Shown here: positions 1 to 50,895 of the stretch, piece after piece | How the letters are laid out: each line of letters begins with the position of its first letter | Numbering within the stretch: position 1 is the stretch's first letter | From: a virus | IMG/VR virus record: IMGVR_UViG_3300023443_000116 | Coordinates: 1 to 50,895 of that record | DNA: 50,895 nucleotides | Strand: one strand, 5' to 3' | Notes under the pieces: model-generated | What the model was told of the DNA's origin: nothing | Seen by the model: the letters and a program-made list of their open reading frames with translations, nothing else | Database searches by the model: none | Program-made: the position numbers and the translations under genes

Positions 1-144
1 TCTGCGGCGGCTGGCCCCCGTAACTCCCAGCACTCTTCTCGTACCACCATTAGGCGGCACCCCAAAGGTCAAGGGCGAACTAAACAATCCGCGATCCGTT
101 AAATTCACCGCAGCTCTCGGAGTTGCATTGCGTCTCCTGAGTCT
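1..144. repeat. 144-bp terminal direct repeat, left copy
   Basis: Bases 1-144 are identical to 50752-50895. The repeat lies inside a coding gene (59-residue basic protein), and that reading frame continues correctly when the two ends are joined. This fits an assembler overlap of a circular or circularly permuted genome at least as well as a true physical terminal repeat. Confidence 0.97.
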
Positions 145-168
145 TTCTCTTGGCGTATGTCCTGGCAT
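1..168 (-). CDS. Arginine-rich 59-residue protein, 5' part (gene spans the contig ends)
   Basis: The gene starts at ATG 168 behind AGGAGG six bases upstream, one of the best ribosome binding sites in the genome. It reads MPGHTPRERL and runs off the contig at residue 56; joining the ends adds three codons and a TAA at 50740. The whole protein is 59 residues, with arginine clusters near the N-terminus and a five-arginine run before the final isoleucine. Its stop overlaps the next ATG (TAATG). It is the first of a chain of coupled tiny basic proteins upstream of terminase. Function unknown; binding of DNA or RNA, or packing with virion DNA, is an inference from charge only. Confidence 0.8.
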   Translation of the reverse strand, partial: MPGHTPRERLRRRNATPRAAVNLTDRGLFSSPLTFGVPPNGGTRRVLGVTGASRRR

Positions 169-202
169 TGTATCCTCCTGTCTGTTTTTTATTATTATTT
201 TT

Positions 203-283
203 TCAGGATTTTTTTAAATATTTCCTTTTAGTTGTATTTCTGTTTAAATCGAATTTGGTCTCCCAGTGGTTATCAATCCTCAT
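203..283 (-). CDS. Possible 26-residue lysine-rich peptide
   Basis: A short frame beginning MRIDNHWETK and ending in a basic stretch. It lies between a better-supported 54-residue gene and the basic-protein chain, all leftward. There is only a weak ribosome binding site before it. Not recognised; it may simply be untranslated leader. Confidence 0.3.
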   Translation of the reverse strand: MRIDNHWETKFDLNRNTTKRKYLKKS

Positions 284-320
284 TTTCTATAGGAAAACCG
301 CCATTCCTGTTTTTAAGGAC

Positions 321-485
321 TTACCTACTTGGGGTAGTAAAATGGGTATTTTGGGCCTCATCCCCATCACTAAATGACAAAGCCCCAGCCCCAAGCTCAG
401 TCTCCCTAAACCAAAGTTTTATTAATTCTTCCAGCAAAACCTTCGCATCAGGAGTCAGGTCTTTAAATGTCACAGAGGGTTTCAT
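321..485 (-). CDS. Hypothetical 54-residue protein, first gene of the late operon
   Basis: It begins MKPSVTFKDLTPDAKVLLEE with AAAGGAAACC just upstream of ATG 485. The N-terminal half is amphipathic and probably helical; the C-terminal half is acidic and serine-rich. It is the first reading frame downstream of the candidate promoter at 510-537 and precedes the basic-protein/terminase genes across the contig ends. Family not recognised. Confidence 0.6.
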   Translation of the reverse strand: MKPSVTFKDLTPDAKVLLEELIKLWFRETELGAGALSFSDGDEAQNTHFTTPSR

Positions 486-509
486 GTGGTTTCCTTTAGG
501 TAATGCGTG

Positions 510-537
510 GTTATAGATAAGAAGGTGTGTGACTCAA
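510..537 (-). promoter_or_regulatory. Candidate sigma70-like late promoter
   Basis: On the minus strand TTGAGT (532-537) and TATAAC (510-515) are separated by 16 bp. Predicted initiation near 503 would give an 18-nt leader with a ribosome binding site for ATG 485. No other leftward promoter is obvious before terminase. The call rests on motif match and position. Confidence 0.4.
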
Positions 538-607
538 ACACTGATAGGACCCCGATCTCCTAACCCCCGGCACCCCCTGGAATATGGGACCCTTTTTGAA
601 CGCTATT

Positions 608-1006
608 CTATCCAGTGTATAGCCTGGTGTTAGCCTCGCTCGGCATGTTATGGGGTGGTGTGGCTAGTGTTCTGTCTGATAACATAGGGGCATAGCTGGC
701 CTCCTCGTCCATCACAGCGATGATTGTAGAGATTGGGGCATTGAACCACTCACCGGACACTTGGTATCTCTCTAAGCGCGCTAGTACCCTGGCCTCTACC
801 TTCACAGCCTCAGCAGTACGGCAGTAATGAATGAGCTTTAGGTCCTTAATGCCTGAGTTGATCTTGATGTTCCAGAACCTGGCCTTTAAATTCGTGCTGT
901 TACCTACCTTAAATGGCCCGTCAACGTCTCCCATGAGATAAACAAACCCCTCTTGGTAATATTCCATGCAAAGCTGCAAAGCCTCTTCCAGTCTAGGGTT
1001 TATCAT
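608..1006 (-). CDS. GIY-YIG-like nuclease of the T5orf172/MUG113 type
   Basis: A 132-residue protein. Around residues 21-40 it has GFVYLMGDVDGPFKVGNSTN, the variant GIY...YIG core in which VYL and KVG replace the classical triplets, followed by an LKARF arginine segment and a later EARVLARL helix with a conserved-type Glu, as in T5orf172/MUG113 proteins. These are small nucleases common in phages. The annotated start has little Shine-Dalgarno; Met14 is an alternative. It lies leftward next to the terminase operon but is separated from it by a probable promoter. A role in homing, host DNA degradation or packaging cannot be chosen from sequence. Confidence 0.7.
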   Translation of the reverse strand: MINPRLEEALQLCMEYYQEGFVYLMGDVDGPFKVGNSTNLKARFWNIKINSGIKDLKLIHYCRTAEAVKVEARVLARLERYQVSGEWFNAPISTIIAVMDEEASYAPMLSDRTLATPPHNMPSEANTRLYTG

Positions 1007-1138
1007 GGTAATATACTTTCAAGGTTATGTTAAATGTTTTTGGTTGGGTGAGTTGCTATCAGGGTTAGAGAGTGTTTGCCTATTTATTGTGCAATGCGTG
1101 TGAAGACAGAAAGACAATGTATAATATTAACTGGATTG

Positions 1139-1179
1139 TGGTTAATTAACTTAAATCGGGTTAACTCTTAATTAGTGGT
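1139..1179. promoter_or_regulatory. Cluster of TTAA palindromes between divergent units
   Basis: This AT-rich stretch holds TTAATTAA (1142-1149), GTTAAC (1160-1165) and CTTAATTAG in quick succession, and related TTAAC words recur to 1225. It lies just 3' of a 46-residue leftward gene and 280 bp from the rightward early promoter. It could be operator sites; no binding protein is known. The rest of 1007-1138 shows nothing I can interpret. Confidence 0.25.
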
Positions 1180-1181
1180 GG

Positions 1182-1322
1182 CTACACCCCTTTGTTATAA
1201 AGCCCTATTAACTTAACCAGTTGGCTTAACTCAAGCTTTACGTCCTCTTGTGTCCAGTATACTTTAATTGTTATTTGCCTGTTATCCCAAGATTTCATGC
1301 TGTCTAATGCCTTTTTTCCCAT
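1182..1322 (-). CDS. Hypothetical 46-residue protein
   Basis: It starts MGKKALDSMKSWDNRQITIK and continues with an acidic/basic mixed helix-like segment to residue 46. Upstream is AGGATAAGGG directly before ATG 1322. The codon pattern looks coding and it is colinear with the GIY-YIG gene downstream. Unrecognised; small size makes it uncertain. Confidence 0.45.
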   Translation of the reverse strand: MGKKALDSMKSWDNRQITIKVYWTQEDVKLELSQLVKLIGLYNKGV

Positions 1323-1398
1323 CCCTTATCCTATCACCCTTTAGCCTTCAATGCAATGGTTGCATTTGACCTTATATCTCATTCTTATGATTTAATGC

Positions 1399-1427
1399 TT
1401 GACAATCAAGTGGTGGTCTATTATATA
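1399..1427 (+). promoter_or_regulatory. Strong early promoter
   Basis: A perfect TTGACA at 1399-1404, a 17-bp spacer and TATATA at 1422-1427 (TATTAT at 1419 is an alternative). Initiation near 1434 gives a 20-nt leader with AGGAG ahead of ATG 1455. This is the clearest host-sigma70 style promoter in the window and drives the 1455-2637 unit. Confidence 0.7.
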
Positions 1428-1454
1428 TGTATTACACAATGAGGAGATAAAGAA

Positions 1455-1649
1455 ATGACCCTAGAGCAAATCAAACAAGCCATCGAAGACGGCAAAAATG
1501 TTCATTGGGCTAATTCTGCCTATGACGTTATCCTGGATAATCTGGGTCAATACTTAATCCGTTGTAATTCTAATCAACATTGCATTGGCTTGACGCATCA
1601 AGATGGCGTTACCATGAATGGTTCGGAACGCCAATTTTACGTTGCCTAA
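1455..1649 (+). CDS. Small conserved hypothetical protein, early
   Basis: A 64-residue protein starting MTLEQIKQAIEDGKNVHWAN. The layout (short helix, then several beta-like segments with a QYLIRC core and a GVTMNG turn) resembles small proteins scattered in plasmids and phages with no known function. The ribosome binding site is GAGGAG and it is first after the early promoter, so it is probably strongly expressed immediately after infection. A role in host takeover is inference. Confidence 0.75.
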   Translation: MTLEQIKQAIEDGKNVHWANSAYDVILDNLGQYLIRCNSNQHCIGLTHQDGVTMNGSERQFYVA

Positions 1650-1680
1650 CTTCTATATGTATTAATAAAAGGAAATTAAC

Positions 1681-1965
1681 GTGCTGTCAACAAAAGAAAT
1701 AAACGCATTTAGGAAGGATTTGGCAGACCAAGAACTACCAAATTGGTTTTGGGATAAACACAATTATTCAGGAGTTTGCAAGCAGGCCGTGGGTTATGTC
1801 GTCCTAGTAAAAAAGATTAAAAGGCTAGAAAAAGAATTAGAGACCCACATTATAGGCAAATATGGCAAACGCATTGATCACTCCCACGGATGGAATGATT
1901 GTTTAAGGAAAATCAAATCCTTTATAAATGGAAACCTAACCTCTACTAACCAAAGGAGTAAATAA
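1681..1965 (+). CDS. Hypothetical protein, tandem paralogue A (GTG start)
   Basis: 94 residues from GTG 1681, preceded by AAAGGAAATTAAC. It shares with the gene at 2137 the pattern MLSxKEI, then AxxYVxLVxKIK, then CLxxIKSFI near the C-terminus, so the two are diverged paralogues separated by one small gene. Residues 44-60 are lysine/leucine-rich and probably helical. Unknown function. Confidence 0.75.
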   Translation: MLSTKEINAFRKDLADQELPNWFWDKHNYSGVCKQAVGYVVLVKKIKRLEKELETHIIGKYGKRIDHSHGWNDCLRKIKSFINGNLTSTNQRSK

Positions 1966-1966
1966 A

Positions 1967-2131
1967 ATGACCAATGTACAGTTCGAAAAAACAAGGCAGC
2001 CAACAAAAAAAGAAAGAAATCTTTACAAAAGGTGGATTAAATATCTTTCTGATTCAAATCTTAACGAAGAAGAAATCAAGAAAAGAGCGTCTACCTATAC
2101 GCTTAACGGCGAAAAACCAGAGTTGGAGTAA
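1967..2131 (+). CDS. Hypothetical 54-residue basic protein
   Basis: It starts at ATG 1967, one base after the preceding stop, with AAAGGAG upstream, and begins MTNVQFEKTRQPTKKERNLY. The N-terminal half is strongly basic and the C-terminal half contains an acidic EEEIKK helix. It separates the two paralogues of the early unit. Not recognised. Confidence 0.7.
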   Translation: MTNVQFEKTRQPTKKERNLYKRWIKYLSDSNLNEEEIKKRASTYTLNGEKPELE

Positions 2132-2136
2132 ATAAT

Positions 2137-2373
2137 ATGCTATCAATAAAAGAAATAGAAAATATTGGCTTTCGGCTTGATACTTTGCTTTCTCGTAGGG
2201 ACTTGCTTTTGCCAGAGCATACAGCAGAGGTTTATGAAATGGCCAAGGCTTATGTCTCCCTTGTAGAGAAGATTAAAAAAACTAAAGAACCAGTATGTTT
2301 TGATGATTGGTATGAAATTATTGGTTTCCGCAAATGTCTCAAACAAATCAAATCCTTCATAGATGAATCATGA
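2137..2373 (+). CDS. Hypothetical protein, tandem paralogue B
   Basis: A 78-residue relative of the protein at 1681. The MLSIKEI start, AKAYVSLVEKIKK centre and CLKQIKSFIDES tail align with paralogue A, while the middle differs. GGAG lies before the ATG; the stop overlaps the next start (ATGA). The duplication suggests an early protein under diversifying pressure, but the function is unknown. Confidence 0.75.
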   Translation: MLSIKEIENIGFRLDTLLSRRDLLLPEHTAEVYEMAKAYVSLVEKIKKTKEPVCFDDWYEIIGFRKCLKQIKSFIDES

Positions 2374-2459
2374 TAGAATACATAGCCATTCATGCGATAG
2401 CTTTTGTCTTTCTGGTTTTTGCCGTTATTGTTCTGATTATGGTGGTTAGTCATGACTAA
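2370..2459 (+). CDS. 29-residue single-pass membrane microprotein
   Basis: The start overlaps the preceding stop (ATGA) and the frame reaches TAA 2459, overlapping the next gene. After MIEYIAIHAI comes an unbroken hydrophobic segment (FVFLVFAVIVLIMVV) ending in SHD. It is one of at least four membrane microproteins of 28-36 residues in the early units. A role in membrane takeover or superinfection exclusion is possible but unproven. Confidence 0.6.
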   Translation: MIEYIAIHAIAFVFLVFAVIVLIMVVSHD

Positions 2460-2637
2460 GGGCGGCAAAAGAGAGGGCGCAGGGCGTGTCTCTAAATATT
2501 TTCAAGATACTATGGGCATGAGTATTTCTTGGCCCCCTGCCGCTATCCATAAAGCTAAACAAGAGGCCAAGGGAGCGGGGTTGTCTCTAAGCGAATATTT
2601 GTTGATTAAAGTGTTTGGTAAAAAATATCATAGGTGA
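2452..2637 (+). CDS. Small ribbon-helix-helix-like DNA-binding protein
   Basis: 61 residues. The N-terminus GGKREGAGR is the lead-in seen in many short phage and plasmid DNA-binding proteins. It is followed by a strand-like MSISWPP and two helices (AAIHKAKQEAKGAG, SLSEYLLIKVFG), the order of a ribbon-helix-helix fold. Likely a regulator of the early unit. It ends the rightward unit; 70 bp later the leftward operon ends. Confidence 0.6.
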   Translation: MTKGGKREGAGRVSKYFQDTMGMSISWPPAAIHKAKQEAKGAGLSLSEYLLIKVFGKKYHR

Positions 2638-2707
2638 AAGGACAATCCGAAATCCTGCATTAATTTAACTGATGGATGGATGCTTGTCAATAGTTATTGT
2701 TAAACAA

Positions 2708-3352
2708 TCATTTCCTAAAAGCCCTAGATAATTCTTTAAACCCTGTTTGTATGATAGATATTTCATATTTATCAGCATGTGTTAGCTTACCATAAACCCA
2801 AGGCGGGTCACGGTCATGTGCTACAATATTCATAACACTGGCATAAACCCATTTAGTTACTTTCTTTTCAAACCTCTTTAAAACCTCAACTGCAAACCGT
2901 TGTGAATCCATACAAACAAATTGAATCGGATCGTAAGTCCCTCCTGCTGGCTTGCCAATATCTCTAACATTAGGGTTGGGTTCTCCAAAACCTGCCCAAT
3001 AGATGCGCTGTAAGCTCTCTCCTGCTATGAAGTTGCTTTCTGTGATGTGTTTCCTTGCCTTTAGCCTTAGAAGCGCTGTAGACGTGTCCTGAGGGTTCCC
3101 TGTGTGTCTTACAGGAAGGAATTGAGGGTCTATGTCTGTTCCGTCCACGCTGATTTTCTTACCGTTCATTAAAGCTTTTTTTATCTTGTTGCCAGGAATT
3201 CGCTCCTTGCCTAACTTAACACTTTTTATCCCTCTATCCAATAGCTCCCCTTGGCGTAGTTGTGCGAAGGGCGAAGCTTGGGGCGTTTCCAGAGCGTTTT
3301 TAGGTTCTTCGTAAATGTTTTTGACTTTTCGTTTTCTTCCTGCTCTGCTCAT
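2708..3352 (-). CDS. Hypothetical protein, possibly DUF6456-like regulator
   Basis: 214 residues with a basic N-terminus (MSRAGRKRKVK). The second half, with ALLRLKARKHITESNFIAGE, an arginine-rich WAGFG segment, a KWVYASVMNIVAHDRDPPWV core and a final LSRAFRK helix, follows the general pattern of DUF6456-type alphaproteobacterial and phage proteins. This is pattern resemblance only. It is the last gene of the leftward replication operon, a position often held by a late-gene regulator. Its start overlaps the previous gene by ATGA. Confidence 0.6.
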   Translation of the reverse strand: MSRAGRKRKVKNIYEEPKNALETPQASPFAQLRQGELLDRGIKSVKLGKERIPGNKIKKALMNGKKISVDGTDIDPQFLPVRHTGNPQDTSTALLRLKARKHITESNFIAGESLQRIYWAGFGEPNPNVRDIGKPAGGTYDPIQFVCMDSQRFAVEVLKRFEKKVTKWVYASVMNIVAHDRDPPWVYGKLTHADKYEISIIQTGFKELSRAFRK

Positions 3353-3624
3353 TTATTAACCTCCAATAGTTCAAATTTAAGGCGGTCTATTCTTTGCTGT
3401 TTTTTGTGGGCTACCTGTTGCCAGTGTTTTACTTCGTCTTGTAGTTCGTAAGCGTAAGTGGCTTGTATGATTAATTTGCCAAGAAATTTCTGGGCTTCGT
3501 CAAGTGGTTTGAACTTTTCTTCGTTTAGGTCGCACAGTTGTTCCCTCATCTCCTCATCTTCGCCTGTAAAAATACGAAGATGAAAAAGCTCCATTGGCTT
3601 GAACATTAATTTCATTTTGGGCAT
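3349..3624 (-). CDS. Hypothetical helical protein
   Basis: 91 residues, acidic in the middle and basic at the end, with a probable C-terminal coiled coil (residues 58-88, rich in E, Q, K and L). AAAGGACAATAA precedes ATG 3624. It lies between a membrane protein and the operon-terminal gene. No family recognised. Confidence 0.65.
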   Translation of the reverse strand: MPKMKLMFKPMELFHLRIFTGEDEEMREQLCDLNEEKFKPLDEAQKFLGKLIIQATYAYELQDEVKHWQQVAHKKQQRIDRLKFELLEVNK

Positions 3625-3834
3625 TTATTGTCCTTTGGTTAGTGTTGGTTTAACCTCAAGATTCCACAAAATCTTACCCACTCCCGCCACACCCCACGAC
3701 AAGATAAAAATTGTTATGAAGTCTCTCTGCTCTAGGCCTGTTAATGTAAATTCCGATGGAACCAAATGTGAGATCAAAAAAATCGCAGAAAGCACTACGC
3801 CGCCCAGCCCAAAGAATATGCACCACCACCACAT
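3625..3834 (-). CDS. Two-pass membrane protein
   Basis: 69 residues starting MWWWCIFFGLGGVVLSAIFL, a first hydrophobic segment, then a polar loop and a second segment around FITIFILSWGVAGVGKILW. GGGGGAGTAG lies immediately upstream, containing the stop of the preceding gene. It is an early-operon membrane protein of unknown role. Confidence 0.65.
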   Translation of the reverse strand: MWWWCIFFGLGGVVLSAIFLISHLVPSEFTLTGLEQRDFITIFILSWGVAGVGKILWNLEVKPTLTKGQ

Positions 3835-4107
3835 CTACTCCCCCTTTTGGTTGGTTTTCAGGTGGTATTTCATGGCACAATCTGTCCCGCAAAACGGTTT
3901 ATTATGGCCCAGTGTAAAAAGACCGCCGTGGACCACCTTTCCTACTCGATAAACTATATTCGGCGATGTCCAATAGATGGTTCTTAAGACCTGTTTTTCA
4001 CACGCCACACAAGAACCAAAGCCATAATTATAGCCTTGCGTTCCTGGTTCCAATTCAGGTATCCGCTGGGCAACAGGGCCTTCGTAAAGTTGAAAGTTGC
4101 CTCTCAT
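3835..4107 (-). CDS. Small zinc-binding protein
   Basis: 90 residues with CVACEKQ (CxxC) about residue 33 and FCGTDCAMKYH (CxxxC...H) about residue 72, arranged as one treble-clef-like zinc site. GGGGGAAGA is the ribosome binding site. Such proteins are frequent in phage early operons; partner unknown. Confidence 0.65.
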   Translation of the reverse strand: MRGNFQLYEGPVAQRIPELEPGTQGYNYGFGSCVACEKQVLRTIYWTSPNIVYRVGKVVHGGLFTLGHNKPFCGTDCAMKYHLKTNQKGE

Positions 4108-4244
4108 TCTTCCCCCTCTTGGTTAATCATGGCAGAAGGTTTTTTAACCCGCGTAATGTGTGGCTTGTCAGACATTCTCTTTGTTGACAGCCGCCGATAT
4201 TTCTTCGGTTGGCTTTTGCTTTTTCCTTTATTTAAATCAGCCAT
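4104..4244 (-). CDS. Hypothetical 46-residue basic protein
   Basis: It begins MADLNKGKSKSQPKKYRRLS, with AAAGGATAAAGACG before ATG 4244. The stop overlaps the following start (ATGA) and its start overlaps the preceding gene, so it is an integral link of the coupled operon. Highly basic and probably disordered. Unknown function. Confidence 0.6.
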   Translation of the reverse strand: MADLNKGKSKSQPKKYRRLSTKRMSDKPHITRVKKPSAMINQEGEE

Positions 4245-4812
4245 CGTCTTTATCCTTTGGTGGGGTTATGGGGGGAGACGGGCCTAGTTTGTTTCTGGCA
4301 CCCTTCCCTCCAGGGCAAGGAATATCCATGTACTCCGTAACTATACCCCGTTCTTTTCCGTCATTTGCTTGTGAATGCCACCAACCGCCAAAATACATAA
4401 GGTGGATTCTTAATCCTGTCGGGTCGTCTTCCGTTCGGCAAACATAAAGCCAACCAGTTGGGGGGTGCGTCTCCTTATCGTCCTTATCGTAGGGTTGCCA
4501 TTGAGTTTGCATTGTGTTTTTAATTAACCGAACGACCTGTTCATCCCGCATATCGGCGTGGCTTTTTAAATCCTTCAAACTCCCCATCTTGGCTAAACGT
4601 TTATTAGAAAAGCCTTCACAGAAGTTTACGGCGGCTACTATGCGTTTGGCGTTGGCTTCCTGTAGGGAAAAGGGTTCCTCGTCAAAACCTCCCCATTTCA
4701 CAACTTCTGGCTGGTGCCTTTTTTTGACATCCAAAATTGCAACTGTCTTTGACCCCCTGTGGGAAAACAAGTGCCAAGGCTCTTTAGTGTGTTTTATATC
4801 GTTATTAGTCAT
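4237..4812 (-). CDS. Hypothetical phage protein with NAKRIVAAVN motif
   Basis: 191 residues using ATG 4812 (GAGGATATTATCC upstream) rather than the longer frame. The segment ANAKRIVAAVNFCEG about residue 60 is a motif shared by many short phage proteins of unknown function. The C-terminal half has a tryptophan-rich WLYVCRTEDDPTG...WWH segment and ends in a proline-rich tail. It looks like two modules joined. Role unknown. Confidence 0.65.
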   Translation of the reverse strand: MTNNDIKHTKEPWHLFSHRGSKTVAILDVKKRHQPEVVKWGGFDEEPFSLQEANAKRIVAAVNFCEGFSNKRLAKMGSLKDLKSHADMRDEQVVRLIKNTMQTQWQPYDKDDKETHPPTGWLYVCRTEDDPTGLRIHLMYFGGWWHSQANDGKERGIVTEYMDIPCPGGKGARNKLGPSPPITPPKDKDDG

Positions 4813-5009
4813 GGATAATATCCTCTGATTATTAGCCCCCAGAAGTGGTAAATATGTTTGTATTTGCCGTATCTCTCTGAAAATAAAATAGGTTCTTTGT
4901 CGCGTTTGATTACAAATCCATGGCATTTATTTGCTTCACGGAATAGTGGCCGCCACTGGACGTAAACGCGCGCCCGCTCAAAATAAATCCTCAAACCGTG
5001 CTTACTCAT
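4809..5009 (-). CDS. Hypothetical 66-residue protein
   Basis: Basic and aromatic-rich, starting MSKHGLRIYFERARVYVQWR, with AGAGGTAGAGAC upstream. It overlaps both neighbours by ATGA. The composition suggests a small beta-rich fold. Not recognised. Confidence 0.6.
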   Translation of the reverse strand: MSKHGLRIYFERARVYVQWRPLFREANKCHGFVIKRDKEPILFSERYGKYKHIYHFWGLIIRGYYP

Positions 5010-5311
5010 GTCTCTACCTCTGGGGTTAGGATTTCTTCTTCCAAGGATTTAAATAATGGCGGTGTCGGACTTTTTTTGAATGTCTTGATTAACAGTTTGT
5101 CAGCGTACATTTTGCAAATCCCGTTAATGCCGTCTTTTCTAATGGGTATCAGGGCGTGGAGAAAACTGTCCTCTTTGTTGCATTCCTCTGAATTGTAGTC
5201 CAAGTGCAAATTCCAAACCGGGCAACCCCCCTCCTTGTCTTGGTGAAAGCATTTACAGCAGACGTTTCCCTCGTAATCCATGCCCTCAGTGCCGTTTGAG
5301 AAATACCCCAT
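5006..5311 (-). CDS. Conserved phage Cys-rich protein (MGYFSNGTEG family)
   Basis: 101 residues from ATG 5311 (AGGAGAAGAGTG upstream; a longer frame upstream is not the start). MGYFSNGTEGMDYE, CCKCFHQ, CPVWNLHLDYNSEEC and a later ALIP segment with a cysteine are the hallmark order of a widespread small phage protein; the cysteines and histidines suggest a zinc site. It is usually found in early or replication operons, as here. Function unknown. Confidence 0.75.
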   Translation of the reverse strand: MGYFSNGTEGMDYEGNVCCKCFHQDKEGGCPVWNLHLDYNSEECNKEDSFLHALIPIRKDGINGICKMYADKLLIKTFKKSPTPPLFKSLEEEILTPEVET

Positions 5312-5670
5312 CACTCTTCTCCTACCTCTGGGATGGGCATGTAGTGGGTTACTCTGCCTTTTTGCGCCAAATCCTGCCTTTCGCACCAACTCCATTTGCC
5401 TTTATATTTTATCCAAGCATCAACATGACCAGCCGGAAGCACTAGAACCCATTTACTTTCCTCGTCTGTTTCCATAGGTGGCCACGTTGTTTCGTCCTCT
5501 GGATCAAAAGCCTTTGGTATGGAGTTAAGTAATTGACGTAAGGCGGTTTCCATGAAGTCCACCGGGATAACAAACTCCCCAACAGTATTGGTTGAAATGT
5601 GTTGACGACAAGTGAAATAGCACTTTTCTAAAACTTCCTCGATCTGTTCCCTTGTTAGTGTCCTGTTCAT
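5311..5670 (-). CDS. DUF551-containing protein
   Basis: 119 residues from ATG 5670 with GAGGAACCCAAACA upstream. An N-terminal helical region (TREQIEEVLEKCY) leads to a DUF551-like end: KWVLVLPAGHVDAW, a YKGKWSW strand and the characteristic VTHYMPIPE tail. DUF551 domains are common in phage and prophage early operons with unknown role. The gene meets its neighbours by overlaps. Confidence 0.7.
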   Translation of the reverse strand: MNRTLTREQIEEVLEKCYFTCRQHISTNTVGEFVIPVDFMETALRQLLNSIPKAFDPEDETTWPPMETDEESKWVLVLPAGHVDAWIKYKGKWSWCERQDLAQKGRVTHYMPIPEVGEE

Positions 5671-5984
5671 TGTTTGGGTTCCTCGCCGGTTAAAATTGGC
5701 TTTAGAGATTGTTGTTGGTTTGGCGGGGATAGTTCCCAAAACCACTTCAAATCCTTGCCAAAAATCCTCGGCCTTAAGAAAAACGTTGCATCGTCACCCT
5801 TGTTAAATCCGTGTAACGAGGCCTCACCATATTCCCCAGCCAGCTTGCTTTCAAAGCGTCCTTGAATAGTTAATTCATCCCAAATCTTGCAAACCTTGAC
5901 CCACGGGCTTTCACCGGGCAGGTAAACTTTGGCTGTGTCTCCGATCTCTGGCGGTAGCGGTGCTTCTAGTTTCATGTTCTTCAT
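5667..5984 (-). CDS. Hypothetical protein
   Basis: 105 residues using ATG 5984, which overlaps the stop of the zinc-ribbon gene (ATGA) and has GGAG upstream. Beta-rich, with APLPPEIGDTAKVYLPGESP then IWDELTIQGRFESK, suggestive of a small barrel. Unknown function. Confidence 0.6.
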   Translation of the reverse strand: MKNMKLEAPLPPEIGDTAKVYLPGESPWVKVCKIWDELTIQGRFESKLAGEYGEASLHGFNKGDDATFFLRPRIFGKDLKWFWELSPPNQQQSLKPILTGEEPKQ

Positions 5985-6151
5985 CTCTTGTCTCCATTGT
6001 CCTGTTCTTGGCGTTCTTGCTCTTGCCTTTCCTGTTCTCTGATCCAGTCGTTGTAGTAGCCGTCTGAGCCGTGGTTGGGGTCGCCGTAACACATTGAGCA
6101 GGTGCGTTGGCCGTTGGGTATGGAAATGCCACATTGTGAACAGTTACTCAT
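5981..6151 (-). CDS. Zinc-ribbon protein with charged tail, 56 residues
   Basis: It starts MSNCSQCGISIPNGQRTCSM, giving two CxxC pairs (CSQC and CSMC) 12 residues apart, a compact zinc ribbon. A YNDWIREQER helix follows with an unusual Q/E/R-rich tail. The stop overlaps the next start and its own start overlaps the previous gene. A probable nucleic-acid or protein adaptor; function not known. Confidence 0.65.
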   Translation of the reverse strand: MSNCSQCGISIPNGQRTCSMCYGDPNHGSDGYYNDWIREQERQEQERQEQDNGDKR

Positions 6152-6411
6152 CCCCCGCCCCCTTTCTTAATGATGGTGTTCACACGACTGCGGAACTCTT
6201 CAAACCCCTGCTTTAGAAATGGGTGGTATCCATCTTCCATCGGCTCTATCTCCCTTATGGCCTCTACTATGTACCCGAGGGACAAAGCATCTCTTACTGC
6301 TCTTTCTGCAAGATCAGGACTTATCCAGTCACCCGGATTGTCTTTCGCAAGAACTCTTTCCGATTCTTCCTTGCTAGTGCGTATTAGATGTGCCTCCAAG
6401 TTTTCGCTCAC
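6148..6411 (-). CDS. Hypothetical helical protein (GTG start)
   Basis: The GTG at 6411 is chosen because it overlaps the preceding stop (GTGA) and has GGGGAG seven bases before it; an ATG at 6426 lacks a ribosome binding site. 87 residues, mostly helical, ending in a lysine-glycine tail. Unknown function. Confidence 0.6.
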   Translation of the reverse strand: MSENLEAHLIRTSKEESERVLAKDNPGDWISPDLAERAVRDALSLGYIVEAIREIEPMEDGYHPFLKQGFEEFRSRVNTIIKKGGGG

Positions 6412-6542
6412 GCCGCTTCTCCCCATATTTCATAAGCTCCGTCAGCGAGTTTCATTTCTCCCCGTGGTGCATCGTACTCCGGGATAAAAGATGATGTGCT
6501 GGGGGCGTTCTGCGGGGTAGTAAATGGGTATCTATATGTCAT
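6408..6542 (-). CDS. Hypothetical 44-residue protein
   Basis: It starts MTYRYPFTTPQNAPSTSSFI behind GGGGGTTCAA, overlapping the end of the RuvC gene, and ends with GTGA overlap. A proline/serine-rich first half and a short acidic helix. Supported mainly by its coupling on both sides. Confidence 0.5.
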   Translation of the reverse strand: MTYRYPFTTPQNAPSTSSFIPEYDAPRGEMKLADGAYEIWGEAA

Positions 6543-7014
6543 TTGAACCCCCAAGTAACATCCAAAGTCCATAAAGAGCTATCAATGAAGCTTCTGCCCG
6601 GCCATCGTCCTTCACTCTTGAAAACATACACGAAGCATCCGGGAACAGTTCACAGGCTCTTTCTCTGGCTGTGTCTTTTGAACCTCCTGCAATGCCCATA
6701 ACTTTCTTCCATTTTGGTGGCGTAACCATTGTAACAGGAATTCTTTTGCAAGCAATTATACCTCTCAAGCCGCCGCAGACATAGCCAAACTTGAACATTG
6801 AAGCGGTCCCTTGCCTTGGCATGGCCCCCACCTTCTCGATAAAACAGTGATCTAAATCTGGGAGCAAACTTATATTGGAAGCTGTCTCAGACCAATTTAC
6901 CTCTCTGCCGCGCGACCTCGCCTTGAATGTAGGAATTGAAAACAGTGTAACGGTTTTGCCATTGGTGGCTGCTATTGCTCCGCCGAGGCCGGGGTCTATT
7001 CCTGCTATCCACAT
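6532..7014 (-). CDS. ruvC: RuvC-like Holliday junction resolvase
   Basis: 160 residues, the usual length. The RNase H-like acidic residues are visible: Asp7 in AGIDPGLGG, Glu60 in CFIEKV, and Asp136/Asp137 with Glu141 in KDDGRAEASLIALYG. Phage RuvC proteins resolve branched recombination or replication intermediates before packaging. It sits in the same operon as the DnaB helicase, and the ERF and Ref recombination genes are in the divergent operon. Confidence 0.92.
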   Translation of the reverse strand: MWIAGIDPGLGGAIAATNGKTVTLFSIPTFKARSRGREVNWSETASNISLLPDLDHCFIEKVGAMPRQGTASMFKFGYVCGGLRGIIACKRIPVTMVTPPKWKKVMGIAGGSKDTARERACELFPDASCMFSRVKDDGRAEASLIALYGLWMLLGGSNDI

Positions 7015-7283
7015 TATTTATTGTCCTTGATCATGGCTTTGTAGATGTCTTCCAGAACGAGCTTATCAGCGTCCATTGTTTCTTCCACTAGGCCGCTATC
7101 CTCAAATATCCTAAAGCCAGCTTCTAACATTTCCTCTGTCGGCTCTGCCGGAACAATCATATGGGTTTTGTTGATGAGGCCAAGAGCTTGCTCAAACGGA
7201 ATGTTTATTGCGATGTCTTCTGGCCCGTTTTTAGTTTCATAATCAATCTGCACTTGTCCCATTGCTTGTTTATTATCAACCAT
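7014..7283 (-). CDS. Conserved phage hypothetical protein
   Basis: 89 residues from ATG 7283 (GTG 7286 overlapping the preceding stop is equally possible), with AAGGAAA upstream. The PAEPTEEMLEAGFRIF...DIYKAMI stretch is a motif recurring at the ends of many phage early proteins. Function unknown. Confidence 0.6.
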   Translation of the reverse strand: MVDNKQAMGQVQIDYETKNGPEDIAINIPFEQALGLINKTHMIVPAEPTEEMLEAGFRIFEDSGLVEETMDADKLVLEDIYKAMIKDNK

Positions 7284-7489
7284 CACATTTTCCTTCCGTA
7301 AAAAACGCCTTTAGTAATTTTATTCAAGCCAAAAACCAGATTATCTAATTCCATACTTGCTCTGGATGTTCTGTTTTCGCTATCCCGGTGCAATGGAATT
7401 TCACCACCGGCCTCAAACTTTCTGCCGAAGTGTTCGGAGATAGCAAGCAATTTAGCAGTGTCTTTTTCAAATTTAATCCAACCAATCAT
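7283..7489 (-). CDS. Hypothetical 68-residue protein
   Basis: It starts MIGWIKFEKDTAKLLAISEH and ends with a basic GVFYGRKM. It is tightly coupled to both neighbours by four-base overlaps. No recognisable domain. Confidence 0.55.
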   Translation of the reverse strand: MIGWIKFEKDTAKLLAISEHFGRKFEAGGEIPLHRDSENRTSRASMELDNLVFGLNKITKGVFYGRKM

Positions 7490-7911
7490 GCCTCAAACCT
7501 TTCCAAAGTGCCTCTGTAAACCTGAAGGTGAAACTTGTTAGGCTTTTTCCTTCCACTTTCAATCCTTGCTATTGTGTCTGTCCCATATCCTGCTACATCA
7601 GCAAACTCCGCTTGTGTTATGTCAGCGTTTTTCCTTCTTTCAACCAAAGGAACTATCTCAGGAGAAGGTTGATATTTATTTGATAACCTGCGTTTTACTT
7701 TCAATGTTGAAGCCATACTCATTATCGCAGTCCTGCTTCTTCCGTACAGCCGATCAAGTATTGTTGGCCATTTCCCTTCAGGATAAACATCTCTCAAGGT
7801 TTCAATCTCGCTCTCGGACCATTCTATCATTCTTGGGGGTAAACGTGTTGCCCTTTTCTTGGTGAGCAGTTCTAGTCCGCCCCTAAGGTTTTTATATGCG
7901 AAGTCAGTCAT
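7486..7911 (-). CDS. Two-domain DNA-binding protein: SANT/GcrA-like plus XRE-type HTH
   Basis: 141 residues with two readable domains. Residues 30-74 (WSESEIETLRDVYPEGKWPT...RSRTAIMSMASTLKVKRR) match the tryptophan-helix-helix pattern of SANT/GcrA-like DNA-binding domains. Residues 92-125 (RKNADITQAEFADVAGYGTD then RIESGRKKP) are a classical XRE helix-turn-helix. GGAGAAAACAAA is the ribosome binding site. Likely a transcription regulator. Confidence 0.75.
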   Translation of the reverse strand: MTDFAYKNLRGGLELLTKKRATRLPPRMIEWSESEIETLRDVYPEGKWPTILDRLYGRSRTAIMSMASTLKVKRRLSNKYQPSPEIVPLVERRKNADITQAEFADVAGYGTDTIARIESGRKKPNKFHLQVYRGTLERFEA

Positions 7912-8104
7912 TTTGTTTTCTCCGCAGCCCCATTTTCCTTGCCTTGCCAGAGACAGACCCTCGCGACCTATTTAAAATATCACAAATCTCATTAAACCCA
8001 TATTGCTTCATTCCATAAAGATAAGTTAAATCTTCCTCCTCTTTTTTTAACCAAGGCCAAATTTCATCTTGAGACCAACCACGTCTTTTTTGTGTTTTGT
8101 TCAT
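7904..8104 (-). CDS. SANT/GcrA-like small DNA-binding protein
   Basis: 66 residues: WSQDEIWPWLKKEEEDL, then YGFNEICDILNRSRGSVSGK, then ARKMGLRRK. This repeats the domain at the N-terminus of the next gene, so the two are paralogous modules side by side. Probably binds phage or host promoter DNA. Its start overlaps the stop of an 11-codon upstream frame. Confidence 0.65.
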   Translation of the reverse strand: MNKTQKRRGWSQDEIWPWLKKEEEDLTYLYGMKQYGFNEICDILNRSRGSVSGKARKMGLRRKQND

Positions 8105-8136
8105 CCCACACTCATCCTGTTGTAAATATTAATCAT
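8101..8136 (-). CDS. Possible 11-residue leader peptide
   Basis: ATG 8136 has AGGAAC upstream and the frame (MINIYNRMSVG) ends by ATGA overlap with the SANT-like gene, which has a poor ribosome binding site of its own. It may deliver ribosomes by translational coupling. Confidence 0.3.
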   Translation of the reverse strand: MINIYNRMSVG

Positions 8137-8308
8137 TGTCTGTTCCTGTGATGTGCCGCCCCCACTCCATAAACGATCCGACTGCGACCCCCATTAAGAA
8201 AAAACCCAAATAGGGAAGCATTTCTTCGTGGCCATCAATCTTGGCCCAAGCCCATAAAATAGCCGATGATGTCATCAAAACCCAAAATCCGGGCGGAAAT
8301 ATTTTCAT
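8129..8308 (-). CDS. Two-pass membrane protein, 59 residues
   Basis: It starts MKIFPPGFWVLMTSSAILWA, a first hydrophobic segment, with a second at PYLGFFLMGVAVGSF and a short polar C-terminus. AGGAGCAGGATAG precedes ATG 8308 and the gene overlaps both neighbours. Unknown function, inner membrane by composition. Confidence 0.65.
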   Translation of the reverse strand: MKIFPPGFWVLMTSSAILWAWAKIDGHEEMLPYLGFFLMGVAVGSFMEWGRHITGTDND

Positions 8309-8538
8309 CTATCCTGCTCCTCTTCTATTTTGGGGACCAGATAGTCTTCTTCACTATCAATCTTAAGATTTTCAAATCGAATGGTTATGTCATTTTCAAA
8401 AGTAATATATCCTTCCCGCTCCCCATGACCGCAACAAGCATACTTCACTCCTGGCAATTTTCCCCAACATGCATCGGGTTTAATGAAGTTCCTGGGCTTT
8501 CCACATTGCGAACAAACTAGCGGGTTGTTGTAAATCAT
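8305..8538 (-). CDS. Zinc-finger-like protein
   Basis: 77 residues. ATG 8538 is preferred because it overlaps the preceding stop (ATGA) with GGAGGG upstream. LVCSQCGKPRNF, a lone cysteine in PDACWGK and KYACCGHGE give a probable zinc site, followed by an acidic C-terminal half. Unknown role. Confidence 0.6.
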   Translation of the reverse strand: MIYNNPLVCSQCGKPRNFIKPDACWGKLPGVKYACCGHGEREGYITFENDITIRFENLKIDSEEDYLVPKIEEEQDR

Positions 8539-8645
8539 AACCATTCCCTCCAAAACCATTTCAGTTGCGTCCATATATATTTTAGAACCACCACAGAACC
8601 TATAAGAATCAAAATCAATTCAAGAATGTTGCGGTCACAAGTCAT
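8535..8645 (-). CDS. 36-residue single-pass membrane microprotein
   Basis: After MTCDRN the segment ILELILILIGSVVVLKYIW is hydrophobic, then KWFWREWL gives an aromatic/basic tail. GGAAGCATT lies before ATG 8645, inside the end of the preceding gene, and the stop overlaps the next ATG. Similar in size and layout to the 2370, 15157 and 18573 microproteins. Confidence 0.6.
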   Translation of the reverse strand: MTCDRNILELILILIGSVVVLKYIWTQLKWFWREWL

Positions 8646-9358
8646 AATGCTTCCAATTGTCTGTCAAAGTCTGATTGTATTACCAACACTTCCGCCGTCC
8701 ACCTTTCCTGGTGCAACCAAGTAGTGGGCAAGGGGATATACTGAACGTCCTTTCCTTTCCAGCTTTTCAAGTGAGCCTTCCAAGAAGCTAATATTACTTC
8801 TGGCTTGGCAACAGAGCAGGCAGATATGAATTTCTTTTCCGCCAAAGTTCTGCTACAATCTTTCCTGATTGAAGGTTCCCAAAATTCGCTTTCAAATAAG
8901 GCTTTTAAACTTTCTTTATATTCTTTCTTTTCTTTAGATATGGTTCTGGTTCTGGATGCTAGAGGTTTGCTAGGATTTTGCTTTAGCAAATCTTTAGTGT
9001 TGCTAGGTGTCTTATCCTTATATTTCAATGCTTTAGCGATACCCCCCTTCTTTCCTGCCTTTTTTCTTTCTAAAATCTTACTTTTAGTTTTGCAAAAAAT
9101 TTGCATTTGTTTTTTCTGAAACCAGCGCCCATTTTTAAGGGTGAAAAACTCAACCAGAATTGCTCTAATATCTTCATGTTTTCCTTTCATCCTCATCTTG
9201 CGTTCCAACCAGATATTGTCATCTGGGATTGAACATCCTGGAGTTTGCCAGCAAATTCTTAAAAGCCTGAAATAAATACCATCCTCCCGTTCATCTAAGT
9301 GAGCCGTTGCAGAGTGATAATCATCTACATAAAGCTCCATGTAGGGCAGTTTCGCCAT
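8642..9358 (-). CDS. DUF1376 replication protein (phage O-like helicase loader candidate)
   Basis: 238 residues. The first 90 residues follow DUF1376: LPYMELYVDDYHSATAHLDE then EDGIYFRLLRICW, a winged-helix-like region. A lysine-rich linker follows, and the C-terminus has YIPLPTTWLHQERW, typical of phage replication initiators. It is immediately upstream of the window's cysteine-rich gene and five bases downstream of dnaB, so it probably recognises the origin and/or loads DnaB. The exact partner contact is inferred from context. Confidence 0.8.
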   Translation of the reverse strand: MAKLPYMELYVDDYHSATAHLDEREDGIYFRLLRICWQTPGCSIPDDNIWLERKMRMKGKHEDIRAILVEFFTLKNGRWFQKKQMQIFCKTKSKILERKKAGKKGGIAKALKYKDKTPSNTKDLLKQNPSKPLASRTRTISKEKKEYKESLKALFESEFWEPSIRKDCSRTLAEKKFISACSVAKPEVILASWKAHLKSWKGKDVQYIPLPTTWLHQERWTAEVLVIQSDFDRQLEAL

Positions 9359-9363
9359 ATTTT

Positions 9364-10749
9364 TTAAACCGTTTCATTTAAATCATAGAATTTTGTTATC
9401 TTCTTATCAAATCCCAAGGTAACGCTTCCTGTCGGCCCATGACGTTGCTTGCCAATAATTACTTCTGTTTTGCCAGCCACTTGCATTATCTTTTTCTGCC
9501 AGTCCTTGAATTCCTGGGAGCTAGTGTCAGATGGTTTCATGTTTTCCAGATAATATTCAGGACGGTAAACAAACATCACCACATCTGCGTCTTGTTCAAT
9601 AGTTCCGCTTTCTCTCAAGTCAGCAAGTTGTGGGCGCTTGTTGGCCCTGTCTTCTACCTTCCGAGATAGTTGGGACAAGGCCAACACGGGCACCCGTAGT
9701 TCTTTGGCAAGGTTTTTTAATCCGCGCGTTATTTCTGCAATCTCTCCAACCCTATTCTCCCCTTTGGAAAACCGTCCACCAGACATAAGTTGAAGATAGT
9801 CCACAATGATTAACCCAATGTTTTCAATACGCTTTAAACGGCGGCATCGCGCGCGAAGGGCGGCGATAGAAATCCCAGGTGTGTCGTCTATGAATAAAGG
9901 AAGTTGGTGTAGTTTTTGCTGGGCCCTCACTATCTCACGAAACTCTGTGTTGTTAAGCTGTCCTCTCCTTATTCTTTCCGAGGATATTTTGGTTTGCTCT
10001 GCAAGTAATCTGTTGCCTAACTGGTCGCGGGACATTTCAGGAGAACGGAAATCTACAGCAACAGTTCTTGCCGCCGCGAGGGCTATGTTTGTAGCTAAAG
10101 CAGTCTTGCCCATTGCTGGTCTTCCTGCTAATATAATTAAATCGGTTTTATGCAACCCACCAAGGGAATTATTTAACCCTCTCAGTCCTGTTGTAACGCC
10201 CGACAGACCGTTAGGTGACTTCCTTGCTATGCGGGAACCCTCAACACTCTCTTTAAGCGTCTGCGAGAGTTTTACAGACCCTCCTTGAGGGCCATAATCT
10301 GTGGTTTGGAAAAGGCTTTCTTCGGCTTTAGCTACAATATCTTTGGCAGAAACATCAATGTTGTTTTCTTTGGCTGATTTGATAATGCCTTCGCCAATTT
10401 CTATAAGGTCACGTTTGAGTGCAAGGTCATAGATAGTTTGCCCGTAGTCTCCTGGATTAAATGATGTGGGGGCAGATGTAGCAAGACGAACAACATAATT
10501 AAATCCATCAACATCATCTAGCGCGGGGTCGTTTTCAAAATATGGTTTTAGTTTAACAGGGTCTACAGATTGCCCTTTGTTTGTGAGCTTTAATATTCCT
10601 TCGTAAAGGCGTTGGTGAAATGGCTCCCAGAAATGCTCTGGTTTTAAATAGGAAACTCTGTCGGCTGAGTTGTTGTTGACAAGCAAAACGCCCAGCAACG
10701 CCTGTTCCGCCTCAATATTTGACGGCAGTGTATCAGCCTTCACTTCCAT
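9364..10749 (-). CDS. dnaB: Replicative DNA helicase, DnaB family
   Basis: 461 residues from ATG 10749 (AAAAGGAATTCA upstream; an upstream ATG at 10773 lacks a site). The N-terminal domain begins NIEAEQALLGVLL. The RecA-like motor has Walker A GRPAMGKT near residue 212, Walker B LIIVDYLQLM and the late SGTIEQDADVVMFVYRPEYY and GKQRHGPTG motifs. A hexameric 5'-3' helicase for fork unwinding. With no phage polymerase or primase seen, the fork presumably uses host enzymes. Confidence 0.96.
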   Translation of the reverse strand: MEVKADTLPSNIEAEQALLGVLLVNNNSADRVSYLKPEHFWEPFHQRLYEGILKLTNKGQSVDPVKLKPYFENDPALDDVDGFNYVVRLATSAPTSFNPGDYGQTIYDLALKRDLIEIGEGIIKSAKENNIDVSAKDIVAKAEESLFQTTDYGPQGGSVKLSQTLKESVEGSRIARKSPNGLSGVTTGLRGLNNSLGGLHKTDLIILAGRPAMGKTALATNIALAAARTVAVDFRSPEMSRDQLGNRLLAEQTKISSERIRRGQLNNTEFREIVRAQQKLHQLPLFIDDTPGISIAALRARCRRLKRIENIGLIIVDYLQLMSGGRFSKGENRVGEIAEITRGLKNLAKELRVPVLALSQLSRKVEDRANKRPQLADLRESGTIEQDADVVMFVYRPEYYLENMKPSDTSSQEFKDWQKKIMQVAGKTEVIIGKQRHGPTGSVTLGFDKKITKFYDLNETV

Positions 10750-10948
10750 TGAATTCCTTTTCAGCAAGTTCAACTTGTTCTATAATGGTGTTAATTCTTT
10801 TAAAAGGATCATACTCTCCACGCTTCCAACGATACCATTGGTCTTCGGAGAAGCCGGAACGCCTGAGTATCTCTCTAAAAGGAAGGCCACAAGCTTTCGC
10901 TCTGACCTCTAATTTTGTGAATTCAACTTTGATAATTTCTTGGTTCAT
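10733..10948 (-). CDS. Small helix-turn-helix regulator (Cro-like), leaderless
   Basis: 71 residues. The segment LPFREILRRSGFSEDQWYRW followed by KRGEYDPFKRIN has the helix-turn-helix layout of Cro/XRE proteins. It is the first gene of the leftward operon; ATG 10948 has no Shine-Dalgarno and coincides with the predicted transcription start. Likely binds the 10949-11028 control region and balances the two divergent operons. Overlaps dnaB by 17 bases. Confidence 0.7.
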   Translation of the reverse strand: MNQEIIKVEFTKLEVRAKACGLPFREILRRSGFSEDQWYRWKRGEYDPFKRINTIIEQVELAEKEFNGSEG

Positions 10949-10954
10949 GGGTGT

Positions 10955-10983
10955 ACCATAATTTATTTCGATGCAGATTGCAA
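10955..10983 (-). promoter_or_regulatory. Leftward early promoter
   Basis: Minus-strand TTGCAA (10978-10983) and TATGGT (10955-10960) with a 17-bp spacer. Initiation seven bases on falls at the A of ATG 10948, giving a leaderless mRNA. Each hexamer matches four of six consensus positions. Confidence 0.5.
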
Positions 10984-10994
10984 GATATTTGTTG

Positions 10995-11022
10995 TTGACA
11001 TTTTTGTATGGGTTGCTATGCT
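10995..11022 (+). promoter_or_regulatory. Rightward early promoter
   Basis: TTGACA (10995-11000), 16-bp spacer, TATGCT (11017-11022). Initiation is expected near 11029, the A of the ATG of the first rightward gene. It diverges from the leftward promoter 12 bp away, so one repressor could control both. Confidence 0.55.
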
Positions 11023-11028
11023 AGAAGG

Positions 11029-11421
11029 ATGATTAAAAAGAAAAAAGAATTTGAGATTAGAGAAGACTACGATGGTTCCGCAGTTTTTGAAATCCACAAT
11101 GATGATGTAGATGAAATAAACTTTAGGATGCTTCCCAAAGGGCAGGTTTATTTTGAGGCTGAACAAGATGGCTGGGAGTATGGGTACACCGCTTCCTTTA
11201 CAATGCCACGAATGGTGGCTGTTGAGTTGGGCAGATGGTTGTTGGCCAACGTCACCGACAAAGCCATGAAAAAACAGGAGGCACACACCCGGAGAGCGTT
11301 AACCGCGTACCACAAAGACCAAAAAGAGAAACAACAAGTTAGGCTTCAAACAGAGGCCCAAGCCGCAGAACTCGCAGACATCAAAGAATTTGAGCGCCTG
11401 AAAGCAAAGTTTAACCAATGA
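11029..11421 (+). CDS. Hypothetical protein, first gene of rightward operon
   Basis: 130 residues from ATG 11029, chosen over ATG 11008 because the latter lies upstream of the predicted transcription start. The N-terminal beta-rich part (IKKKKEFEIREDYDGSAVFE) is followed by a long C-terminal helix rich in K, E, Q and A. Its stop overlaps a tiny frame. Function unknown. Confidence 0.7.
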   Translation: MIKKKKEFEIREDYDGSAVFEIHNDDVDEINFRMLPKGQVYFEAEQDGWEYGYTASFTMPRMVAVELGRWLLANVTDKAMKKQEAHTRRALTAYHKDQKEKQQVRLQTEAQAAELADIKEFERLKAKFNQ

Positions 11422-11453
11422 AAACCATATCCATACAAAGAGAGATAAAATGA
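11418..11453 (+). pseudogene. Orphan 5' fragment (11 codons) resembling the start of the 11722 gene
   Basis: The frame MKTISIQREIK ends at TGA 11453, overlapping the start of the next gene. Its first ten residues match MKQVSIQREI at the start of the gene at 11722, and the last 12 bases of the shared part (CAAAGAGAGATA) are identical. It looks like the leftover 5' end of a gene separated from its body by the 11450-11725 gene. Confidence 0.5.
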
Positions 11454-11725
11454 TTACTAAAAAACAATTCATAGAATGGTTGGAGAGTAAGAAGCCGGGA
11501 GAGTTGGTGGGCGATCTACGTTGTGGAGATGCCTGTCCTATAGCAATTTTTTATAGGAGCCTTGGCCGCGAAGCTTTGGTCGGGCACGAAACTGTTTCCT
11601 TTAATTGGTGGCGTACAGAGACGGAGCTTCCAAAGTGGGCGCAAAATTTTATTAAATCTGCTGATGGGCGTAAGACCAAACAAATCACTGCCAAAACCTG
11701 TCTTAAAATCATGGAAGCATTATGA
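11450..11725 (+). CDS. Unknown protein lying between duplicated gene starts
   Basis: 91 residues, starting MITKKQFIEWLESKKPGELV and with a central CGDACPIAIFYRSLG. AGAGAGATAAA serves as ribosome binding site, within the upstream duplicated segment. It is inserted between two copies of the same gene start, like the endonuclease genes at 14289 and 33134, but I recognise no nuclease motif. Confidence 0.65.
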   Translation: MITKKQFIEWLESKKPGELVGDLRCGDACPIAIFYRSLGREALVGHETVSFNWWRTETELPKWAQNFIKSADGRKTKQITAKTCLKIMEAL

Positions 11726-11967
11726 AGCAAGTTTCAATTCAAAGAGAGATAGAAACCGAAGGGGCTTATGGCTGTAGGCAAATCATAGTGGAAGTTAATG
11801 CTTCTTTTGAACGTGGCTTGGAACATACTACAGATGACCACCCCGTTGTTCCTTATACTGAAATGACAGAGTTGGAAATACTGGATGATAGCGGCCATGA
11901 TATTACAGAAACTGTCTCGCCAAGCAACCTTAAATGGTTAGAGAAACAAGCTTGGGATGCAATGTAG
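11722..11967 (+). CDS. Hypothetical protein with intact N-terminus
   Basis: 81 residues starting MKQVSIQREIETEGAYGCRQ, acidic through the middle. Overlaps the preceding gene by ATGA. Its first ten codons are related to the orphan fragment at 11418. Unknown function. Confidence 0.65.
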   Translation: MKQVSIQREIETEGAYGCRQIIVEVNASFERGLEHTTDDHPVVPYTEMTELEILDDSGHDITETVSPSNLKWLEKQAWDAM

Positions 11968-11976
11968 GAGGATAAA

Positions 11977-12153
11977 ATGGAAAGTTTTAACCCACCATCA
12001 TATAAACCTAAAGGAAGACCTCATCAAATATCTTTATGGACCGATATTGAAACGGCAAATAAAATTAGAAAATTAGCAAAAGACAGGAATATGTCTGCTA
12101 GTAAATTTTTAGGTCTGGCTGTCGAATTTGCAATGGAAAATATGGAGAATTAA
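11977..12153 (+). CDS. Ribbon-helix-helix (CopG/Arc-like) protein, 58 residues
   Basis: TAGGAGGATAAA precedes ATG 11977. KGRPHQISLWTD gives the DNA-contacting strand, IETANKIRKLAKDRNMS the first helix and ASKFLGLAVEFAMEN the second, the full ribbon-helix-helix pattern. Probably a dimeric repressor of the surrounding operon. A structured hairpin follows its stop. Confidence 0.7.
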   Translation: MESFNPPSYKPKGRPHQISLWTDIETANKIRKLAKDRNMSASKFLGLAVEFAMENMEN

Positions 12154-12161
12154 TACGATTA

Positions 12162-12212
12162 GGGGAGAGGTGTCCTTAACTCCCAAGGGTCCCCCTCGAC
12201 ATGCCTCTCCCC
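12162..12212 (+). other. Structured RNA element A
   Basis: GGGGAGAGG (12162-12170) pairs perfectly with CCTCTCCCC (12204-12212), and the adjoining TGTC (12171-12174) can extend onto GACA (12198-12201) across a two-base bulge. There is no U-run after it, so a simple terminator is unlikely. It lies between the ribbon-helix-helix gene and the ribosome binding site of the next gene. Could be an attenuator, processing site or small RNA. Confidence 0.6.
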
Positions 12213-12232
12213 GCTAATTACAGGAGAAGATA

Positions 12233-12397
12233 ATGAATGATAGTGAAAGTTGGTGGGAAGTTGTTACTTTCGTTATTTTATGGGCGGCAGTAATTGGAGT
12301 GCTCATTGTAATAGGGATAACGATTAATGAAGTGCGAGATGAGATTTGTAAATATCATCCAGAGGCATTTGAAGAGAGAGGATTTTGTGAGGACTAA
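12233..12397 (+). CDS. Single-pass membrane protein, 54 residues
   Basis: It starts MNDSESWWEVVTFVILWAAV with a hydrophobic segment running to IGVLIVIGITI, then an acidic cytoplasmic or periplasmic tail with two cysteines. CAGGAGAAGATA is its ribosome binding site. Unknown role. Confidence 0.65.
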   Translation: MNDSESWWEVVTFVILWAAVIGVLIVIGITINEVRDEICKYHPEAFEERGFCED

Positions 12398-12400
12398 CTC

Positions 12401-12589
12401 ATGAACACAACATTATTAAAACAAGAGCAAGATAGGATGCAGAAAGAGATTGATTTGATTTTGGAAGTTGTTCTTTCAAATCGAGGAATTATTGTTGAGC
12501 CCGGCGAGGGGAGATATCGCAGAAAAGTGAATAAAAAGCTGGAAGACCTATGGCAATCTAAACAGGAGAAAACCAATGAAAAGAGCTAA
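12401..12589 (+). CDS. Hypothetical helical protein
   Basis: 62 residues, starting MNTTLLKQEQDRMQKEIDLI and ending in a charged helix; most of it could form a coiled coil. Overlaps the next gene by 14 bases, whose AGGAG is inside it. Not recognised. Confidence 0.6.
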   Translation: MNTTLLKQEQDRMQKEIDLILEVVLSNRGIIVEPGEGRYRRKVNKKLEDLWQSKQEKTNEKS

Positions 12590-12767
12590 AGTTGAATTCT
12601 ATGAAGCCAAGAATGGTGAATGGTCTTGGAGATTAAAGGCCCCCAATGGTGAGATAATTGCTGTGCCGGGAGAAACGTTTGTTACTGCCAAGAATGCCGA
12701 GCGTTCATTTACCAATTTAATCAAGTATACCATAGAAGCTTTATCAAGGCATTTGGAGAAGGAATAA
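12576..12767 (+). CDS. DUF1508 (YegP-like) protein
   Basis: 63 residues: VEFYEAKNGEWSWRLKAPNG, then EIIAVPGETFVTAKNAERS and NLIKYTIEAL form one DUF1508 beta-beta-beta-alpha repeat. DUF1508 proteins usually carry two repeats; this one is a single repeat, as often in phages. Function of the family is not established. Confidence 0.75.
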   Translation: MKRAKVEFYEAKNGEWSWRLKAPNGEIIAVPGETFVTAKNAERSFTNLIKYTIEALSRHLEKE

Positions 12768-12769
12768 TT

Positions 12770-12877
12770 ATGGGGCAAGAACCGGTCAGAAAGCTCAGCC
12801 CCGAGGCTGATCGGCACTGGCCCGTAAAACAGGTTGATCACTGGCTTGCCCCGCCCTTATTAAATGAAAGGAATTGA
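12770..12877 (+). CDS. Doubtful 35-residue frame over structured RNA
   Basis: An open frame MGQEPVRKLSPEADRHWPVK to TGA 12877, with GAAGGAAT some distance upstream. Its sequence is dominated by a long inverted repeat (see 12772-12852), which makes the coding evidence weak. The end of the frame (LLNERN) repeats the end of the next gene (LLINERN). Confidence 0.3.
   Translation: MGQEPVRKLSPEADRHWPVKQVDHWLAPPLLNERN
12772..12852 (+). other. Structured RNA element B
   Basis: GGGGCAAG (12772-12779) pairs perfectly with CTTGCCCC (12845-12852); after a two-base AA bulge CCGGT (12782-12786) pairs with ACTGG (12840-12844) with one G-U, giving 13 pairs. Inside, CAGCC (12796-12800) and GGCTG (12805-12809) form a CCGA-loop hairpin. 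GC content is far above the neighbouring genes. Confidence 0.6.
12861..12875 (+). repeat. 15-bp direct repeat with ribosome binding site, copy 1
   Basis: TAAATGAAAGGAATT is identical at 12861-12875 and 13069-13083, flanking the 12879-13085 gene. Each copy carries the AAAGGAATT ribosome binding site for the gene after it. The layout suggests a gene cassette inserted or duplicated through this repeat. Confidence 0.75.
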
Positions 12878-12878
12878 A

Positions 12879-13085
12879 ATGAAGAAAGAAAGAGAATTCA
12901 CAGAAAAGCTCAAGGTGTATATCGAAGAAAAAGTATTCTACGAAGTTAAAACAACTCGTAACCGCACGTATAAAGGCAAGGACACAAAGTTTAGTATGGA
13001 GTGTAGTTTTGGTTCGTTTGGTGTCTTTGACAATAAAGAGGATGCTCAGAAGGCCGCGGATTTGTTAATAAATGAAAGGAATTAA
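12879..13085 (+). CDS. Hypothetical 68-residue protein
   Basis: Start ATG 12879 is chosen for the AAAGGAATTGAA site; the ATG at 12864 lies within that site. Begins MKKEREFTEKLKVYIEEKVF, with a glycine/phenylalanine strand SFGSFGVFDN and a final helix EDAQKAADLLI. Unknown function. Confidence 0.65.
   Translation: MKKEREFTEKLKVYIEEKVFYEVKTTRNRTYKGKDTKFSMECSFGSFGVFDNKEDAQKAADLLINERN
13069..13083 (+). repeat. 15-bp direct repeat with ribosome binding site, copy 2
   Basis: Second identical copy of the 12861-12875 sequence, overlapping the last codons of the 12879 gene and supplying the ribosome binding site of the gene at 13088. Confidence 0.75.
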
Positions 13086-13087
13086 AG

Positions 13088-13258
13088 ATGGCAGTAGAGA
13101 TAAAGAAACCATGGGAAGATGAAAAACTAGAGGCGTTCAAGATGCTTTGTGAATGTTACCAAAAGGCATTTTGCAAGAAACATCTATATTATTATGATGG
13201 GAAGAAAATAACATCATTGGGCCTACAGGAAAACCCAGACGCAAGTAGTAAGAAATGA
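13088..13258 (+). CDS. Hypothetical 56-residue protein
   Basis: It starts MAVEIKKPWEDEKLEAFKML, contains CECYQKAFCKKH (possible metal site: two cysteines, later cysteine and histidine), and ends DASSKK. One base separates its stop from the next start. Not recognised. Confidence 0.6.
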   Translation: MAVEIKKPWEDEKLEAFKMLCECYQKAFCKKHLYYYDGKKITSLGLQENPDASSKK

Positions 13259-13259
13259 A

Positions 13260-13556
13260 ATGCCCACCGGAGAACACGACCTTGAACCAGGATATTATAA
13301 AACTAGGGTGCGCCCGCGAGGGCCCTATGTTCCCGTTAAAGTTTCCATGGAAAGAGGAAAGTTTTGCCGTATCCGCGAGGGTAAGTTATTCTCCCACGTG
13401 GTTCTCAGGTGTAAGTGGTGGCCTAACATGGGTGATGATTTGTTTGAAGAGATTAATCCGTTTGAAGAACGCGGAGCTTTCACAAGATGTATGTTCTTTG
13501 AAGATATAGATGAAGATGAATTTGAATTTATGATGGCAATGAAGGAGTTAGGATAA
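13260..13556 (+). CDS. Hypothetical protein
   Basis: 98 residues, starting MPTGEHDLEPGYYKTRVRPR, beta-rich, with an acidic C-terminus (FEDIDEDEFEF). The order GYYKTRV...RGPYVPVKV...WWP resembles small phage proteins found beside single-strand annealing genes. Overlaps erf by one base. Confidence 0.65.
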   Translation: MPTGEHDLEPGYYKTRVRPRGPYVPVKVSMERGKFCRIREGKLFSHVVLRCKWWPNMGDDLFEEINPFEERGAFTRCMFFEDIDEDEFEFMMAMKELG

Positions 13557-14308
13557 TGACAGATGAAATTAAAGATAGAACGATTGCAAATGCAAGAGAA
13601 CGAGCATTGGGAAAAGAAGCCGTAGGACCGACTTATATTCCTTTCGGCACCGAATCAAGATTACTAGGTGGCCCCAAACTATTCGCTGCTTTCTCCAAAT
13701 TCCAAGGTGCTGTTGGTAAAATAGGCAGAGCTAGCCAAGGACAAATAGGTCACCAACAATATAAATATGCTCCGCTTGAGGTTGTGGTTGAAGCTATTAA
13801 GAAACCAATGGCAGATAACGGCTTATCATACACACAAATGCTTAGTGAAAACAAGGTGTCAACGTTCCTGTTCCATGAAAGCGGAGAGATATTAGAAAAC
13901 GTCAATATATTTCCTGAATGGGCAATGGAAGATAGCTCTGATCGTGGGGAGCCAATGCAACGTGCCGGGATTAAACATACTTACATGCGGAGGTATGCTT
14001 TGCTTAGTTTAATTGGGCAATCGCCAGATGATGAGGATTCCGATGGTGCTAATAAAAAAGCAACTACAGTGAGTAAGGAAAAGAAAGCTGCTGAGAAGCT
14101 TAGAAAGGATTTGATGGGGTGTACCACCGAAGACGAGTTAGTTGCGCTCTGGGACGCGTCTGAACCAATCCTAGCTGGTATTAAAAAAGTATCCCCGGAT
14201 AAAGCTTACAGGGCTTTGAACAAAGTTTACAATGACCAGCTAAACAACTTACGGCTGCCTGAAGATACTGTTGAGGATATAGGACGGGATGAAGAAGTCG
14301 GCGACTAA
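13556..14308 (+). CDS. erf: ERF-family single-strand annealing protein
   Basis: 250 residues. The ERF core is clear: LFAAFSKFQGAVGKIGRASQ, then YKYAPLEVVVEAIKKPMADN, then LSYTQMLSEN and AGIKHTYMRRYALLSLIGQS. These proteins anneal complementary single strands for phage recombination and genome circularisation. The C-terminal 75 residues are variable and acidic. No exonuclease partner is evident in the window. Confidence 0.9.
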   Translation: MTDEIKDRTIANARERALGKEAVGPTYIPFGTESRLLGGPKLFAAFSKFQGAVGKIGRASQGQIGHQQYKYAPLEVVVEAIKKPMADNGLSYTQMLSENKVSTFLFHESGEILENVNIFPEWAMEDSSDRGEPMQRAGIKHTYMRRYALLSLIGQSPDDEDSDGANKKATTVSKEKKAAEKLRKDLMGCTTEDELVALWDASEPILAGIKKVSPDKAYRALNKVYNDQLNNLRLPEDTVEDIGRDEEVGD

Positions 14309-14876
14309 ACTAGAAAAGGCACACCTGACAAGGATAGCTGAAATGGAAACGTGGAAACAAATACCAGGATACGGGGGTCATTACAGGGCCTCATCGCTAG
14401 GGCGAATTAAATCTCTCCCGCGCATAGTTAGGAAACGCCACCAGCATGGGAAAATTATGTCCCAAAAATATGGTGAACAAATATTATTTCCTCAAAAGCC
14501 AGATAGGGACGGGTACTTTCATGTTCATTTGTCAGTTGACGGAGTTAAAATTAACCGCACGGTTCACCGTCTTGTTTTGGAGGCGTTCACGGGGCCACGA
14601 CCAGATGGAATGGAATCTTGCCACAACAACAGCAACCCTACAGACAATCGACCAGAGAATCTAAGGTGGGATACCCACGCTAACAACAACGGTGATCGGT
14701 TAAGACGGGGCAATTATGCAACAGGCGAAAATCACCCGATGTCAAAACTTTCTGACAGGTGTGTTGCCACTATATACAGGAGTGGGTTGAGCGCGAAAGA
14801 GATAGTCCTTAAATATCGCATATCAAAAACACAAGCACACCGAATAATTAACGGCAACCACGGGGCTTTAAGATGA
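14289..14876 (+). CDS. NUMOD4-HNH homing endonuclease inserted ahead of ref
   Basis: 195 residues if started at ATG 14289; ATG 14343, with AAGGATAGCTGAA upstream, is probably the native start. From residue 19 comes NUMOD4 (WKQIPGYGGHYRASSLGRIK), then an HNH core (VHRLVLEAFTG, ESCHNNSNPTDN, PENLRWDT), then a C-terminal HTH-like segment (LSAKEIVLKYRISKTQAHRI). The first 18 residues match the first 18 of the downstream Ref protein (11 identical), so the endonuclease lies in a duplicated 5' end of ref. Such enzymes cleave related phages lacking the insertion. Confidence 0.88.
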   Translation: MKKSATKLEKAHLTRIAEMETWKQIPGYGGHYRASSLGRIKSLPRIVRKRHQHGKIMSQKYGEQILFPQKPDRDGYFHVHLSVDGVKINRTVHRLVLEAFTGPRPDGMESCHNNSNPTDNRPENLRWDTHANNNGDRLRRGNYATGENHPMSKLSDRCVATIYRSGLSAKEIVLKYRISKTQAHRIINGNHGALR

Positions 14877-15160
14877 AAAAACGCCCGAACAAACTCGAAC
14901 AGTTTCACCTTCAGCGCATAAAGGAAATAGGATGCCTAGCTTGCGGCCAAGTGGCGGTCATACATCACTTGCTCCGCGCACCCAAGAGAAGGTCGTGGCG
15001 TTGGACGGCTCCTTTGTGCGCGAGGCATCATAATATGTCTAATGATAGTGTTCATTTATCTGGGGTGGGAGAGGTAGAGTGGTTCGCATCCAAAGACTAC
15101 CCTGATATTGTTAAATGGGCTGAAGAACAGTGGGAGATTAGCAAGGGGAAATTCGTATGA
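14873..15160 (+). CDS. ref: Ref-type HNH nuclease (recombination enhancement)
   Basis: 95 residues: GCLACGQVAVIHHLLR gives a CxxC and tandem histidines, PLCARHHNM the second Cys/His cluster, followed by SVHLSGVGEVEW. This matches the C-terminal domain of P1 Ref, a RecA-dependent nuclease, in the short form common in phages. It overlaps the endonuclease gene by ATGA and is intact despite that insertion. Works plausibly with ERF and RuvC. Confidence 0.78.
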   Translation: MKKRPNKLEQFHLQRIKEIGCLACGQVAVIHHLLRAPKRRSWRWTAPLCARHHNMSNDSVHLSGVGEVEWFASKDYPDIVKWAEEQWEISKGKFV

Positions 15161-15249
15161 CTTGTTTCACTTTTATTATTCCCTTAGCTGTTTTAGTTTT
15201 CTTGTTAGCTTTTGAGTTAGTTTTCAGAGTGTGGAGAGATGGATTATAA
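15157..15249 (+). CDS. 30-residue single-pass membrane microprotein
   Basis: ATGA overlap with ref and an AAGGGG site upstream. MTCF then TFIIPLAVLVFLLAFELVF is a single hydrophobic segment with a basic RVWRDGL end. Same size and layout as the microproteins at 2370, 8535 and 18573. Confidence 0.55.
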   Translation: MTCFTFIIPLAVLVFLLAFELVFRVWRDGL

Positions 15250-15262
15250 TGGAGAATAAGTA

Positions 15263-15472
15263 ATGAAATTTTGCAAAGACTGTAAATATTATCTTAGCGA
15301 AGATGACGACCCATTTTATGCTAAGTGTGGGCATGACAAAGCACAGACAAAATTTGATAGTAGGCACATGGTAAACGGGAGCCCTATAAAAATTGATTAT
15401 AATTATTGCACAGATATGCGCATCTACCGCGATTTGTGCAGTAAAAAAGCAAAACTTTTTGAGGCTAAGTAA
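15263..15472 (+). CDS. Cysteine-rich small protein
   Basis: 69 residues. MKFCKDCKYYLSEDDDPFYA has CxxC; KCGHD, YNYCTDMR and DLCSKKAKLFE supply further cysteines, in the order of a widespread phage zinc-binding family (CxxCkyy...KC.h...C..R...C). Function unknown. Stop overlaps next start (TAATG). Confidence 0.7.
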   Translation: MKFCKDCKYYLSEDDDPFYAKCGHDKAQTKFDSRHMVNGSPIKIDYNYCTDMRIYRDLCSKKAKLFEAK

Positions 15473-15627
15473 TGGAAAGCGCCTACGTTAAATATGAAAT
15501 CAGGATAAACGGCAAGCGAAGCCATGATGTGTCTTGGGAGAACGGTAGCGAAGACCACATACGGTCTAATGTTGCATTGCAGTTTGATGTTCCTGAATCA
15601 GAGATAGAGGTGAGGCGAATTGACTGA
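15472..15627 (+). CDS. Hypothetical 51-residue protein
   Basis: It starts MESAYVKYEIRINGKRSHDV with TAATG coupling to the preceding gene, and ends EIEVRRID. Beta-strand-like throughout. It overlaps the TTG start of the next gene by eight bases. Confidence 0.6.
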   Translation: MESAYVKYEIRINGKRSHDVSWENGSEDHIRSNVALQFDVPESEIEVRRID

Positions 15628-15826
15628 AAAACCATATTATATATTGGTCCCGAATAGAAACAATGCATGGTCTGGCATTTTTCAATGGTACAACACAAAC
15701 AAAGAACCTATGGCAGCTTTAGCGGAAGCTACAGCGCTGTATTCAGATGAAACCTACTGGGCGTGGGGCATAAGAATAGGCATAATCAATAATGGAATAC
15801 TAGATTTCAGGTGTTTATATGACTGA
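15620..15826 (+). CDS. Hypothetical protein (TTG start)
   Basis: 68 residues from TTG 15620 with GAGGTGAGGCGAA upstream; no ATG fits as well. Starts MTEKPYYILVPNRNNAWSGI. Aromatic-rich. Overlaps the DUF1367 gene by eight bases. Confidence 0.6.
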   Translation: MTEKPYYILVPNRNNAWSGIFQWYNTNKEPMAALAEATALYSDETYWAWGIRIGIINNGILDFRCLYD

Positions 15827-16259
15827 TTTTTATTTCATTAAAAAGCTTGAAGGCTTTGTCCCCTCTGATTCCAACACCCAGGAAAAGGTCAGGAAGTATA
15901 AGCTTGGCAGTATACTCAGATGTGGTAATATCAAAGTTCCTCGCAATCCAAAGTTCCATCGTAAGGGAATGGCCTTGTTGCATTTAGCTTATGAGAACCA
16001 GGATGAATATTCAAGGTTTGAAGATTTCTATAACGTTATGAAAATCCGTGTTGGCTATGTGGATTATATTACCTATCTAGAGAAAACCATAGCAATACCA
16101 AAGTCTTTTGCATTTGATAAAATGGATAATATTAAATTTGAAAAGGTGTATAATGCTTTGCGGGCTGTGATACTTGAGGACGTAATGGAAGGTGTGGACG
16201 CTGGCAGTATGGATAGAGAAGTTCTCAACCGTGTCAGGGAGTTTATGGATGCAAATTAA
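15819..16259 (+). CDS. DUF1367 protein
   Basis: 146 residues. KYKLGSILRCGNIKVPRNPK then FHRKGMALLHLAYEN is the DUF1367 signature; ITYLEKTIAIPKSFAFDKMD and a C-terminal helix complete it. DUF1367 proteins occur near recombination genes in lambdoid and other phages, as here after erf and ref. Function unproven. Confidence 0.78.
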   Translation: MTDFYFIKKLEGFVPSDSNTQEKVRKYKLGSILRCGNIKVPRNPKFHRKGMALLHLAYENQDEYSRFEDFYNVMKIRVGYVDYITYLEKTIAIPKSFAFDKMDNIKFEKVYNALRAVILEDVMEGVDAGSMDREVLNRVREFMDAN

Positions 16260-16446
16260 AACCGTAAAAGATTTGATTGATTTCAAAAACATGGGCCGTA
16301 CAGAACGTCCGGGTGGGGAATACTATGAGAAAATATATTATTATGAATATACATTAGAACAATTGGACCCTTTATTTAACTTTGTGGAGAAGATATTAGG
16401 GGAAGGATATTACCGTGACAAGCCAAAGAAAGGAACAGAAAAATGA
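16249..16446 (+). CDS. Hypothetical 65-residue protein
   Basis: ATG 16249 (AGGGAGTTTATGG upstream) is preferred over a longer overlapping frame. MQIKTVKDLIDFKNMG is followed by tyrosine-rich YYEKIYYYEYTLEQL and a final basic tail. Not recognised. Confidence 0.55.
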   Translation: MQIKTVKDLIDFKNMGRTERPGGEYYEKIYYYEYTLEQLDPLFNFVEKILGEGYYRDKPKKGTEK

Positions 16447-16628
16447 GAATGTTTTTAGGACTATCAGGCTTGGCAATTGCCTTTCTGACACTAGCTTTTG
16501 AACTGGTCGCCTTTCTTTGGCTGGGCGTTAACGACTTTATAAACCCTTACACGATGTGGGGGTTGCTTGGTTTCCCCCTTGGTTTAGCGGTGGCTTATTT
16601 GGGGGATCAAAAGTGGGTGGGTGAGTGA
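16443..16628 (+). CDS. Two-pass membrane protein
   Basis: 61 residues: MRMFLGLSGLAIAFLTLAFE first segment, a loop with NDFINPYTMW, then LLGFPLGLAVAYL as the second. Overlaps both neighbours. Unknown early membrane protein. Confidence 0.65.
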   Translation: MRMFLGLSGLAIAFLTLAFELVAFLWLGVNDFINPYTMWGLLGFPLGLAVAYLGDQKWVGE

Positions 16629-16843
16629 TGGGTAAGTGGAACAATACAGAAAATGTTGCAGAGCTTCATAAACAAATTAACACCCTCCAATCCTCCTTAG
16701 AAGCCAGCAGGGAGAGGGAGAAGGAATTGGAGATCGAGGTTAATCATTGGTGGCAAGAGGCAAAAGAGATTTGTGAAAATGAGGGATTAGATTTTACGAT
16801 AGCGAAACCTTACCCTCCAACCACCCAACCAGAGGGTAAGTAA
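16628..16843 (+). CDS. Hypothetical coiled-coil protein
   Basis: 71 residues from ATG 16628 (GTG 16625 is possible). Residues 8-45 form a likely coiled coil (LHKQINTLQSSLEASREREK), then a proline-rich tail. Adjacent to the next gene without a gap. Confidence 0.6.
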   Translation: MGKWNNTENVAELHKQINTLQSSLEASREREKELEIEVNHWWQEAKEICENEGLDFTIAKPYPPTTQPEGK

Positions 16844-17176
16844 ATGAGCTTTGATTATTGGAAAGAATGTATTGCCGGGGCGTTTGATGATGTGGGGATA
16901 ACTGCAAACGCGGAACAAATAAAAATCGTAGCGGATTGGGTTGAGGGCGCACACGACAATTTCGGACTTGCAACAGGACTAGACGTTGCTGACCAAAACC
17001 TTGCCGCCAGCCGGGAGCGTAAAATCAAAGAAGCGAAGGCCGAAACCGAACTTGAGAAACAAAAGATACATTGTAGAGAATGTGATGGCAACGGACGAAT
17101 AACCACGCAAGGCCCTTATCATAGTTCAAATTCTGAATGTTGGAAATGTCATGGAGAGGGTCGACACACCCCTTAA
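16844..17176 (+). CDS. Phage protein with DnaJ-type zinc motif
   Basis: 110 residues. MSFDYWKECIAGAFDDVGIT and QIKIVADWVEGAHDNFGLAT match a widespread phage family. The C-terminus carries CRECDGNGR and CWKCHGEGR, two CxxCxGxG units as in DnaJ zinc domains. Probable zinc-binding chaperone-like or adaptor protein; function unknown. Confidence 0.78.
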   Translation: MSFDYWKECIAGAFDDVGITANAEQIKIVADWVEGAHDNFGLATGLDVADQNLAASRERKIKEAKAETELEKQKIHCRECDGNGRITTQGPYHSSNSECWKCHGEGRHTP

Positions 17177-17195
17177 CAAGAAGGAGTAGATAGAT

Positions 17196-17648
17196 ATGAA
17201 GGAAAAAACCTGCAAAATCTGCGGAAAAGTAAAGCCCATTGAGGACTATCACCGTCACAAGCTAATGCTCAGTGGTTATTTAAACCAATGCAAAGTTTGC
17301 ATAAATGCCCGAGCACGCGCACACAGAGCGGCCAACATTGAGGAACTTCGTAAGCGCGACATTTGGCGGAACAAAAACCAGCCCCATCGGCGGAAAGCTA
17401 ATTTCGTCCGATCTAAAAATTGGCTAAAGCGAAACCCTGAAAAAGCTAAGGCCCACGATGCCTTAAATGGTGCGGTCCGAAGTGGACGGATAAAAAGGCT
17501 ACCTTGCGAAATTTGCGGAAGCGGAAAGGTCCACGGCCACCACGAAGACTATTCAAAGCCTCTCGACGTTATTTGGCTTTGCTCAATCCACCACGCGCAA
17601 ATCCACCGGGTCGGCGCAGAAAAGTTACTAGAAGGCCAAAGTAAATGA
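17196..17648 (+). CDS. HNH endonuclease
   Basis: 150 residues. An N-terminal CKICGKVKP...QCKVCIN zinc finger is followed by a long basic helix and an HNH core CEICGSGKVHGHHEDYSKPL then WLCSIHHAQIHR. A free-standing homing or accessory nuclease. A good AAGGAG site precedes it. Unlike the insertions at 14289 and 33134, no duplicated gene start was found around it. Confidence 0.85.
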   Translation: MKEKTCKICGKVKPIEDYHRHKLMLSGYLNQCKVCINARARAHRAANIEELRKRDIWRNKNQPHRRKANFVRSKNWLKRNPEKAKAHDALNGAVRSGRIKRLPCEICGSGKVHGHHEDYSKPLDVIWLCSIHHAQIHRVGAEKLLEGQSK

Positions 17649-17932
17649 CTAAATATCTTACCGATGCTGAGATTGGTAAAATCATAGCCGAAATAATTGA
17701 TGAAATGCCCGTAGTAAACATGGCTAAATTTGCTTCCCTGCGTGACCAAGCCAAAGCCTACAATACCGTTAAGGCTGAACGGGATGCGCTTTATAAGCTG
17801 ATTATGGAGGCCAAGGCTATTGACAGCACTATTTTTAGTGACGGTCCTAAGATGCGTTCTTTTAAACAAGGCCAAGATTTTACAATCCTGAAACTGAAAG
17901 CCCAAGCTAAAACCATAAGGGGTGAAGGATGA
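17645..17932 (+). CDS. Hypothetical helical protein
   Basis: 95 residues, starting MTKYLTDAEIGKIIAEIIDE, almost wholly helical with a basic C-terminus. Overlaps the HNH gene by ATGA and the next gene. Not recognised. Confidence 0.6.
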   Translation: MTKYLTDAEIGKIIAEIIDEMPVVNMAKFASLRDQAKAYNTVKAERDALYKLIMEAKAIDSTIFSDGPKMRSFKQGQDFTILKLKAQAKTIRGEG

Positions 17933-18234
17933 TGGCCATACCAAAACAAGCCCAACCCATAGCTGATTATATAAGGGAGAGGACGATTAGACCCTCTATG
18001 GAACAAATAGTATCTGGTTATTGTAATCTGAGAATAGGAGCGGCTCAGTGTTGCCCCATGGGTTTGCTGGAAATCGCCACTCACCCCAGACCCTTTGAAA
18101 GACACCATTTTCGTTGGTTACCAAGCGGGTTTACCAAAAAATCAATTCGGGCTTTTGGAAAATGGTGGGACAGCCAAACCGACCCGCAATCCGCCATGAA
18201 CGCAATCTGGCCAGCAAACCCCATAAGAGGATGA
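17929..18234 (+). CDS. Hypothetical protein
   Basis: 101 residues (ATG 17929, or ATG 17932). Begins MMAIPKQAQPIADYIRERTI; a central CNLRIGAAQCCPMGLLEIA is conserved-looking and cysteine-rich; a tryptophan-rich second half includes HHFRWLPSGF and GKWWDSQ. Unknown function. Confidence 0.6.
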   Translation: MMAIPKQAQPIADYIRERTIRPSMEQIVSGYCNLRIGAAQCCPMGLLEIATHPRPFERHHFRWLPSGFTKKSIRAFGKWWDSQTDPQSAMNAIWPANPIRG

Positions 18235-18238
18235 AACC

Positions 18239-18541
18239 ATGAGTGAAAAATTAAGTGAAGAAACCCTTTTAATTGCACGCCATCTTACGGTTGCTCGTGT
18301 TCAGGATTTGCTTCTAGGAATGATGTTAAGAGCCTCCAATAGTGGCTATTCTATGGATATTTTCGACAAGCGTTTAGGATGGAAACCGGGAAAAATAACA
18401 GAAAAAGTTTATTCAGGGGACATTTCTTTAGATGATCTTTCAGACATTGCGCGGGCCTTTTGTTGCAAGCCAATATACGGGACAGAATCTATAGGCACTG
18501 TTGATTACGACTTCAAAAAGCAAGCGAAGAAAACCCCATGA
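18239..18541 (+). CDS. XRE-like helix-turn-helix protein
   Basis: 100 residues. The segment DIFDKRLGWKPGKITEKVYS then GDISLDDLSDIARAF has the spacing of XRE-family helices 1-5, with the usual leucine-rich fifth helix. N-terminal 35 residues are helical. Possibly the second regulator of the rightward operon. Stop overlaps an 11-codon frame. Confidence 0.6.
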   Translation: MSEKLSEETLLIARHLTVARVQDLLLGMMLRASNSGYSMDIFDKRLGWKPGKITEKVYSGDISLDDLSDIARAFCCKPIYGTESIGTVDYDFKKQAKKTP

Positions 18542-18573
18542 CCTCATATATTAAGACGATACAGGATAAATAA
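18538..18573 (+). CDS. Possible 11-residue coupling peptide
   Basis: The ATG overlaps the previous stop (ATGA) and its TAA overlaps the next ATG (TAATG); it reads MTSYIKTIQDK. It would hand ribosomes from the HTH gene to the membrane microprotein. No independent evidence of function. Confidence 0.3.
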   Translation: MTSYIKTIQDK

Positions 18574-18659
18574 TGTTTGAACTATTAAGCCCAATACAAT
18601 GGTCTATAGGATTCACTTTTTTCCTGTTCTGGCTTATATGGTTGTTGGGGGATAGATAA
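18573..18659 (+). CDS. 28-residue single-pass membrane microprotein
   Basis: ACAGGATAAATA precedes ATG 18573. MFELLSPIQWSIGFTFFLFW then LIWLLGDR is a single tryptophan/phenylalanine-rich hydrophobic segment. It belongs with the microproteins at 2370, 8535 and 15157. Confidence 0.55.
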   Translation: MFELLSPIQWSIGFTFFLFWLIWLLGDR

Positions 18660-18667
18660 AGGAGTGT

Positions 18668-18721
18668 GGCCCCGGCACAGTTTGTTGGGTGTTACAGCGA
18701 GGAGGAGAAAGTGCCGAGGCC
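18668..18721 (+). other. Structured RNA element C
   Basis: GGCCCCGGCAC (18668-18678) pairs with GTGCCGAGGCC (18711-18721) with a single mismatch, around a 32-nt loop that contains GAGGAGGAG. No U-run follows. Like elements A and B it lies between a gene end and the next ribosome binding site. The purine-rich loop looks like a strong Shine-Dalgarno but only a seven-codon frame follows it. Confidence 0.55.
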
Positions 18722-18746
18722 GAGGGGAAATTAGAAAGGAAATATA

Positions 18747-18932
18747 ATGAGCATAATGACTTGCATTAAATGTGACCGATATATTGATACCGATTACGAT
18801 GTCGAAGGGATTTGGGTTGATAAAAAAGGAAGCCCATCACATGACGATCCTTGGGACCTTGTTTGCTCTAAATGTGTAGAAAACCATTTCACTCCTGAAC
18901 AAATGGAAGTTTACGATAATGTATATTGGTAA
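18747..18932 (+). CDS. Zinc-ribbon protein, last gene of rightward operon
   Basis: 61 residues: MTCIKCDRYIDTDYDVEGIW then LVCSKCVENHF, two CxxC pairs about 34 residues apart. A common small phage family. Its stop abuts the end of the convergent lysis gene with no spacer. Confidence 0.7.
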   Translation: MSIMTCIKCDRYIDTDYDVEGIWVDKKGSPSHDDPWDLVCSKCVENHFTPEQMEVYDNVYW

Positions 18933-19172
18933 TTATTCTTCTCCGCAGTTAAGGATGTGAAGAGCGTTGTCATCACCGACAGATTCCATGAAATTCTCAA
19001 AGCCTTCAGGCCAGTCTAAATCAGCAAGCCAGTCTTTTGTTTCGTCATCCATGGTGAGAGGTTCATGCCAATAGCATGTCAGATCAGTCTTTACCTTGAT
19101 AGCTCCTGTTATGCCACAGCCGCTTAACAACAAGGATATAAGGATGATTCTAATCATTGATGTTGCATTCAT
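18933..19172 (-). CDS. Lysis-cassette lipoprotein (spanin-like candidate)
   Basis: 79 residues. MIRIILISLLLSGCG is a lipoprotein signal with lipobox LSGC, giving a mature acidic protein of about 60 residues with three further cysteines in total. GAGGG lies upstream of ATG 19172; ATG 19157 is the alternative. Position at the end of holin and endolysin genes and partial overlap with an exported protein recall Rz/Rz1 organisation, so an outer-membrane spanin role is inferred, not shown. Confidence 0.65.
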   Translation of the reverse strand: MNATSMIRIILISLLLSGCGITGAIKVKTDLTCYWHEPLTMDDETKDWLADLDWPEGFENFMESVGDDNALHILNCGEE

Positions 19173-19476
19173 TGGAGTAAACCCTCATTTCATCAACAAC
19201 TTCAAATAGGATATCACCCATGTTAGCATCACCCCACTGGTCAATGTGTCTGGGGTTGTCGCGCTGGTCTTTTTCAAACTCTACCATTCGACTATATTCA
19301 CGTTCAATTTCGTCTGCCCAATGGGGAAGCAAATTTACTATGCGCTCTGACTGGCAATTATCTCTGAGAGTATAGTTAAGTTCTGCACTATAAGCTGTGC
19401 TAAAGCCTATCAAGATGCTCACGGTTAGTGCGTTTCGGAGAATCTTTTCTAATCTTCTTGGCTTTCTTCCTTGCAT
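19150..19476 (-). CDS. Exported protein of lysis cassette (spanin partner candidate)
   Basis: 108 residues with a basic N-terminus (RKPRRLEKILRN), a hydrophobic segment ALTVSILIGFSTAYSA that could be a signal peptide or anchor, then an acidic periplasmic-type region. GGGAGACA precedes ATG 19476. It overlaps both the preceding gene and the lipoprotein gene, as inner spanins do, but lacks a clear long coiled coil. Confidence 0.6.
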   Translation of the reverse strand: MQGRKPRRLEKILRNALTVSILIGFSTAYSAELNYTLRDNCQSERIVNLLPHWADEIEREYSRMVEFEKDQRDNPRHIDQWGDANMGDILFEVVDEMRVYSNECNIND

Positions 19477-19606
19477 TGTCTCCCGCCTTCATCTGTTTAA
19501 GTTCAACCTCACGGGCTCCAGTCTTCTTGTCTTCGGACCGTTGTAACCCGCCGAGTATCTTTCCGATAACTCCAAAGAGGTTTTTAAGTAGTCCTATAAA
19601 GCCCAT
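19400..19606 (-). CDS. Lysis-region amphipathic protein
   Basis: 68 residues. The first 20 (MGFIGLLKNLFGVIGKILGG) form a hydrophobic/amphipathic helix; the rest is strongly basic. The gene starts by ATGA overlap with the holin candidate and overlaps the next gene by 77 bases in another frame. It may be a membrane-perturbing lysis accessory; function inferred from context only. Confidence 0.6.
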   Translation of the reverse strand: MGFIGLLKNLFGVIGKILGGLQRSEDKKTGAREVELKQMKAGDNARKKAKKIRKDSPKRTNREHLDRL

Positions 19607-19770
19607 CAGTCATTGGCCGGTGCAGCATACACACCAATGGCACTTAACAGACCCAGAACAGCAGTTTGGATTTCAGGACCGTCCATACCTTCAGGCAAGA
19701 CACCAAAGTTAATGATTGCGGCCACAATCAAGCCAACGACCATCCCGATAATCTTTGAATATTTTTTCAT
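19606..19770 (-). CDS. Putative holin, 54 residues
   Basis: AGGAGTAATGACG precedes ATG 19770. Two hydrophobic segments (SKIIGMVVGLIVAAII and AVLGLLSAIGVYA) are separated by a short acidic loop with PEGMDGPE, after a basic MKKYSK start: the layout of small two-span holins. It directly follows the endolysin gene. Confidence 0.65.
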   Translation of the reverse strand: MKKYSKIIGMVVGLIVAAIINFGVLPEGMDGPEIQTAVLGLLSAIGVYAAPAND

Positions 19771-19781
19771 CGTCATTACTC

Positions 19782-20192
19782 CTATTTATATGAATAAATG
19801 ATGGCTGGTAGTTTCGTGTATGCCACCCTCTTATCCAGGTGAAGGAAGGTATCTCCTATTCCTACCGTCCAGTCAAGATACAGGGCCATACGCATTAGTA
19901 AATGTAAGTCCCTGCTGTTTGGCCGTGCAATATCAACCGCACAGCAGTCAGTCTTGTATTTCTTGTTGCCAATCAAGTGGAAGGAGTTCACAGAGGCTTG
20001 GTAACCCCTCCTCAGAAGCCATCTCACCTTTTCCTGTGACCTGCACCCATCTGTAACGATCATGGGCTTGGCATAGCGCTCACGGAGGTTATCCAGTTCT
20101 GTTATAAATCCGGGCTGAAGCTTGACTTCTCCTGTAATAGAATCAGCAAACTCGGCTTCTGTAAAATATTTCTTGTCGCTTAAGTAGGACAC
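19782..20192 (-). CDS. Endolysin, peptidase M15 family
   Basis: 136 residues. Zinc ligands are visible: His72 in NSFHLIGN, Asp87 in CCAVDIA and His118 in TFLHLDKR, with GCRS at 49-52 before them. This is the M15A/M15_3 metallopeptidase pattern; the enzyme cuts peptidoglycan peptide cross-links. No signal peptide, so export depends on the holin. Followed by holin and spanin-like genes. Confidence 0.88.
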   Translation of the reverse strand: MSYLSDKKYFTEAEFADSITGEVKLQPGFITELDNLRERYAKPMIVTDGCRSQEKVRWLLRRGYQASVNSFHLIGNKKYKTDCCAVDIARPNSRDLHLLMRMALYLDWTVGIGDTFLHLDKRVAYTKLPAIIYSYK

Positions 20193-20410
20193 TTCTCTTC
20201 CAAAGTCGTTTTTATAAATGGGGCAAGTCTAGCAGAAAAATTCTCACCCTCAGTTTTGAACTTAAAATCAAATTCCATATCACGTTCCTGAGTCGCTAAA
20301 GTGACACCAGAGCCGATAAAATCTCCACGCCAACTTTTGGCAAGATGAAATATTTGATTGTCTAGTTGTGAATTCAGACCATCAGGATATTTTAGTTTGA
20401 CTGTAATCAT
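20180..20410 (-). CDS. Hypothetical protein upstream of endolysin
   Basis: 76 residues, starting MITVKLKYPDGLNSQLDNQI behind AAGGAGATTAATA, beta-rich with a central DMEFDFKFKTEGE. Overlaps the endolysin start by 13 bases. Not recognised. Confidence 0.65.
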   Translation of the reverse strand: MITVKLKYPDGLNSQLDNQIFHLAKSWRGDFIGSGVTLATQERDMEFDFKFKTEGENFSARLAPFIKTTLEEKCPT

Positions 20411-20421
20411 TATTAATCTCC

Positions 20422-21234
20422 TTATAAGTAGCGCATCATGAATACCGCAGGAAAGAAATCCAGTCTCCCTATTTCAATTCCAGTACCACGCAGGATTGTA
20501 ACACAGTTATTGCTTATCAATCTATAGGGTTGTCCAAGTTTAATGCCCAACATCTTACCGAAATCAGGGGGAGGTTTTATCTGTACCAACCTTCCCTGTT
20601 TTAATATCTTATGTTTAATGGGCCGCTTCTGATAACCGTCAAGACCTCGTTTGAAAAAATAATGCTGCCCAAGGTGAACCACTGCAACGTGAGATGTTGG
20701 GGCTCCTGTGAGCGATATAAATATATCTCGAACATTTTTAGGTTTCCTGAAGAATAAATAGGTGTTTAACGGGCTGTAGAGAGCCGTGGGACGTGATAGG
20801 AAGTTTTTATGTATCATACCAAGCCAAAGTAAAGGAAGGGCTATGTATGGCACTGACAGCGGTAAAAAATAATTCCGGTTAAACCAATAGGCATAACTGG
20901 GGTCATCAGCGTAATAGATAGCAAATTGCAAATATACTCTAGCAAGACCGTCTATAATCTCCATTGAAAGCCAGATCAGGGCAATGATTATCATAAATGG
21001 TTGTTTAATATATTTTAAACAAACCCAGAAAAGAAGAAAAGCCGGAATAATATTATCTAAAATCCCGGCTGTTATTGCAGTATGGAGTTGGGCATAATTC
21101 TCAACAGGAAATAAAAGATATAAGTTTTCTAATCCTATCTGAACTATGATTAGCCCAAGAAGTATTTTAGTCGGGCGGTCCACAGCTAGGAGGGCACGTT
21201 GGCGAGTGCAATTGAATTGTCGCCATGTTTCCAC
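20422..21234 (-). CDS. Membrane protein with permuted papain-like (NlpC/P60, LRAT-type) domain
   Basis: Up to 270 residues (GTG 21234; the true start is uncertain because no ribosome binding site is clear). At least four hydrophobic segments occupy residues 22-145. The soluble C-terminal part has His182 in TSHVAVVHLG and Cys244 in LISNNCVTILRG: a His before the NC-cysteine is the order seen in permuted NlpC/P60 or LRAT-like hydrolases. Role in lysis, lipid modification or exclusion unknown. Confidence 0.6.
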   Translation of the reverse strand: METWRQFNCTRQRALLAVDRPTKILLGLIIVQIGLENLYLLFPVENYAQLHTAITAGILDNIIPAFLLFWVCLKYIKQPFMIIIALIWLSMEIIDGLARVYLQFAIYYADDPSYAYWFNRNYFLPLSVPYIALPLLWLGMIHKNFLSRPTALYSPLNTYLFFRKPKNVRDIFISLTGAPTSHVAVVHLGQHYFFKRGLDGYQKRPIKHKILKQGRLVQIKPPPDFGKMLGIKLGQPYRLISNNCVTILRGTGIEIGRLDFFPAVFMMRYL

Positions 21235-21358
21235 AGACTAAGTTTATCCATTCTTCCCATTCCGGGTGAGCCTCCCTTTCGTCTTCGGGATAATGTGCGT
21301 TTTCAAAAGCCTCACAAAGTTTATCAAGAGCTTTCGTTAGTTTTTCATGTCGTGTCAT
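21167..21358 (-). CDS. Hypothetical small protein
   Basis: 63 residues from ATG 21358 (AAAGGATAATAACA). MTRHEKLTKALDKLCEAFEN is helical and acidic/basic mixed; the last 15 residues are Cys/Pro-rich and overlap the next gene. The overlap of 68 bases makes one of the two starts suspect. Confidence 0.5.
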   Translation of the reverse strand: MTRHEKLTKALDKLCEAFENAHYPEDEREAHPEWEEWINLVCGNMATIQLHSPTCPPSCGPPD

Positions 21359-21549
21359 TGTTATTATCCTTTCTTAGTTGAGGATTTCTATACTACCGTA
21401 GGTTATGTTATAAAACAACCTTTGGTGTAGTTAGAATTGGTGGCGACGCATCTATTCAGGCATCATCCCATGTCCGAGGAGTTGTTACTTACTTAGCTCG
21501 AAAGCTACGCACTATGCCTTATTCGCCAACTTAATGGACCACCAAATAT
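21359..21549 (-). other. Non-coding stretch with hairpins between structural and lysis genes
   Basis: No convincing frame in 191 bp, the longest coding gap in the late region. TAGCT (21494-21498) and AGCTA (21503-21507) enclose a UUCG-type loop on the minus strand, and TGGCGA (21441-21446) can pair with TCGCCA (21523-21528). It may be a small RNA, leader of the lysis genes or weak terminator. Confidence 0.4.
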
Positions 21550-21846
21550 CTATACAGACACCTCGGGATTAGTTGACGCACGGAATATGTCCGTTGTTTT
21601 CCCATTGCTGTTTTCAACAATTATCTTGTCAGCACATCCTTCAAATTCCCAAAGAGTGTGGTCCTCTTTCGCATAACAAGCAGTTGTTATATCTATTTGC
21701 TTTATCTTGCCACCATCATTTGCGTCTTTAAAAAAGAATTCTTGACTGCTTGGACTGTCAGAGCCAGCCTCATGGGCACCAGTGTTATAAGAGATGGCTT
21801 CATAAGTCCGTTGTTGGTTAACGCTATAGGCTTTAATCGTAAACAT
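21550..21846 (-). CDS. Hypothetical protein
   Basis: 98 residues, starting MFTIKAYSVNQQRTYEAISY behind AAGGAGAAGACT. Beta-rich with one cysteine pair (TACYAKED, FEGCADK). A basic-acidic balance without signal. Last gene of the structural module before the non-coding stretch. Unknown. Confidence 0.6.
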   Translation of the reverse strand: MFTIKAYSVNQQRTYEAISYNTGAHEAGSDSPSSQEFFFKDANDGGKIKQIDITTACYAKEDHTLWEFEGCADKIIVENSNGKTTDIFRASTNPEVSV

Positions 21847-21886
21847 AGTCTTCTCCTTGTTTCTTCTGTTTTCTTGTTTCTAGTTA

Positions 21887-22075
21887 CTATCTCGTCATAC
21901 TCATGAACATCATAGCCAATAAAGCACCTAAAATCAATAATATGATGGAAAGCTTACCATCCATGTGAGCCATCTTCTTTTCAAGTTTGTTAAATTCAAT
22001 AGCCCACGCATCCCAGATTACATCAAAATGCTTGTGCATCGGGCCTTTGGAAAAGTCTGGTTTCTTGAAAGTCAT
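21887..22075 (-). CDS. Small C-terminally anchored membrane protein
   Basis: 62 residues: a soluble N-terminal region with KPDFSKGPMHKHFD and FNKLEKKMAHMDGK, then SIILLILGALLAMMFMSM as a membrane segment. AGGAG precedes ATG 22075. Could take part in lysis or DNA entry; unknown. Confidence 0.6.
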   Translation of the reverse strand: MTFKKPDFSKGPMHKHFDVIWDAWAIEFNKLEKKMAHMDGKLSIILLILGALLAMMFMSMTR

Positions 22076-22083
22076 AAATACTC

Positions 22084-22410
22084 CTAACGTTCACAATTTA
22101 TAGGTGGATAATTAAGCCTGAATAGAATATCAACAAGCTTATCTTGTTCGTCACGGGAAAGTGGAAATCTTTTGATGCACACTTTATCTTTATAAAAACC
22201 GTAGTCTTCTAAATCGAACCGCCGCTGGGTGCGGATTTGTTCCTCTTTAATGGGGTTTACTTCTTGGGCAATAGCACCAGTCAGTTCAGTTTGGGTCGTT
22301 GTGTTCTCATCAATAACCGTTTGAAGCTGGAAGTACCCCAAGATTGCTGCAACAATAACCCCGATACCAACGCCTCCGCCTACCTTTGTTCCTTTGGATA
22401 AAGTCATCAT
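22084..22410 (-). CDS. Membrane-anchored protein (N-terminal segment)
   Basis: 108 residues. VGGGVGIGVIVAAILGYFQL near residue 10 is a membrane segment, followed by a threonine-rich helix and a charged C-terminal domain with two cysteines. Start overlaps preceding stop (ATGA). Possibly an inner-spanin-like or DNA-injection accessory; undecided. Confidence 0.6.
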   Translation of the reverse strand: MMTLSKGTKVGGGVGIGVIVAAILGYFQLQTVIDENTTTQTELTGAIAQEVNPIKEEQIRTQRRFDLEDYGFYKDKVCIKRFPLSRDEQDKLVDILFRLNYPPINCER

Positions 22411-22853
22411 GGTACCGGTGCCTCCAGATTAGCCCAGGATACAAGACCGGACCTAGCCGTTCCTGTTCCTGAAACAGTAAAGGTGAATTTCATTCTTAAA
22501 TCTGCGTAATCAGTAATTGAATCCGCCTCAGTTGCAGTAAGGGTTTCGTTTCTTTCTCTCCAGTTTGAAGAGATATTAGTATGAGTTCGCGTTGCCCGCG
22601 TAGTTACATTTTCAATCAGTTCAACCTGTAGAGCCAGTGTCCTCCCAGCATTAGCATTTTTCTTATAGGCATAGTTCAAAACATGACCAAGACTTGTGGT
22701 GGGGTCAGTGATTGTCGTAAGTCCAGCCTCAAAGGTAGCTATCGTAGTTTCTTCCAAAGGAAGGATGTGACTGATGATGAAATCACTGTCATCTCTGGTA
22801 GCTTCATTAATGTCTGTCCAGGTGCCTCCCCAGCCTACCACTACCGTAGCCAT
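22407..22853 (-). CDS. Conserved phage tail/fibre-associated protein
   Basis: 148 residues. GTWTDINEATRDDSDFI, SLGHVLNYAYKKNANAGRTL, TLTATEADSITDYADLR and a final SGLVSWANLEAPVP form the pattern of a family found repeatedly next to phage fibre genes. Beta-rich, probably a virion surface protein. Confidence 0.7.
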   Translation of the reverse strand: MATVVVGWGGTWTDINEATRDDSDFIISHILPLEETTIATFEAGLTTITDPTTSLGHVLNYAYKKNANAGRTLALQVELIENVTTRATRTHTNISSNWRERNETLTATEADSITDYADLRMKFTFTVSGTGTARSGLVSWANLEAPVP

Positions 22854-23059
22854 TACTTGATAACTCCAAGGAAGGGACCGGGGCCTTCAAAGAGACTGCC
22901 AGAGCCACCTTGAGAAGACTGATTTTCGCTTACTGTAGTGGTAACGGTTGAAGATGATACTTCTTCATCTGGCCTAGCAAAGGTTGGGACATTAACAGGA
23001 GCCTCCACTGCTTCAGGACGAAGCGAGTTTGATTGTAAAGATGCATATAAATAACTCAT
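22853..23059 (-). CDS. Hypothetical low-complexity protein
   Basis: 68 residues, starting MSYLYASLQSNSLRPEAVEA, with a Ser/Thr/Val-rich middle and a GGSGSLFEGPGPF tail. Likely a disordered linker or small virion component. Overlaps neighbours on both sides. Confidence 0.6.
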   Translation of the reverse strand: MSYLYASLQSNSLRPEAVEAPVNVPTFARPDEEVSSSTVTTTVSENQSSQGGSGSLFEGPGPFLGVIK

Positions 23060-24042
23060 GCTGGATTCAAGTCCCCTCCCATAAGTATCTCAGTCGATGA
23101 AATTTTCTCCCAAGTAATAATTGAAAATTGACCACGGGCAGCAACAGTAGCATTAAAGGCACTTGATAATCGCAAGGTAGTCGAAGTCCCTGCAGTAAAG
23201 GTTAAATTACCAGTGCCCACCTGTCTGCATATTCCGTATTCATTTGTTGTAAATGTGCCAACGGTAAGGGTAAAGGCTCTTGTCGTTGAACCTGTTAGCT
23301 CTACTGCCTTTCCTGCGTCATCTGCAACCAATTCATATGCGATTGATTTTGTAGTAACCCCACGATGACTTTTCTTTGCTGTATCAATTTCGGTAGTAGG
23401 GTCCGAGAGCTGTTCAATAGTCATGCTGGTGGTGCCAACAACAATAGTTCCATCAGTAGTTAGCGCAAACTCAAGTTTGCCATTTAATGTACCTTCTCTT
23501 ACTGCTACCCAGAAACCTAAAGCATCAGCGTCTTCGTCCAAATCCCCTGAACGAGCCCATGCAGAGGCAGAAGCATCGTATATCCCATTCTCAGCACCTG
23601 AAGTCTGGTCTTTAACCAATACCCTATCGCTTGCTACCACGGACACACCATCAATGGTCTGCGCCCCTGAAAGAGTTATATTTGCAGTCGTCGCTGCTCT
23701 CACTGAAGATTTGGCATTAGCCCCTGAAGAGGAAACTGTTGTAATAACATCATCTACAGGGTCATTCGTGAACAGTTCCACACCAGCAGAATCCTTGGCA
23801 ACGAACTTGAATGAACCGCTTCCCCATATATCTACTCTCGCCCCGGCAGTATTCTCCCAGAACCCAGCAGAGTTGCTTATCAAGGGATTGGTGTTAGCAA
23901 TGGATAAGGCTTTGTCAGCAAAGGTCGCCTTGTCTGTCGTGGTGCCGGTGACGTAAGTAAATAACTGTGCTCCTGATAAAGGGACGCCTGTCGTAGCGTT
24001 GGTTATCCTTAAGCCTGGTGCCCAGAGCAGTGAACCCGCCAT
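23056..24042 (-). CDS. Tail fibre or spike protein
   Basis: 328 residues behind GGGGAGCACACATA. SGAQLFTYVTGTTTDKATFA and NPLISNSAGFWEN mark the N-terminal virion-attachment part; SGAQTIDGVSVVASDRVLV to NGIYDASASAWARS is a module common in phage fibres. Residues about 230-328 are homologous to the whole of the 29866-30285 protein, a shared C-terminal domain (AYELVADDAGK...WEKISSTEI). Probably receptor-interacting. Confidence 0.75.
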   Translation of the reverse strand: MAGSLLWAPGLRITNATTGVPLSGAQLFTYVTGTTTDKATFADKALSIANTNPLISNSAGFWENTAGARVDIWGSGSFKFVAKDSAGVELFTNDPVDDVITTVSSSGANAKSSVRAATTANITLSGAQTIDGVSVVASDRVLVKDQTSGAENGIYDASASAWARSGDLDEDADALGFWVAVREGTLNGKLEFALTTDGTIVVGTTSMTIEQLSDPTTEIDTAKKSHRGVTTKSIAYELVADDAGKAVELTGSTTRAFTLTVGTFTTNEYGICRQVGTGNLTFTAGTSTTLRLSSAFNATVAARGQFSIITWEKISSTEILMGGDLNPA

Positions 24043-24079
24043 TATGTGTGCTCCCCGTTCTGATTGTGTGAACCTGCCA

Positions 24080-26731
24080 TTATTTACTTTCCTCCATGAG
24101 TTTCTTAAGTGCGGCCACTGATTCTTCAGGCCCTAGCTGCTCGTTCTCTAACATGCTGGCTATGTCTTGAATCGTAAATCCCAGCGTCCCTATTACGAAG
24201 TTCCAAAATTCCCTATCCGCGACCCTTTTTTCATTCACCCTCAAAAGGGTTTCCAGTTTATTGGGATCGCGTAATATTTTTAACATCGCATCGTCTGTAG
24301 CAACAGGAAAGAACCGTTGTGCTACTCTTATCCTGAAACCCTGACGGTCAAGAGGACCAAAGATCATCTTGCGTGTTGCCCCTATTACTCCAGGCTTCTC
24401 TGCCACACCTCTTGTGAAACTAACTGTCCCCTGAACACCGCTGACTTCTGCGAACCTAGCTAATTCATCTAGGTTCGCAATATGCTCTGGGCCAAAGATT
24501 ATTTCAAGTTCTCTACGGGAGTCACCAGTCAATGCTTTCTTGAGTGCTTCAGGGTTACCAGCGGTGTCTTCCATTAACTGTTGCATTCTTACGCCTCTGA
24601 ATGCTTCAGCCTTGTCACCATCAAGAAGCTCCATCATTCTACGGGCGTTGCTGGGGCTACCCTTTGTGGCTTTCACGGCATCTTCAGGGTCGAATCTTCC
24701 TAACTTGTAGACAAATCCAGTGTTGGGGTTTTTGAAACCGTCAGCATCCCCGCCACCTTGAAGCTCTTGAATTAAACGTTTTTCGTTTTTCTCAATTTGA
24801 ATTAATTCGTCTTGTAGTATGCCAGCATCACGAAAACGAACCATTTCTTCAGGGGTATAAACCTGTTCGAGTGCTTTGCGGTTTCTCGCCATCCAAGTTG
24901 CGTGTTTTACGTTCCCTTCCACGACCTGTTCAGTATATAATCCGTCGAATGCTCTTTTGATGTCATCAACTGCATTTAATTGCGGGAAATCCTCGGCTAC
25001 TCTTAGATAATCTCTCAAATCAGCTTCACTTCTGATTATCTTTCTGAAAACAGCATCGTCGGCTATTTTGAAAGTGCCCCTCTTTCTTTGGAGAATTGCA
25101 CCAACTATTCCTTCATCTATTTTTTCTTTGGCCTGTCGCCACAAAGCATCCTGACTTCTTACGGCTGCTGCTATTTCAGGATCAAGGCCTTTAAGAGCGG
25201 TGTCTCGTGCAGTCTGCAATTCGTCTATCAATTCACCTATTAATCTTTTTTCTCGGACCTTTGCTCCGCCAAGCGGGCTCCCTATTAATCTTGATTGTTC
25301 TTTTAAAGCTGATAGTGCCCTTGAGGTTGCAGAGAACGATACGCTGGGTGAATTACCTGCTTTCAAGGCTTCTTTTACAACCGCTCTGTCTTCTGCCGCA
25401 AGTGATGGGAAAATGTCTTCGTTAAGACGGGCTCTCCATCGTTCCCCAACTGCCTTTAATCCTGAGACATTAACTCTTGTCCCCTCTGGGACTCGTGCTA
25501 AAATCTCATCATATTGTTTTTCTAAAATCTCAAACACTTCATCTCTTCCTTGCTGTAGAACACCTCGGATGTTGGCTCCACCTTCTGCACCAGAAATGCC
25601 AGCAAACTCAGATATCTGTTCATTGACCCTACGGGTCTGCTGCACTGTTGATCTGGAAATTTCATCAACACGCCCCAAATATTGTTGCCGAGCTTCATCA
25701 GTGATTTCTCTACCCACTACTATTGGATCAGCACTGCCATCTATTAGATCAGTCCTGAGCCTAGCTTCTGCTGCTTCTTGTCCCACTCCTCTTTCGAGTT
25801 CTCCTGTCGCTACTTCATCAGTTAATTCAGTGGCACGAAGTCTTGGCCCAGTTACTGGCTCTACTTGTGCTAATCTCTGACCTGCTGAAAACTCCACACC
25901 AGCCGCTTCTTCCAAGGGGGCTACCCGCGCTCTACCTGCTGCCAATCCTTCTGCCGTAACTCCTTCTTTGCCTAATCGGCCTAAAGCTCTGCGTTCCGGG
26001 CTGAGAAGACTTCTAACGCCACGACCAACACTTGGTATAGCTGTAAACCCACCTGCCAACGCTGCTTCGGTTGCTGATCTCTTTAAAATTTCGTTTTCTT
26101 CTGGAGTAATTATTCCCTGTTGTTCCAAAAAAGCTAATTGTGCCGCTCTGGCACCTCCTGCACCCGCAGCAGCCCCACCAATCACACCAAGAGGACTTCT
26201 TGTGGCAACTCCTCCTGCTATAGCGCCGACTATTTCACCAGCAATAACAGGGGCCTCAGCAAGAGCAACGGCAAAGTCGGCTTGGTCAAACCCAGCAGGA
26301 TCAAGTGCTTCAAATTGTCCAGTCTCTGGGTTTTTGAAAACAATTTCGCCCTCAAAGTTGCCTATCTGACTTTCGTCGAGAGCAGCGCCGAATTCAATTC
26401 TAAGCTCTCTTTTCACATCATCTAAGCCACCAAGAGCACCAGCCAATCTTGACCGAACACCGCCGCCTTCTGCTGTTTCAACGTTCTGAAGACCTAAATC
26501 CTCTAATTTCTCTGTCCTAGTGGGCCTACGCTCTACAAGCCCAAATCTGCTTTCACGAAAACGTTTTGTTGGCTCTGGAGTTGCCCGTATTTCTTCTCGA
26601 CCTCTGCCAGGAATTTCAACGAATGTACCGCCAAATTTACTCACAGGTTCTTCCTCAGCCAGAACGCCGCCAAACTTACTTATACTGGGATCAGGAATTC
26701 CTTGGAATTCTACGGGGCCTTTATGTGGCAT
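24080..26731 (-). CDS. Large internal virion / DNA ejection protein
   Basis: 883 residues. A polar N-terminus carries repeated SKFGG units (residues 18-34). Residues about 150-235 contain alanine/glycine-rich hydrophobic stretches (AGEIVGAIAGGVATRS, GVIGGAAAGAGGA) suited to membrane insertion, then long charged helices to the end. Size and position after two other ejection-type genes match large podovirus ejection proteins, but no lytic transglycosylase motif is seen. Confidence 0.7.
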   Translation of the reverse strand: MPHKGPVEFQGIPDPSISKFGGVLAEEEPVSKFGGTFVEIPGRGREEIRATPEPTKRFRESRFGLVERRPTRTEKLEDLGLQNVETAEGGGVRSRLAGALGGLDDVKRELRIEFGAALDESQIGNFEGEIVFKNPETGQFEALDPAGFDQADFAVALAEAPVIAGEIVGAIAGGVATRSPLGVIGGAAAGAGGARAAQLAFLEQQGIITPEENEILKRSATEAALAGGFTAIPSVGRGVRSLLSPERRALGRLGKEGVTAEGLAAGRARVAPLEEAAGVEFSAGQRLAQVEPVTGPRLRATELTDEVATGELERGVGQEAAEARLRTDLIDGSADPIVVGREITDEARQQYLGRVDEISRSTVQQTRRVNEQISEFAGISGAEGGANIRGVLQQGRDEVFEILEKQYDEILARVPEGTRVNVSGLKAVGERWRARLNEDIFPSLAAEDRAVVKEALKAGNSPSVSFSATSRALSALKEQSRLIGSPLGGAKVREKRLIGELIDELQTARDTALKGLDPEIAAAVRSQDALWRQAKEKIDEGIVGAILQRKRGTFKIADDAVFRKIIRSEADLRDYLRVAEDFPQLNAVDDIKRAFDGLYTEQVVEGNVKHATWMARNRKALEQVYTPEEMVRFRDAGILQDELIQIEKNEKRLIQELQGGGDADGFKNPNTGFVYKLGRFDPEDAVKATKGSPSNARRMMELLDGDKAEAFRGVRMQQLMEDTAGNPEALKKALTGDSRRELEIIFGPEHIANLDELARFAEVSGVQGTVSFTRGVAEKPGVIGATRKMIFGPLDRQGFRIRVAQRFFPVATDDAMLKILRDPNKLETLLRVNEKRVADREFWNFVIGTLGFTIQDIASMLENEQLGPEESVAALKKLMEESK

Positions 26732-28065
26732 TATCTTTTCTCAAATATTGGGCCATCAGGTGTTTCCCTGAATAAGGTCCCAGGCGGAAGTGCATCAAAC
26801 TCGTCCTGAGTTGTAATTAATTGAGCCTCCTGATCTCTGGTAGTCGCTTCCAAATCAACACCAAAATCTCTAAGAAATTGTTCTCTATTAAATTGTTGAC
26901 GTTGGTCTGCTGGCAAACTCCTCTGTTGAGATTGGAATATAGTCTCGGTTGTGTCTAACGAGAATCGGTCTATTTCATCAAATGCAGCTAACATTTGGCT
27001 TTCACTACCGCTTGTCATTGCGGAAAGTTGTTGGGCTAATCTCGCATCAAAATCTGATGGTCTTGCCCCACCATTGAGCATTACAGCTAAAGCTCCTGTC
27101 AAACGAACCAAATTAGTTTTAAATCCTTGGCTTTCGGCAGCAAATCTACCAAATCTTCCTTCGTCTTCCAAGCGTTTGACAACATCTGGTGAGAAGTCTC
27201 CTTCAAGAAGTTGTCCCGCTTGTTGAAATTGCGATACTATAGTGTCGCCCAACCGTGCAAGAGTCCCCACAATACCAGTTGTTACACCGCCCTCAGCCAA
27301 CTGTTCTCTTAATCTGGCAGTAGTTTTAAGGGTGTTAGCTGTAGATTCTTCTGATTCTCTCAGCCTTATGTTTTCAGTGCCTACTTGAGTTTTTGTTAAA
27401 CCCGTTGGGGATATACCTGCGCCCGGCAAGTCAATATTTGGTGCTCTTGTCGCAATAAATCCTTGAGATTCAAGTCGCCTTGCTTTTTCTGAACCAGGTT
27501 GAGCAGTATCAATCTCTTGTTCTCCAGTGTCTGTAAATCTAATAAAGGGTACGGCCCCTTGGTTTACTTCATCAAATATCGTGGCAATCTTATCAGACTG
27601 AAAAATAAACCCGTTTAATTGTTGTGTGTTTTTTGTGGTAGGGATTTGGTCTTCTGGTATTCCTGCGTCAAGCGCTTGCTGTATAAACGTGTCAGGAATA
27701 GGGCCACCCTCAGGAATACTCTGGTCATCCAAAACAGCCCCAGCTAGACCACTTAATACTCGGGACCTTCGCGCACCAGCAGCCCTCTCCTCTACACTAG
27801 CTTTAACATTGAAATCCAATAAATTTTTACCTGCTTCAGGGTCAAGTCTAAATACCTGCTCTGTCGCTGCTGTTGCCGCCTCATCGTTATCTCCCAATGC
27901 TATGCCTGTAAATTTAGCTATTTCCACTTGTTTTTGTCTATTCTGTCTGAAAGCATTTAAATTTTCCTGCGCTATATCAAAGTTAAGGGCATTGGTTTTG
28001 GCTTGTTGAACCTGGCCAAAGACTCCAGCAATATTTACATCTGTAATGTTAAATGGGCCTGCCAT
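26731..28065 (-). CDS. Internal virion / DNA transfer protein (P22 gp20-like position)
   Basis: 444 residues, starting MAGPFNITDVNIAGVFGQVQ; a glutamine-rich helical N-terminus (QENLNAFRQNRQKQVE) is typical of phage injection proteins. Overlaps the next gene by one base. Presumably ejected with DNA to form the transfer channel. The assignment rests on composition and gene order. Confidence 0.65.
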   Translation of the reverse strand: MAGPFNITDVNIAGVFGQVQQAKTNALNFDIAQENLNAFRQNRQKQVEIAKFTGIALGDNDEAATAATEQVFRLDPEAGKNLLDFNVKASVEERAAGARRSRVLSGLAGAVLDDQSIPEGGPIPDTFIQQALDAGIPEDQIPTTKNTQQLNGFIFQSDKIATIFDEVNQGAVPFIRFTDTGEQEIDTAQPGSEKARRLESQGFIATRAPNIDLPGAGISPTGLTKTQVGTENIRLRESEESTANTLKTTARLREQLAEGGVTTGIVGTLARLGDTIVSQFQQAGQLLEGDFSPDVVKRLEDEGRFGRFAAESQGFKTNLVRLTGALAVMLNGGARPSDFDARLAQQLSAMTSGSESQMLAAFDEIDRFSLDTTETIFQSQQRSLPADQRQQFNREQFLRDFGVDLEATTRDQEAQLITTQDEFDALPPGTLFRETPDGPIFEKR

Positions 28066-28068
28066 CTA

Positions 28069-28689
28069 TCAACCTCCTGGCGTTGCCGGGTTGAACAAAC
28101 CCTGTTGATTAGCAAGAGCCACAAATAAAGCATTGTTTAATCCGGTGTTAACAGAAGAACCTATATTAGTAGCCTGATTTGCTCTGGCCTGACCTGCGAA
28201 TACGTCTGTTTGCGCCACACCTTGTCCGGTTTGAAGAGCCGCTTTACTGGTAAATGCAGCAGAACTCTGGCCCAACTGAGAAATAGCAAACAAAGGATTA
28301 GTCGCCTGTGCAATATTTGTAGAAGCCAAACCCTGATTAAACCTGAGAGCTTCCTTTATAGCTGCGCCAGAAAGAAAGTTTCCCCTAGCCGCCTGCGCCC
28401 TGCCCAAACCTTGCTCACCCTGCTCTCTCAGGAATTCGATACCAGGAAGCTGTAGTAATTTGCTTGTATCTCCTCCTACAAAAATATCACTCAATAGCCC
28501 CAAGGCACCTGTACCAGCTTCAATAAATGGTTTGTTAAGTTCTACAGCAGTTTCAAAGAACTCGCGTTGAGTTTCTGCTGCCGTAGCAGCGGCTTTCTCC
28601 TGTGCTTTGGCGGCTTTGCTTCCGGTGATGATGCTAGTTGCGGCACCAGCGACTGCTGTTACCCCGGCTACGATTGCTAAAGGAGGCAT
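28069..28689 (-). CDS. DNA transfer protein (P22 gp7-like)
   Basis: 206 residues. The N-terminus MPPLAIVAGVTAVAGAATSI is hydrophobic, then an alanine-rich helix. NKPFIEAGTGALGLLSD, LPGIEFLREQGEQGLGRAQA and ARGNFLSGAAIKEALRF are the recognisable order of a podovirus ejection protein family. Overlaps the acetyltransferase gene by 13 bases. Confidence 0.75.
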   Translation of the reverse strand: MPPLAIVAGVTAVAGAATSIITGSKAAKAQEKAAATAAETQREFFETAVELNKPFIEAGTGALGLLSDIFVGGDTSKLLQLPGIEFLREQGEQGLGRAQAARGNFLSGAAIKEALRFNQGLASTNIAQATNPLFAISQLGQSSAAFTSKAALQTGQGVAQTDVFAGQARANQATNIGSSVNTGLNNALFVALANQQGLFNPATPGG

Positions 28690-29111
28690 TTCAAATCCTT
28701 AATGTAAAAGTTTCCCATGTTTTCAAATCCTCTTTTTTCATAGAAGTTTTTCGTTGTTTCGGGTTTCATATTGTCCAGTGTGGACATACACAAATAGCAA
28801 TCTCCTAATTGCTTAACAGCTTCATTGTAGACCAAGACCATCCCTCTCGGGCTTCCCCACCAGAACAGTTCATTGGCTATTTTCTCGTTCTCATTCCAAC
28901 ACACCGTTGTTATTACAGCCCCGAAGAAAGCTACTATATCTTCTTCAACAGCAACAATCAGACAGCCGTTCCTAATCAATCCAGCGAGACATCTAATTAT
29001 CGAATTATAATCATATTCTGTTTTCTCAGCATATCTTGTATGTGAATAAAATTCTTTCCCCATTAAAGCCAGTTCAGGTATATCTTCCGGCAGAGCTTTT
29101 CTTACAATCAT
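28677..29111 (-). CDS. GNAT-family acetyltransferase-like protein
   Basis: 144 residues. RKALPEDIPELALMGKEFY, GCLIVAVEEDIVAFFGAVIT and a C-terminal NFYEKRGFENMGNFYIK give the GNAT fold: strand 1, the central sheet and the YEKRGF motif. The acetyl-CoA loop is weak (WWGSPRGMVLVYNE). Such genes are often found among virion genes of podoviruses; substrate unknown. Confidence 0.7.
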   Translation of the reverse strand: MIVRKALPEDIPELALMGKEFYSHTRYAEKTEYDYNSIIRCLAGLIRNGCLIVAVEEDIVAFFGAVITTVCWNENEKIANELFWWGSPRGMVLVYNEAVKQLGDCYLCMSTLDNMKPETTKNFYEKRGFENMGNFYIKDLKCLL

Positions 29112-29869
29112 GAGGTCACTGCTCCAAATATAGTTCCGGTCCCTCCTACGCTTACAGTGTGGCCGCTTTTCTTTATCGCGATACCAGAATTTCCCTTAGC
29201 ACCACCAGTAGCTTGTCCTGCATCCCCGACAGTTCCATCAACTCCTCTGTTGCCACCAGCCCCTCCTGCTCCTGAATCAACATCTGCTGCGCCACCAGCG
29301 CCACCAGTTGTATCTCCTCCAACACTGCCAGGATTTCCTTGTGCTGAAGCTCCTCCTGCTCCGTTACGAGCCCCGCCTCCTCCTCCGCCTCCACTTCTTA
29401 GACCAGTAGAACCTCCGCCACCTCCACCTCCTCCTCCACCACCTGCGGAAATAATACCATTATTAGTGATTGTCCCCGGAACATTATTCGCAGTATTGAA
29501 CCCTATAACATCTTGCCCGTTGCCACCGGGTAATCCATTTTGTGCAGTTGCGGTATCACCTGAACCTCCATCACCACCTCCGCCTCCGAAAGCCCGCAAT
29601 TCAACTGCGTTAGCTATTACAGATGTTAAATTAGACTTCCCGCCATCATTAGGGATAGTTCCAGTTCTAATCAAAGAGACACCAGTGAGAGTGCCATTTT
29701 GAGTAACGTTATAATTAACCGTAAGAATTAAATCATCTGCGCCATTCCATCCATCAGCCGTGGCTAGTCCTCTCCAAGTGTGTTCACCTAAATCAGAGGA
29801 AACTGTAACGGTGTGAGTTGCTACGGGGATAAATGCAGAGGCCAGTATCCCTGGTATTGATGGTATCAT
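29108..29869 (-). CDS. Glycine-rich receptor-binding fibre-tip candidate
   Basis: 253 residues. A beta-rich first third (VTVSSDLGEHTWRGLATADG) leads to a long glycine-rich half including an eleven-glycine run and several GGAGG blocks, ending KSGHTVSVGGTGTIFGAV. This resembles polyglycine-sandwich adhesins of phage fibre tips. Overlaps both neighbours by ATGA. A receptor-binding role is likely but inferred. Confidence 0.7.
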   Translation of the reverse strand: MIPSIPGILASAFIPVATHTVTVSSDLGEHTWRGLATADGWNGADDLILTVNYNVTQNGTLTGVSLIRTGTIPNDGGKSNLTSVIANAVELRAFGGGGGDGGSGDTATAQNGLPGGNGQDVIGFNTANNVPGTITNNGIISAGGGGGGGGGGGSTGLRSGGGGGGGARNGAGGASAQGNPGSVGGDTTGGAGGAADVDSGAGGAGGNRGVDGTVGDAGQATGGAKGNSGIAIKKSGHTVSVGGTGTIFGAVTS

Positions 29870-30285
29870 GCTGCTGCCAGATGCCCAATAAGAGATATCT
29901 CAGTTGTAGAAATCTTCTCCCAAGCTATCTGTGACCATTGTTCTTTTGTTTTTGCTGAAAAAGAAGCGGGGAATCTCAAATTAGTTCCTGTTGCAGCAGC
30001 GATAGTAATCTGCCCTGAACCCTGTTGCATTATAATTCCTTGGTCACCCGTGATGTGATTCTTTGCATCCAAGGTAAAAGTTTTAGCAACAGAGCCAGTT
30101 AGGAAGATAGTTTTGCCGCCATCTGTGGTTACAAGAGTATAAGCTGCGGTTTTTTCCGTGCGCCCGCGAGATGATTTTTTCGCTAAATCCGTAGAAGGAT
30201 TGTTTTCAAGTGTATCCCTTACCAGTTGAAACCACTTTATCATGGCAAGCGGATCGTCTGGTGTCGCAGGAGCTATCTTTATCAT
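29866..30285 (-). CDS. Fibre domain protein, paralogue of the 23056 C-terminus
   Basis: 139 residues. SSRGRTEKTAAYTLVTTDGG, TIFLTGSVAKTFTL, IIMQQGSGQITIAA and WEKISTTEISLIGHL align with the last 100 residues of the fibre at 23056-24042. A stand-alone version of that beta domain, probably on the virion surface. Confidence 0.7.
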   Translation of the reverse strand: MIKIAPATPDDPLAMIKWFQLVRDTLENNPSTDLAKKSSRGRTEKTAAYTLVTTDGGKTIFLTGSVAKTFTLDAKNHITGDQGIIMQQGSGQITIAAATGTNLRFPASFSAKTKEQWSQIAWEKISTTEISLIGHLAAA

Positions 30286-31631
30286 TCAATCTCAATCCAA
30301 CCTCCGCTTATCCGTCTTGGTGTATTAGAAGATATGGCAAACTCAACATGAACCTGTCTGTCAAGCTGACCGAACTTTCTCAAAATAGCTCTTTTATTAA
30401 ATTCGCCTATTTTCCCGTAACTTACTGTTCTTGGTTGTGACCAGCTTCTTCCGTCTGCTGATACCCTCATCATGACAAACCCCTCATCAGGCCCCTCTCC
30501 AGAATCCAGATCACATTCAATCGAATTGATTGACGCACGTTCACGATTAAGCTGAACAGGAGGAAATCTTACAATCGAGATAACATCTGCCCCGGAATCC
30601 TGAAAAACATCTGGTGAAGCAAAGTAAATCTGGCCCGTTAATCTATCCCCCACCAAAGTCCGGCCAAAAGCTTTGATAACCATCTGACCTGTCCATCTGT
30701 CTCCATCAGTCTCCCAATCGGCCCATAATCCAGTTGCAAGATCATAAACCAGTGTAGCTTCAGGAAAAGACAGAATATAAAATTTCTGGTTCTCATTGTC
30801 CATAAACTGACCGACTGCACTGGACTTTGAAAATCCTGCAATCCTGGTAGCAATAGCAGGAGTAGTTATGCTGACTGGAGTAAAGCCATTAAATCTATAA
30901 ACTATCCCATCATCACCAAGAAAGAATATCGTATTATCTTCCTTTGCTACCGAAAATCTTGCTCCCAATCCTCGCTCAATAACGATATCATTCAAAGGGG
31001 CAAACGGGAAATCAACATCTCCTGAGTTATAGTAAACCTGGATTGTCTTCTCACCAAACAACCATAGCCATCTGTGATTTGATTCTGCCGCTACCAAATC
31101 GTCGGGGTCGCTTTCAGCGGTTGCAAAGTCTAAAGCGTTGTAAGACAAAAAATCCAGTTGAGTTGAAATCTGAAATTTAGCTGAATTTGGTTTTGTTACA
31201 ATTCCGAAGGTATCAAGATAGGTAAACGTAGTGGCTCCCACAAAGGCGTCAGACGTTATCTCTGTTAAATCTGTTGCAGTTGCTACCCAACCACTGTCAT
31301 CAGCGGCTATACCCACCTGTGCGCCGTTCTCGGCCATAGATACAGGACCAGTACCTCTTATATTGCCCAAAAGCGTAGCAACCATGTTTACAACAATATA
31401 AACTCCCAAGCCTGAAACAAGAAATAAATCTCCCCCCATCTTGATAAACCCGCGAATAGGGCCATCCCCAACATTTAACCAATTTGAAAGCATGGGACGG
31501 TTTAAAAGCAATGCAGGACTCTTGGAAGTAGGAGAACCGGGCTCAATATAAAGATTGATTAACTTTTCAACCGTAAATTCCTTACTTTTGCCGTCCGATG
31601 ACTGAATGGATAAAGGTAATCTTCTAGCCAT
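30282..31631 (-). CDS. Head-tail / packaged DNA stabilisation protein (P22 gp10-like)
   Basis: 449 residues from ATG 31631 (a longer frame lies inside the previous gene). RLPLSIQSSDGKSKEF, LINLYIEPG...KSPALLLNRPM and the repeated beta-propeller-like strands (WLWLFGEKTIQVYYNSGDV, FLGDDGIVYRFNGF) match the P22 gp10 family, which plugs the head after packaging. It follows the gp4-like gene as in P22. Confidence 0.82.
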   Translation of the reverse strand: MARRLPLSIQSSDGKSKEFTVEKLINLYIEPGSPTSKSPALLLNRPMLSNWLNVGDGPIRGFIKMGGDLFLVSGLGVYIVVNMVATLLGNIRGTGPVSMAENGAQVGIAADDSGWVATATDLTEITSDAFVGATTFTYLDTFGIVTKPNSAKFQISTQLDFLSYNALDFATAESDPDDLVAAESNHRWLWLFGEKTIQVYYNSGDVDFPFAPLNDIVIERGLGARFSVAKEDNTIFFLGDDGIVYRFNGFTPVSITTPAIATRIAGFSKSSAVGQFMDNENQKFYILSFPEATLVYDLATGLWADWETDGDRWTGQMVIKAFGRTLVGDRLTGQIYFASPDVFQDSGADVISIVRFPPVQLNRERASINSIECDLDSGEGPDEGFVMMRVSADGRSWSQPRTVSYGKIGEFNKRAILRKFGQLDRQVHVEFAISSNTPRRISGGWIEIE

Positions 31632-32304
31632 CTGGCTGCAAGAAGACGGACGCGCCTTCTTCGTCCCACATAGAAACACCTGCTTTCAGTACAGCGGCCC
31701 TTGATACAAGATGATTGGTCAGTCCGCCATATTCATCTCCCAAGAACTCCGCCAGATTATAACTTAAGGCCATAAACCACTCCTGCGGGAAATCGGGACT
31801 GTCAGTCGAAGCATCAAAGTCTTCTATAGACCGCGCAAAAGTAAATTTGAAAGACCCGCTATTTCCTGAAGCTAATGTGGGCCAGACAAAAAGTTTTCCC
31901 GTAGTTAATTGAGGAGTATAGTAGAAGTTAGTGGGTATTCCTGTTGAAGATTTTAGGCTTAATTCAAAGTATTCCTGTCTTGAGTAGTGGTTCATAGGAA
32001 TGTCGCCAGAAGTCTGGGAAAACTGCATATCAATAATTCTCAAAGGTCTTACGGTGAAATTCCCAGAAGGTCCCATGGTATAGGATTCCTGTGATGTTAC
32101 TGCTGTAAGCGTTCCTCTGGTTTCAATCCATAAATCAGTGTCCTTTTGCCAATCCTTTACAAGAATATTCAATGCCTGTGAGCCCCTTACAACCATATCA
32201 GAAGATAACGCTTCACCTTCAGCGCCTATTTTTAATAGAGAAAAGGCCCTTGTAATGATGTCATCTCTTGTCATTGAGAAATCAGTTGAGCCGCTTGTTG
32301 CCAT
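31624..32304 (-). CDS. Tail accessory factor (P22 gp4-like)
   Basis: 226 residues. MTRDDIITRAFSLLKIGAEG, SQALNILVKDWQKDTDLWIE and a C-terminal ALSYNLAEFLGDEYG are characteristic of the P22 gp4-like tail accessory proteins that bind the portal after DNA packaging. Overlaps the gp10-like gene by eight bases. Confidence 0.8.
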   Translation of the reverse strand: MATSGSTDFSMTRDDIITRAFSLLKIGAEGEALSSDMVVRGSQALNILVKDWQKDTDLWIETRGTLTAVTSQESYTMGPSGNFTVRPLRIIDMQFSQTSGDIPMNHYSRQEYFELSLKSSTGIPTNFYYTPQLTTGKLFVWPTLASGNSGSFKFTFARSIEDFDASTDSPDFPQEWFMALSYNLAEFLGDEYGGLTNHLVSRAAVLKAGVSMWDEEGASVFLQPDG

Positions 32305-33137
32305 TATATCCTCGGATTGTTAACTGTTGAAGTTGTCGTTGAAATATAGTTCCCAGGATTACCACTTTTGTCATACGCTCCCCACAAAAAAAGAGCCGCA
32401 GAAGAATCTCCTACATAAGAAGTCCCTAAATCAGCATCAGTGACCTGGAATACTCCTGTTGTAGCGGTTCCTGTCGTTGAAGGAATGCCTGTAGCAGTAC
32501 AGCGATACCATATATCGTCAAGGATTGTTCTTCGCTCTATCCTTCCCGCCGCAAGAGTAGCTGTTCCTGAGTTGGTAGCAGAACCTACAGACCCATCGCT
32601 CAAGTTAAACCAGACATTTATCCGATTAGAAGAATTACCGGTTTCATAAGCCTTGATTAGTAAAAAGGACCGCGAACCTTTTTTAGCCTCAACACTAACG
32701 GTCAAAGCTGACTGCGGATTTAAAACAGAACTCTGCTCTAAACTGTGTTCGCCATTGGTAATGTCATCGATAAGAGAATCAGCAGTACTCTGGCCATCCG
32801 AAGCCGCTATTGAATCAGCAACAACGGTTGAATTGGTTTTAGTCCAGCTTGCATTATCAAAGGTTTCAGACTGAAGAAACAGATTAACGCCAATAAAGAC
32901 ATCGGCAGGAGGAGGACGTACAGGTTTTACTGATTGTTTGTCTTTCCTTCCTTTCAAAGAAAGCTGAGGGTGTTTTGCCTCCCAGTTGTCTTTATGAACC
33001 CAAAATCCGTCCCAAGTCTTTTTAGCCTCTGATCGGCGCATTTTCTCACCAGTAAGATCATCTATCATCCAATAATCTTGCTTCCTATAATGATCTCCGT
33101 GAGTCAGAGAAGTATCAATTACGGAGCTTTTACTCAT
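32304..33137 (-). CDS. Structural protein with carbohydrate-binding-like domain
   Basis: 277 residues. Residues 1-60 (IDTSLTHGD, QDYWMIDDLTGEKMRRSEAK, KTWDGFWVHK, EAKHPQ) form a phage structural module. From about residue 82, NLFLQSETFDNASWTKTNST through FFLWGAYDKSGNPGNYI-type strands resembles phage carbohydrate-binding jelly-roll domains. Its first codons are duplicated upstream of the HNH gene at 33658-33744. Confidence 0.7.
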   Translation of the reverse strand: MSKSSVIDTSLTHGDHYRKQDYWMIDDLTGEKMRRSEAKKTWDGFWVHKDNWEAKHPQLSLKGRKDKQSVKPVRPPPADVFIGVNLFLQSETFDNASWTKTNSTVVADSIAASDGQSTADSLIDDITNGEHSLEQSSVLNPQSALTVSVEAKKGSRSFLLIKAYETGNSSNRINVWFNLSDGSVGSATNSGTATLAAGRIERRTILDDIWYRCTATGIPSTTGTATTGVFQVTDADLGTSYVGDSSAALFLWGAYDKSGNPGNYISTTTSTVNNPRI

Positions 33138-33640
33138 GACGCTCTCGCAAACTTACCAAAATGTCTCTGTGCGGCTTCAAAATAGGCTATATGAGCTGCT
33201 TCTGGTGTATCAAAGTAGCCAAGATGAATGGGTTTTTGCTGTACCCTGATGCTTGCACGATAGCGCCCACTACGCTTTACAAATGTCACTCCTTTAAACC
33301 CGGTAGTATTATCTGATCTAAGTTTTTGATTGGCCGCGTTTTGTGCTTGATTTGCCTCGCGTAAGTTATTCCAACGATTGTTAAGGCCGTCCCCATCCTT
33401 ATGATCTACGCCTTTTATTGGCCATGTACCTGTCATATAAAAAAACGCAAGACGGTGAGCATAATAAAGAGTGTCATCAATTCTGATTTGAACACGCTGA
33501 CGCTGAAAACCTTTTAAAATAGAACCAGCAATATCTCCGCATCGTGCGCCCCCTCCGCGATTTTTATTCCATACAAAAATTCCAGCATCAGGGTAATATT
33601 CCAGAACTTCTTTCAGTCGTTGCTGAGTTAATCGGCTCAT
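33134..33640 (-). CDS. HNH endonuclease with AP2 domain (homing)
   Basis: 168 residues from ATG 33640 with GAAGGAAAAGAA upstream (ATG 33661 overlaps the previous stop). HNH core: YYAHRLAFFYMTGTW, VDHKDGDGLNNRWNNLREA; AP2 DNA-binding end: NTTGFKGVTFVKRSGRYRAS and HLGYFDTPEAAHIAYFEA. It interrupts an operon of virion genes and lies exactly between a 28-codon orphan start and the intact gene sharing that start. Confidence 0.88.
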   Translation of the reverse strand: MSRLTQQRLKEVLEYYPDAGIFVWNKNRGGGARCGDIAGSILKGFQRQRVQIRIDDTLYYAHRLAFFYMTGTWPIKGVDHKDGDGLNNRWNNLREANQAQNAANQKLRSDNTTGFKGVTFVKRSGRYRASIRVQQKPIHLGYFDTPEAAHIAYFEAAQRHFGKFARAS

Positions 33641-33657
33641 TTCTTTTCCTTCTTTTT

Positions 33658-33744
33658 TCATTGATGACTTATACTAAGGAATTCTGAGCGTTCTGTAAAC
33701 CAATCGCCATGCGTTAAACTGGTATCTATAGGCCCTCTACTCAT
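33658..33744 (-). pseudogene. Orphan 5' end (28 codons) of the 32304-33137 gene
   Basis: It begins MSRGPIDTSLTHGDWFTERS and stops at 33658, overlapping an ATG of the HNH gene. IDTSLTHGD is identical to residues 7-15 of the downstream structural protein, but the codons differ at several third positions, so the copies are diverged. It starts by TAATG overlap with the previous gene, in the position the true gene start must have held before the endonuclease entered. Confidence 0.75.
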
Positions 33745-34364
33745 TAGACTTGCAGAACATTGGCACTAAGCGTGGCCCCGGATGAATACGAACTCACCAC
33801 AAACTGAAGACCTTCATGTGAGTTGGTCAGGGTTGTGTTGAGGTCTGCTGTTTTAGATGTAAGGGCTGATATTGCAATCCAGTTAACCGTATCTGTGCCC
33901 TGCACATCTATGAAGGTTTCGTTTACCGTGTAGTTAATCGTGCCACCAATATCTATAGCAATGGTAGTTCCGGTGTGGTTATAGCGGTTCATGGGAACAG
34001 TTTGTGATTTTGCTTCATCGGAAACCCCTGCTGACATATTGGTGCCGATTGAAGCGCTAGAGGCAATTTGAGAAATGGTCTTCCAATATTTCGCAGTTGT
34101 CACTGTGTTGCTTACCGGCGCGGAAATCGTTTCAGTAGTCCCCACGCCAAGTTCGGTTGTCCCTGTAATTGTCAGTGTTGCCGCTGATACATCGGCGGCA
34201 CTTTCAAAATCAATCTTCTGAGCAGTCGGCAAAGAAAGTGTCCCCGAACTTGTCAAAGAACCATTCAAGTTAAGATCACCAGCCGCAGTTAGTGTTTGAT
34301 CCTGTGCAACATTTGTGATTGAAGGGACTTGCAGAATAAAATCAAGCCGTTTATTTCTAGACAT
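33744..34364 (-). CDS. Virion structural protein
   Basis: 206 residues, Thr/Ser-rich and beta-stranded throughout (GDLNLNGSLTSSGTLSLPTA, VNETFIDVQGTDTVNWIAIS), typical of phage decoration or fibre-shaft proteins. AACTTAGGAGAAAAAT precedes ATG 34364. Specific role unknown. Confidence 0.7.
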   Translation of the reverse strand: MSRNKRLDFILQVPSITNVAQDQTLTAAGDLNLNGSLTSSGTLSLPTAQKIDFESAADVSAATLTITGTTELGVGTTETISAPVSNTVTTAKYWKTISQIASSASIGTNMSAGVSDEAKSQTVPMNRYNHTGTTIAIDIGGTINYTVNETFIDVQGTDTVNWIAISALTSKTADLNTTLTNSHEGLQFVVSSYSSGATLSANVLQV

Positions 34365-34373
34365 ATTTTTCTC

Positions 34374-34697
34374 CTAAGTTACGGCAAAGGTTCCTACATC
34401 GCTAATAAATATATCGGGACCTCCACCGGTATTTTTATAAGTTAAAATTGCTGTATATGTACCGGCAACATCAAGATCGCCGGTCAATATGGTATATTGC
34501 GCCCAAGTATTAGCTGCCAATGTCCCTAAAGGAGTTCCCGTTAGTTCTGATGTCCCCAGAGTAGGAACCCACGTATCGGTTGTTACCGCACCACCTGTCG
34601 CGGTTTTGGTTATTGCGGTTGATAATGATGTGTTTGAGGACATATCAAAAGATGTTGCAAATCTGAAGATAATCCCTTCTTCGCCTACCTTAGCCAT
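34374..34697 (-). CDS. Virion structural protein
   Basis: 107 residues from ATG 34697, which overlaps the preceding stop (TAATG); a TTG at 34706 is less likely. MAKVGEEGIIFRFATSFDMS and GTYTAILTYKNTGGGPDIF form an Ig-like beta pattern. Found beside the repeat fibre. Confidence 0.65.
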   Translation of the reverse strand: MAKVGEEGIIFRFATSFDMSSNTSLSTAITKTATGGAVTTDTWVPTLGTSELTGTPLGTLAANTWAQYTILTGDLDVAGTYTAILTYKNTGGGPDIFISDVGTFAVT

Positions 34698-36745
34698 TAT
34701 GGACAAATCTCCGTTTTAATATAAATTGTTTGTTCTCTCATATCACCCAAGACAACAATATCACTACCGTCTATGGTGGTTGAAACTGTTTCTGTGTCTG
34801 TAATTGTATTTTTGACGTAAATGGTTTCAGTTGTCACATCCATTAAGAGATGGACAAGGTTTGTAATTAACGTAGCCACATATTCAAAGCATCTCACCAC
34901 AATTACGCTGGCAGAACCTATAGCCGTGGCTGCAATGGTGATTAACACCGTTTTAAGCCTGCTCACGGACGCAGTACCGATTCCCGAGGCTGCTATGGTC
35001 TTTTTAACCGTCTTGAGCCGTGACAAGGCTGCTGTGCCGATGCCTGAAGCTGCGATTGTTATTCCTCTTGCCACCTTGAAGGCCGCTGTTCCGACCCCAG
35101 AAGCTGCAATCGTCTTGGGGAATCTGGCAACTCTGCCTAAAACAGCAGTACCAACCCCTGAAGTGGCAATAGTCAAAGCAACTGTTTTTAACCTTCCGAC
35201 AACTGCCGTACCAACGCCAGAAGCGGCGATAGTTAAGGCAACTATCTTTCCTCTTCCAACTGAAGCTGTGCCAACACCTGCTGCTGCAATAGTCTTGGCA
35301 ACCGTTTTAAGTCTTGATAACGCCGCCGTACCAACGCCAGAAGCGGCGATAGTCTTGGGAAACCTAGCAACTCTTGATAATATTGCTGTACCCACGCCCG
35401 TTGCAGCGATTGTAATTGCTCTAGCTACGGTAAAAGCTGCTGTGCCAATACCTGATGCAGTTATAGTAACGAAAGTCTTTTTAACAAAATTAGCAGTACC
35501 AACACCACTTGCAGCTATAGTCTTGCCTACAGTTTTTAATCTTGCCAAAACCGCAGTACCAACTCCTGATGAGGCTATGGTAATAGGAAAAGTTGCCGCT
35601 CCCGCATCTGCCTCTAGCGTTAAGGCCCAAGTGGTATTTGCCCCAAGCGTACCAGAAGTTCCGCCTGTATAGCTGAGACTTAAATCATCACCAGCAACAA
35701 AAGTAACCGTGTTCACAGTGTCTTCAATTAACGAAGTCGAAGCCGCCGTGTGGCTTAAAGTAACAGCAGTATCAACACCATTCTTTCTAAGCGTAAATGT
35801 TGCGTTTCCGGTATAAGAATTTGATAGCGCGTGTATTCTCAGGTTGGAAGCCGTACCATCATACTGCATAGAGTGTTTAATGCGTTCTTCATCGGTATTG
35901 TCGTCCACTTCCCTACCTGATATTGGCCAGAAATGAACCGTTGCACTGGCCGTCCTCGTCCCGGCCACAACTCCTATACAATCCTGCTTTGAGTTGGTGG
36001 AGATAAAAGTCGCTCCACAAGTGGTATACACCGTGGCTCCGCCAGAGCCTTCTATCAATTCCGTTTCGACAGTATCAGCAGCCGAATAGGAAACCGCACT
36101 TCCTGTGTCTTCAAATAATCCAGTAGTAGCTGCTGTTATAACCGCCGATTGTGCTGTGGCCGTTCCGTTTACAGCAACAGACGCAGAACCATTCCCAGAA
36201 GTAGTGTTGGAACTCACAAAAATATAGGTTCTTGTTATAGTCCCGGCAGACCTTAAAAGATGAGTATTTGCAAGCGCGCTATTACTTGGCCCCAAAGTTT
36301 GGTTCATATACTGAAAGTCAGTGCCAGCTATAGCATCACCATTGTTATCAACAACATTTAAAATAAAAACCGTATCGCTTGTAGCGTCAAAAACACATGA
36401 AAAGAATTCAGGAGTTAAGGCTGCTACCGTGATTCCGAAGTTTATTTTATCATTAGCACTAACCGCGTCAGTATTGGTGTTGTCAGTAAATTCTCCCGCG
36501 CCAGTGGGGACAACCGTAATTGAAGTATCGGCAGCTCCGTTTCTGACAGTAACCGCGCTACTAGAACCACCAGCCGCGACCCTGACCCATAAATCAGAGA
36601 GAGTACCAGCCGCACCAATAACGGCCTGCATTTGAGCCTCTGTACTACTACCAACTATACTATGAAAAGCAGCCCCCATCGTAAGAAAAGTGCCATCGTT
36701 ACTGTCATCCGTCTGAGCATAATAAAATAGGGTAGTCTTAGCCAT
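34697..36745 (-). CDS. Long repeat-containing fibre/adhesin
   Basis: 682 residues. The first 385 are beta-rich domain sequence. Residues about 386-616 hold twelve tandem repeats of 18-20 residues with core TIAASGVGTA followed by a variable basic linker (LSRLKTVAK, LGRVARFPK, FKVARGI). The last 65 residues are a non-repeat cap. Similar TATGVA-type repeats are known in phage surface proteins. Probably a fibrous virion appendage. Confidence 0.75.
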   Translation of the reverse strand: MAKTTLFYYAQTDDSNDGTFLTMGAAFHSIVGSSTEAQMQAVIGAAGTLSDLWVRVAAGGSSSAVTVRNGAADTSITVVPTGAGEFTDNTNTDAVSANDKINFGITVAALTPEFFSCVFDATSDTVFILNVVDNNGDAIAGTDFQYMNQTLGPSNSALANTHLLRSAGTITRTYIFVSSNTTSGNGSASVAVNGTATAQSAVITAATTGLFEDTGSAVSYSAADTVETELIEGSGGATVYTTCGATFISTNSKQDCIGVVAGTRTASATVHFWPISGREVDDNTDEERIKHSMQYDGTASNLRIHALSNSYTGNATFTLRKNGVDTAVTLSHTAASTSLIEDTVNTVTFVAGDDLSLSYTGGTSGTLGANTTWALTLEADAGAATFPITIASSGVGTAVLARLKTVGKTIAASGVGTANFVKKTFVTITASGIGTAAFTVARAITIAATGVGTAILSRVARFPKTIAASGVGTAALSRLKTVAKTIAAAGVGTASVGRGKIVALTIAASGVGTAVVGRLKTVALTIATSGVGTAVLGRVARFPKTIAASGVGTAAFKVARGITIAASGIGTAALSRLKTVKKTIAASGIGTASVSRLKTVLITIAATAIGSASVIVVRCFEYVATLITNLVHLLMDVTTETIYVKNTITDTETVSTTIDGSDIVVLGDMREQTIYIKTEICP

Positions 36746-37040
36746 TGATCGTCACCGCTAAACCGGCACATAAATTCCTAGCTTGTATCTTCTTGTTGGT
36801 GGGGACAACAATGTTGATTACATTGTCCAGTCTTGCCCAATTAAAGGTTTCATCAGTCAGAATAGCAGCAGCAACCAACCTTCCTTGAGCTATGTTCTTA
36901 TCCTGGTTTTCAATCCAGACCTCAAGACCGCGTTGAATCGTGGTGGCTACACCGTCTTCAGAGGCAGCAAACAAAACCCCTTCATCATCGAAATCTATCT
37001 GTACGGTGTCCATTGTGTCTGGAGTGACCCGAGTAGGCAC
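36738..37040 (-). CDS. Virion-associated protein
   Basis: 100 residues starting MPTRVTPDTMDTVQIDFDDE. A beta-rich small protein with one cysteine near the C-terminus. Overlaps the fibre gene by eight bases. Function unknown. Confidence 0.65.
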   Translation of the reverse strand: MPTRVTPDTMDTVQIDFDDEGVLFAASEDGVATTIQRGLEVWIENQDKNIAQGRLVAAAILTDETFNWARLDNVINIVVPTNKKIQARNLCAGLAVTING

Positions 37041-37044
37041 ATTA

Positions 37045-37407
37045 TTAACTCCAAGTTAAGGTTATCGTGAAGTCGATTTTATCTCCATTCGCCAACACCT
37101 GCCCGGTAAAGTCTCCCTTAATTACCATATTGCCAGCAGTAGCGGCATCGAATACACCTGCGTTGGTAATGGTTCTTGCAGCCGTAGCGGTCATGGTGGC
37201 AGTTAAAGAGTTGATATTTGCAGATGGTTGAGCTTCTGCTAGATTAACTCTAGATTCGCCACTTTCTGTAAAAAGCGTGGTATCTGTTTTTCCCGCAGTG
37301 CCCGCCCCAGTTCCCCACCCGACTAACCAGTTTGTTGGTGCGGAAGCAGTGCCATCAAAGAAGTCAGCAGCTCGGTCTTCGCCTACGTCTGTCCAAATGT
37401 CAGCCAT
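37045..37407 (-). CDS. Phage virion protein
   Basis: 120 residues. WTDVGEDRAADFFDGTASAP, NWLVGWGTGAGTAGKTDTTL and AARTITNAGVFDAATAG recur in a family of phage virion proteins. AATTTAGGAGACTAAAAAA lies before ATG 37407. Probably a decoration or tail component. Confidence 0.72.
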   Translation of the reverse strand: MADIWTDVGEDRAADFFDGTASAPTNWLVGWGTGAGTAGKTDTTLFTESGESRVNLAEAQPSANINSLTATMTATAARTITNAGVFDAATAGNMVIKGDFTGQVLANGDKIDFTITLTWS

Positions 37408-37532
37408 TTTTTTAGTCTCCTAAATTGTTCGTATCGTTTGAGTTGTTTTGGGTTTTCGAACCAACGGTCATATTTCTTTTTATAAATCCGCATCTTTATT
37501 GATGCTATACCTTTGGCTTTTGGCCCGATCAT
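37383..37532 (-). CDS. Hypothetical basic protein, 49 residues
   Basis: It starts by ATGA overlap at 37532: MIGPKAKGIASIKMRIYKKK, then YDRWFENPKQLKRYEQF. Strongly basic and helical. It ends inside the next gene in another frame, so its coding is supported by coupling rather than by conservation I can see. Confidence 0.55.
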   Translation of the reverse strand: MIGPKAKGIASIKMRIYKKKYDRWFENPKQLKRYEQFRRLKKWLTFGQT

Positions 37533-37696
37533 TTTATTGCAATACCGCTATTAAGCTTTTTAACCAAAAGTTCGCCTTCAGCAGTTGTCAGGTAAATATC
37601 GTCTATACGTCTTGCTTTTCCATTAGCGTCCAGAAATGTTATATTGACCCTAGCCCTGTCTATTTTAGGGTCGTTCAGTTTTGCATTGTGTTTCAT
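37529..37696 (-). CDS. Hypothetical 55-residue protein
   Basis: It starts MKHNAKLNDPKIDRARVNIT behind CCTAGGAGATTCAA and ends GIAIK. The order strand, NGKARRIDDIYLTTAEGE, helix suggests a compact alpha/beta fold. Coupled to the 49-residue gene downstream. Confidence 0.65.
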   Translation of the reverse strand: MKHNAKLNDPKIDRARVNITFLDANGKARRIDDIYLTTAEGELLVKKLNSGIAIK

Positions 37697-37705
37697 TTGA
37701 ATCTC

Positions 37706-38143
37706 CTAGGTTAAAATAGGTATAAAATAACCCATAATATTAATAAATATCGTAGCGTCATCAGTTTTAGCGTTGATGAATTTGCCTTCACTTGCTAGTA
37801 TATTTGTCGGCAAAAGTGTCACATCCTCACTTCTGATTAAAGCTTCCTCGAATAGAACTCTGTCTTCTGTTAAGGTAATGTCAGAAGTCCCTTCATAAAT
37901 AACTATGGTGGCGTCTATTGTATTGCTGACAAAGCGCCCTGCCTTGATTCTCATTCCGGTAATAACAAACTGTTTGCCTATTTGCGGTTGATAAAAATTA
38001 AATGCTGTATCAATTACGGATAATGATCGGAATTCTGCGAGATCATAGTCAAAAGGGGCCGTAATGACTTGTCCTACACTGGTTACACATGCTCTGTTCT
38101 TGGTGGCTCCCCTGCCGTCAACAATATGAACCGGACCAGTCAT
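37706..38143 (-). CDS. Virion structural protein
   Basis: 145 residues, beta-rich (GRGATKNRACVTSVGQVITA, FVITGMRIKAGRFVSNTIDA). Overlaps the preceding gene by ATGA. In the series of decoration-like genes between capsid and head-tail genes. Function not assignable. Confidence 0.65.
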   Translation of the reverse strand: MTGPVHIVDGRGATKNRACVTSVGQVITAPFDYDLAEFRSLSVIDTAFNFYQPQIGKQFVITGMRIKAGRFVSNTIDATIVIYEGTSDITLTEDRVLFEEALIRSEDVTLLPTNILASEGKFINAKTDDATIFINIMGYFIPILT

Positions 38144-38682
38144 TGAAAGTGACCAATAATTGTCACATCACAAGCCGCTACATCGCCTACAAAATCAACT
38201 CCTATAGAATCATTTGTGCCAAGGATTACAGCTCCGTCAAAGTTCACCGCGAGAGGCTGGCCAGTTGCCATTATCTCTCCAGATAAAATAATGCCTCCTT
38301 GCGTGTTGTTTGTTTCATCTCTAATTGCTGTTGCCTCTGCCACATTAGCACTTGAAGCATTAAAGTTTACTCCAGTTATGGCCGTGCCAGTAGGCGTGAC
38401 TTCTGTCGTTGGGAGGTGGATTATAACTCTGGTATCAGTGTCTGTTGATAAAATCACAACATCAATATGTAGCGCTTGAGTTGTTGAAATATTTTTAACC
38501 AGCAAAATTGTATCACCAACAGCAGGATCATAAGTTCCGCTTGCCCAAGAAAAAGCCCTTCCTCTGGTCAAAGAAGCAAATTCACACTCCCCCGTTACAA
38601 CTGCTTTTGTTAAAAGTTGTTTGTCAGTGTTAATCCTGGCAATAACACCAGTACCGCCGCCGTCCTCTATCTGAAATCCCAT
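38140..38682 (-). CDS. Virion structural protein
   Basis: 180 residues. The start MGFQIEDGGGTGVIARINTD and the middle TTQALHIDVVIL...GVNFNASSANVAEA share general layout with the next protein (38686), suggesting relatedness. Possibly a capsid fibre or decoration. Confidence 0.65.
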   Translation of the reverse strand: MGFQIEDGGGTGVIARINTDKQLLTKAVVTGECEFASLTRGRAFSWASGTYDPAVGDTILLVKNISTTQALHIDVVILSTDTDTRVIIHLPTTEVTPTGTAITGVNFNASSANVAEATAIRDETNNTQGGIILSGEIMATGQPLAVNFDGAVILGTNDSIGVDFVGDVAACDVTIIGHFQ

Positions 38683-38685
38683 TTT

Positions 38686-39285
38686 CTAATCCTCATTTGC
38701 CGGGTCATCCAGGTGACAAATGAATGCCGCATAGATTTCCATTGATGTGTTGCTAGGTTGCGGGGTTATCTTGACTCCGATTGTTTTACCTTTCGGCAGA
38801 ACTTCATCTATCGCAGCAAATAACCTGCTATTAGCAGTTTGAAAAATTAGAATATGGTCTTCACCATCCGTTAATGTATCTCCAGTGGCACCTTTAAAAG
38901 CATCAACCGCCAAAGTTTGGCTGCTGCCATAATTCCGGTTGGAATTCATGTCAACGTTAGTAGCACCTGAAACTATAGTGCCAACAGTAGGATTACGGAT
39001 AATGGTAACCATTGGAATGCTGCCAGCACCGCCAATACTAGGCCCCATGCCCACAGCAATAGCTGTAATATGGAAATCCCTCTCTTCGTTGTTCTTAACG
39101 TATAAAACCGGAGTTTGAACTGCGTCAGTTAAAGTTATAACTCCAGTGTTTATGTTATAAGAATTACCGTTCTTAGTGGCGTTGTGGTCAGCGGGAACGT
39201 TAACTGCCTGGACATGCGATCTATTATTCGCATCGACCTTTTGCAGAAACGCTGAACCAGTGCCATCGCGTATCATATCGGGCAT
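38686..39285 (-). CDS. Virion structural protein
   Basis: 199 residues. MIRDGTGSAFLQKVDANNRS then NINTGVITLTDAVQTPVLYV and GATNVDMNSNRNYGSS; a family seen in many environmental phages beside the beta-helix protein. Likely a distant paralogue of 38140. Confidence 0.65.
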   Translation of the reverse strand: MPDMIRDGTGSAFLQKVDANNRSHVQAVNVPADHNATKNGNSYNINTGVITLTDAVQTPVLYVKNNEERDFHITAIAVGMGPSIGGAGSIPMVTIIRNPTVGTIVSGATNVDMNSNRNYGSSQTLAVDAFKGATGDTLTDGEDHILIFQTANSRLFAAIDEVLPKGKTIGVKITPQPSNTSMEIYAAFICHLDDPANED

Positions 39286-39301
39286 TTTCTACCTCTTCTT
39301 G

Positions 39302-39475
39302 TTATATGTCTTCTTTAGTGAAATGATTGTCAGTCAATATCTCCATGTGTAAGTTTAATATTTGTAGTTCCTTTAAAATAGCATTCAAAAGAATCATTGC
39401 GTTATCGTCTTCAACAGGGGTTTCTCCCTTGGTACCTTCGATAGTGCTTTTGGGGCCTAATTTATCTAAACTCAT
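39302..39475 (-). CDS. Hypothetical small protein
   Basis: 57 residues from ATG 39475, which overlaps the preceding stop (ATGA). MSLDKLGPKSTIEGTKGETP then a leucine-rich helix NAMILLNAILKELQILNLHM. Common as a short helix-forming virion accessory; unknown. Confidence 0.6.
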   Translation of the reverse strand: MSLDKLGPKSTIEGTKGETPVEDDNAMILLNAILKELQILNLHMEILTDNHFTKEDI

Positions 39476-39726
39476 CCCAACACCCATATCCTGTAGGGAA
39501 CGCTAGTACCATCTATAATGATGGTCTTGGCAATAAAATCCAAAGCGAGGGTTTCCGTACTTTTTAATGTCGCGAAATCCTGGGAAGCCTTAAACTTGTA
39601 AGACAAATCATTAGAAGCGTGGTCGTTGGTAATTACTATTCTTCTTGATTTTCTCGCAAATGTTAAGGTGGTTTCAGTTGTTACGGTTGCCTCAAAAGGT
39701 TCAAGGTTCGCGTATGTGGTTTGCAT
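39472..39726 (-). CDS. Small virion protein
   Basis: 84 residues of alternating strands (VTTETTLTFARKSRRIVITN, DLSYKFKASQDFATL) ending VPYRIWVLG. Resembles short beta-sandwich phage proteins. No ribosome binding site stronger than GGAACC upstream. Confidence 0.6.
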   Translation of the reverse strand: MQTTYANLEPFEATVTTETTLTFARKSRRIVITNDHASNDLSYKFKASQDFATLKSTETLALDFIAKTIIIDGTSVPYRIWVLG

Positions 39727-39759
39727 TTAGATTGCTCATAGGTTGGTTCCTACTTTTTA

Positions 39760-39870
39760 TTATTTTTGTTTTTCTTGGGCCGTCCACCTGTCTCTTTTAG
39801 CCTGAAGCAGGGCGCGTATCTCGTCTAAAAGCTTGATAATTTCATCGCCCTGTTCCTTGGTAAGTGACAT
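39760..39870 (-). CDS. Hypothetical 36-residue helical protein
   Basis: TATGGAGATTTAA precedes ATG 39870. MSLTKEQGDEIIKLLDEIRA then LLQAKRDRWTAQEKQK is an uninterrupted amphipathic helix. First gene after the terminator at 39883. Confidence 0.6.
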   Translation of the reverse strand: MSLTKEQGDEIIKLLDEIRALLQAKRDRWTAQEKQK

Positions 39871-39882
39871 TTAAATCTCCAT

Positions 39883-39909
39883 AAAGAAAGCGAGGCCCGA
39901 AGGCCCCGC
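39883..39909 (-). terminator. Rho-independent terminator after the beta-helix gene
   Basis: On the minus strand GCGGGGCC (39902-39909), a UUCG loop and GGCCTCGC (39890-39897) form eight pairs (one G-U) followed by TTTCTTT. It lies seven bases after the stop of the 39917-40876 gene, dividing the capsid genes from the fibre genes. Probably partial, since downstream late genes have no clear promoter here. Confidence 0.8.
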
Positions 39910-39916
39910 GTTATCG

Positions 39917-40876
39917 TTAAACAGCAAGTGCGTCTGCAACTGTATCGACTTCCTGAGAAATAAATACAGCACCGTGGTTAACGGTTTCAACAGCAGTTCC
40001 GCCCTTGGTTGTGCAGTTCATCAAGAGAACATCACCACCTGCGGCGGCTACAACGTCAAGCAACTCTGCCATGGCTGTCCCACCACCCTGGATATCATTC
40101 CAGAACAAACAGTCCTTAAAGATACAGAAGCGGTCAATACCACTAGACCCTATCAGCAAAAGCTGTGGGGTTGTGGCATCACTTCTACCATAAATCAGGC
40201 AACCCTCGAAGACATTCCGGGTTGAAGCCCCGGTAATCTCGATTTCAGCCGAAGCAGCACTCCTTGCAATGGTGTCAAGGCCAATCGCACAATGCTTGAA
40301 GAAATGCTCACCATTGCCGGAACCACCGGTAATTTTGAGTGACCTCATGCTTGCGCTATCAGCACCAGTAGCGTTTCCGCCACCAGCTATATGACAGTTG
40401 ATAAAGACATTCCGTTCCCCAGTAATCTCAACACAAATATTAGCAGCATTCGTGGCGAAATTCTGGAAAAGGTGAAGGTTTTGAAACTGACACCCGCTAC
40501 CGCTTACGGTAAGGATAGGTGTTACATCGCTAGTACCACTCGCCGGTGATATTCTGGCCCTTTGAGCAATAAAGCCCGAAGCCGCGACACCAATTAAGTG
40601 AGTGGCGTTTTTCGACCATGTAATTGTAGCGGTTTCTCTTGCTGTGCCAGAAGTCGCCCCGTTACCCATAAGGTAAACAACATCATTGCGACCTGCGGTA
40701 CAAAGTGAATGAGCTTTGCTTAGAGTCTTCAAAGCTCGTTTTGGTGTTAAGCCGGTATTGCCGTCAGATCCGTCATCTCCATCAACGAAGAAGGATTTAG
40801 AGTCCATGCCGAACAACGGCCCGAGGACGGGCACACCAACAGAGGTAATGCCGCCCGGAAAGTTAGTTAGTCCCAT
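39917..40876 (-). CDS. Right-handed beta-helix virion protein
   Basis: 319 residues. SFFVDGDDGSDGNTGLTPKR and LKTLSKAHSLCTAGRNDVVY (the VYLMGNG lead-in) are shared by a large environmental phage family, followed by repeated short coils with ITGERNVFINCHIAGG, HFFKHCAIGLD and RNVFEGCLIYGRSD typical of parallel beta helices. Located next to the capsid gene and followed by a terminator, so probably abundant; a head fibre or decoration trimer. Confidence 0.75.
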   Translation of the reverse strand: MGLTNFPGGITSVGVPVLGPLFGMDSKSFFVDGDDGSDGNTGLTPKRALKTLSKAHSLCTAGRNDVVYLMGNGATSGTARETATITWSKNATHLIGVAASGFIAQRARISPASGTSDVTPILTVSGSGCQFQNLHLFQNFATNAANICVEITGERNVFINCHIAGGGNATGADSASMRSLKITGGSGNGEHFFKHCAIGLDTIARSAASAEIEITGASTRNVFEGCLIYGRSDATTPQLLLIGSSGIDRFCIFKDCLFWNDIQGGGTAMAELLDVVAAAGGDVLLMNCTTKGGTAVETVNHGAVFISQEVDTVADALAV

Positions 40877-40957
40877 TTTTAGTCTCCTAAGTTAATCGCC
40901 ACAGCCGGAGTAGCCAGGGTTGACTTCCCCATGGCGAAAGTTAGATTTCTTAGTTAT

Positions 40958-41716
40958 TTAAGAAAGGTAGTCTATTGCAGCTTTCAAAGACTCCTTTGAA
41001 TCTCTGAAAAGCCCGAGGCCACGGTTACACTGAGAACAGAGAAGGCCTCTTATTTTTCCTGTCTCATGACAGTGATCTACTGCCAAACTAAAGTGTTCAT
41101 CCTTTTTCTTGCAAATCGCACAGGTTCCGTTTTGCGCAGAATACATTTGCCGATATTGTTTCCCAGTTATTCCAAACCTTCTTTTAAGTTCATATTCCTT
41201 ATGTTTTTCCTTTTTTAAACCTCTAGAGGCTCTTTGAAATCTAGCCTGATAAGTCTTATTATCTTCTCCAGGATGTTTTTCTATTATACTTCGCTTCCAA
41301 ATAAAGTTATTGGGGCCAATGGGCTTTGATTCATCCGCCGCAAAAAGTTTATGTTTTTTAGAAGGTCTTTGACCCACATCAGCAACAAATTGAAGAAAAT
41401 CATTTTGCCATTCAGGGGCTATCTTTTTAATACCTCTGTGGCGATAAAGCCATGACCATGCATTGCCTAAAGGATGTTTGTTAATTGCACCCCAAGAATC
41501 AGGACGAGTCTGCTTGGTATGCCCATGTTTTCTTAATCTTTGACGATGTTTATCACAAAGGCCGTGAGAAACTACATAATCTGTGCAATCAGTTATAGAA
41601 CAGTTGCTTCGCTTACTTCTGTCAACATTGCTTCTTTTCCATCTGCTATAGCAAGCATCACACATGCCTCTAGCGACAATTCTTTTATCTCGTTTGCACG
41701 ATTTACAATTAGACAT
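40958..41716 (-). CDS. Recombination endonuclease VII-like HNH protein
   Basis: 252 residues. Two N-terminal zinc-finger-like segments (CKSCKRDKRIVARGMCDACY, CSITDCTDYVVSHGLCDKHR) precede an endonuclease VII core: CAICKKKDEHFSLAVDHCHE, TGKIRGLLCSQCNRGLGLF and a final AAIDYL helix. It interrupts the capsid gene block and has its own hairpin-controlled start, so it behaves as a free-standing homing gene rather than a T4 gp49-type resolvase. Confidence 0.85.
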   Translation of the reverse strand: MSNCKSCKRDKRIVARGMCDACYSRWKRSNVDRSKRSNCSITDCTDYVVSHGLCDKHRQRLRKHGHTKQTRPDSWGAINKHPLGNAWSWLYRHRGIKKIAPEWQNDFLQFVADVGQRPSKKHKLFAADESKPIGPNNFIWKRSIIEKHPGEDNKTYQARFQRASRGLKKEKHKEYELKRRFGITGKQYRQMYSAQNGTCAICKKKDEHFSLAVDHCHETGKIRGLLCSQCNRGLGLFRDSKESLKAAIDYLS

Positions 41717-41751
41717 AGGCTTCTCCTTAGTTTTTACACTAAGAAGAGCCT
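41717..41751 (-). promoter_or_regulatory. Hairpin sequestering the ribosome binding site of the endonuclease VII-like gene
   Basis: On the minus strand the arms 41751-41738 and 41731-41717 form 14 pairs (one G-U, one A bulge) around loop GTAAAA. The 3' arm contains AAGGAGAAG, the Shine-Dalgarno for ATG 41716. In transcripts from upstream capsid genes the site would be hidden. Confidence 0.75.
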
Positions 41752-41775
41752 ACATCAATGGTTGGTTTGTGTCAA
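41747..41775 (-). promoter_or_regulatory. Candidate internal promoter of the endonuclease VII-like gene
   Basis: Minus-strand TTGACA (41770-41775), 17-bp spacer, TAGGCT (41747-41752). The -35 is perfect and the -10 weak. Initiation near 41740 would remove most of the hairpin's 5' arm and free the ribosome binding site. Confidence 0.45.
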
Positions 41776-41779
41776 GTGG

Positions 41780-42685
41780 TCACGCGCCCGGGCTTCCGAA
41801 CATCCCGCGCCAGTCTGACCATCCACTTGAATAACGATCATCAGCCTTGGCTTTTGCGTTGCCAGTGTCGAAGTCGTTATCACGCTGGAAGCGCTTTTCC
41901 CTGCGGTTGAAGTGAGTCATACCTTCAGGGGCGTTGGTCTGGATAAAGAAAGCGTCCGTATCCGTCAGGTATGGATTAACCAATATACCTTCAGGGAACG
42001 CGCCAGTTGAACGCAATGCGTTTATAGCGTTGTTAGCGGTATCGTTCTGCAAGATTGATTCCAGAATACGATGAGATTCAAATTCTCCTTCATTCGGGAC
42101 AATCAGCATCTTTGGCTGAATAGCAATGGTCAACCCTTTCGAGTTGGTTGCTTTCCTCGTTTGGATAACGAGGTCCTCCAAAGCCGCTTCTGACAAGTCA
42201 GCAGCAGTAGCGATGTGGTTGGATTGCGTACCGTCATCGGTAATATGAGCTGTTGACAGAAGTTCAACACCGTCAGCACCAGTGAAGTTGGAATCAAACG
42301 CGTTATTTAAATGATTCGCGTGGATTACCTCCTTACCTTGGCGCATCGAGAAAGCTAATCTTCCTGCACGTCTCATGCCTACCTCTTCGTAGAGATCGTC
42401 TTCCATTTCTTCCTCGGTGACAATATAACCAAGAGCATACACGGTATGTGTATAATCCTCGATGTCGCCCTGGAATTCATCTTCATAGGAAACCGAAGCC
42501 CCCTGTGGTTTGATGACAGGAAGGCCGAAGCCTTTGATTTCAGGTACACGCTCAAATGCCTTATTGGATGATTCTATGGCAAAAATCTGAGTCCAAATCT
42601 CAGGCTTTTCATCATATTTTGCACCAAAAAAGGCATGGACTCCCGGCCATAGGGCAACGGGATGATTACCAGTAGTAATTGTCAT
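41780..42685 (-). CDS. Major capsid protein (Mu gpT-like HK97 fold)
   Basis: 301 residues. WPGVHAFFGAKYDEKPEIWT, FGLPVIKPQGASVSYEDEFQ and the E-loop-like region GYIVTEEEMEDDLYEEVGMR with a later NPYLTDTDAFFIQTNAPEGM match Mu gpT-type major head proteins. TAGGAGGTAGGT precedes the ATG. It follows a scaffold gene and a decoration gene, as expected. Confidence 0.85.
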   Translation of the reverse strand: MTITTGNHPVALWPGVHAFFGAKYDEKPEIWTQIFAIESSNKAFERVPEIKGFGLPVIKPQGASVSYEDEFQGDIEDYTHTVYALGYIVTEEEMEDDLYEEVGMRRAGRLAFSMRQGKEVIHANHLNNAFDSNFTGADGVELLSTAHITDDGTQSNHIATAADLSEAALEDLVIQTRKATNSKGLTIAIQPKMLIVPNEGEFESHRILESILQNDTANNAINALRSTGAFPEGILVNPYLTDTDAFFIQTNAPEGMTHFNRREKRFQRDNDFDTGNAKAKADDRYSSGWSDWRGMFGSPGA

Positions 42686-42694
42686 ACCTACCTC

Positions 42695-43270
42695 CTATAA
42701 ACCAGTTGTGGATTTAAGTTCATGCTCGTTAAGCATTACAATCCATTGGGCGTTAGTGCCAAGAGCGTTGTTGATAATGGGCGCAATTCTGAGCAATCTC
42801 AGTTGAGCACTAGCTGTGCCCTTTGAAGCATCAGAATCAATTTCCATAGCGGAAAGGCCCGTTACGGCAGACCCCGTACCTGGTATCAAATCAATATTCA
42901 ATCCGGTATCCGTAATGGCTAAAGCACCGCCATCAGAATCTTCCTGAATAATGAAAAGTTGGTAAGGGTCGTCTAATATCCAGACAAAATCAGCCGTCAA
43001 AGCTGGCGAGTGTATCGTGCCTGGAGAGTCTGGGTTTTCTTTCCTGACCCCCATAAAAATACCGCGAATGGGATTATCTGCGTCTGCCTGTTCGACAATC
43101 GGTGTCGAATGTTCGTCAGTATGTGCAGTCCCAGTCGTGGTGACAGCATCTCCGACAAAGAGAGCCTGCCCGTCCAAAACGTCTTTATAGTAAAGGTTTA
43201 ACTGCCCAGTCGTAACATGACCGAGCGCGTTTACAGGTCGAAAACCGCGTGGCGCATCTGCATTTGCCAT
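42695..43270 (-). CDS. Capsid decoration / minor head protein
   Basis: 191 residues. MANADAPRGFRPVNALGHVT then LNLYYKDVLDGQALFVGDAV is the start of a widespread phage head protein family encoded beside the capsid. Beta-rich. AACTTAGGAGAAAACAC precedes the ATG. Probably a decoration protein. Confidence 0.72.
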   Translation of the reverse strand: MANADAPRGFRPVNALGHVTTGQLNLYYKDVLDGQALFVGDAVTTTGTAHTDEHSTPIVEQADADNPIRGIFMGVRKENPDSPGTIHSPALTADFVWILDDPYQLFIIQEDSDGGALAITDTGLNIDLIPGTGSAVTGLSAMEIDSDASKGTASAQLRLLRIAPIINNALGTNAQWIVMLNEHELKSTTGL

Positions 43271-43290
43271 GTGTTTTCTCCTAAGTTAAG

Positions 43291-43743
43291 TTATTTTTTA
43301 CCGATCTGTATCCCACTTGGAGGTACATATCGTCTGTCATCAGGACGCTCTTCGTGATGTCCAGTCTTCATTTCGTTTTGAAGAGCCTGGATTCCTTCAG
43401 ATTTTAGTTCCTGAATCGCTTCGTGTCTTTCCGTTACTATTTCCATTAAATATCCTTTTGTTCCGGGGCCTTCTCTCGTCATCCCCATATTGGCTCCCAA
43501 ACGGGAACCCTGAATCTTTCTGGTGGTTTCTTCTTCGCTGTCCACAACGAATTCATAACCTAACCTTTGGAGTTGAGCTATTCTGTCAGGTTTGTCCTTG
43601 ACAAATCTTCTGACATAACCGGGCCGTTGTCTGGCCTGTAACCTGATATTAAGACCGCTGATGTCAGTTTTTCTAAGCTCTTCCTTGTGTTGTTCCTTGG
43701 TTTTCCTTTTTGTGATGATTTTTTTTGTTTCCTTCGGTTTCAT
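43291..43743 (-). CDS. Head-region hypothetical protein
   Basis: 150 residues with a very basic N-terminus (MKPKETKKIITKRKTKEQHK), then RLQARQRPGYVRRFVKDKPD and a polar C-terminal half. Proteins with RPGYxxR...R...L...G(Y/W)EF occur in this place in many environmental podoviruses. Function unknown. Confidence 0.65.
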   Translation of the reverse strand: MKPKETKKIITKRKTKEQHKEELRKTDISGLNIRLQARQRPGYVRRFVKDKPDRIAQLQRLGYEFVVDSEEETTRKIQGSRLGANMGMTREGPGTKGYLMEIVTERHEAIQELKSEGIQALQNEMKTGHHEERPDDRRYVPPSGIQIGKK

Positions 43744-44534
43744 AATGCGTCCTCCATGTCATAAGACCTTTTATAGTCATCCATTGCTAGTTGCTTGTCA
43801 GCGTCAAACCCTTCCGTTCCGGTTTTGCCTGACTTTCCTTTATAGGCGCTGGATTTAGCCATTTTCGTTCCGTAACTTTCCATTGCTTTTTTGAATTCTG
43901 GTTCCATAGTTGCTTTCTTCGGGGCTAGTCGTTGCCCCTCTCCTTCTACAGCAGCAGGCTTTTCTCTTGCCTTGTTGCCAAAGTGTTCGGGATAAATCTT
44001 TGTCATTTCTTCATGCACCATATCGTAAACTGTTTCTATCGGTAATCCTGGGGTTTTTTGAATGATAAGTTTGGCTTCAAAAGCCGCAGACTGCATGACA
44101 TCCTGTCTCTTGTATTCAGGATGCTTCCCCAACCAAGTATTCAAATAGGCGAAATCAGCCGGAGATGTATACGGATCGGGTTCTTCTGCCTGTTTTTCGT
44201 AACCATCAATAGCAGTTTCCAATTTAGCTTCGTCACCTTCGGCAAGAGCCTCTTTAGCTGTTGCCTTAAACTCTTTAAGAGCTTCTGTCTTGGCGCGTTC
44301 ATCTCTGGTTTTATCTTGGGCCTTCATTCTTTCCAGAACGCCACTCAAGGCCTCGAATTGCTCATCCTGTTTTTTAATCTTGTCTGCTTGGATGCGTTCA
44401 GTCTTTGATCTTGATTCCCAAGTATCGGCATCTACCCAGTTTGTTTTATCACCTTTAAATTCACCCTCAGGAACCCAACCATGTTCTCTGGCAGTAACTT
44501 CAGTTTCAGTCTCCGTGTAAGTTTCTTCGTCCAT
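43740..44534 (-). CDS. Scaffolding protein
   Basis: 264 residues, acidic, mostly helical (KTERIQADKIKKQDEQFEAL, TEALKEFKATAKEALAEGDE), with HGWVPEGEFKG near the N-terminus, a lead-in common to podovirus scaffolds. Directly upstream of the capsid block and downstream of portal. Supports capsid assembly and leaves before maturation. Confidence 0.75.
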   Translation of the reverse strand: MDEETYTETETEVTAREHGWVPEGEFKGDKTNWVDADTWESRSKTERIQADKIKKQDEQFEALSGVLERMKAQDKTRDERAKTEALKEFKATAKEALAEGDEAKLETAIDGYEKQAEEPDPYTSPADFAYLNTWLGKHPEYKRQDVMQSAAFEAKLIIQKTPGLPIETVYDMVHEEMTKIYPEHFGNKAREKPAAVEGEGQRLAPKKATMEPEFKKAMESYGTKMAKSSAYKGKSGKTGTEGFDADKQLAMDDYKRSYDMEDAL

Positions 44535-44854
44535 TAGTCGCTCCTTTTAATAACTGCAATAACGTCCTCATCAGTGCAGATTTTGTGGTTCTTTTGTTCC
44601 GTGTCTACTATAATCCCGCAGTAGCGGGCGGTAATAACATAATCCCCAGGTTCAGGCATTGGCGCTCCCTTGTTGTATTCAAGAAAGGCTTCCGAACCCA
44701 TTGCAATAATCTTGGCTTTAGTTGAGGCAATATCCTTTTGATCTTTCACCTTTTCTGGGATAATTATCCCTCCTGGTGTCTTTTCTTCGGTTTGCTCCAT
44801 TGCAATCAGCAAATGTGGGCCGATTGGTATAATATCCTTATGATTCAAGTCCAT
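44534..44854 (-). CDS. groES: Phage-encoded GroES-like co-chaperonin
   Basis: 106 residues. IIPIGPHLLIAMEQTEEKTP, GGIIIPEK, then AKIIAMGSEAF, PEPGDYVITARYCG and DEDVIAVIKRSD follow the whole Cpn10 fold: N-terminal strand, mobile loop (EEKTPGGIIIPEK), roof, PGD turn and C-terminal strand. It is located between portal and scaffold, so it probably works with host GroEL to fold this capsid, like T4 gp31. Confidence 0.9.
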   Translation of the reverse strand: MDLNHKDIIPIGPHLLIAMEQTEEKTPGGIIIPEKVKDQKDIASTKAKIIAMGSEAFLEYNKGAPMPEPGDYVITARYCGIIVDTEQKNHKICTDEDVIAVIKRSD

Positions 44855-45095
44855 CTCTTTTTGCTTCCTTTACTACTTCTTCCATGCTTTCAATGACATC
44901 TTTGGCGTCCATTGCCCCCACTATATCTTCAATGGCTGCTAAATATTGTTTGTCTGATTTTTTTAAGCCAAGATTCCTATAGGCTTGGTATCTAATTGAT
45001 CGCGCCTTCTCCAGCAGGGACGTTCTGAAGTCCTGCGTCATTGGCAGGTCCAGCCACTCCCGGTGTTCCTCCAGCCACTCCTTTGGTTCTAACAT
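44838..45095 (-). CDS. Hypothetical protein overlapping the portal 3' end
   Basis: 85 residues from ATG 45095 behind CTAGGAGTGCTAG, starting MLEPKEWLEEHREWLDLPMT. Its first 104 bases lie inside the portal gene in another frame. Helical with acidic C-terminus. ATG 45041 is an alternative start but has no ribosome binding site. Confidence 0.65.
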   Translation of the reverse strand: MLEPKEWLEEHREWLDLPMTQDFRTSLLEKARSIRYQAYRNLGLKKSDKQYLAAIEDIVGAMDAKDVIESMEEVVKEAKRDGLES

Positions 45096-48036
45096 CTAGC
45101 ACTCCTAGAAAGTTCATGAGCAGCAAGAAGGTCGCTTGCAAACTCCTTGTTGAGGCTCCAGCCTCGGCAGCAGCATTTAATTTGGCTGTCGCATCGGCGA
45201 CCATCTGAATGACCCTGGCCTTTATTTCCATTGTATTTGCGTCTGCCCTTTGCCTGTCGTTTTCCAGACGGGCAATCATTTCCAGAACTTCCGGGTCTGG
45301 TTGAGGCGTAATAATAAGTTCTTCAGGATTCTCTACCCCGATAGCTTCAAAGAATCTCTTGGTGACTTCCTGACCATTTACAAAAGGATTCCCCAACTGA
45401 GACATTAAAATCTCTGCTCTCTTCTGTTTGACAGCATTTGACACCATGTTCGGGTCTGAAACCGGGACCACTGCTATATCATCTCCATAATCAGAACGTG
45501 CTATGGCTTGTGGATTATCAAGAATATCAAAGTATTCCTGATCTGTCAGGAATTTCTGGTTCAACTTATAAAGCAACATCCCCTCTTTCTTCAAAGAACG
45601 GTGTATCCTTTTGTAGATTGCTGTAAAAACCATCTCGCCCTGTTCTATCAGAGCTAAAGTCGTAGTAGGCTGTTGGGCTTGAGGTAATTTTCCCGTAGTA
45701 ACATCCTGAACGCTGGAAATATCTTTAGCAGCGTCTATAAGCAATCCCAGCAACGAAAACAGTACACCGGAAGGGTCGCGTACAGGTAAAGGAAGGATGT
45801 TGTCCCTGAGGCTCCCTACACCCACATCAACGGTTTTAAATTCTCCTATCTTGAAAGCAGTTTCGCCCTTTTTCATGCGGATACCGCGTCCAATAAACCC
45901 CCCGCCTCTATTTGCTAATGTCCCGGCATCAATTAACTGGTTTACCAGAGTATTAACGGATTCATTGATGGGCAACATTAACTGTCCAAAACCCATTCCA
46001 TAAAATCCGCCCTCAGGATCAGGAAGCAGTATATACTTGATATAATATTTAATCGGAACAATCTTGCGGATACGTCTATTGTTTTCATCGCCAGCGAACA
46101 GCATTGTCGTAGAATCAAAGTTGGGGGCAATTCTAACAAGTTCCTGGGATTCTATATGAACGGTTACAATATAAGGCTCGGGGTAACCATCTCCATCCAT
46201 ATCAATTCTTGTGTGCTGTTCGATAAACTCTTCTAGTTCTTCTTCTTCGTCCTTCAACTTTAAATCTACATCCAGCCACAAACCGGATAGTTTTCTTTCC
46301 TCTATCTGATAATGATAAAGATTGAAACATTCGGTGATTCTTGGAGCAACATCAAGAGTTTTAACTTCTCGATTAACAATAACCTGATCGGGCCATAGTA
46401 CCTTGGTTTTGTTTCTGCCCAATTCAGGATCAAAAAATACTTTTCTGAACATACATCCCAAGATAGGAGTAGCATGGAGTATCGTATCTGTCCCGTCCTC
46501 CCATTCTTCCATTTCCTCAAGAAACTGGTAACTCATGTGGTCTGCTATCCTGCTTGCCCGGTCTCTCTTGGCACCAGGAGGAACCTGCCAGACTATCTGA
46601 CCGTTTAAACCTGCTACTATCTGCCCCTGTGCATCAACTTGAGGAATCCCGTCATCAGAGCCTATAACCTTGCCTTTCATTACCTGACGGTTGTTTACAA
46701 TCGCAGGATAGGCTCTGGCAGCAAATTGTATCGCAGCTACCGTGATTAGGGGGTATTTAACGTTACTGTTACCACACCATAAAGCCTTGCCGTTTCTCCT
46801 GACATAAAGCGTGTGATATGGGTTCGTTTCTACACAAGCAACTTCATCATCATATAATATTTTTCTGCGAGAAAGTTTAGAAACCTGAATCCTGTTTTTT
46901 GTACAGATATTAACATTATATCCTTCAAGATGACCCGTTATCTGCCTTCCGTTGATTACCCCTCCGAGTCTTCCCTCCCGCACTGAAAGGCTACCTCGTA
47001 AACCTATTTTTTGACAAATTTCTTGGACATCACCAGCCAAACCTTTTGAAGTTGTGAAGTATGATATTAAATCGGGCTTAACGCCACGCTTGGTTCTGCA
47101 TCCATCACCCAAAATTAAAGTATCCAAAAGGTCACTGAGAAGAGATGTGTTTAAGGACAGGGCGTGTTTGGGTATTCTTTTCTGATTACAAACACCCAGA
47201 TTTCTAAGTTCTTTTTTTAGCATTTCGGGTATTGTCTTTGCGTGGACAATAATGCTCTCGTCGTATTCTTTATATGAAAAGCCACACGCTTCGATGTCTT
47301 GCTTTAATTTCTCATAATTCTCAGGATTCGCTGATTTACTTTGTGCAATAGAAAAACTGCCTTTGCTCAATCCGTAATCTTTAAAGTCGCCGCCAACTGT
47401 AGTATAAGTGTTTCTTGGGTAAAGCGCAGACCCCTCAGAGACAAACCATCCTAAAAATCTCATGTATGCTTTAACAGGAATACCATAAATCTTTCTAGAC
47501 GACTTACCAGACCAGCCAGACGTTAAGGGGATGTACAGGCTATCAAGTCTTCGTTCCAAAAACTCACCGGCTTCAATAAATTTTTGCTTTCCAGATTTGG
47601 TTTCCACTAACATTTTATGATTTGGAGTAACTATTAAATCAATACTTTTGCCGGAAAAATGAACTGCTTCGCCAGCCACATATCTATAGGTTTCAGAAAC
47701 CGGGCAATACTTGGCTGCGCCATCTTCATCTCGACTAAGAACTCTTTCCCCTACCATTACTTCCGCAACAGGTTTCCAACCCTCCTCAGTCAGAACATCT
47801 GTATCAAGCGAATAACAAGCGTTTTTCCATGGCGTTGATTTAGATTCAGCAACCTGTTTTGCCAAATCCATTGCCTCTTCGGACTTTTTCATCCATTCTT
47901 CGTTGGAACTTTCGTCGATTCTGAACTCTTCCAGCACTTTAGTCGAAATCAGCTTTAAATCGTCATCAGGAAGGAGTTGGGCTATATTTGCCTGTCCTAT
48001 TACTGTTTCCAGATCAATTACTTCTTGAAGCGCCAT
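44992..48036 (-). CDS. Portal protein (P22-like) interrupted by an intein
   Basis: 1014 residues as read; 664 after intein removal. Extein parts: residues 1-73 end in ESKSTPWKNA and resume at 424 with SNVKYPLITVAAIQFAARAY, together the conserved portal N-terminal region. The rest (PIKYYIKYILLPDPEGGFYG, SVNTLVNQLIDAGTLANRGG, ISSVQDVTTGKLPQ) is a P22-type podovirus portal. AGGATATTAAT precedes the ATG. Without splicing the dodecameric portal could not form. Confidence 0.92.
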   Translation of the reverse strand: MALQEVIDLETVIGQANIAQLLPDDDLKLISTKVLEEFRIDESSNEEWMKKSEEAMDLAKQVAESKSTPWKNACYSLDTDVLTEEGWKPVAEVMVGERVLSRDEDGAAKYCPVSETYRYVAGEAVHFSGKSIDLIVTPNHKMLVETKSGKQKFIEAGEFLERRLDSLYIPLTSGWSGKSSRKIYGIPVKAYMRFLGWFVSEGSALYPRNTYTTVGGDFKDYGLSKGSFSIAQSKSANPENYEKLKQDIEACGFSYKEYDESIIVHAKTIPEMLKKELRNLGVCNQKRIPKHALSLNTSLLSDLLDTLILGDGCRTKRGVKPDLISYFTTSKGLAGDVQEICQKIGLRGSLSVREGRLGGVINGRQITGHLEGYNVNICTKNRIQVSKLSRRKILYDDEVACVETNPYHTLYVRRNGKALWCGNSNVKYPLITVAAIQFAARAYPAIVNNRQVMKGKVIGSDDGIPQVDAQGQIVAGLNGQIVWQVPPGAKRDRASRIADHMSYQFLEEMEEWEDGTDTILHATPILGCMFRKVFFDPELGRNKTKVLWPDQVIVNREVKTLDVAPRITECFNLYHYQIEERKLSGLWLDVDLKLKDEEEELEEFIEQHTRIDMDGDGYPEPYIVTVHIESQELVRIAPNFDSTTMLFAGDENNRRIRKIVPIKYYIKYILLPDPEGGFYGMGFGQLMLPINESVNTLVNQLIDAGTLANRGGGFIGRGIRMKKGETAFKIGEFKTVDVGVGSLRDNILPLPVRDPSGVLFSLLGLLIDAAKDISSVQDVTTGKLPQAQQPTTTLALIEQGEMVFTAIYKRIHRSLKKEGMLLYKLNQKFLTDQEYFDILDNPQAIARSDYGDDIAVVPVSDPNMVSNAVKQKRAEILMSQLGNPFVNGQEVTKRFFEAIGVENPEELIITPQPDPEVLEMIARLENDRQRADANTMEIKARVIQMVADATAKLNAAAEAGASTRSLQATFLLLMNFLGVLDVRTKGVAGGTPGVAGPANDAGLQNVPAGEGAIN
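46768..47817 (-). mobile_element. Full-length LAGLIDADG intein in the portal gene
   Basis: 350 residues (portal residues 74-423). Cys74 starts block A (CYSLDTDVLTEEGWKPV); block B has TPNH (137-140); the two LAGLIDADG helices are RFLGWFVSEG (193-202) and LLDTLILGDG (303-312); block F has YHTLYVRRNGK; block G ends LWCGN with Asn423 followed by Ser424. The penultimate residue is Gly rather than His, a known variant. The intein should splice itself out and its endonuclease should cut intein-free portal genes. Confidence 0.95.
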
Positions 48037-48037
48037 A

Positions 48038-49486
48038 TTAATATCCTGTTACCGGTGAAGCGCCTGAAACTTCCTCAAAATGTTCATCTTCGTCCTCCAT
48101 TAAAGCTCTGCTCACAGGATGAGCAAAGGTCAGTGCAAGAGAATCAGAAAAGTCAGGCGATCTTTCACCGCGTTTTCTCATATCCTCTTTGGAATCGAGG
48201 ACAAATCTCATTTTAGTGTCGAAAGAGTATTCAACCACAGTCAAATCCCTTACCAATTCGTCATTATCTGGAATATCAGCATATTTCAGCCATTCCTTCA
48301 TGTCTTCCCAGCAATCACCCCTCATATTGCGATGCAAATCAGGATAACGTGACTTATGAGAACCATTCACCCCGATAATCTTCTCCCGATGGTTGGTATG
48401 GCACAAATAATCGGTAACTCCAGCCCCAATGCCTACATCATCGACAAAAACACAGTCAGGATCATATTTATTAATGAATTGATTGGCTCTCATGCCAACT
48501 TGTTGGGTGTCAAGCCCTTGATGTTCTTCCTGTAACAGGAGTTTAGACCCTTGTCTTAGCGTAAATACCGTTTTATCCTGTCCAAAACGGGCAACATCAA
48601 TTCCTATTACAATAACTTCCCATTTGTAGGCATCTTCGGGTAGACTTCTGTTTTTGGCTTCATCTGCCATTTCTTTGGTGATAAACTGCCGTGTTCCGTG
48701 TTTCGGGAATTCTCCCAAACATCTGACACGATAAAAGTCGGAATCTTCGCCGTACATCTCCCGCCAGTCTGCAAGGAGTTTTTTGTCTACCCTTTTTACG
48801 TTTTCACAGTTTACCGTATGCTGAAGCCAGAATTTCGATTTCTTGTCGTTGGTAAAACACTCATTGAATTCCCCGAGATTTCGGGTCGGGTTACCAAACG
48901 CCATAAGAACCCCACCACCATCAGTCAGTGCCCCTTCGGCTGTTTCCCATATCACTTGGTGAATACCAGAAGCTTCATCAAATACGTAAAGCACTGTTTT
49001 ATCATGTGCGCCCGCCATAGCTTCAGGGTTATTCTCATTCCACGGGATAGCTGTAGCATACCAATCCTCCGGGGATTCCAATGATTTAAGCTGGGTAGCA
49101 GTCCATTCAAACTGGTTACGCACTTGTGGGATAGACCTCCTGTGCCATTTGGCGATTTCTCTCCATAACTTGGTTTTCAGTTGCGAATCTGTGTTCGCAG
49201 TAGCAATTACCTGAATATCAGGGCGCGTTACCAAGAAAAATATAATAATCCAGCACATCATTGCTGTCTTACCGGCTCCATGACCAGACTTGGCGCATAT
49301 TCTTATCGCCCCGCCTTCTCCCAACTGTTTCTCTAATTCTTCTCCCAATTGGATAAGAATTTCCCTCTGCCATTCTTCGGGGCCTTCTTCGTCAGCCAAT
49401 TCCCCTTCGCCCCAACCCCAGACATAGATCACAAATCCATAGGGATCATGGAACAGTTCTAGAAAGTCATCAGCTATCTGACTCAT
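48038..49486 (-). CDS. terL: Terminase large subunit
   Basis: 482 residues from ATG 49486 (TTG 49492 possible). Walker A SGHGAGKT (67-74), Walker B VLYVFDEA (165-172) and the RNase H-type nuclease residues: IGIDVARFG, CVFVDDVGIGAG and PDFSDSLALTFAHP. This ATPase-nuclease drives DNA into the prohead via the portal encoded one base downstream. No intein here. Confidence 0.96.
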   Translation of the reverse strand: MSQIADDFLELFHDPYGFVIYVWGWGEGELADEEGPEEWQREILIQLGEELEKQLGEGGAIRICAKSGHGAGKTAMMCWIIIFFLVTRPDIQVIATANTDSQLKTKLWREIAKWHRRSIPQVRNQFEWTATQLKSLESPEDWYATAIPWNENNPEAMAGAHDKTVLYVFDEASGIHQVIWETAEGALTDGGGVLMAFGNPTRNLGEFNECFTNDKKSKFWLQHTVNCENVKRVDKKLLADWREMYGEDSDFYRVRCLGEFPKHGTRQFITKEMADEAKNRSLPEDAYKWEVIVIGIDVARFGQDKTVFTLRQGSKLLLQEEHQGLDTQQVGMRANQFINKYDPDCVFVDDVGIGAGVTDYLCHTNHREKIIGVNGSHKSRYPDLHRNMRGDCWEDMKEWLKYADIPDNDELVRDLTVVEYSFDTKMRFVLDSKEDMRKRGERSPDFSDSLALTFAHPVSRALMEDEDEHFEEVSGASPVTGY

Positions 49487-49964
49487 ATTCAATAATCCTT
49501 CCTTCCTCGATAATCCTTGCTTCCTTTAATCTCTGCCGCCCCTCGGTCATATACTCTCGCATTGACTTACCAACCTCAACAACATGTTTGACTTCTCTGT
49601 CCCTAAATTTCGCGTCCAGGTGACCACGGCGGGTTTTTATAATATCGGACTTGATCTTCAAGGCATTAACGTTCTTATCCTTATTGTGGAAAGCAACTTC
49701 AGCCTGATCATAAACATCATCCCATTTGGCATCCCACACGGCTGCTTTGGCTCTTTCAGCCGCAAACCACATTTCCTTGAATTCAGAACTGCCCCAGACA
49801 TTCCGATAAAAAGTTGAAAAGTCTGGGCCTCCGCGCTTGGATAATATAGTTTTTATAGATTTGTCGGAATTTATGTATTCGGAACAGATTTCCGGCAGAA
49901 TTACCTCAAAGTCATATTGGGGACCGCGAAGTTGATAATTTTCATTTACAGGAGTATTGCTCAT
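49470..49964 (-). CDS. terS: Terminase small subunit
   Basis: 164 residues, starting MSNTPVNENYQLRGPQYDFE. ICSEYINSDKSIKTILSKRG is HTH-like for pac/cos recognition, followed by basic/acidic helices (AAERAKAAVWDAKWDDVYDQ) typical of oligomerisation and a charged tail. Overlaps terL by 17 bases and has GGAGTTTTCAC upstream. Confidence 0.85.
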   Translation of the reverse strand: MSNTPVNENYQLRGPQYDFEVILPEICSEYINSDKSIKTILSKRGGPDFSTFYRNVWGSSEFKEMWFAAERAKAAVWDAKWDDVYDQAEVAFHNKDKNVNALKIKSDIIKTRRGHLDAKFRDREVKHVVEVGKSMREYMTEGRQRLKEARIIEEGRIIEYESDS

Positions 49965-50239
49965 GTGAAAACTCCGTAAATAGAACCGTCAAAGAAAGAT
50001 TCGCTGTCAGAAGTGGGGGTTCCATTTACTTCTACATCTTTTGTCCATTTGCCAACAGGATTGTTGTAAATAGTTCCATAAATCTGAGGAGTTAGTCTGA
50101 TATTAACAAAGTCTTCATGCCATGGAATGTTCTTACTACAGTCCAGACACCCAGTATTGATCTGGGCAAACATGATAATGCCTTCAATGATGTTTCTTTC
50201 GGGTTCACCTACATGTGGGTAAGTATGTTCTATATCCAT
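49961..50239 (-). CDS. Hypothetical protein upstream of terminase
   Basis: 92 residues from ATG 50239, chosen for AAAAGGAATTATT upstream over the ATG at 50275. MDIEHTYPHVGEPERNIIEG, a CLDCSKN motif and a final SFFDGSIYGVFT. ATGA overlap with terS. Unknown. Confidence 0.65.
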   Translation of the reverse strand: MDIEHTYPHVGEPERNIIEGIIMFAQINTGCLDCSKNIPWHEDFVNIRLTPQIYGTIYNNPVGKWTKDVEVNGTPTSDSESFFDGSIYGVFT

Positions 50240-50250
50240 AATAATTCCTT

Positions 50251-50415
50251 TTAAGTAGGGGCCTCCGATATCCATGCTTGTTTAAAGTCTTCTTCTGTTG
50301 CTCTCATGGCCGAAGGCCCCGTCAGAGAGAGGTGGGCGGGGACGGTTTCCCTGACCGCTTCACAACCACATCGAGTTTCCAAGAGCGGTGACCTCCACGG
50401 CTTAACCCCCACCAT
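50251..50415 (-). CDS. Possible 54-residue protein
   Basis: The frame starts MVGVKPWRSPLLETRCGCEA and ends ATEEDFKQAWISEAPT. No ribosome binding site precedes ATG 50415, but the C-terminal MRATEEDFKQAW reads like a phage HTH lead-in; an internal ATG at 50307 would give an 18-residue peptide. Both strands are open here, so certainty is low. Confidence 0.3.
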   Translation of the reverse strand: MVGVKPWRSPLLETRCGCEAVRETVPAHLSLTGPSAMRATEEDFKQAWISEAPT

Positions 50416-50423
50416 AATAAGGA

Positions 50424-50458
50424 GGTGCGGTCAAGGAGGGGACCATATAAACCGCACC
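50424..50458. other. Perfect 8-bp inverted repeat upstream of terminase
   Basis: GGTGCGGT (50424-50431) and ACCGCACC (50451-50458) flank a 19-nt purine-rich loop (plus strand). It lies between the basic-protein chain and the terminase-proximal genes. Could be a packaging-site element, a transcript hairpin or an operator. Confidence 0.45.
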
Positions 50459-50485
50459 ATAATTTCTACTGTGTATCTGCGCCAA

Positions 50486-50611
50486 TCATCTTTTTTTCTT
50501 TCTTCTTTTCTTCCGTAGTTCATTGGCCAATCTAGCCTTCTGTACTTTAGTCAATGGAGACCCTTTTGAAAACAAAAATCTTTGCTGCCTCTTTGTGACT
50601 TTTTTAGGCAT
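50486..50611 (-). CDS. 41-residue lysine/arginine-rich protein
   Basis: It starts MPKKVTKRQQRFLFSKGSPL and ends with the very basic KKRRKKKR. Its ATG lies within the end of the 13-codon frame (overlap eight bases). Similar short phage proteins begin MPKKVTKKQ. Probably binds nucleic acid; otherwise unknown. Confidence 0.7.
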   Translation of the reverse strand: MPKKVTKRQQRFLFSKGSPLTKVQKARLANELRKKRRKKKR

Positions 50612-50645
50612 TGGTCTTTCTGGAACTGCCCTTCTTTAAAGGCAT
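50604..50645 (-). pseudogene. Truncated 13-residue member of the MPLKKGSSRKT phage family
   Basis: The frame reads MPLKKGSSRKTNA then TAA. Phages commonly encode a longer small protein starting MPLKKGSSRKT; here it stops after 13 residues, overlapping the preceding stop (TAATG) and the next ATG. It may be a remnant kept for translational coupling. Confidence 0.5.
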
Positions 50646-50740
50646 TATCTTCTCGGTTTTCTCTTAATCTTTCTGATCCGACCCTTGCGGCCAATTTTAA
50701 TCTTTCTCTTCTTGCGTTCTTTAACTGTATGTCTGGGCAT
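50645..50740 (-). CDS. 31-residue highly basic protein
   Basis: AGAAGGAGAATATA precedes ATG 50740. MPRHTVKERKKRKIKIGRKG followed by RIRKIKRKPRR: more than half lysine and arginine. Coupled by TAATG to genes on both sides. Likely a nucleic-acid-binding or virion-packed peptide, on charge alone. Confidence 0.65.
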   Translation of the reverse strand: MPRHTVKERKKRKIKIGRKGRIRKIKRKPRR

Positions 50741-50895
50741 TATATTCTCCTTCTGCGGCGGCTGGCCCCCGTAACTCCCAGCACTCTTCTCGTACCACCA
50801 TTAGGCGGCACCCCAAAGGTCAAGGGCGAACTAAACAATCCGCGATCCGTTAAATTCACCGCAGCTCTCGGAGTTGCATTGCGTCTCCTGAGTCT
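50740..50895 (-). CDS. Arginine-rich 59-residue protein, 3' part (second copy at contig end)
   Basis: Residues 9-59 and the TAA stop of the gene whose start is at 168 in the left copy. It ends with five arginines and isoleucine; the stop overlaps ATG 50740. Its continuity with the left end is the best sequence argument that the ends join. Confidence 0.8.
   Translation of the reverse strand, partial: RLRRRNATPRAAVNLTDRGLFSSPLTFGVPPNGGTRRVLGVTGASRRRRRI
50752..50895. repeat. 144-bp terminal direct repeat, right copy
   Basis: Identical to bases 1-144. Confidence 0.97.

Follow-up and report, generated by a model that had tools for sequence, protein, structure and literature searches.

An HNH endonuclease gene in the analysed DNA very probably belongs to a homing element that functions without an intron and that consists of the endonuclease gene together with its own diverged version of the opening ∼22 codons of the gene that it invaded. 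The element was found in a 50,895-nt stretch of viral DNA, referred to in full as the window, between a 28-codon orphan and a tail gene. To become established in conserved coding sequence, homing endonucleases are generally considered to depend on self-splicing introns or inteins, and free-standing ones are viewed as intergenic. Because this endonuclease carries its own recoded gene start, it would invade coding sequence with neither.

The coordinates and junctions of the orphan, the endonuclease gene and the tail gene (33744-32304, minus strand) were exactly as an earlier note on this DNA had given them (Table 1). The TGA stop codon of the orphan overlaps the ATG of the endonuclease gene (ATGA). 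The tail gene begins MSKSSVIDTSLTHGD (longer, MSKSSVIDTSLTHGDHYRKQDYWMIDD), in codons unlike those of the orphan, and PHROG tail proteins match its C-terminal two thirds. The gene upstream of the insertion yielded no match in Pfam or PHROG. The codon divergence of the two starts, which the note had suggested measuring, proved to be considerable: in the shared IDTSLTHGD, 18/27 nt were identical and seven of the nine common residues differed in codon. The orphan and tail-gene start peptides aligned with a score of 51, as compared with a shuffle mean of 18.4 (SD 4.2). As none of 5000 shuffles scored as high, the likeness of the two starts is not due to chance. In a scan of the whole window, this was the top start-start pair. 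No relative was found when named phages were searched at the DNA level with the region around the window, and the orphan alone gave no meaningful match to named phages (E of 9-10 only).

Table 1. Features of the two invaded loci in the window.
Feature	Coordinates	Strand	Basis or remark
Gene upstream of the insertion	33744..34364	-	Stop overlaps orphan start as TAATG
Orphan, 28 codons, MSRGPIDTSLTHGDWFTERSEFLSISHQ and stop (begins MSRGPIDTSLTHGD)	33658..33744	-	Same start as L003 gene
Native-derived part of orphan, 15 codons to GGCGATTGG	33700..33744	-	Sequence comparison
Mobile cassette (endonuclease and substitute start), boundaries inferred	33072..33699		Comparison
Homing-endonuclease gene, 175 aa, HNH_3 and AP2 (phrog_99)	33134..33661	-	Pfam/PHROG matches
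HNH_3 nuclease domain, residues 66-109	33335..33466	-	E=1.9e-14
AP2-type DNA-binding domain, residues 120-166	33164..33304	-	E=2.7e-6; 28.0 bits, under the Pfam cut-off of 33.3
Tail gene, regenerated form, 277 aa	32304..33137	-	ATG overlaps endonuclease stop (ATGA)
Substitute start, tail-gene codons 1-22, carried with the endonuclease	33072..33137	-	Sequence comparison
NUMOD4 and HNH_3 endonuclease, first 18 codons being the presumed native start of the next gene, in frame	14289..14876	+	Comparison
Invaded gene, substitute start, ATGA overlap with endonuclease stop	14873..15160	+	Weak RecA_dep_nuc match

A search of IMG/VR with the N-terminal 81 residues of the tail-gene product identified two close relatives, both from metagenome 3300023284. 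One of these, L003, has no endonuclease, and its tail gene begins MSRGPIDTSLTHGDHYKKGDWW (also given as MSRGPIDTSLTHGDHYKKGDWWMIDD and MSRGPIDTSLTHGDHYKKGDWWMIDDFSGEKMRR), like the orphan. The window orphan is without six codons (HYKKGD) that L003 has, and the gene upstream in L003 differs from that in the window. In the other relative, L002, an endonuclease lies directly upstream and the gene begins (V/M)SKSSVIDTSLTHGDHYRKQDWWMIDDFSGEKMRR, like the downstream copy in the window; the L002 contig is without the 5' end of the endonuclease gene, and its comparison covers the 3' part of that gene and the tail gene. Since the uninterrupted gene of L003 begins like the orphan, the orphan represents the native start; since the downstream-type start of L002 is linked to the endonuclease, the downstream copy represents the substitute. 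The proposal of the earlier note that the orphan was the original start of the tail gene is thus borne out by the one endonuclease-free allele of this gene, that of L003. The finding that would have undone the proposal, namely that the orphan is an independent conserved small gene, is contradicted, in that the orphan sequence is the start of a full gene in L003. That the endonuclease brings a substitute 5' end agrees with L002, which has the substitute start only along with the endonuclease. According to these comparisons, the orphan is the severed original start of the tail gene followed by a short stretch of element sequence.

The edge of the cassette is apparent from the same genomes. L002 and L003 are closely related (for the most part 85-98% identity in 60-base steps), and each has ∼72% identity with the window. 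The exception is a segment running from the 3' end of the endonuclease gene to about base 65 of the tail gene, over which the window and L002 are 93-98% identical. In this comparison, dS was 0.13 over the last 40 endonuclease codons and 0.28 over codons 1-22 of the tail gene; past codon 22, 74 of 97 synonymous sites differed, which is near saturation. L002 and L003 yielded the reverse pattern, with a dS of 0.43 past codon 22 and saturation ahead of it. The switch in dS at codon 22 indicates that a single segment, comprising the endonuclease and the substitute start, passed from one diverged phage lineage to another. These data place the insertion junction at about codon 21/22 of the tail gene and show that the endonuclease and the substitute start travel as one unit.

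The encoded endonuclease possesses the core of the HNH_3/AP2 family (phrog_99): the D-H...N residues and a C-terminal AP2 domain, the latter at a score below the cut-off. The catalytic residues D86, H87 and N95/N99 were invariant among 12 relatives. Over most of the stretch shared with L002, dN was 0.11-0.12 and dS 0.58-0.81, values that point to purifying selection on the enzyme. The gene is itself mosaic with respect to L002, in that dS is 0.13 in its final 40 codons and 0.6-0.8 in the rest.

Other features of the window include a probable structural protein of 682 residues (34697-36745, minus strand) with many repeats of ∼34-37 residues built on TIAASGVGTA, and a portal gene (44992-48036, minus strand) with an in-frame intein, for which weak matches to Hint_2 and LAGLIDADG_3 lie between the portal parts. 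An endonuclease VII-type gene (40958-41716, minus strand; PF02945, 1.6e-25) separates the structural gene that follows from the gene at 41780-42685, which probably encodes the major head protein. At this endonuclease VII-type gene, no duplicated start was seen.

The same arrangement is seen at high resolution in Gamaleyaviruses. Escherichia phage ECBP1, which came from a tblastn sample of related endonucleases, has the endonuclease ahead of its exonuclease gene, a homologue of N4 gp42. In seven endonuclease-free Gamaleyaviruses or close relatives (nithesis, IME11, St11Ph5, phi G17, Bas96, ZQ2 and Moonfish), the exonuclease gene starts ATGAAGATAACCAACAA(C/T)CATGATGTCTC and continues through GACGAG and TATGATTACGTAGAC, with minor variations. 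ECBP1 and G7C retain this start as a 21-codon orphan, cut exactly past codon 21 and closed by TAA, that is identical to the endonuclease-free relatives at up to 52/54 nt. The orphan is followed by the endonuclease gene and then by a recoded start, ATGAAACTTACCAACAAACACGACGTTAGT through GATGAT and TATGATTATGTAGAC, which matches the orphan in 16/21 residues and 42/63 nt (67%). The substitute start had 26/39 identical nt, and the remainder of the gene was ∼90% identical. Between ECBP1 and nithesis, dS was 0.15 past codon 21, and 11 of 14 synonymous sites were changed ahead of it. The ATGA overlap and the insertion point at codon 21 are the same as in the window, in an unrelated gene. A substitute 5' end linked to the endonuclease is therefore also found on comparing ECBP1 and G7C with the seven endonuclease-free phages. 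The endonuclease is polymorphic for presence and absence at one site, being present in L002 and absent from L003, and likewise among Gamaleyavirus genomes.

A published comparison (PMC3670811) states that no gene seems to have been interrupted by any of the five HNH genes of G7C. Among the HNH endonucleases of G7C and other N4-like phages described there, G7C gp41.1 directly exemplifies the arrangement described here. Contrary to that statement, the alignments place gp41.1 within gp42, the start of which it re-supplies, the substitute start concealing the insertion. The other four HNH genes of G7C had no such duplication.

The window contains a second case, on the plus strand. The endonuclease at 14289-14876 begins MKKSATKLEKAHLTRIAE, ahead of its NUMOD4 domain, and the next gene begins MKKRPNKLEQFHLQRIKE. 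The two starts aligned with a score of 51, which none of 5000 shuffles reached (shuffle mean 15.4). This case escaped the scan of the whole window for duplicated starts, since the presumed native start does not form a separate orphan but is joined in frame to the endonuclease. Endonuclease-free relatives of the downstream gene (L017 and L018), which are distant only, begin with a similar motif. The earlier note had described two unrelated endonucleases without naming the first, which we took to be this NUMOD4-HNH_3 gene. The description fits the other modules of the two enzymes (AP2 versus NUMOD4) and fails for the nuclease domain, which is HNH_3 in both.

In a comparable fusion in Salmonella phage AG11, the first codons of the endonuclease ORF form a lysozyme start of native type that belongs to the SS10/LDW16 allele class. 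The AG11 lysozyme restarts with the allele class of PVP-SE2, an endonuclease-free phage, and the substitute equals the PVP-SE2 allele over 60 nt; judged from the pair itself, either of the two starts may have come with the endonuclease. More broadly, the lysozymes of Salmonella Jerseyviruses (L193-L196 and L026) have two allele classes of the first ∼10 codons, SNRNISNNGIKF and SNRNISDNGLHF, both of which circulate in phages with no endonuclease upstream. It is possible that these classes are sources or relics of cassette exchange.

We then determined how often gene ends are duplicated at endonuclease loci. An unanchored, loose scan gave too much background in reading frames of high GC content, where a score of 48 was seen for 28 of 455 control genes, so the scan was anchored at start or stop codons, with a threshold score of at least 40. 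Among 170 endonuclease loci, seven start duplications and six end duplications were detected. Randomised pairings yielded 0/3996, and control genes yielded 2/645 for starts and 2/645 for ends. With the two window cases removed, five duplicated starts and six duplicated ends remained in 168 loci (starts or ends, 11/168 versus 4/645 in controls; Fisher p=1.4e-5). The duplicated starts belong to endolysin-like, exonuclease, tail-collar, RusA and NinB-like proteins; the case in the NinB-like gene (L141), which has an apparently late start, may be an internal insertion. At a lower score, a duplicated start was found in a terminase-like ATPase, an identity read from the sequence itself as Pfam gave no match. 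In-register start pairs had a nucleotide identity of only 52-67%. Duplicated gene 3' ends flank endonuclease genes in the phage or prophage contigs L072, L152, L016, L092, L122, L149 and L243. The NUMOD4-type loci L184-L192, which lie beside other genes, had no start duplication, and a wider scan of 94 NUMOD4 loci yielded one start candidate and two end candidates at scores of at least 40, indicating that the pattern is rarer there than elsewhere. The suggestion that start replacement is a general mode of free-standing homing holds insofar as the arrangement recurs on many different genes, the invaded ones encoding a tail protein, an exonuclease, a lysozyme/endolysin, RusA, a terminase-like ATPase and a tail-collar protein. 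It is too strong as to frequency: most loci scanned were without such a duplication, which was detectable for starts in ∼3% and for ends in ∼4% of them, and at only one of the five endonucleases of G7C.

Other histories could in principle produce two starts. Phages do have tandem paralogues, and two control genes gave true-looking start pairs, as would be expected had the gene been duplicated in tandem, the upstream copy decayed and the endonuclease landed between the copies. This sequence of events is hardly credible here, and we rejected it: the gene is single-copy in endonuclease-free relatives, the orphan ends exactly at the substitute junction (codon 21/22), and the substitute is near-identical between the window and L002 while the remaining gene is saturated. 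In the Gamaleyaviruses, moreover, it is the orphan and not the substitute that matches the population allele. Splicing of the orphan, as exon 1 of a self-splicing intron, to codon 22, with the apparent substitute being intron sequence, would restore the native protein, and group I introns often house HNH endonucleases. Such an intron is nevertheless very improbable and was likewise rejected. No Rfam match was found in the window at the gathering threshold or around both junctions at E≤1, although introns of unusual type may escape Rfam. In ECBP1, 16/21 residues are unchanged in the substitute and 11/14 synonymous sites are different, a sign of coding constraint that argues against intron sequence, and the start codons and ATGA couplings are conserved. 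The element was accordingly not assigned to the mobile group I introns, Rfam detecting no group I RNA around the endonuclease. Nor was it assigned to the inteins: stop codons flank the endonuclease on both sides, and the enzyme has no Hint domain.

A further possibility is that the endonuclease lay ahead of an intact donor gene, whose ordinary start is now seen downstream, and that the recipient start was left behind by one-sided or error-prone repair. The nucleotide divergence of 33-48% resembles that of an allele from a distant phage, and the identity of the AG11 substitute with the PVP-SE2 allele is also as expected. As a full account we consider it doubtful. It explains the origin of the arrangement but not its stable state: the window and L002 have the entire arrangement in common, as do ECBP1 and G7C, and the homology is clean on both flanks, as it would be around a unit that had been inserted. 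This history fits with a carried substitute start as the first step: the ordinary start of a diverged allele in a donor was probably the source of the substitute, and AG11 may show an early stage of its acquisition.

For the element with a carried substitute start, we propose the following mechanism. The endonuclease would cut the uninterrupted gene near codon 21/22, and repair of the double-strand break would copy in the cassette, with homology directly on both sides. The element sits inside the coding sequence at about codon 21/22, with a substitute that differs mostly synonymously. The severed native start remains ahead of the endonuclease as a small leader ORF, or is fused to the endonuclease in other cases, and would bring ribosomes to the endonuclease. 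Because the endonuclease stop overlaps the substitute start (ATGA), translation of the invaded gene could resume there and give a protein whose N-terminus is equivalent. Divergence of the substitute at the nucleotide level would destroy the target, conferring immunity, and would also prevent recombination between orphan and substitute as direct repeats, and hence loss of the element.

Of published elements, the most similar are mobile ORFs of fungal mitochondria that supply a new C-terminus, carrying a replacement gene end in Allomyces atp6 and in Glomus atp6, atp9, cox2 and nad3 (PMC3630166); the phage case mirrors them at the 5' end. In both, an endonuclease lies inside a coding gene and is accompanied by a diverged copy of the severed part, the differences being mostly synonymous, and the native part stays as an unused remnant; the diverged copy and the retained remnant were both found here. 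The fungal elements replace the 3' end and use LAGLIDADG or GIY-YIG enzymes, whereas the phage element replaces the 5' end, encodes an HNH enzyme and relies on bacterial re-initiation. The replaced part is not C-terminal in the window or in ECBP1/G7C; 3' cases are those of L072, L152 and L016. The free-standing seg and mob endonucleases of T4 (PMC2988022) similarly lack an intron or intein and presumably spread by break repair with co-conversion of flanks. They lie between genes, however, and typically cut a neighbour at a distance, whereas the present element is located within the invaded gene, a part of which it contains. With its position within the native coding sequence of the neighbour, the element was not classed with the T4 type, which inserts between genes. 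The mobE endonuclease of Aeromonas phage Aeh1, a case of genes in pieces (cited in PMC3653736 and PMC10448857), also interrupts a coding gene, nrdA, with no splicing involved; nrdA remains divided and yields two proteins, whereas in the present arrangement the missing part is supplied anew and a single protein results. The open-access papers searched in full text yielded the fungal 3' version and no phage report of start replacement, and keyword searches of reviews and of a recent phage endonuclease survey gave no passage on it. To judge by these papers, the 5' start-replacement version is new.

On balance, we favour the view that gene-end replacement is a recurrent third route, beside introns and inteins, into conserved phage coding sequence, in which the severed 5' or 3' part is substituted, the native start is hijacked, and divergence guards against self-cleavage and excision. 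A carried replacement start would lift the requirement for an intron or intein in occupying conserved coding sequence. It would also explain why the stop codon of some free-standing endonuclease genes overlaps the start of the gene that follows, why short orphan genes occur ahead of endonucleases, why phage genes can change allele abruptly near the 5' end, and how some of the 'unknown' N-terminal extensions of endonucleases arose. For annotation, it carries the warning that an intact gene adjoining an endonuclease may be a chimera. The arrangement recurs in cultured phages of E. coli and Salmonella.
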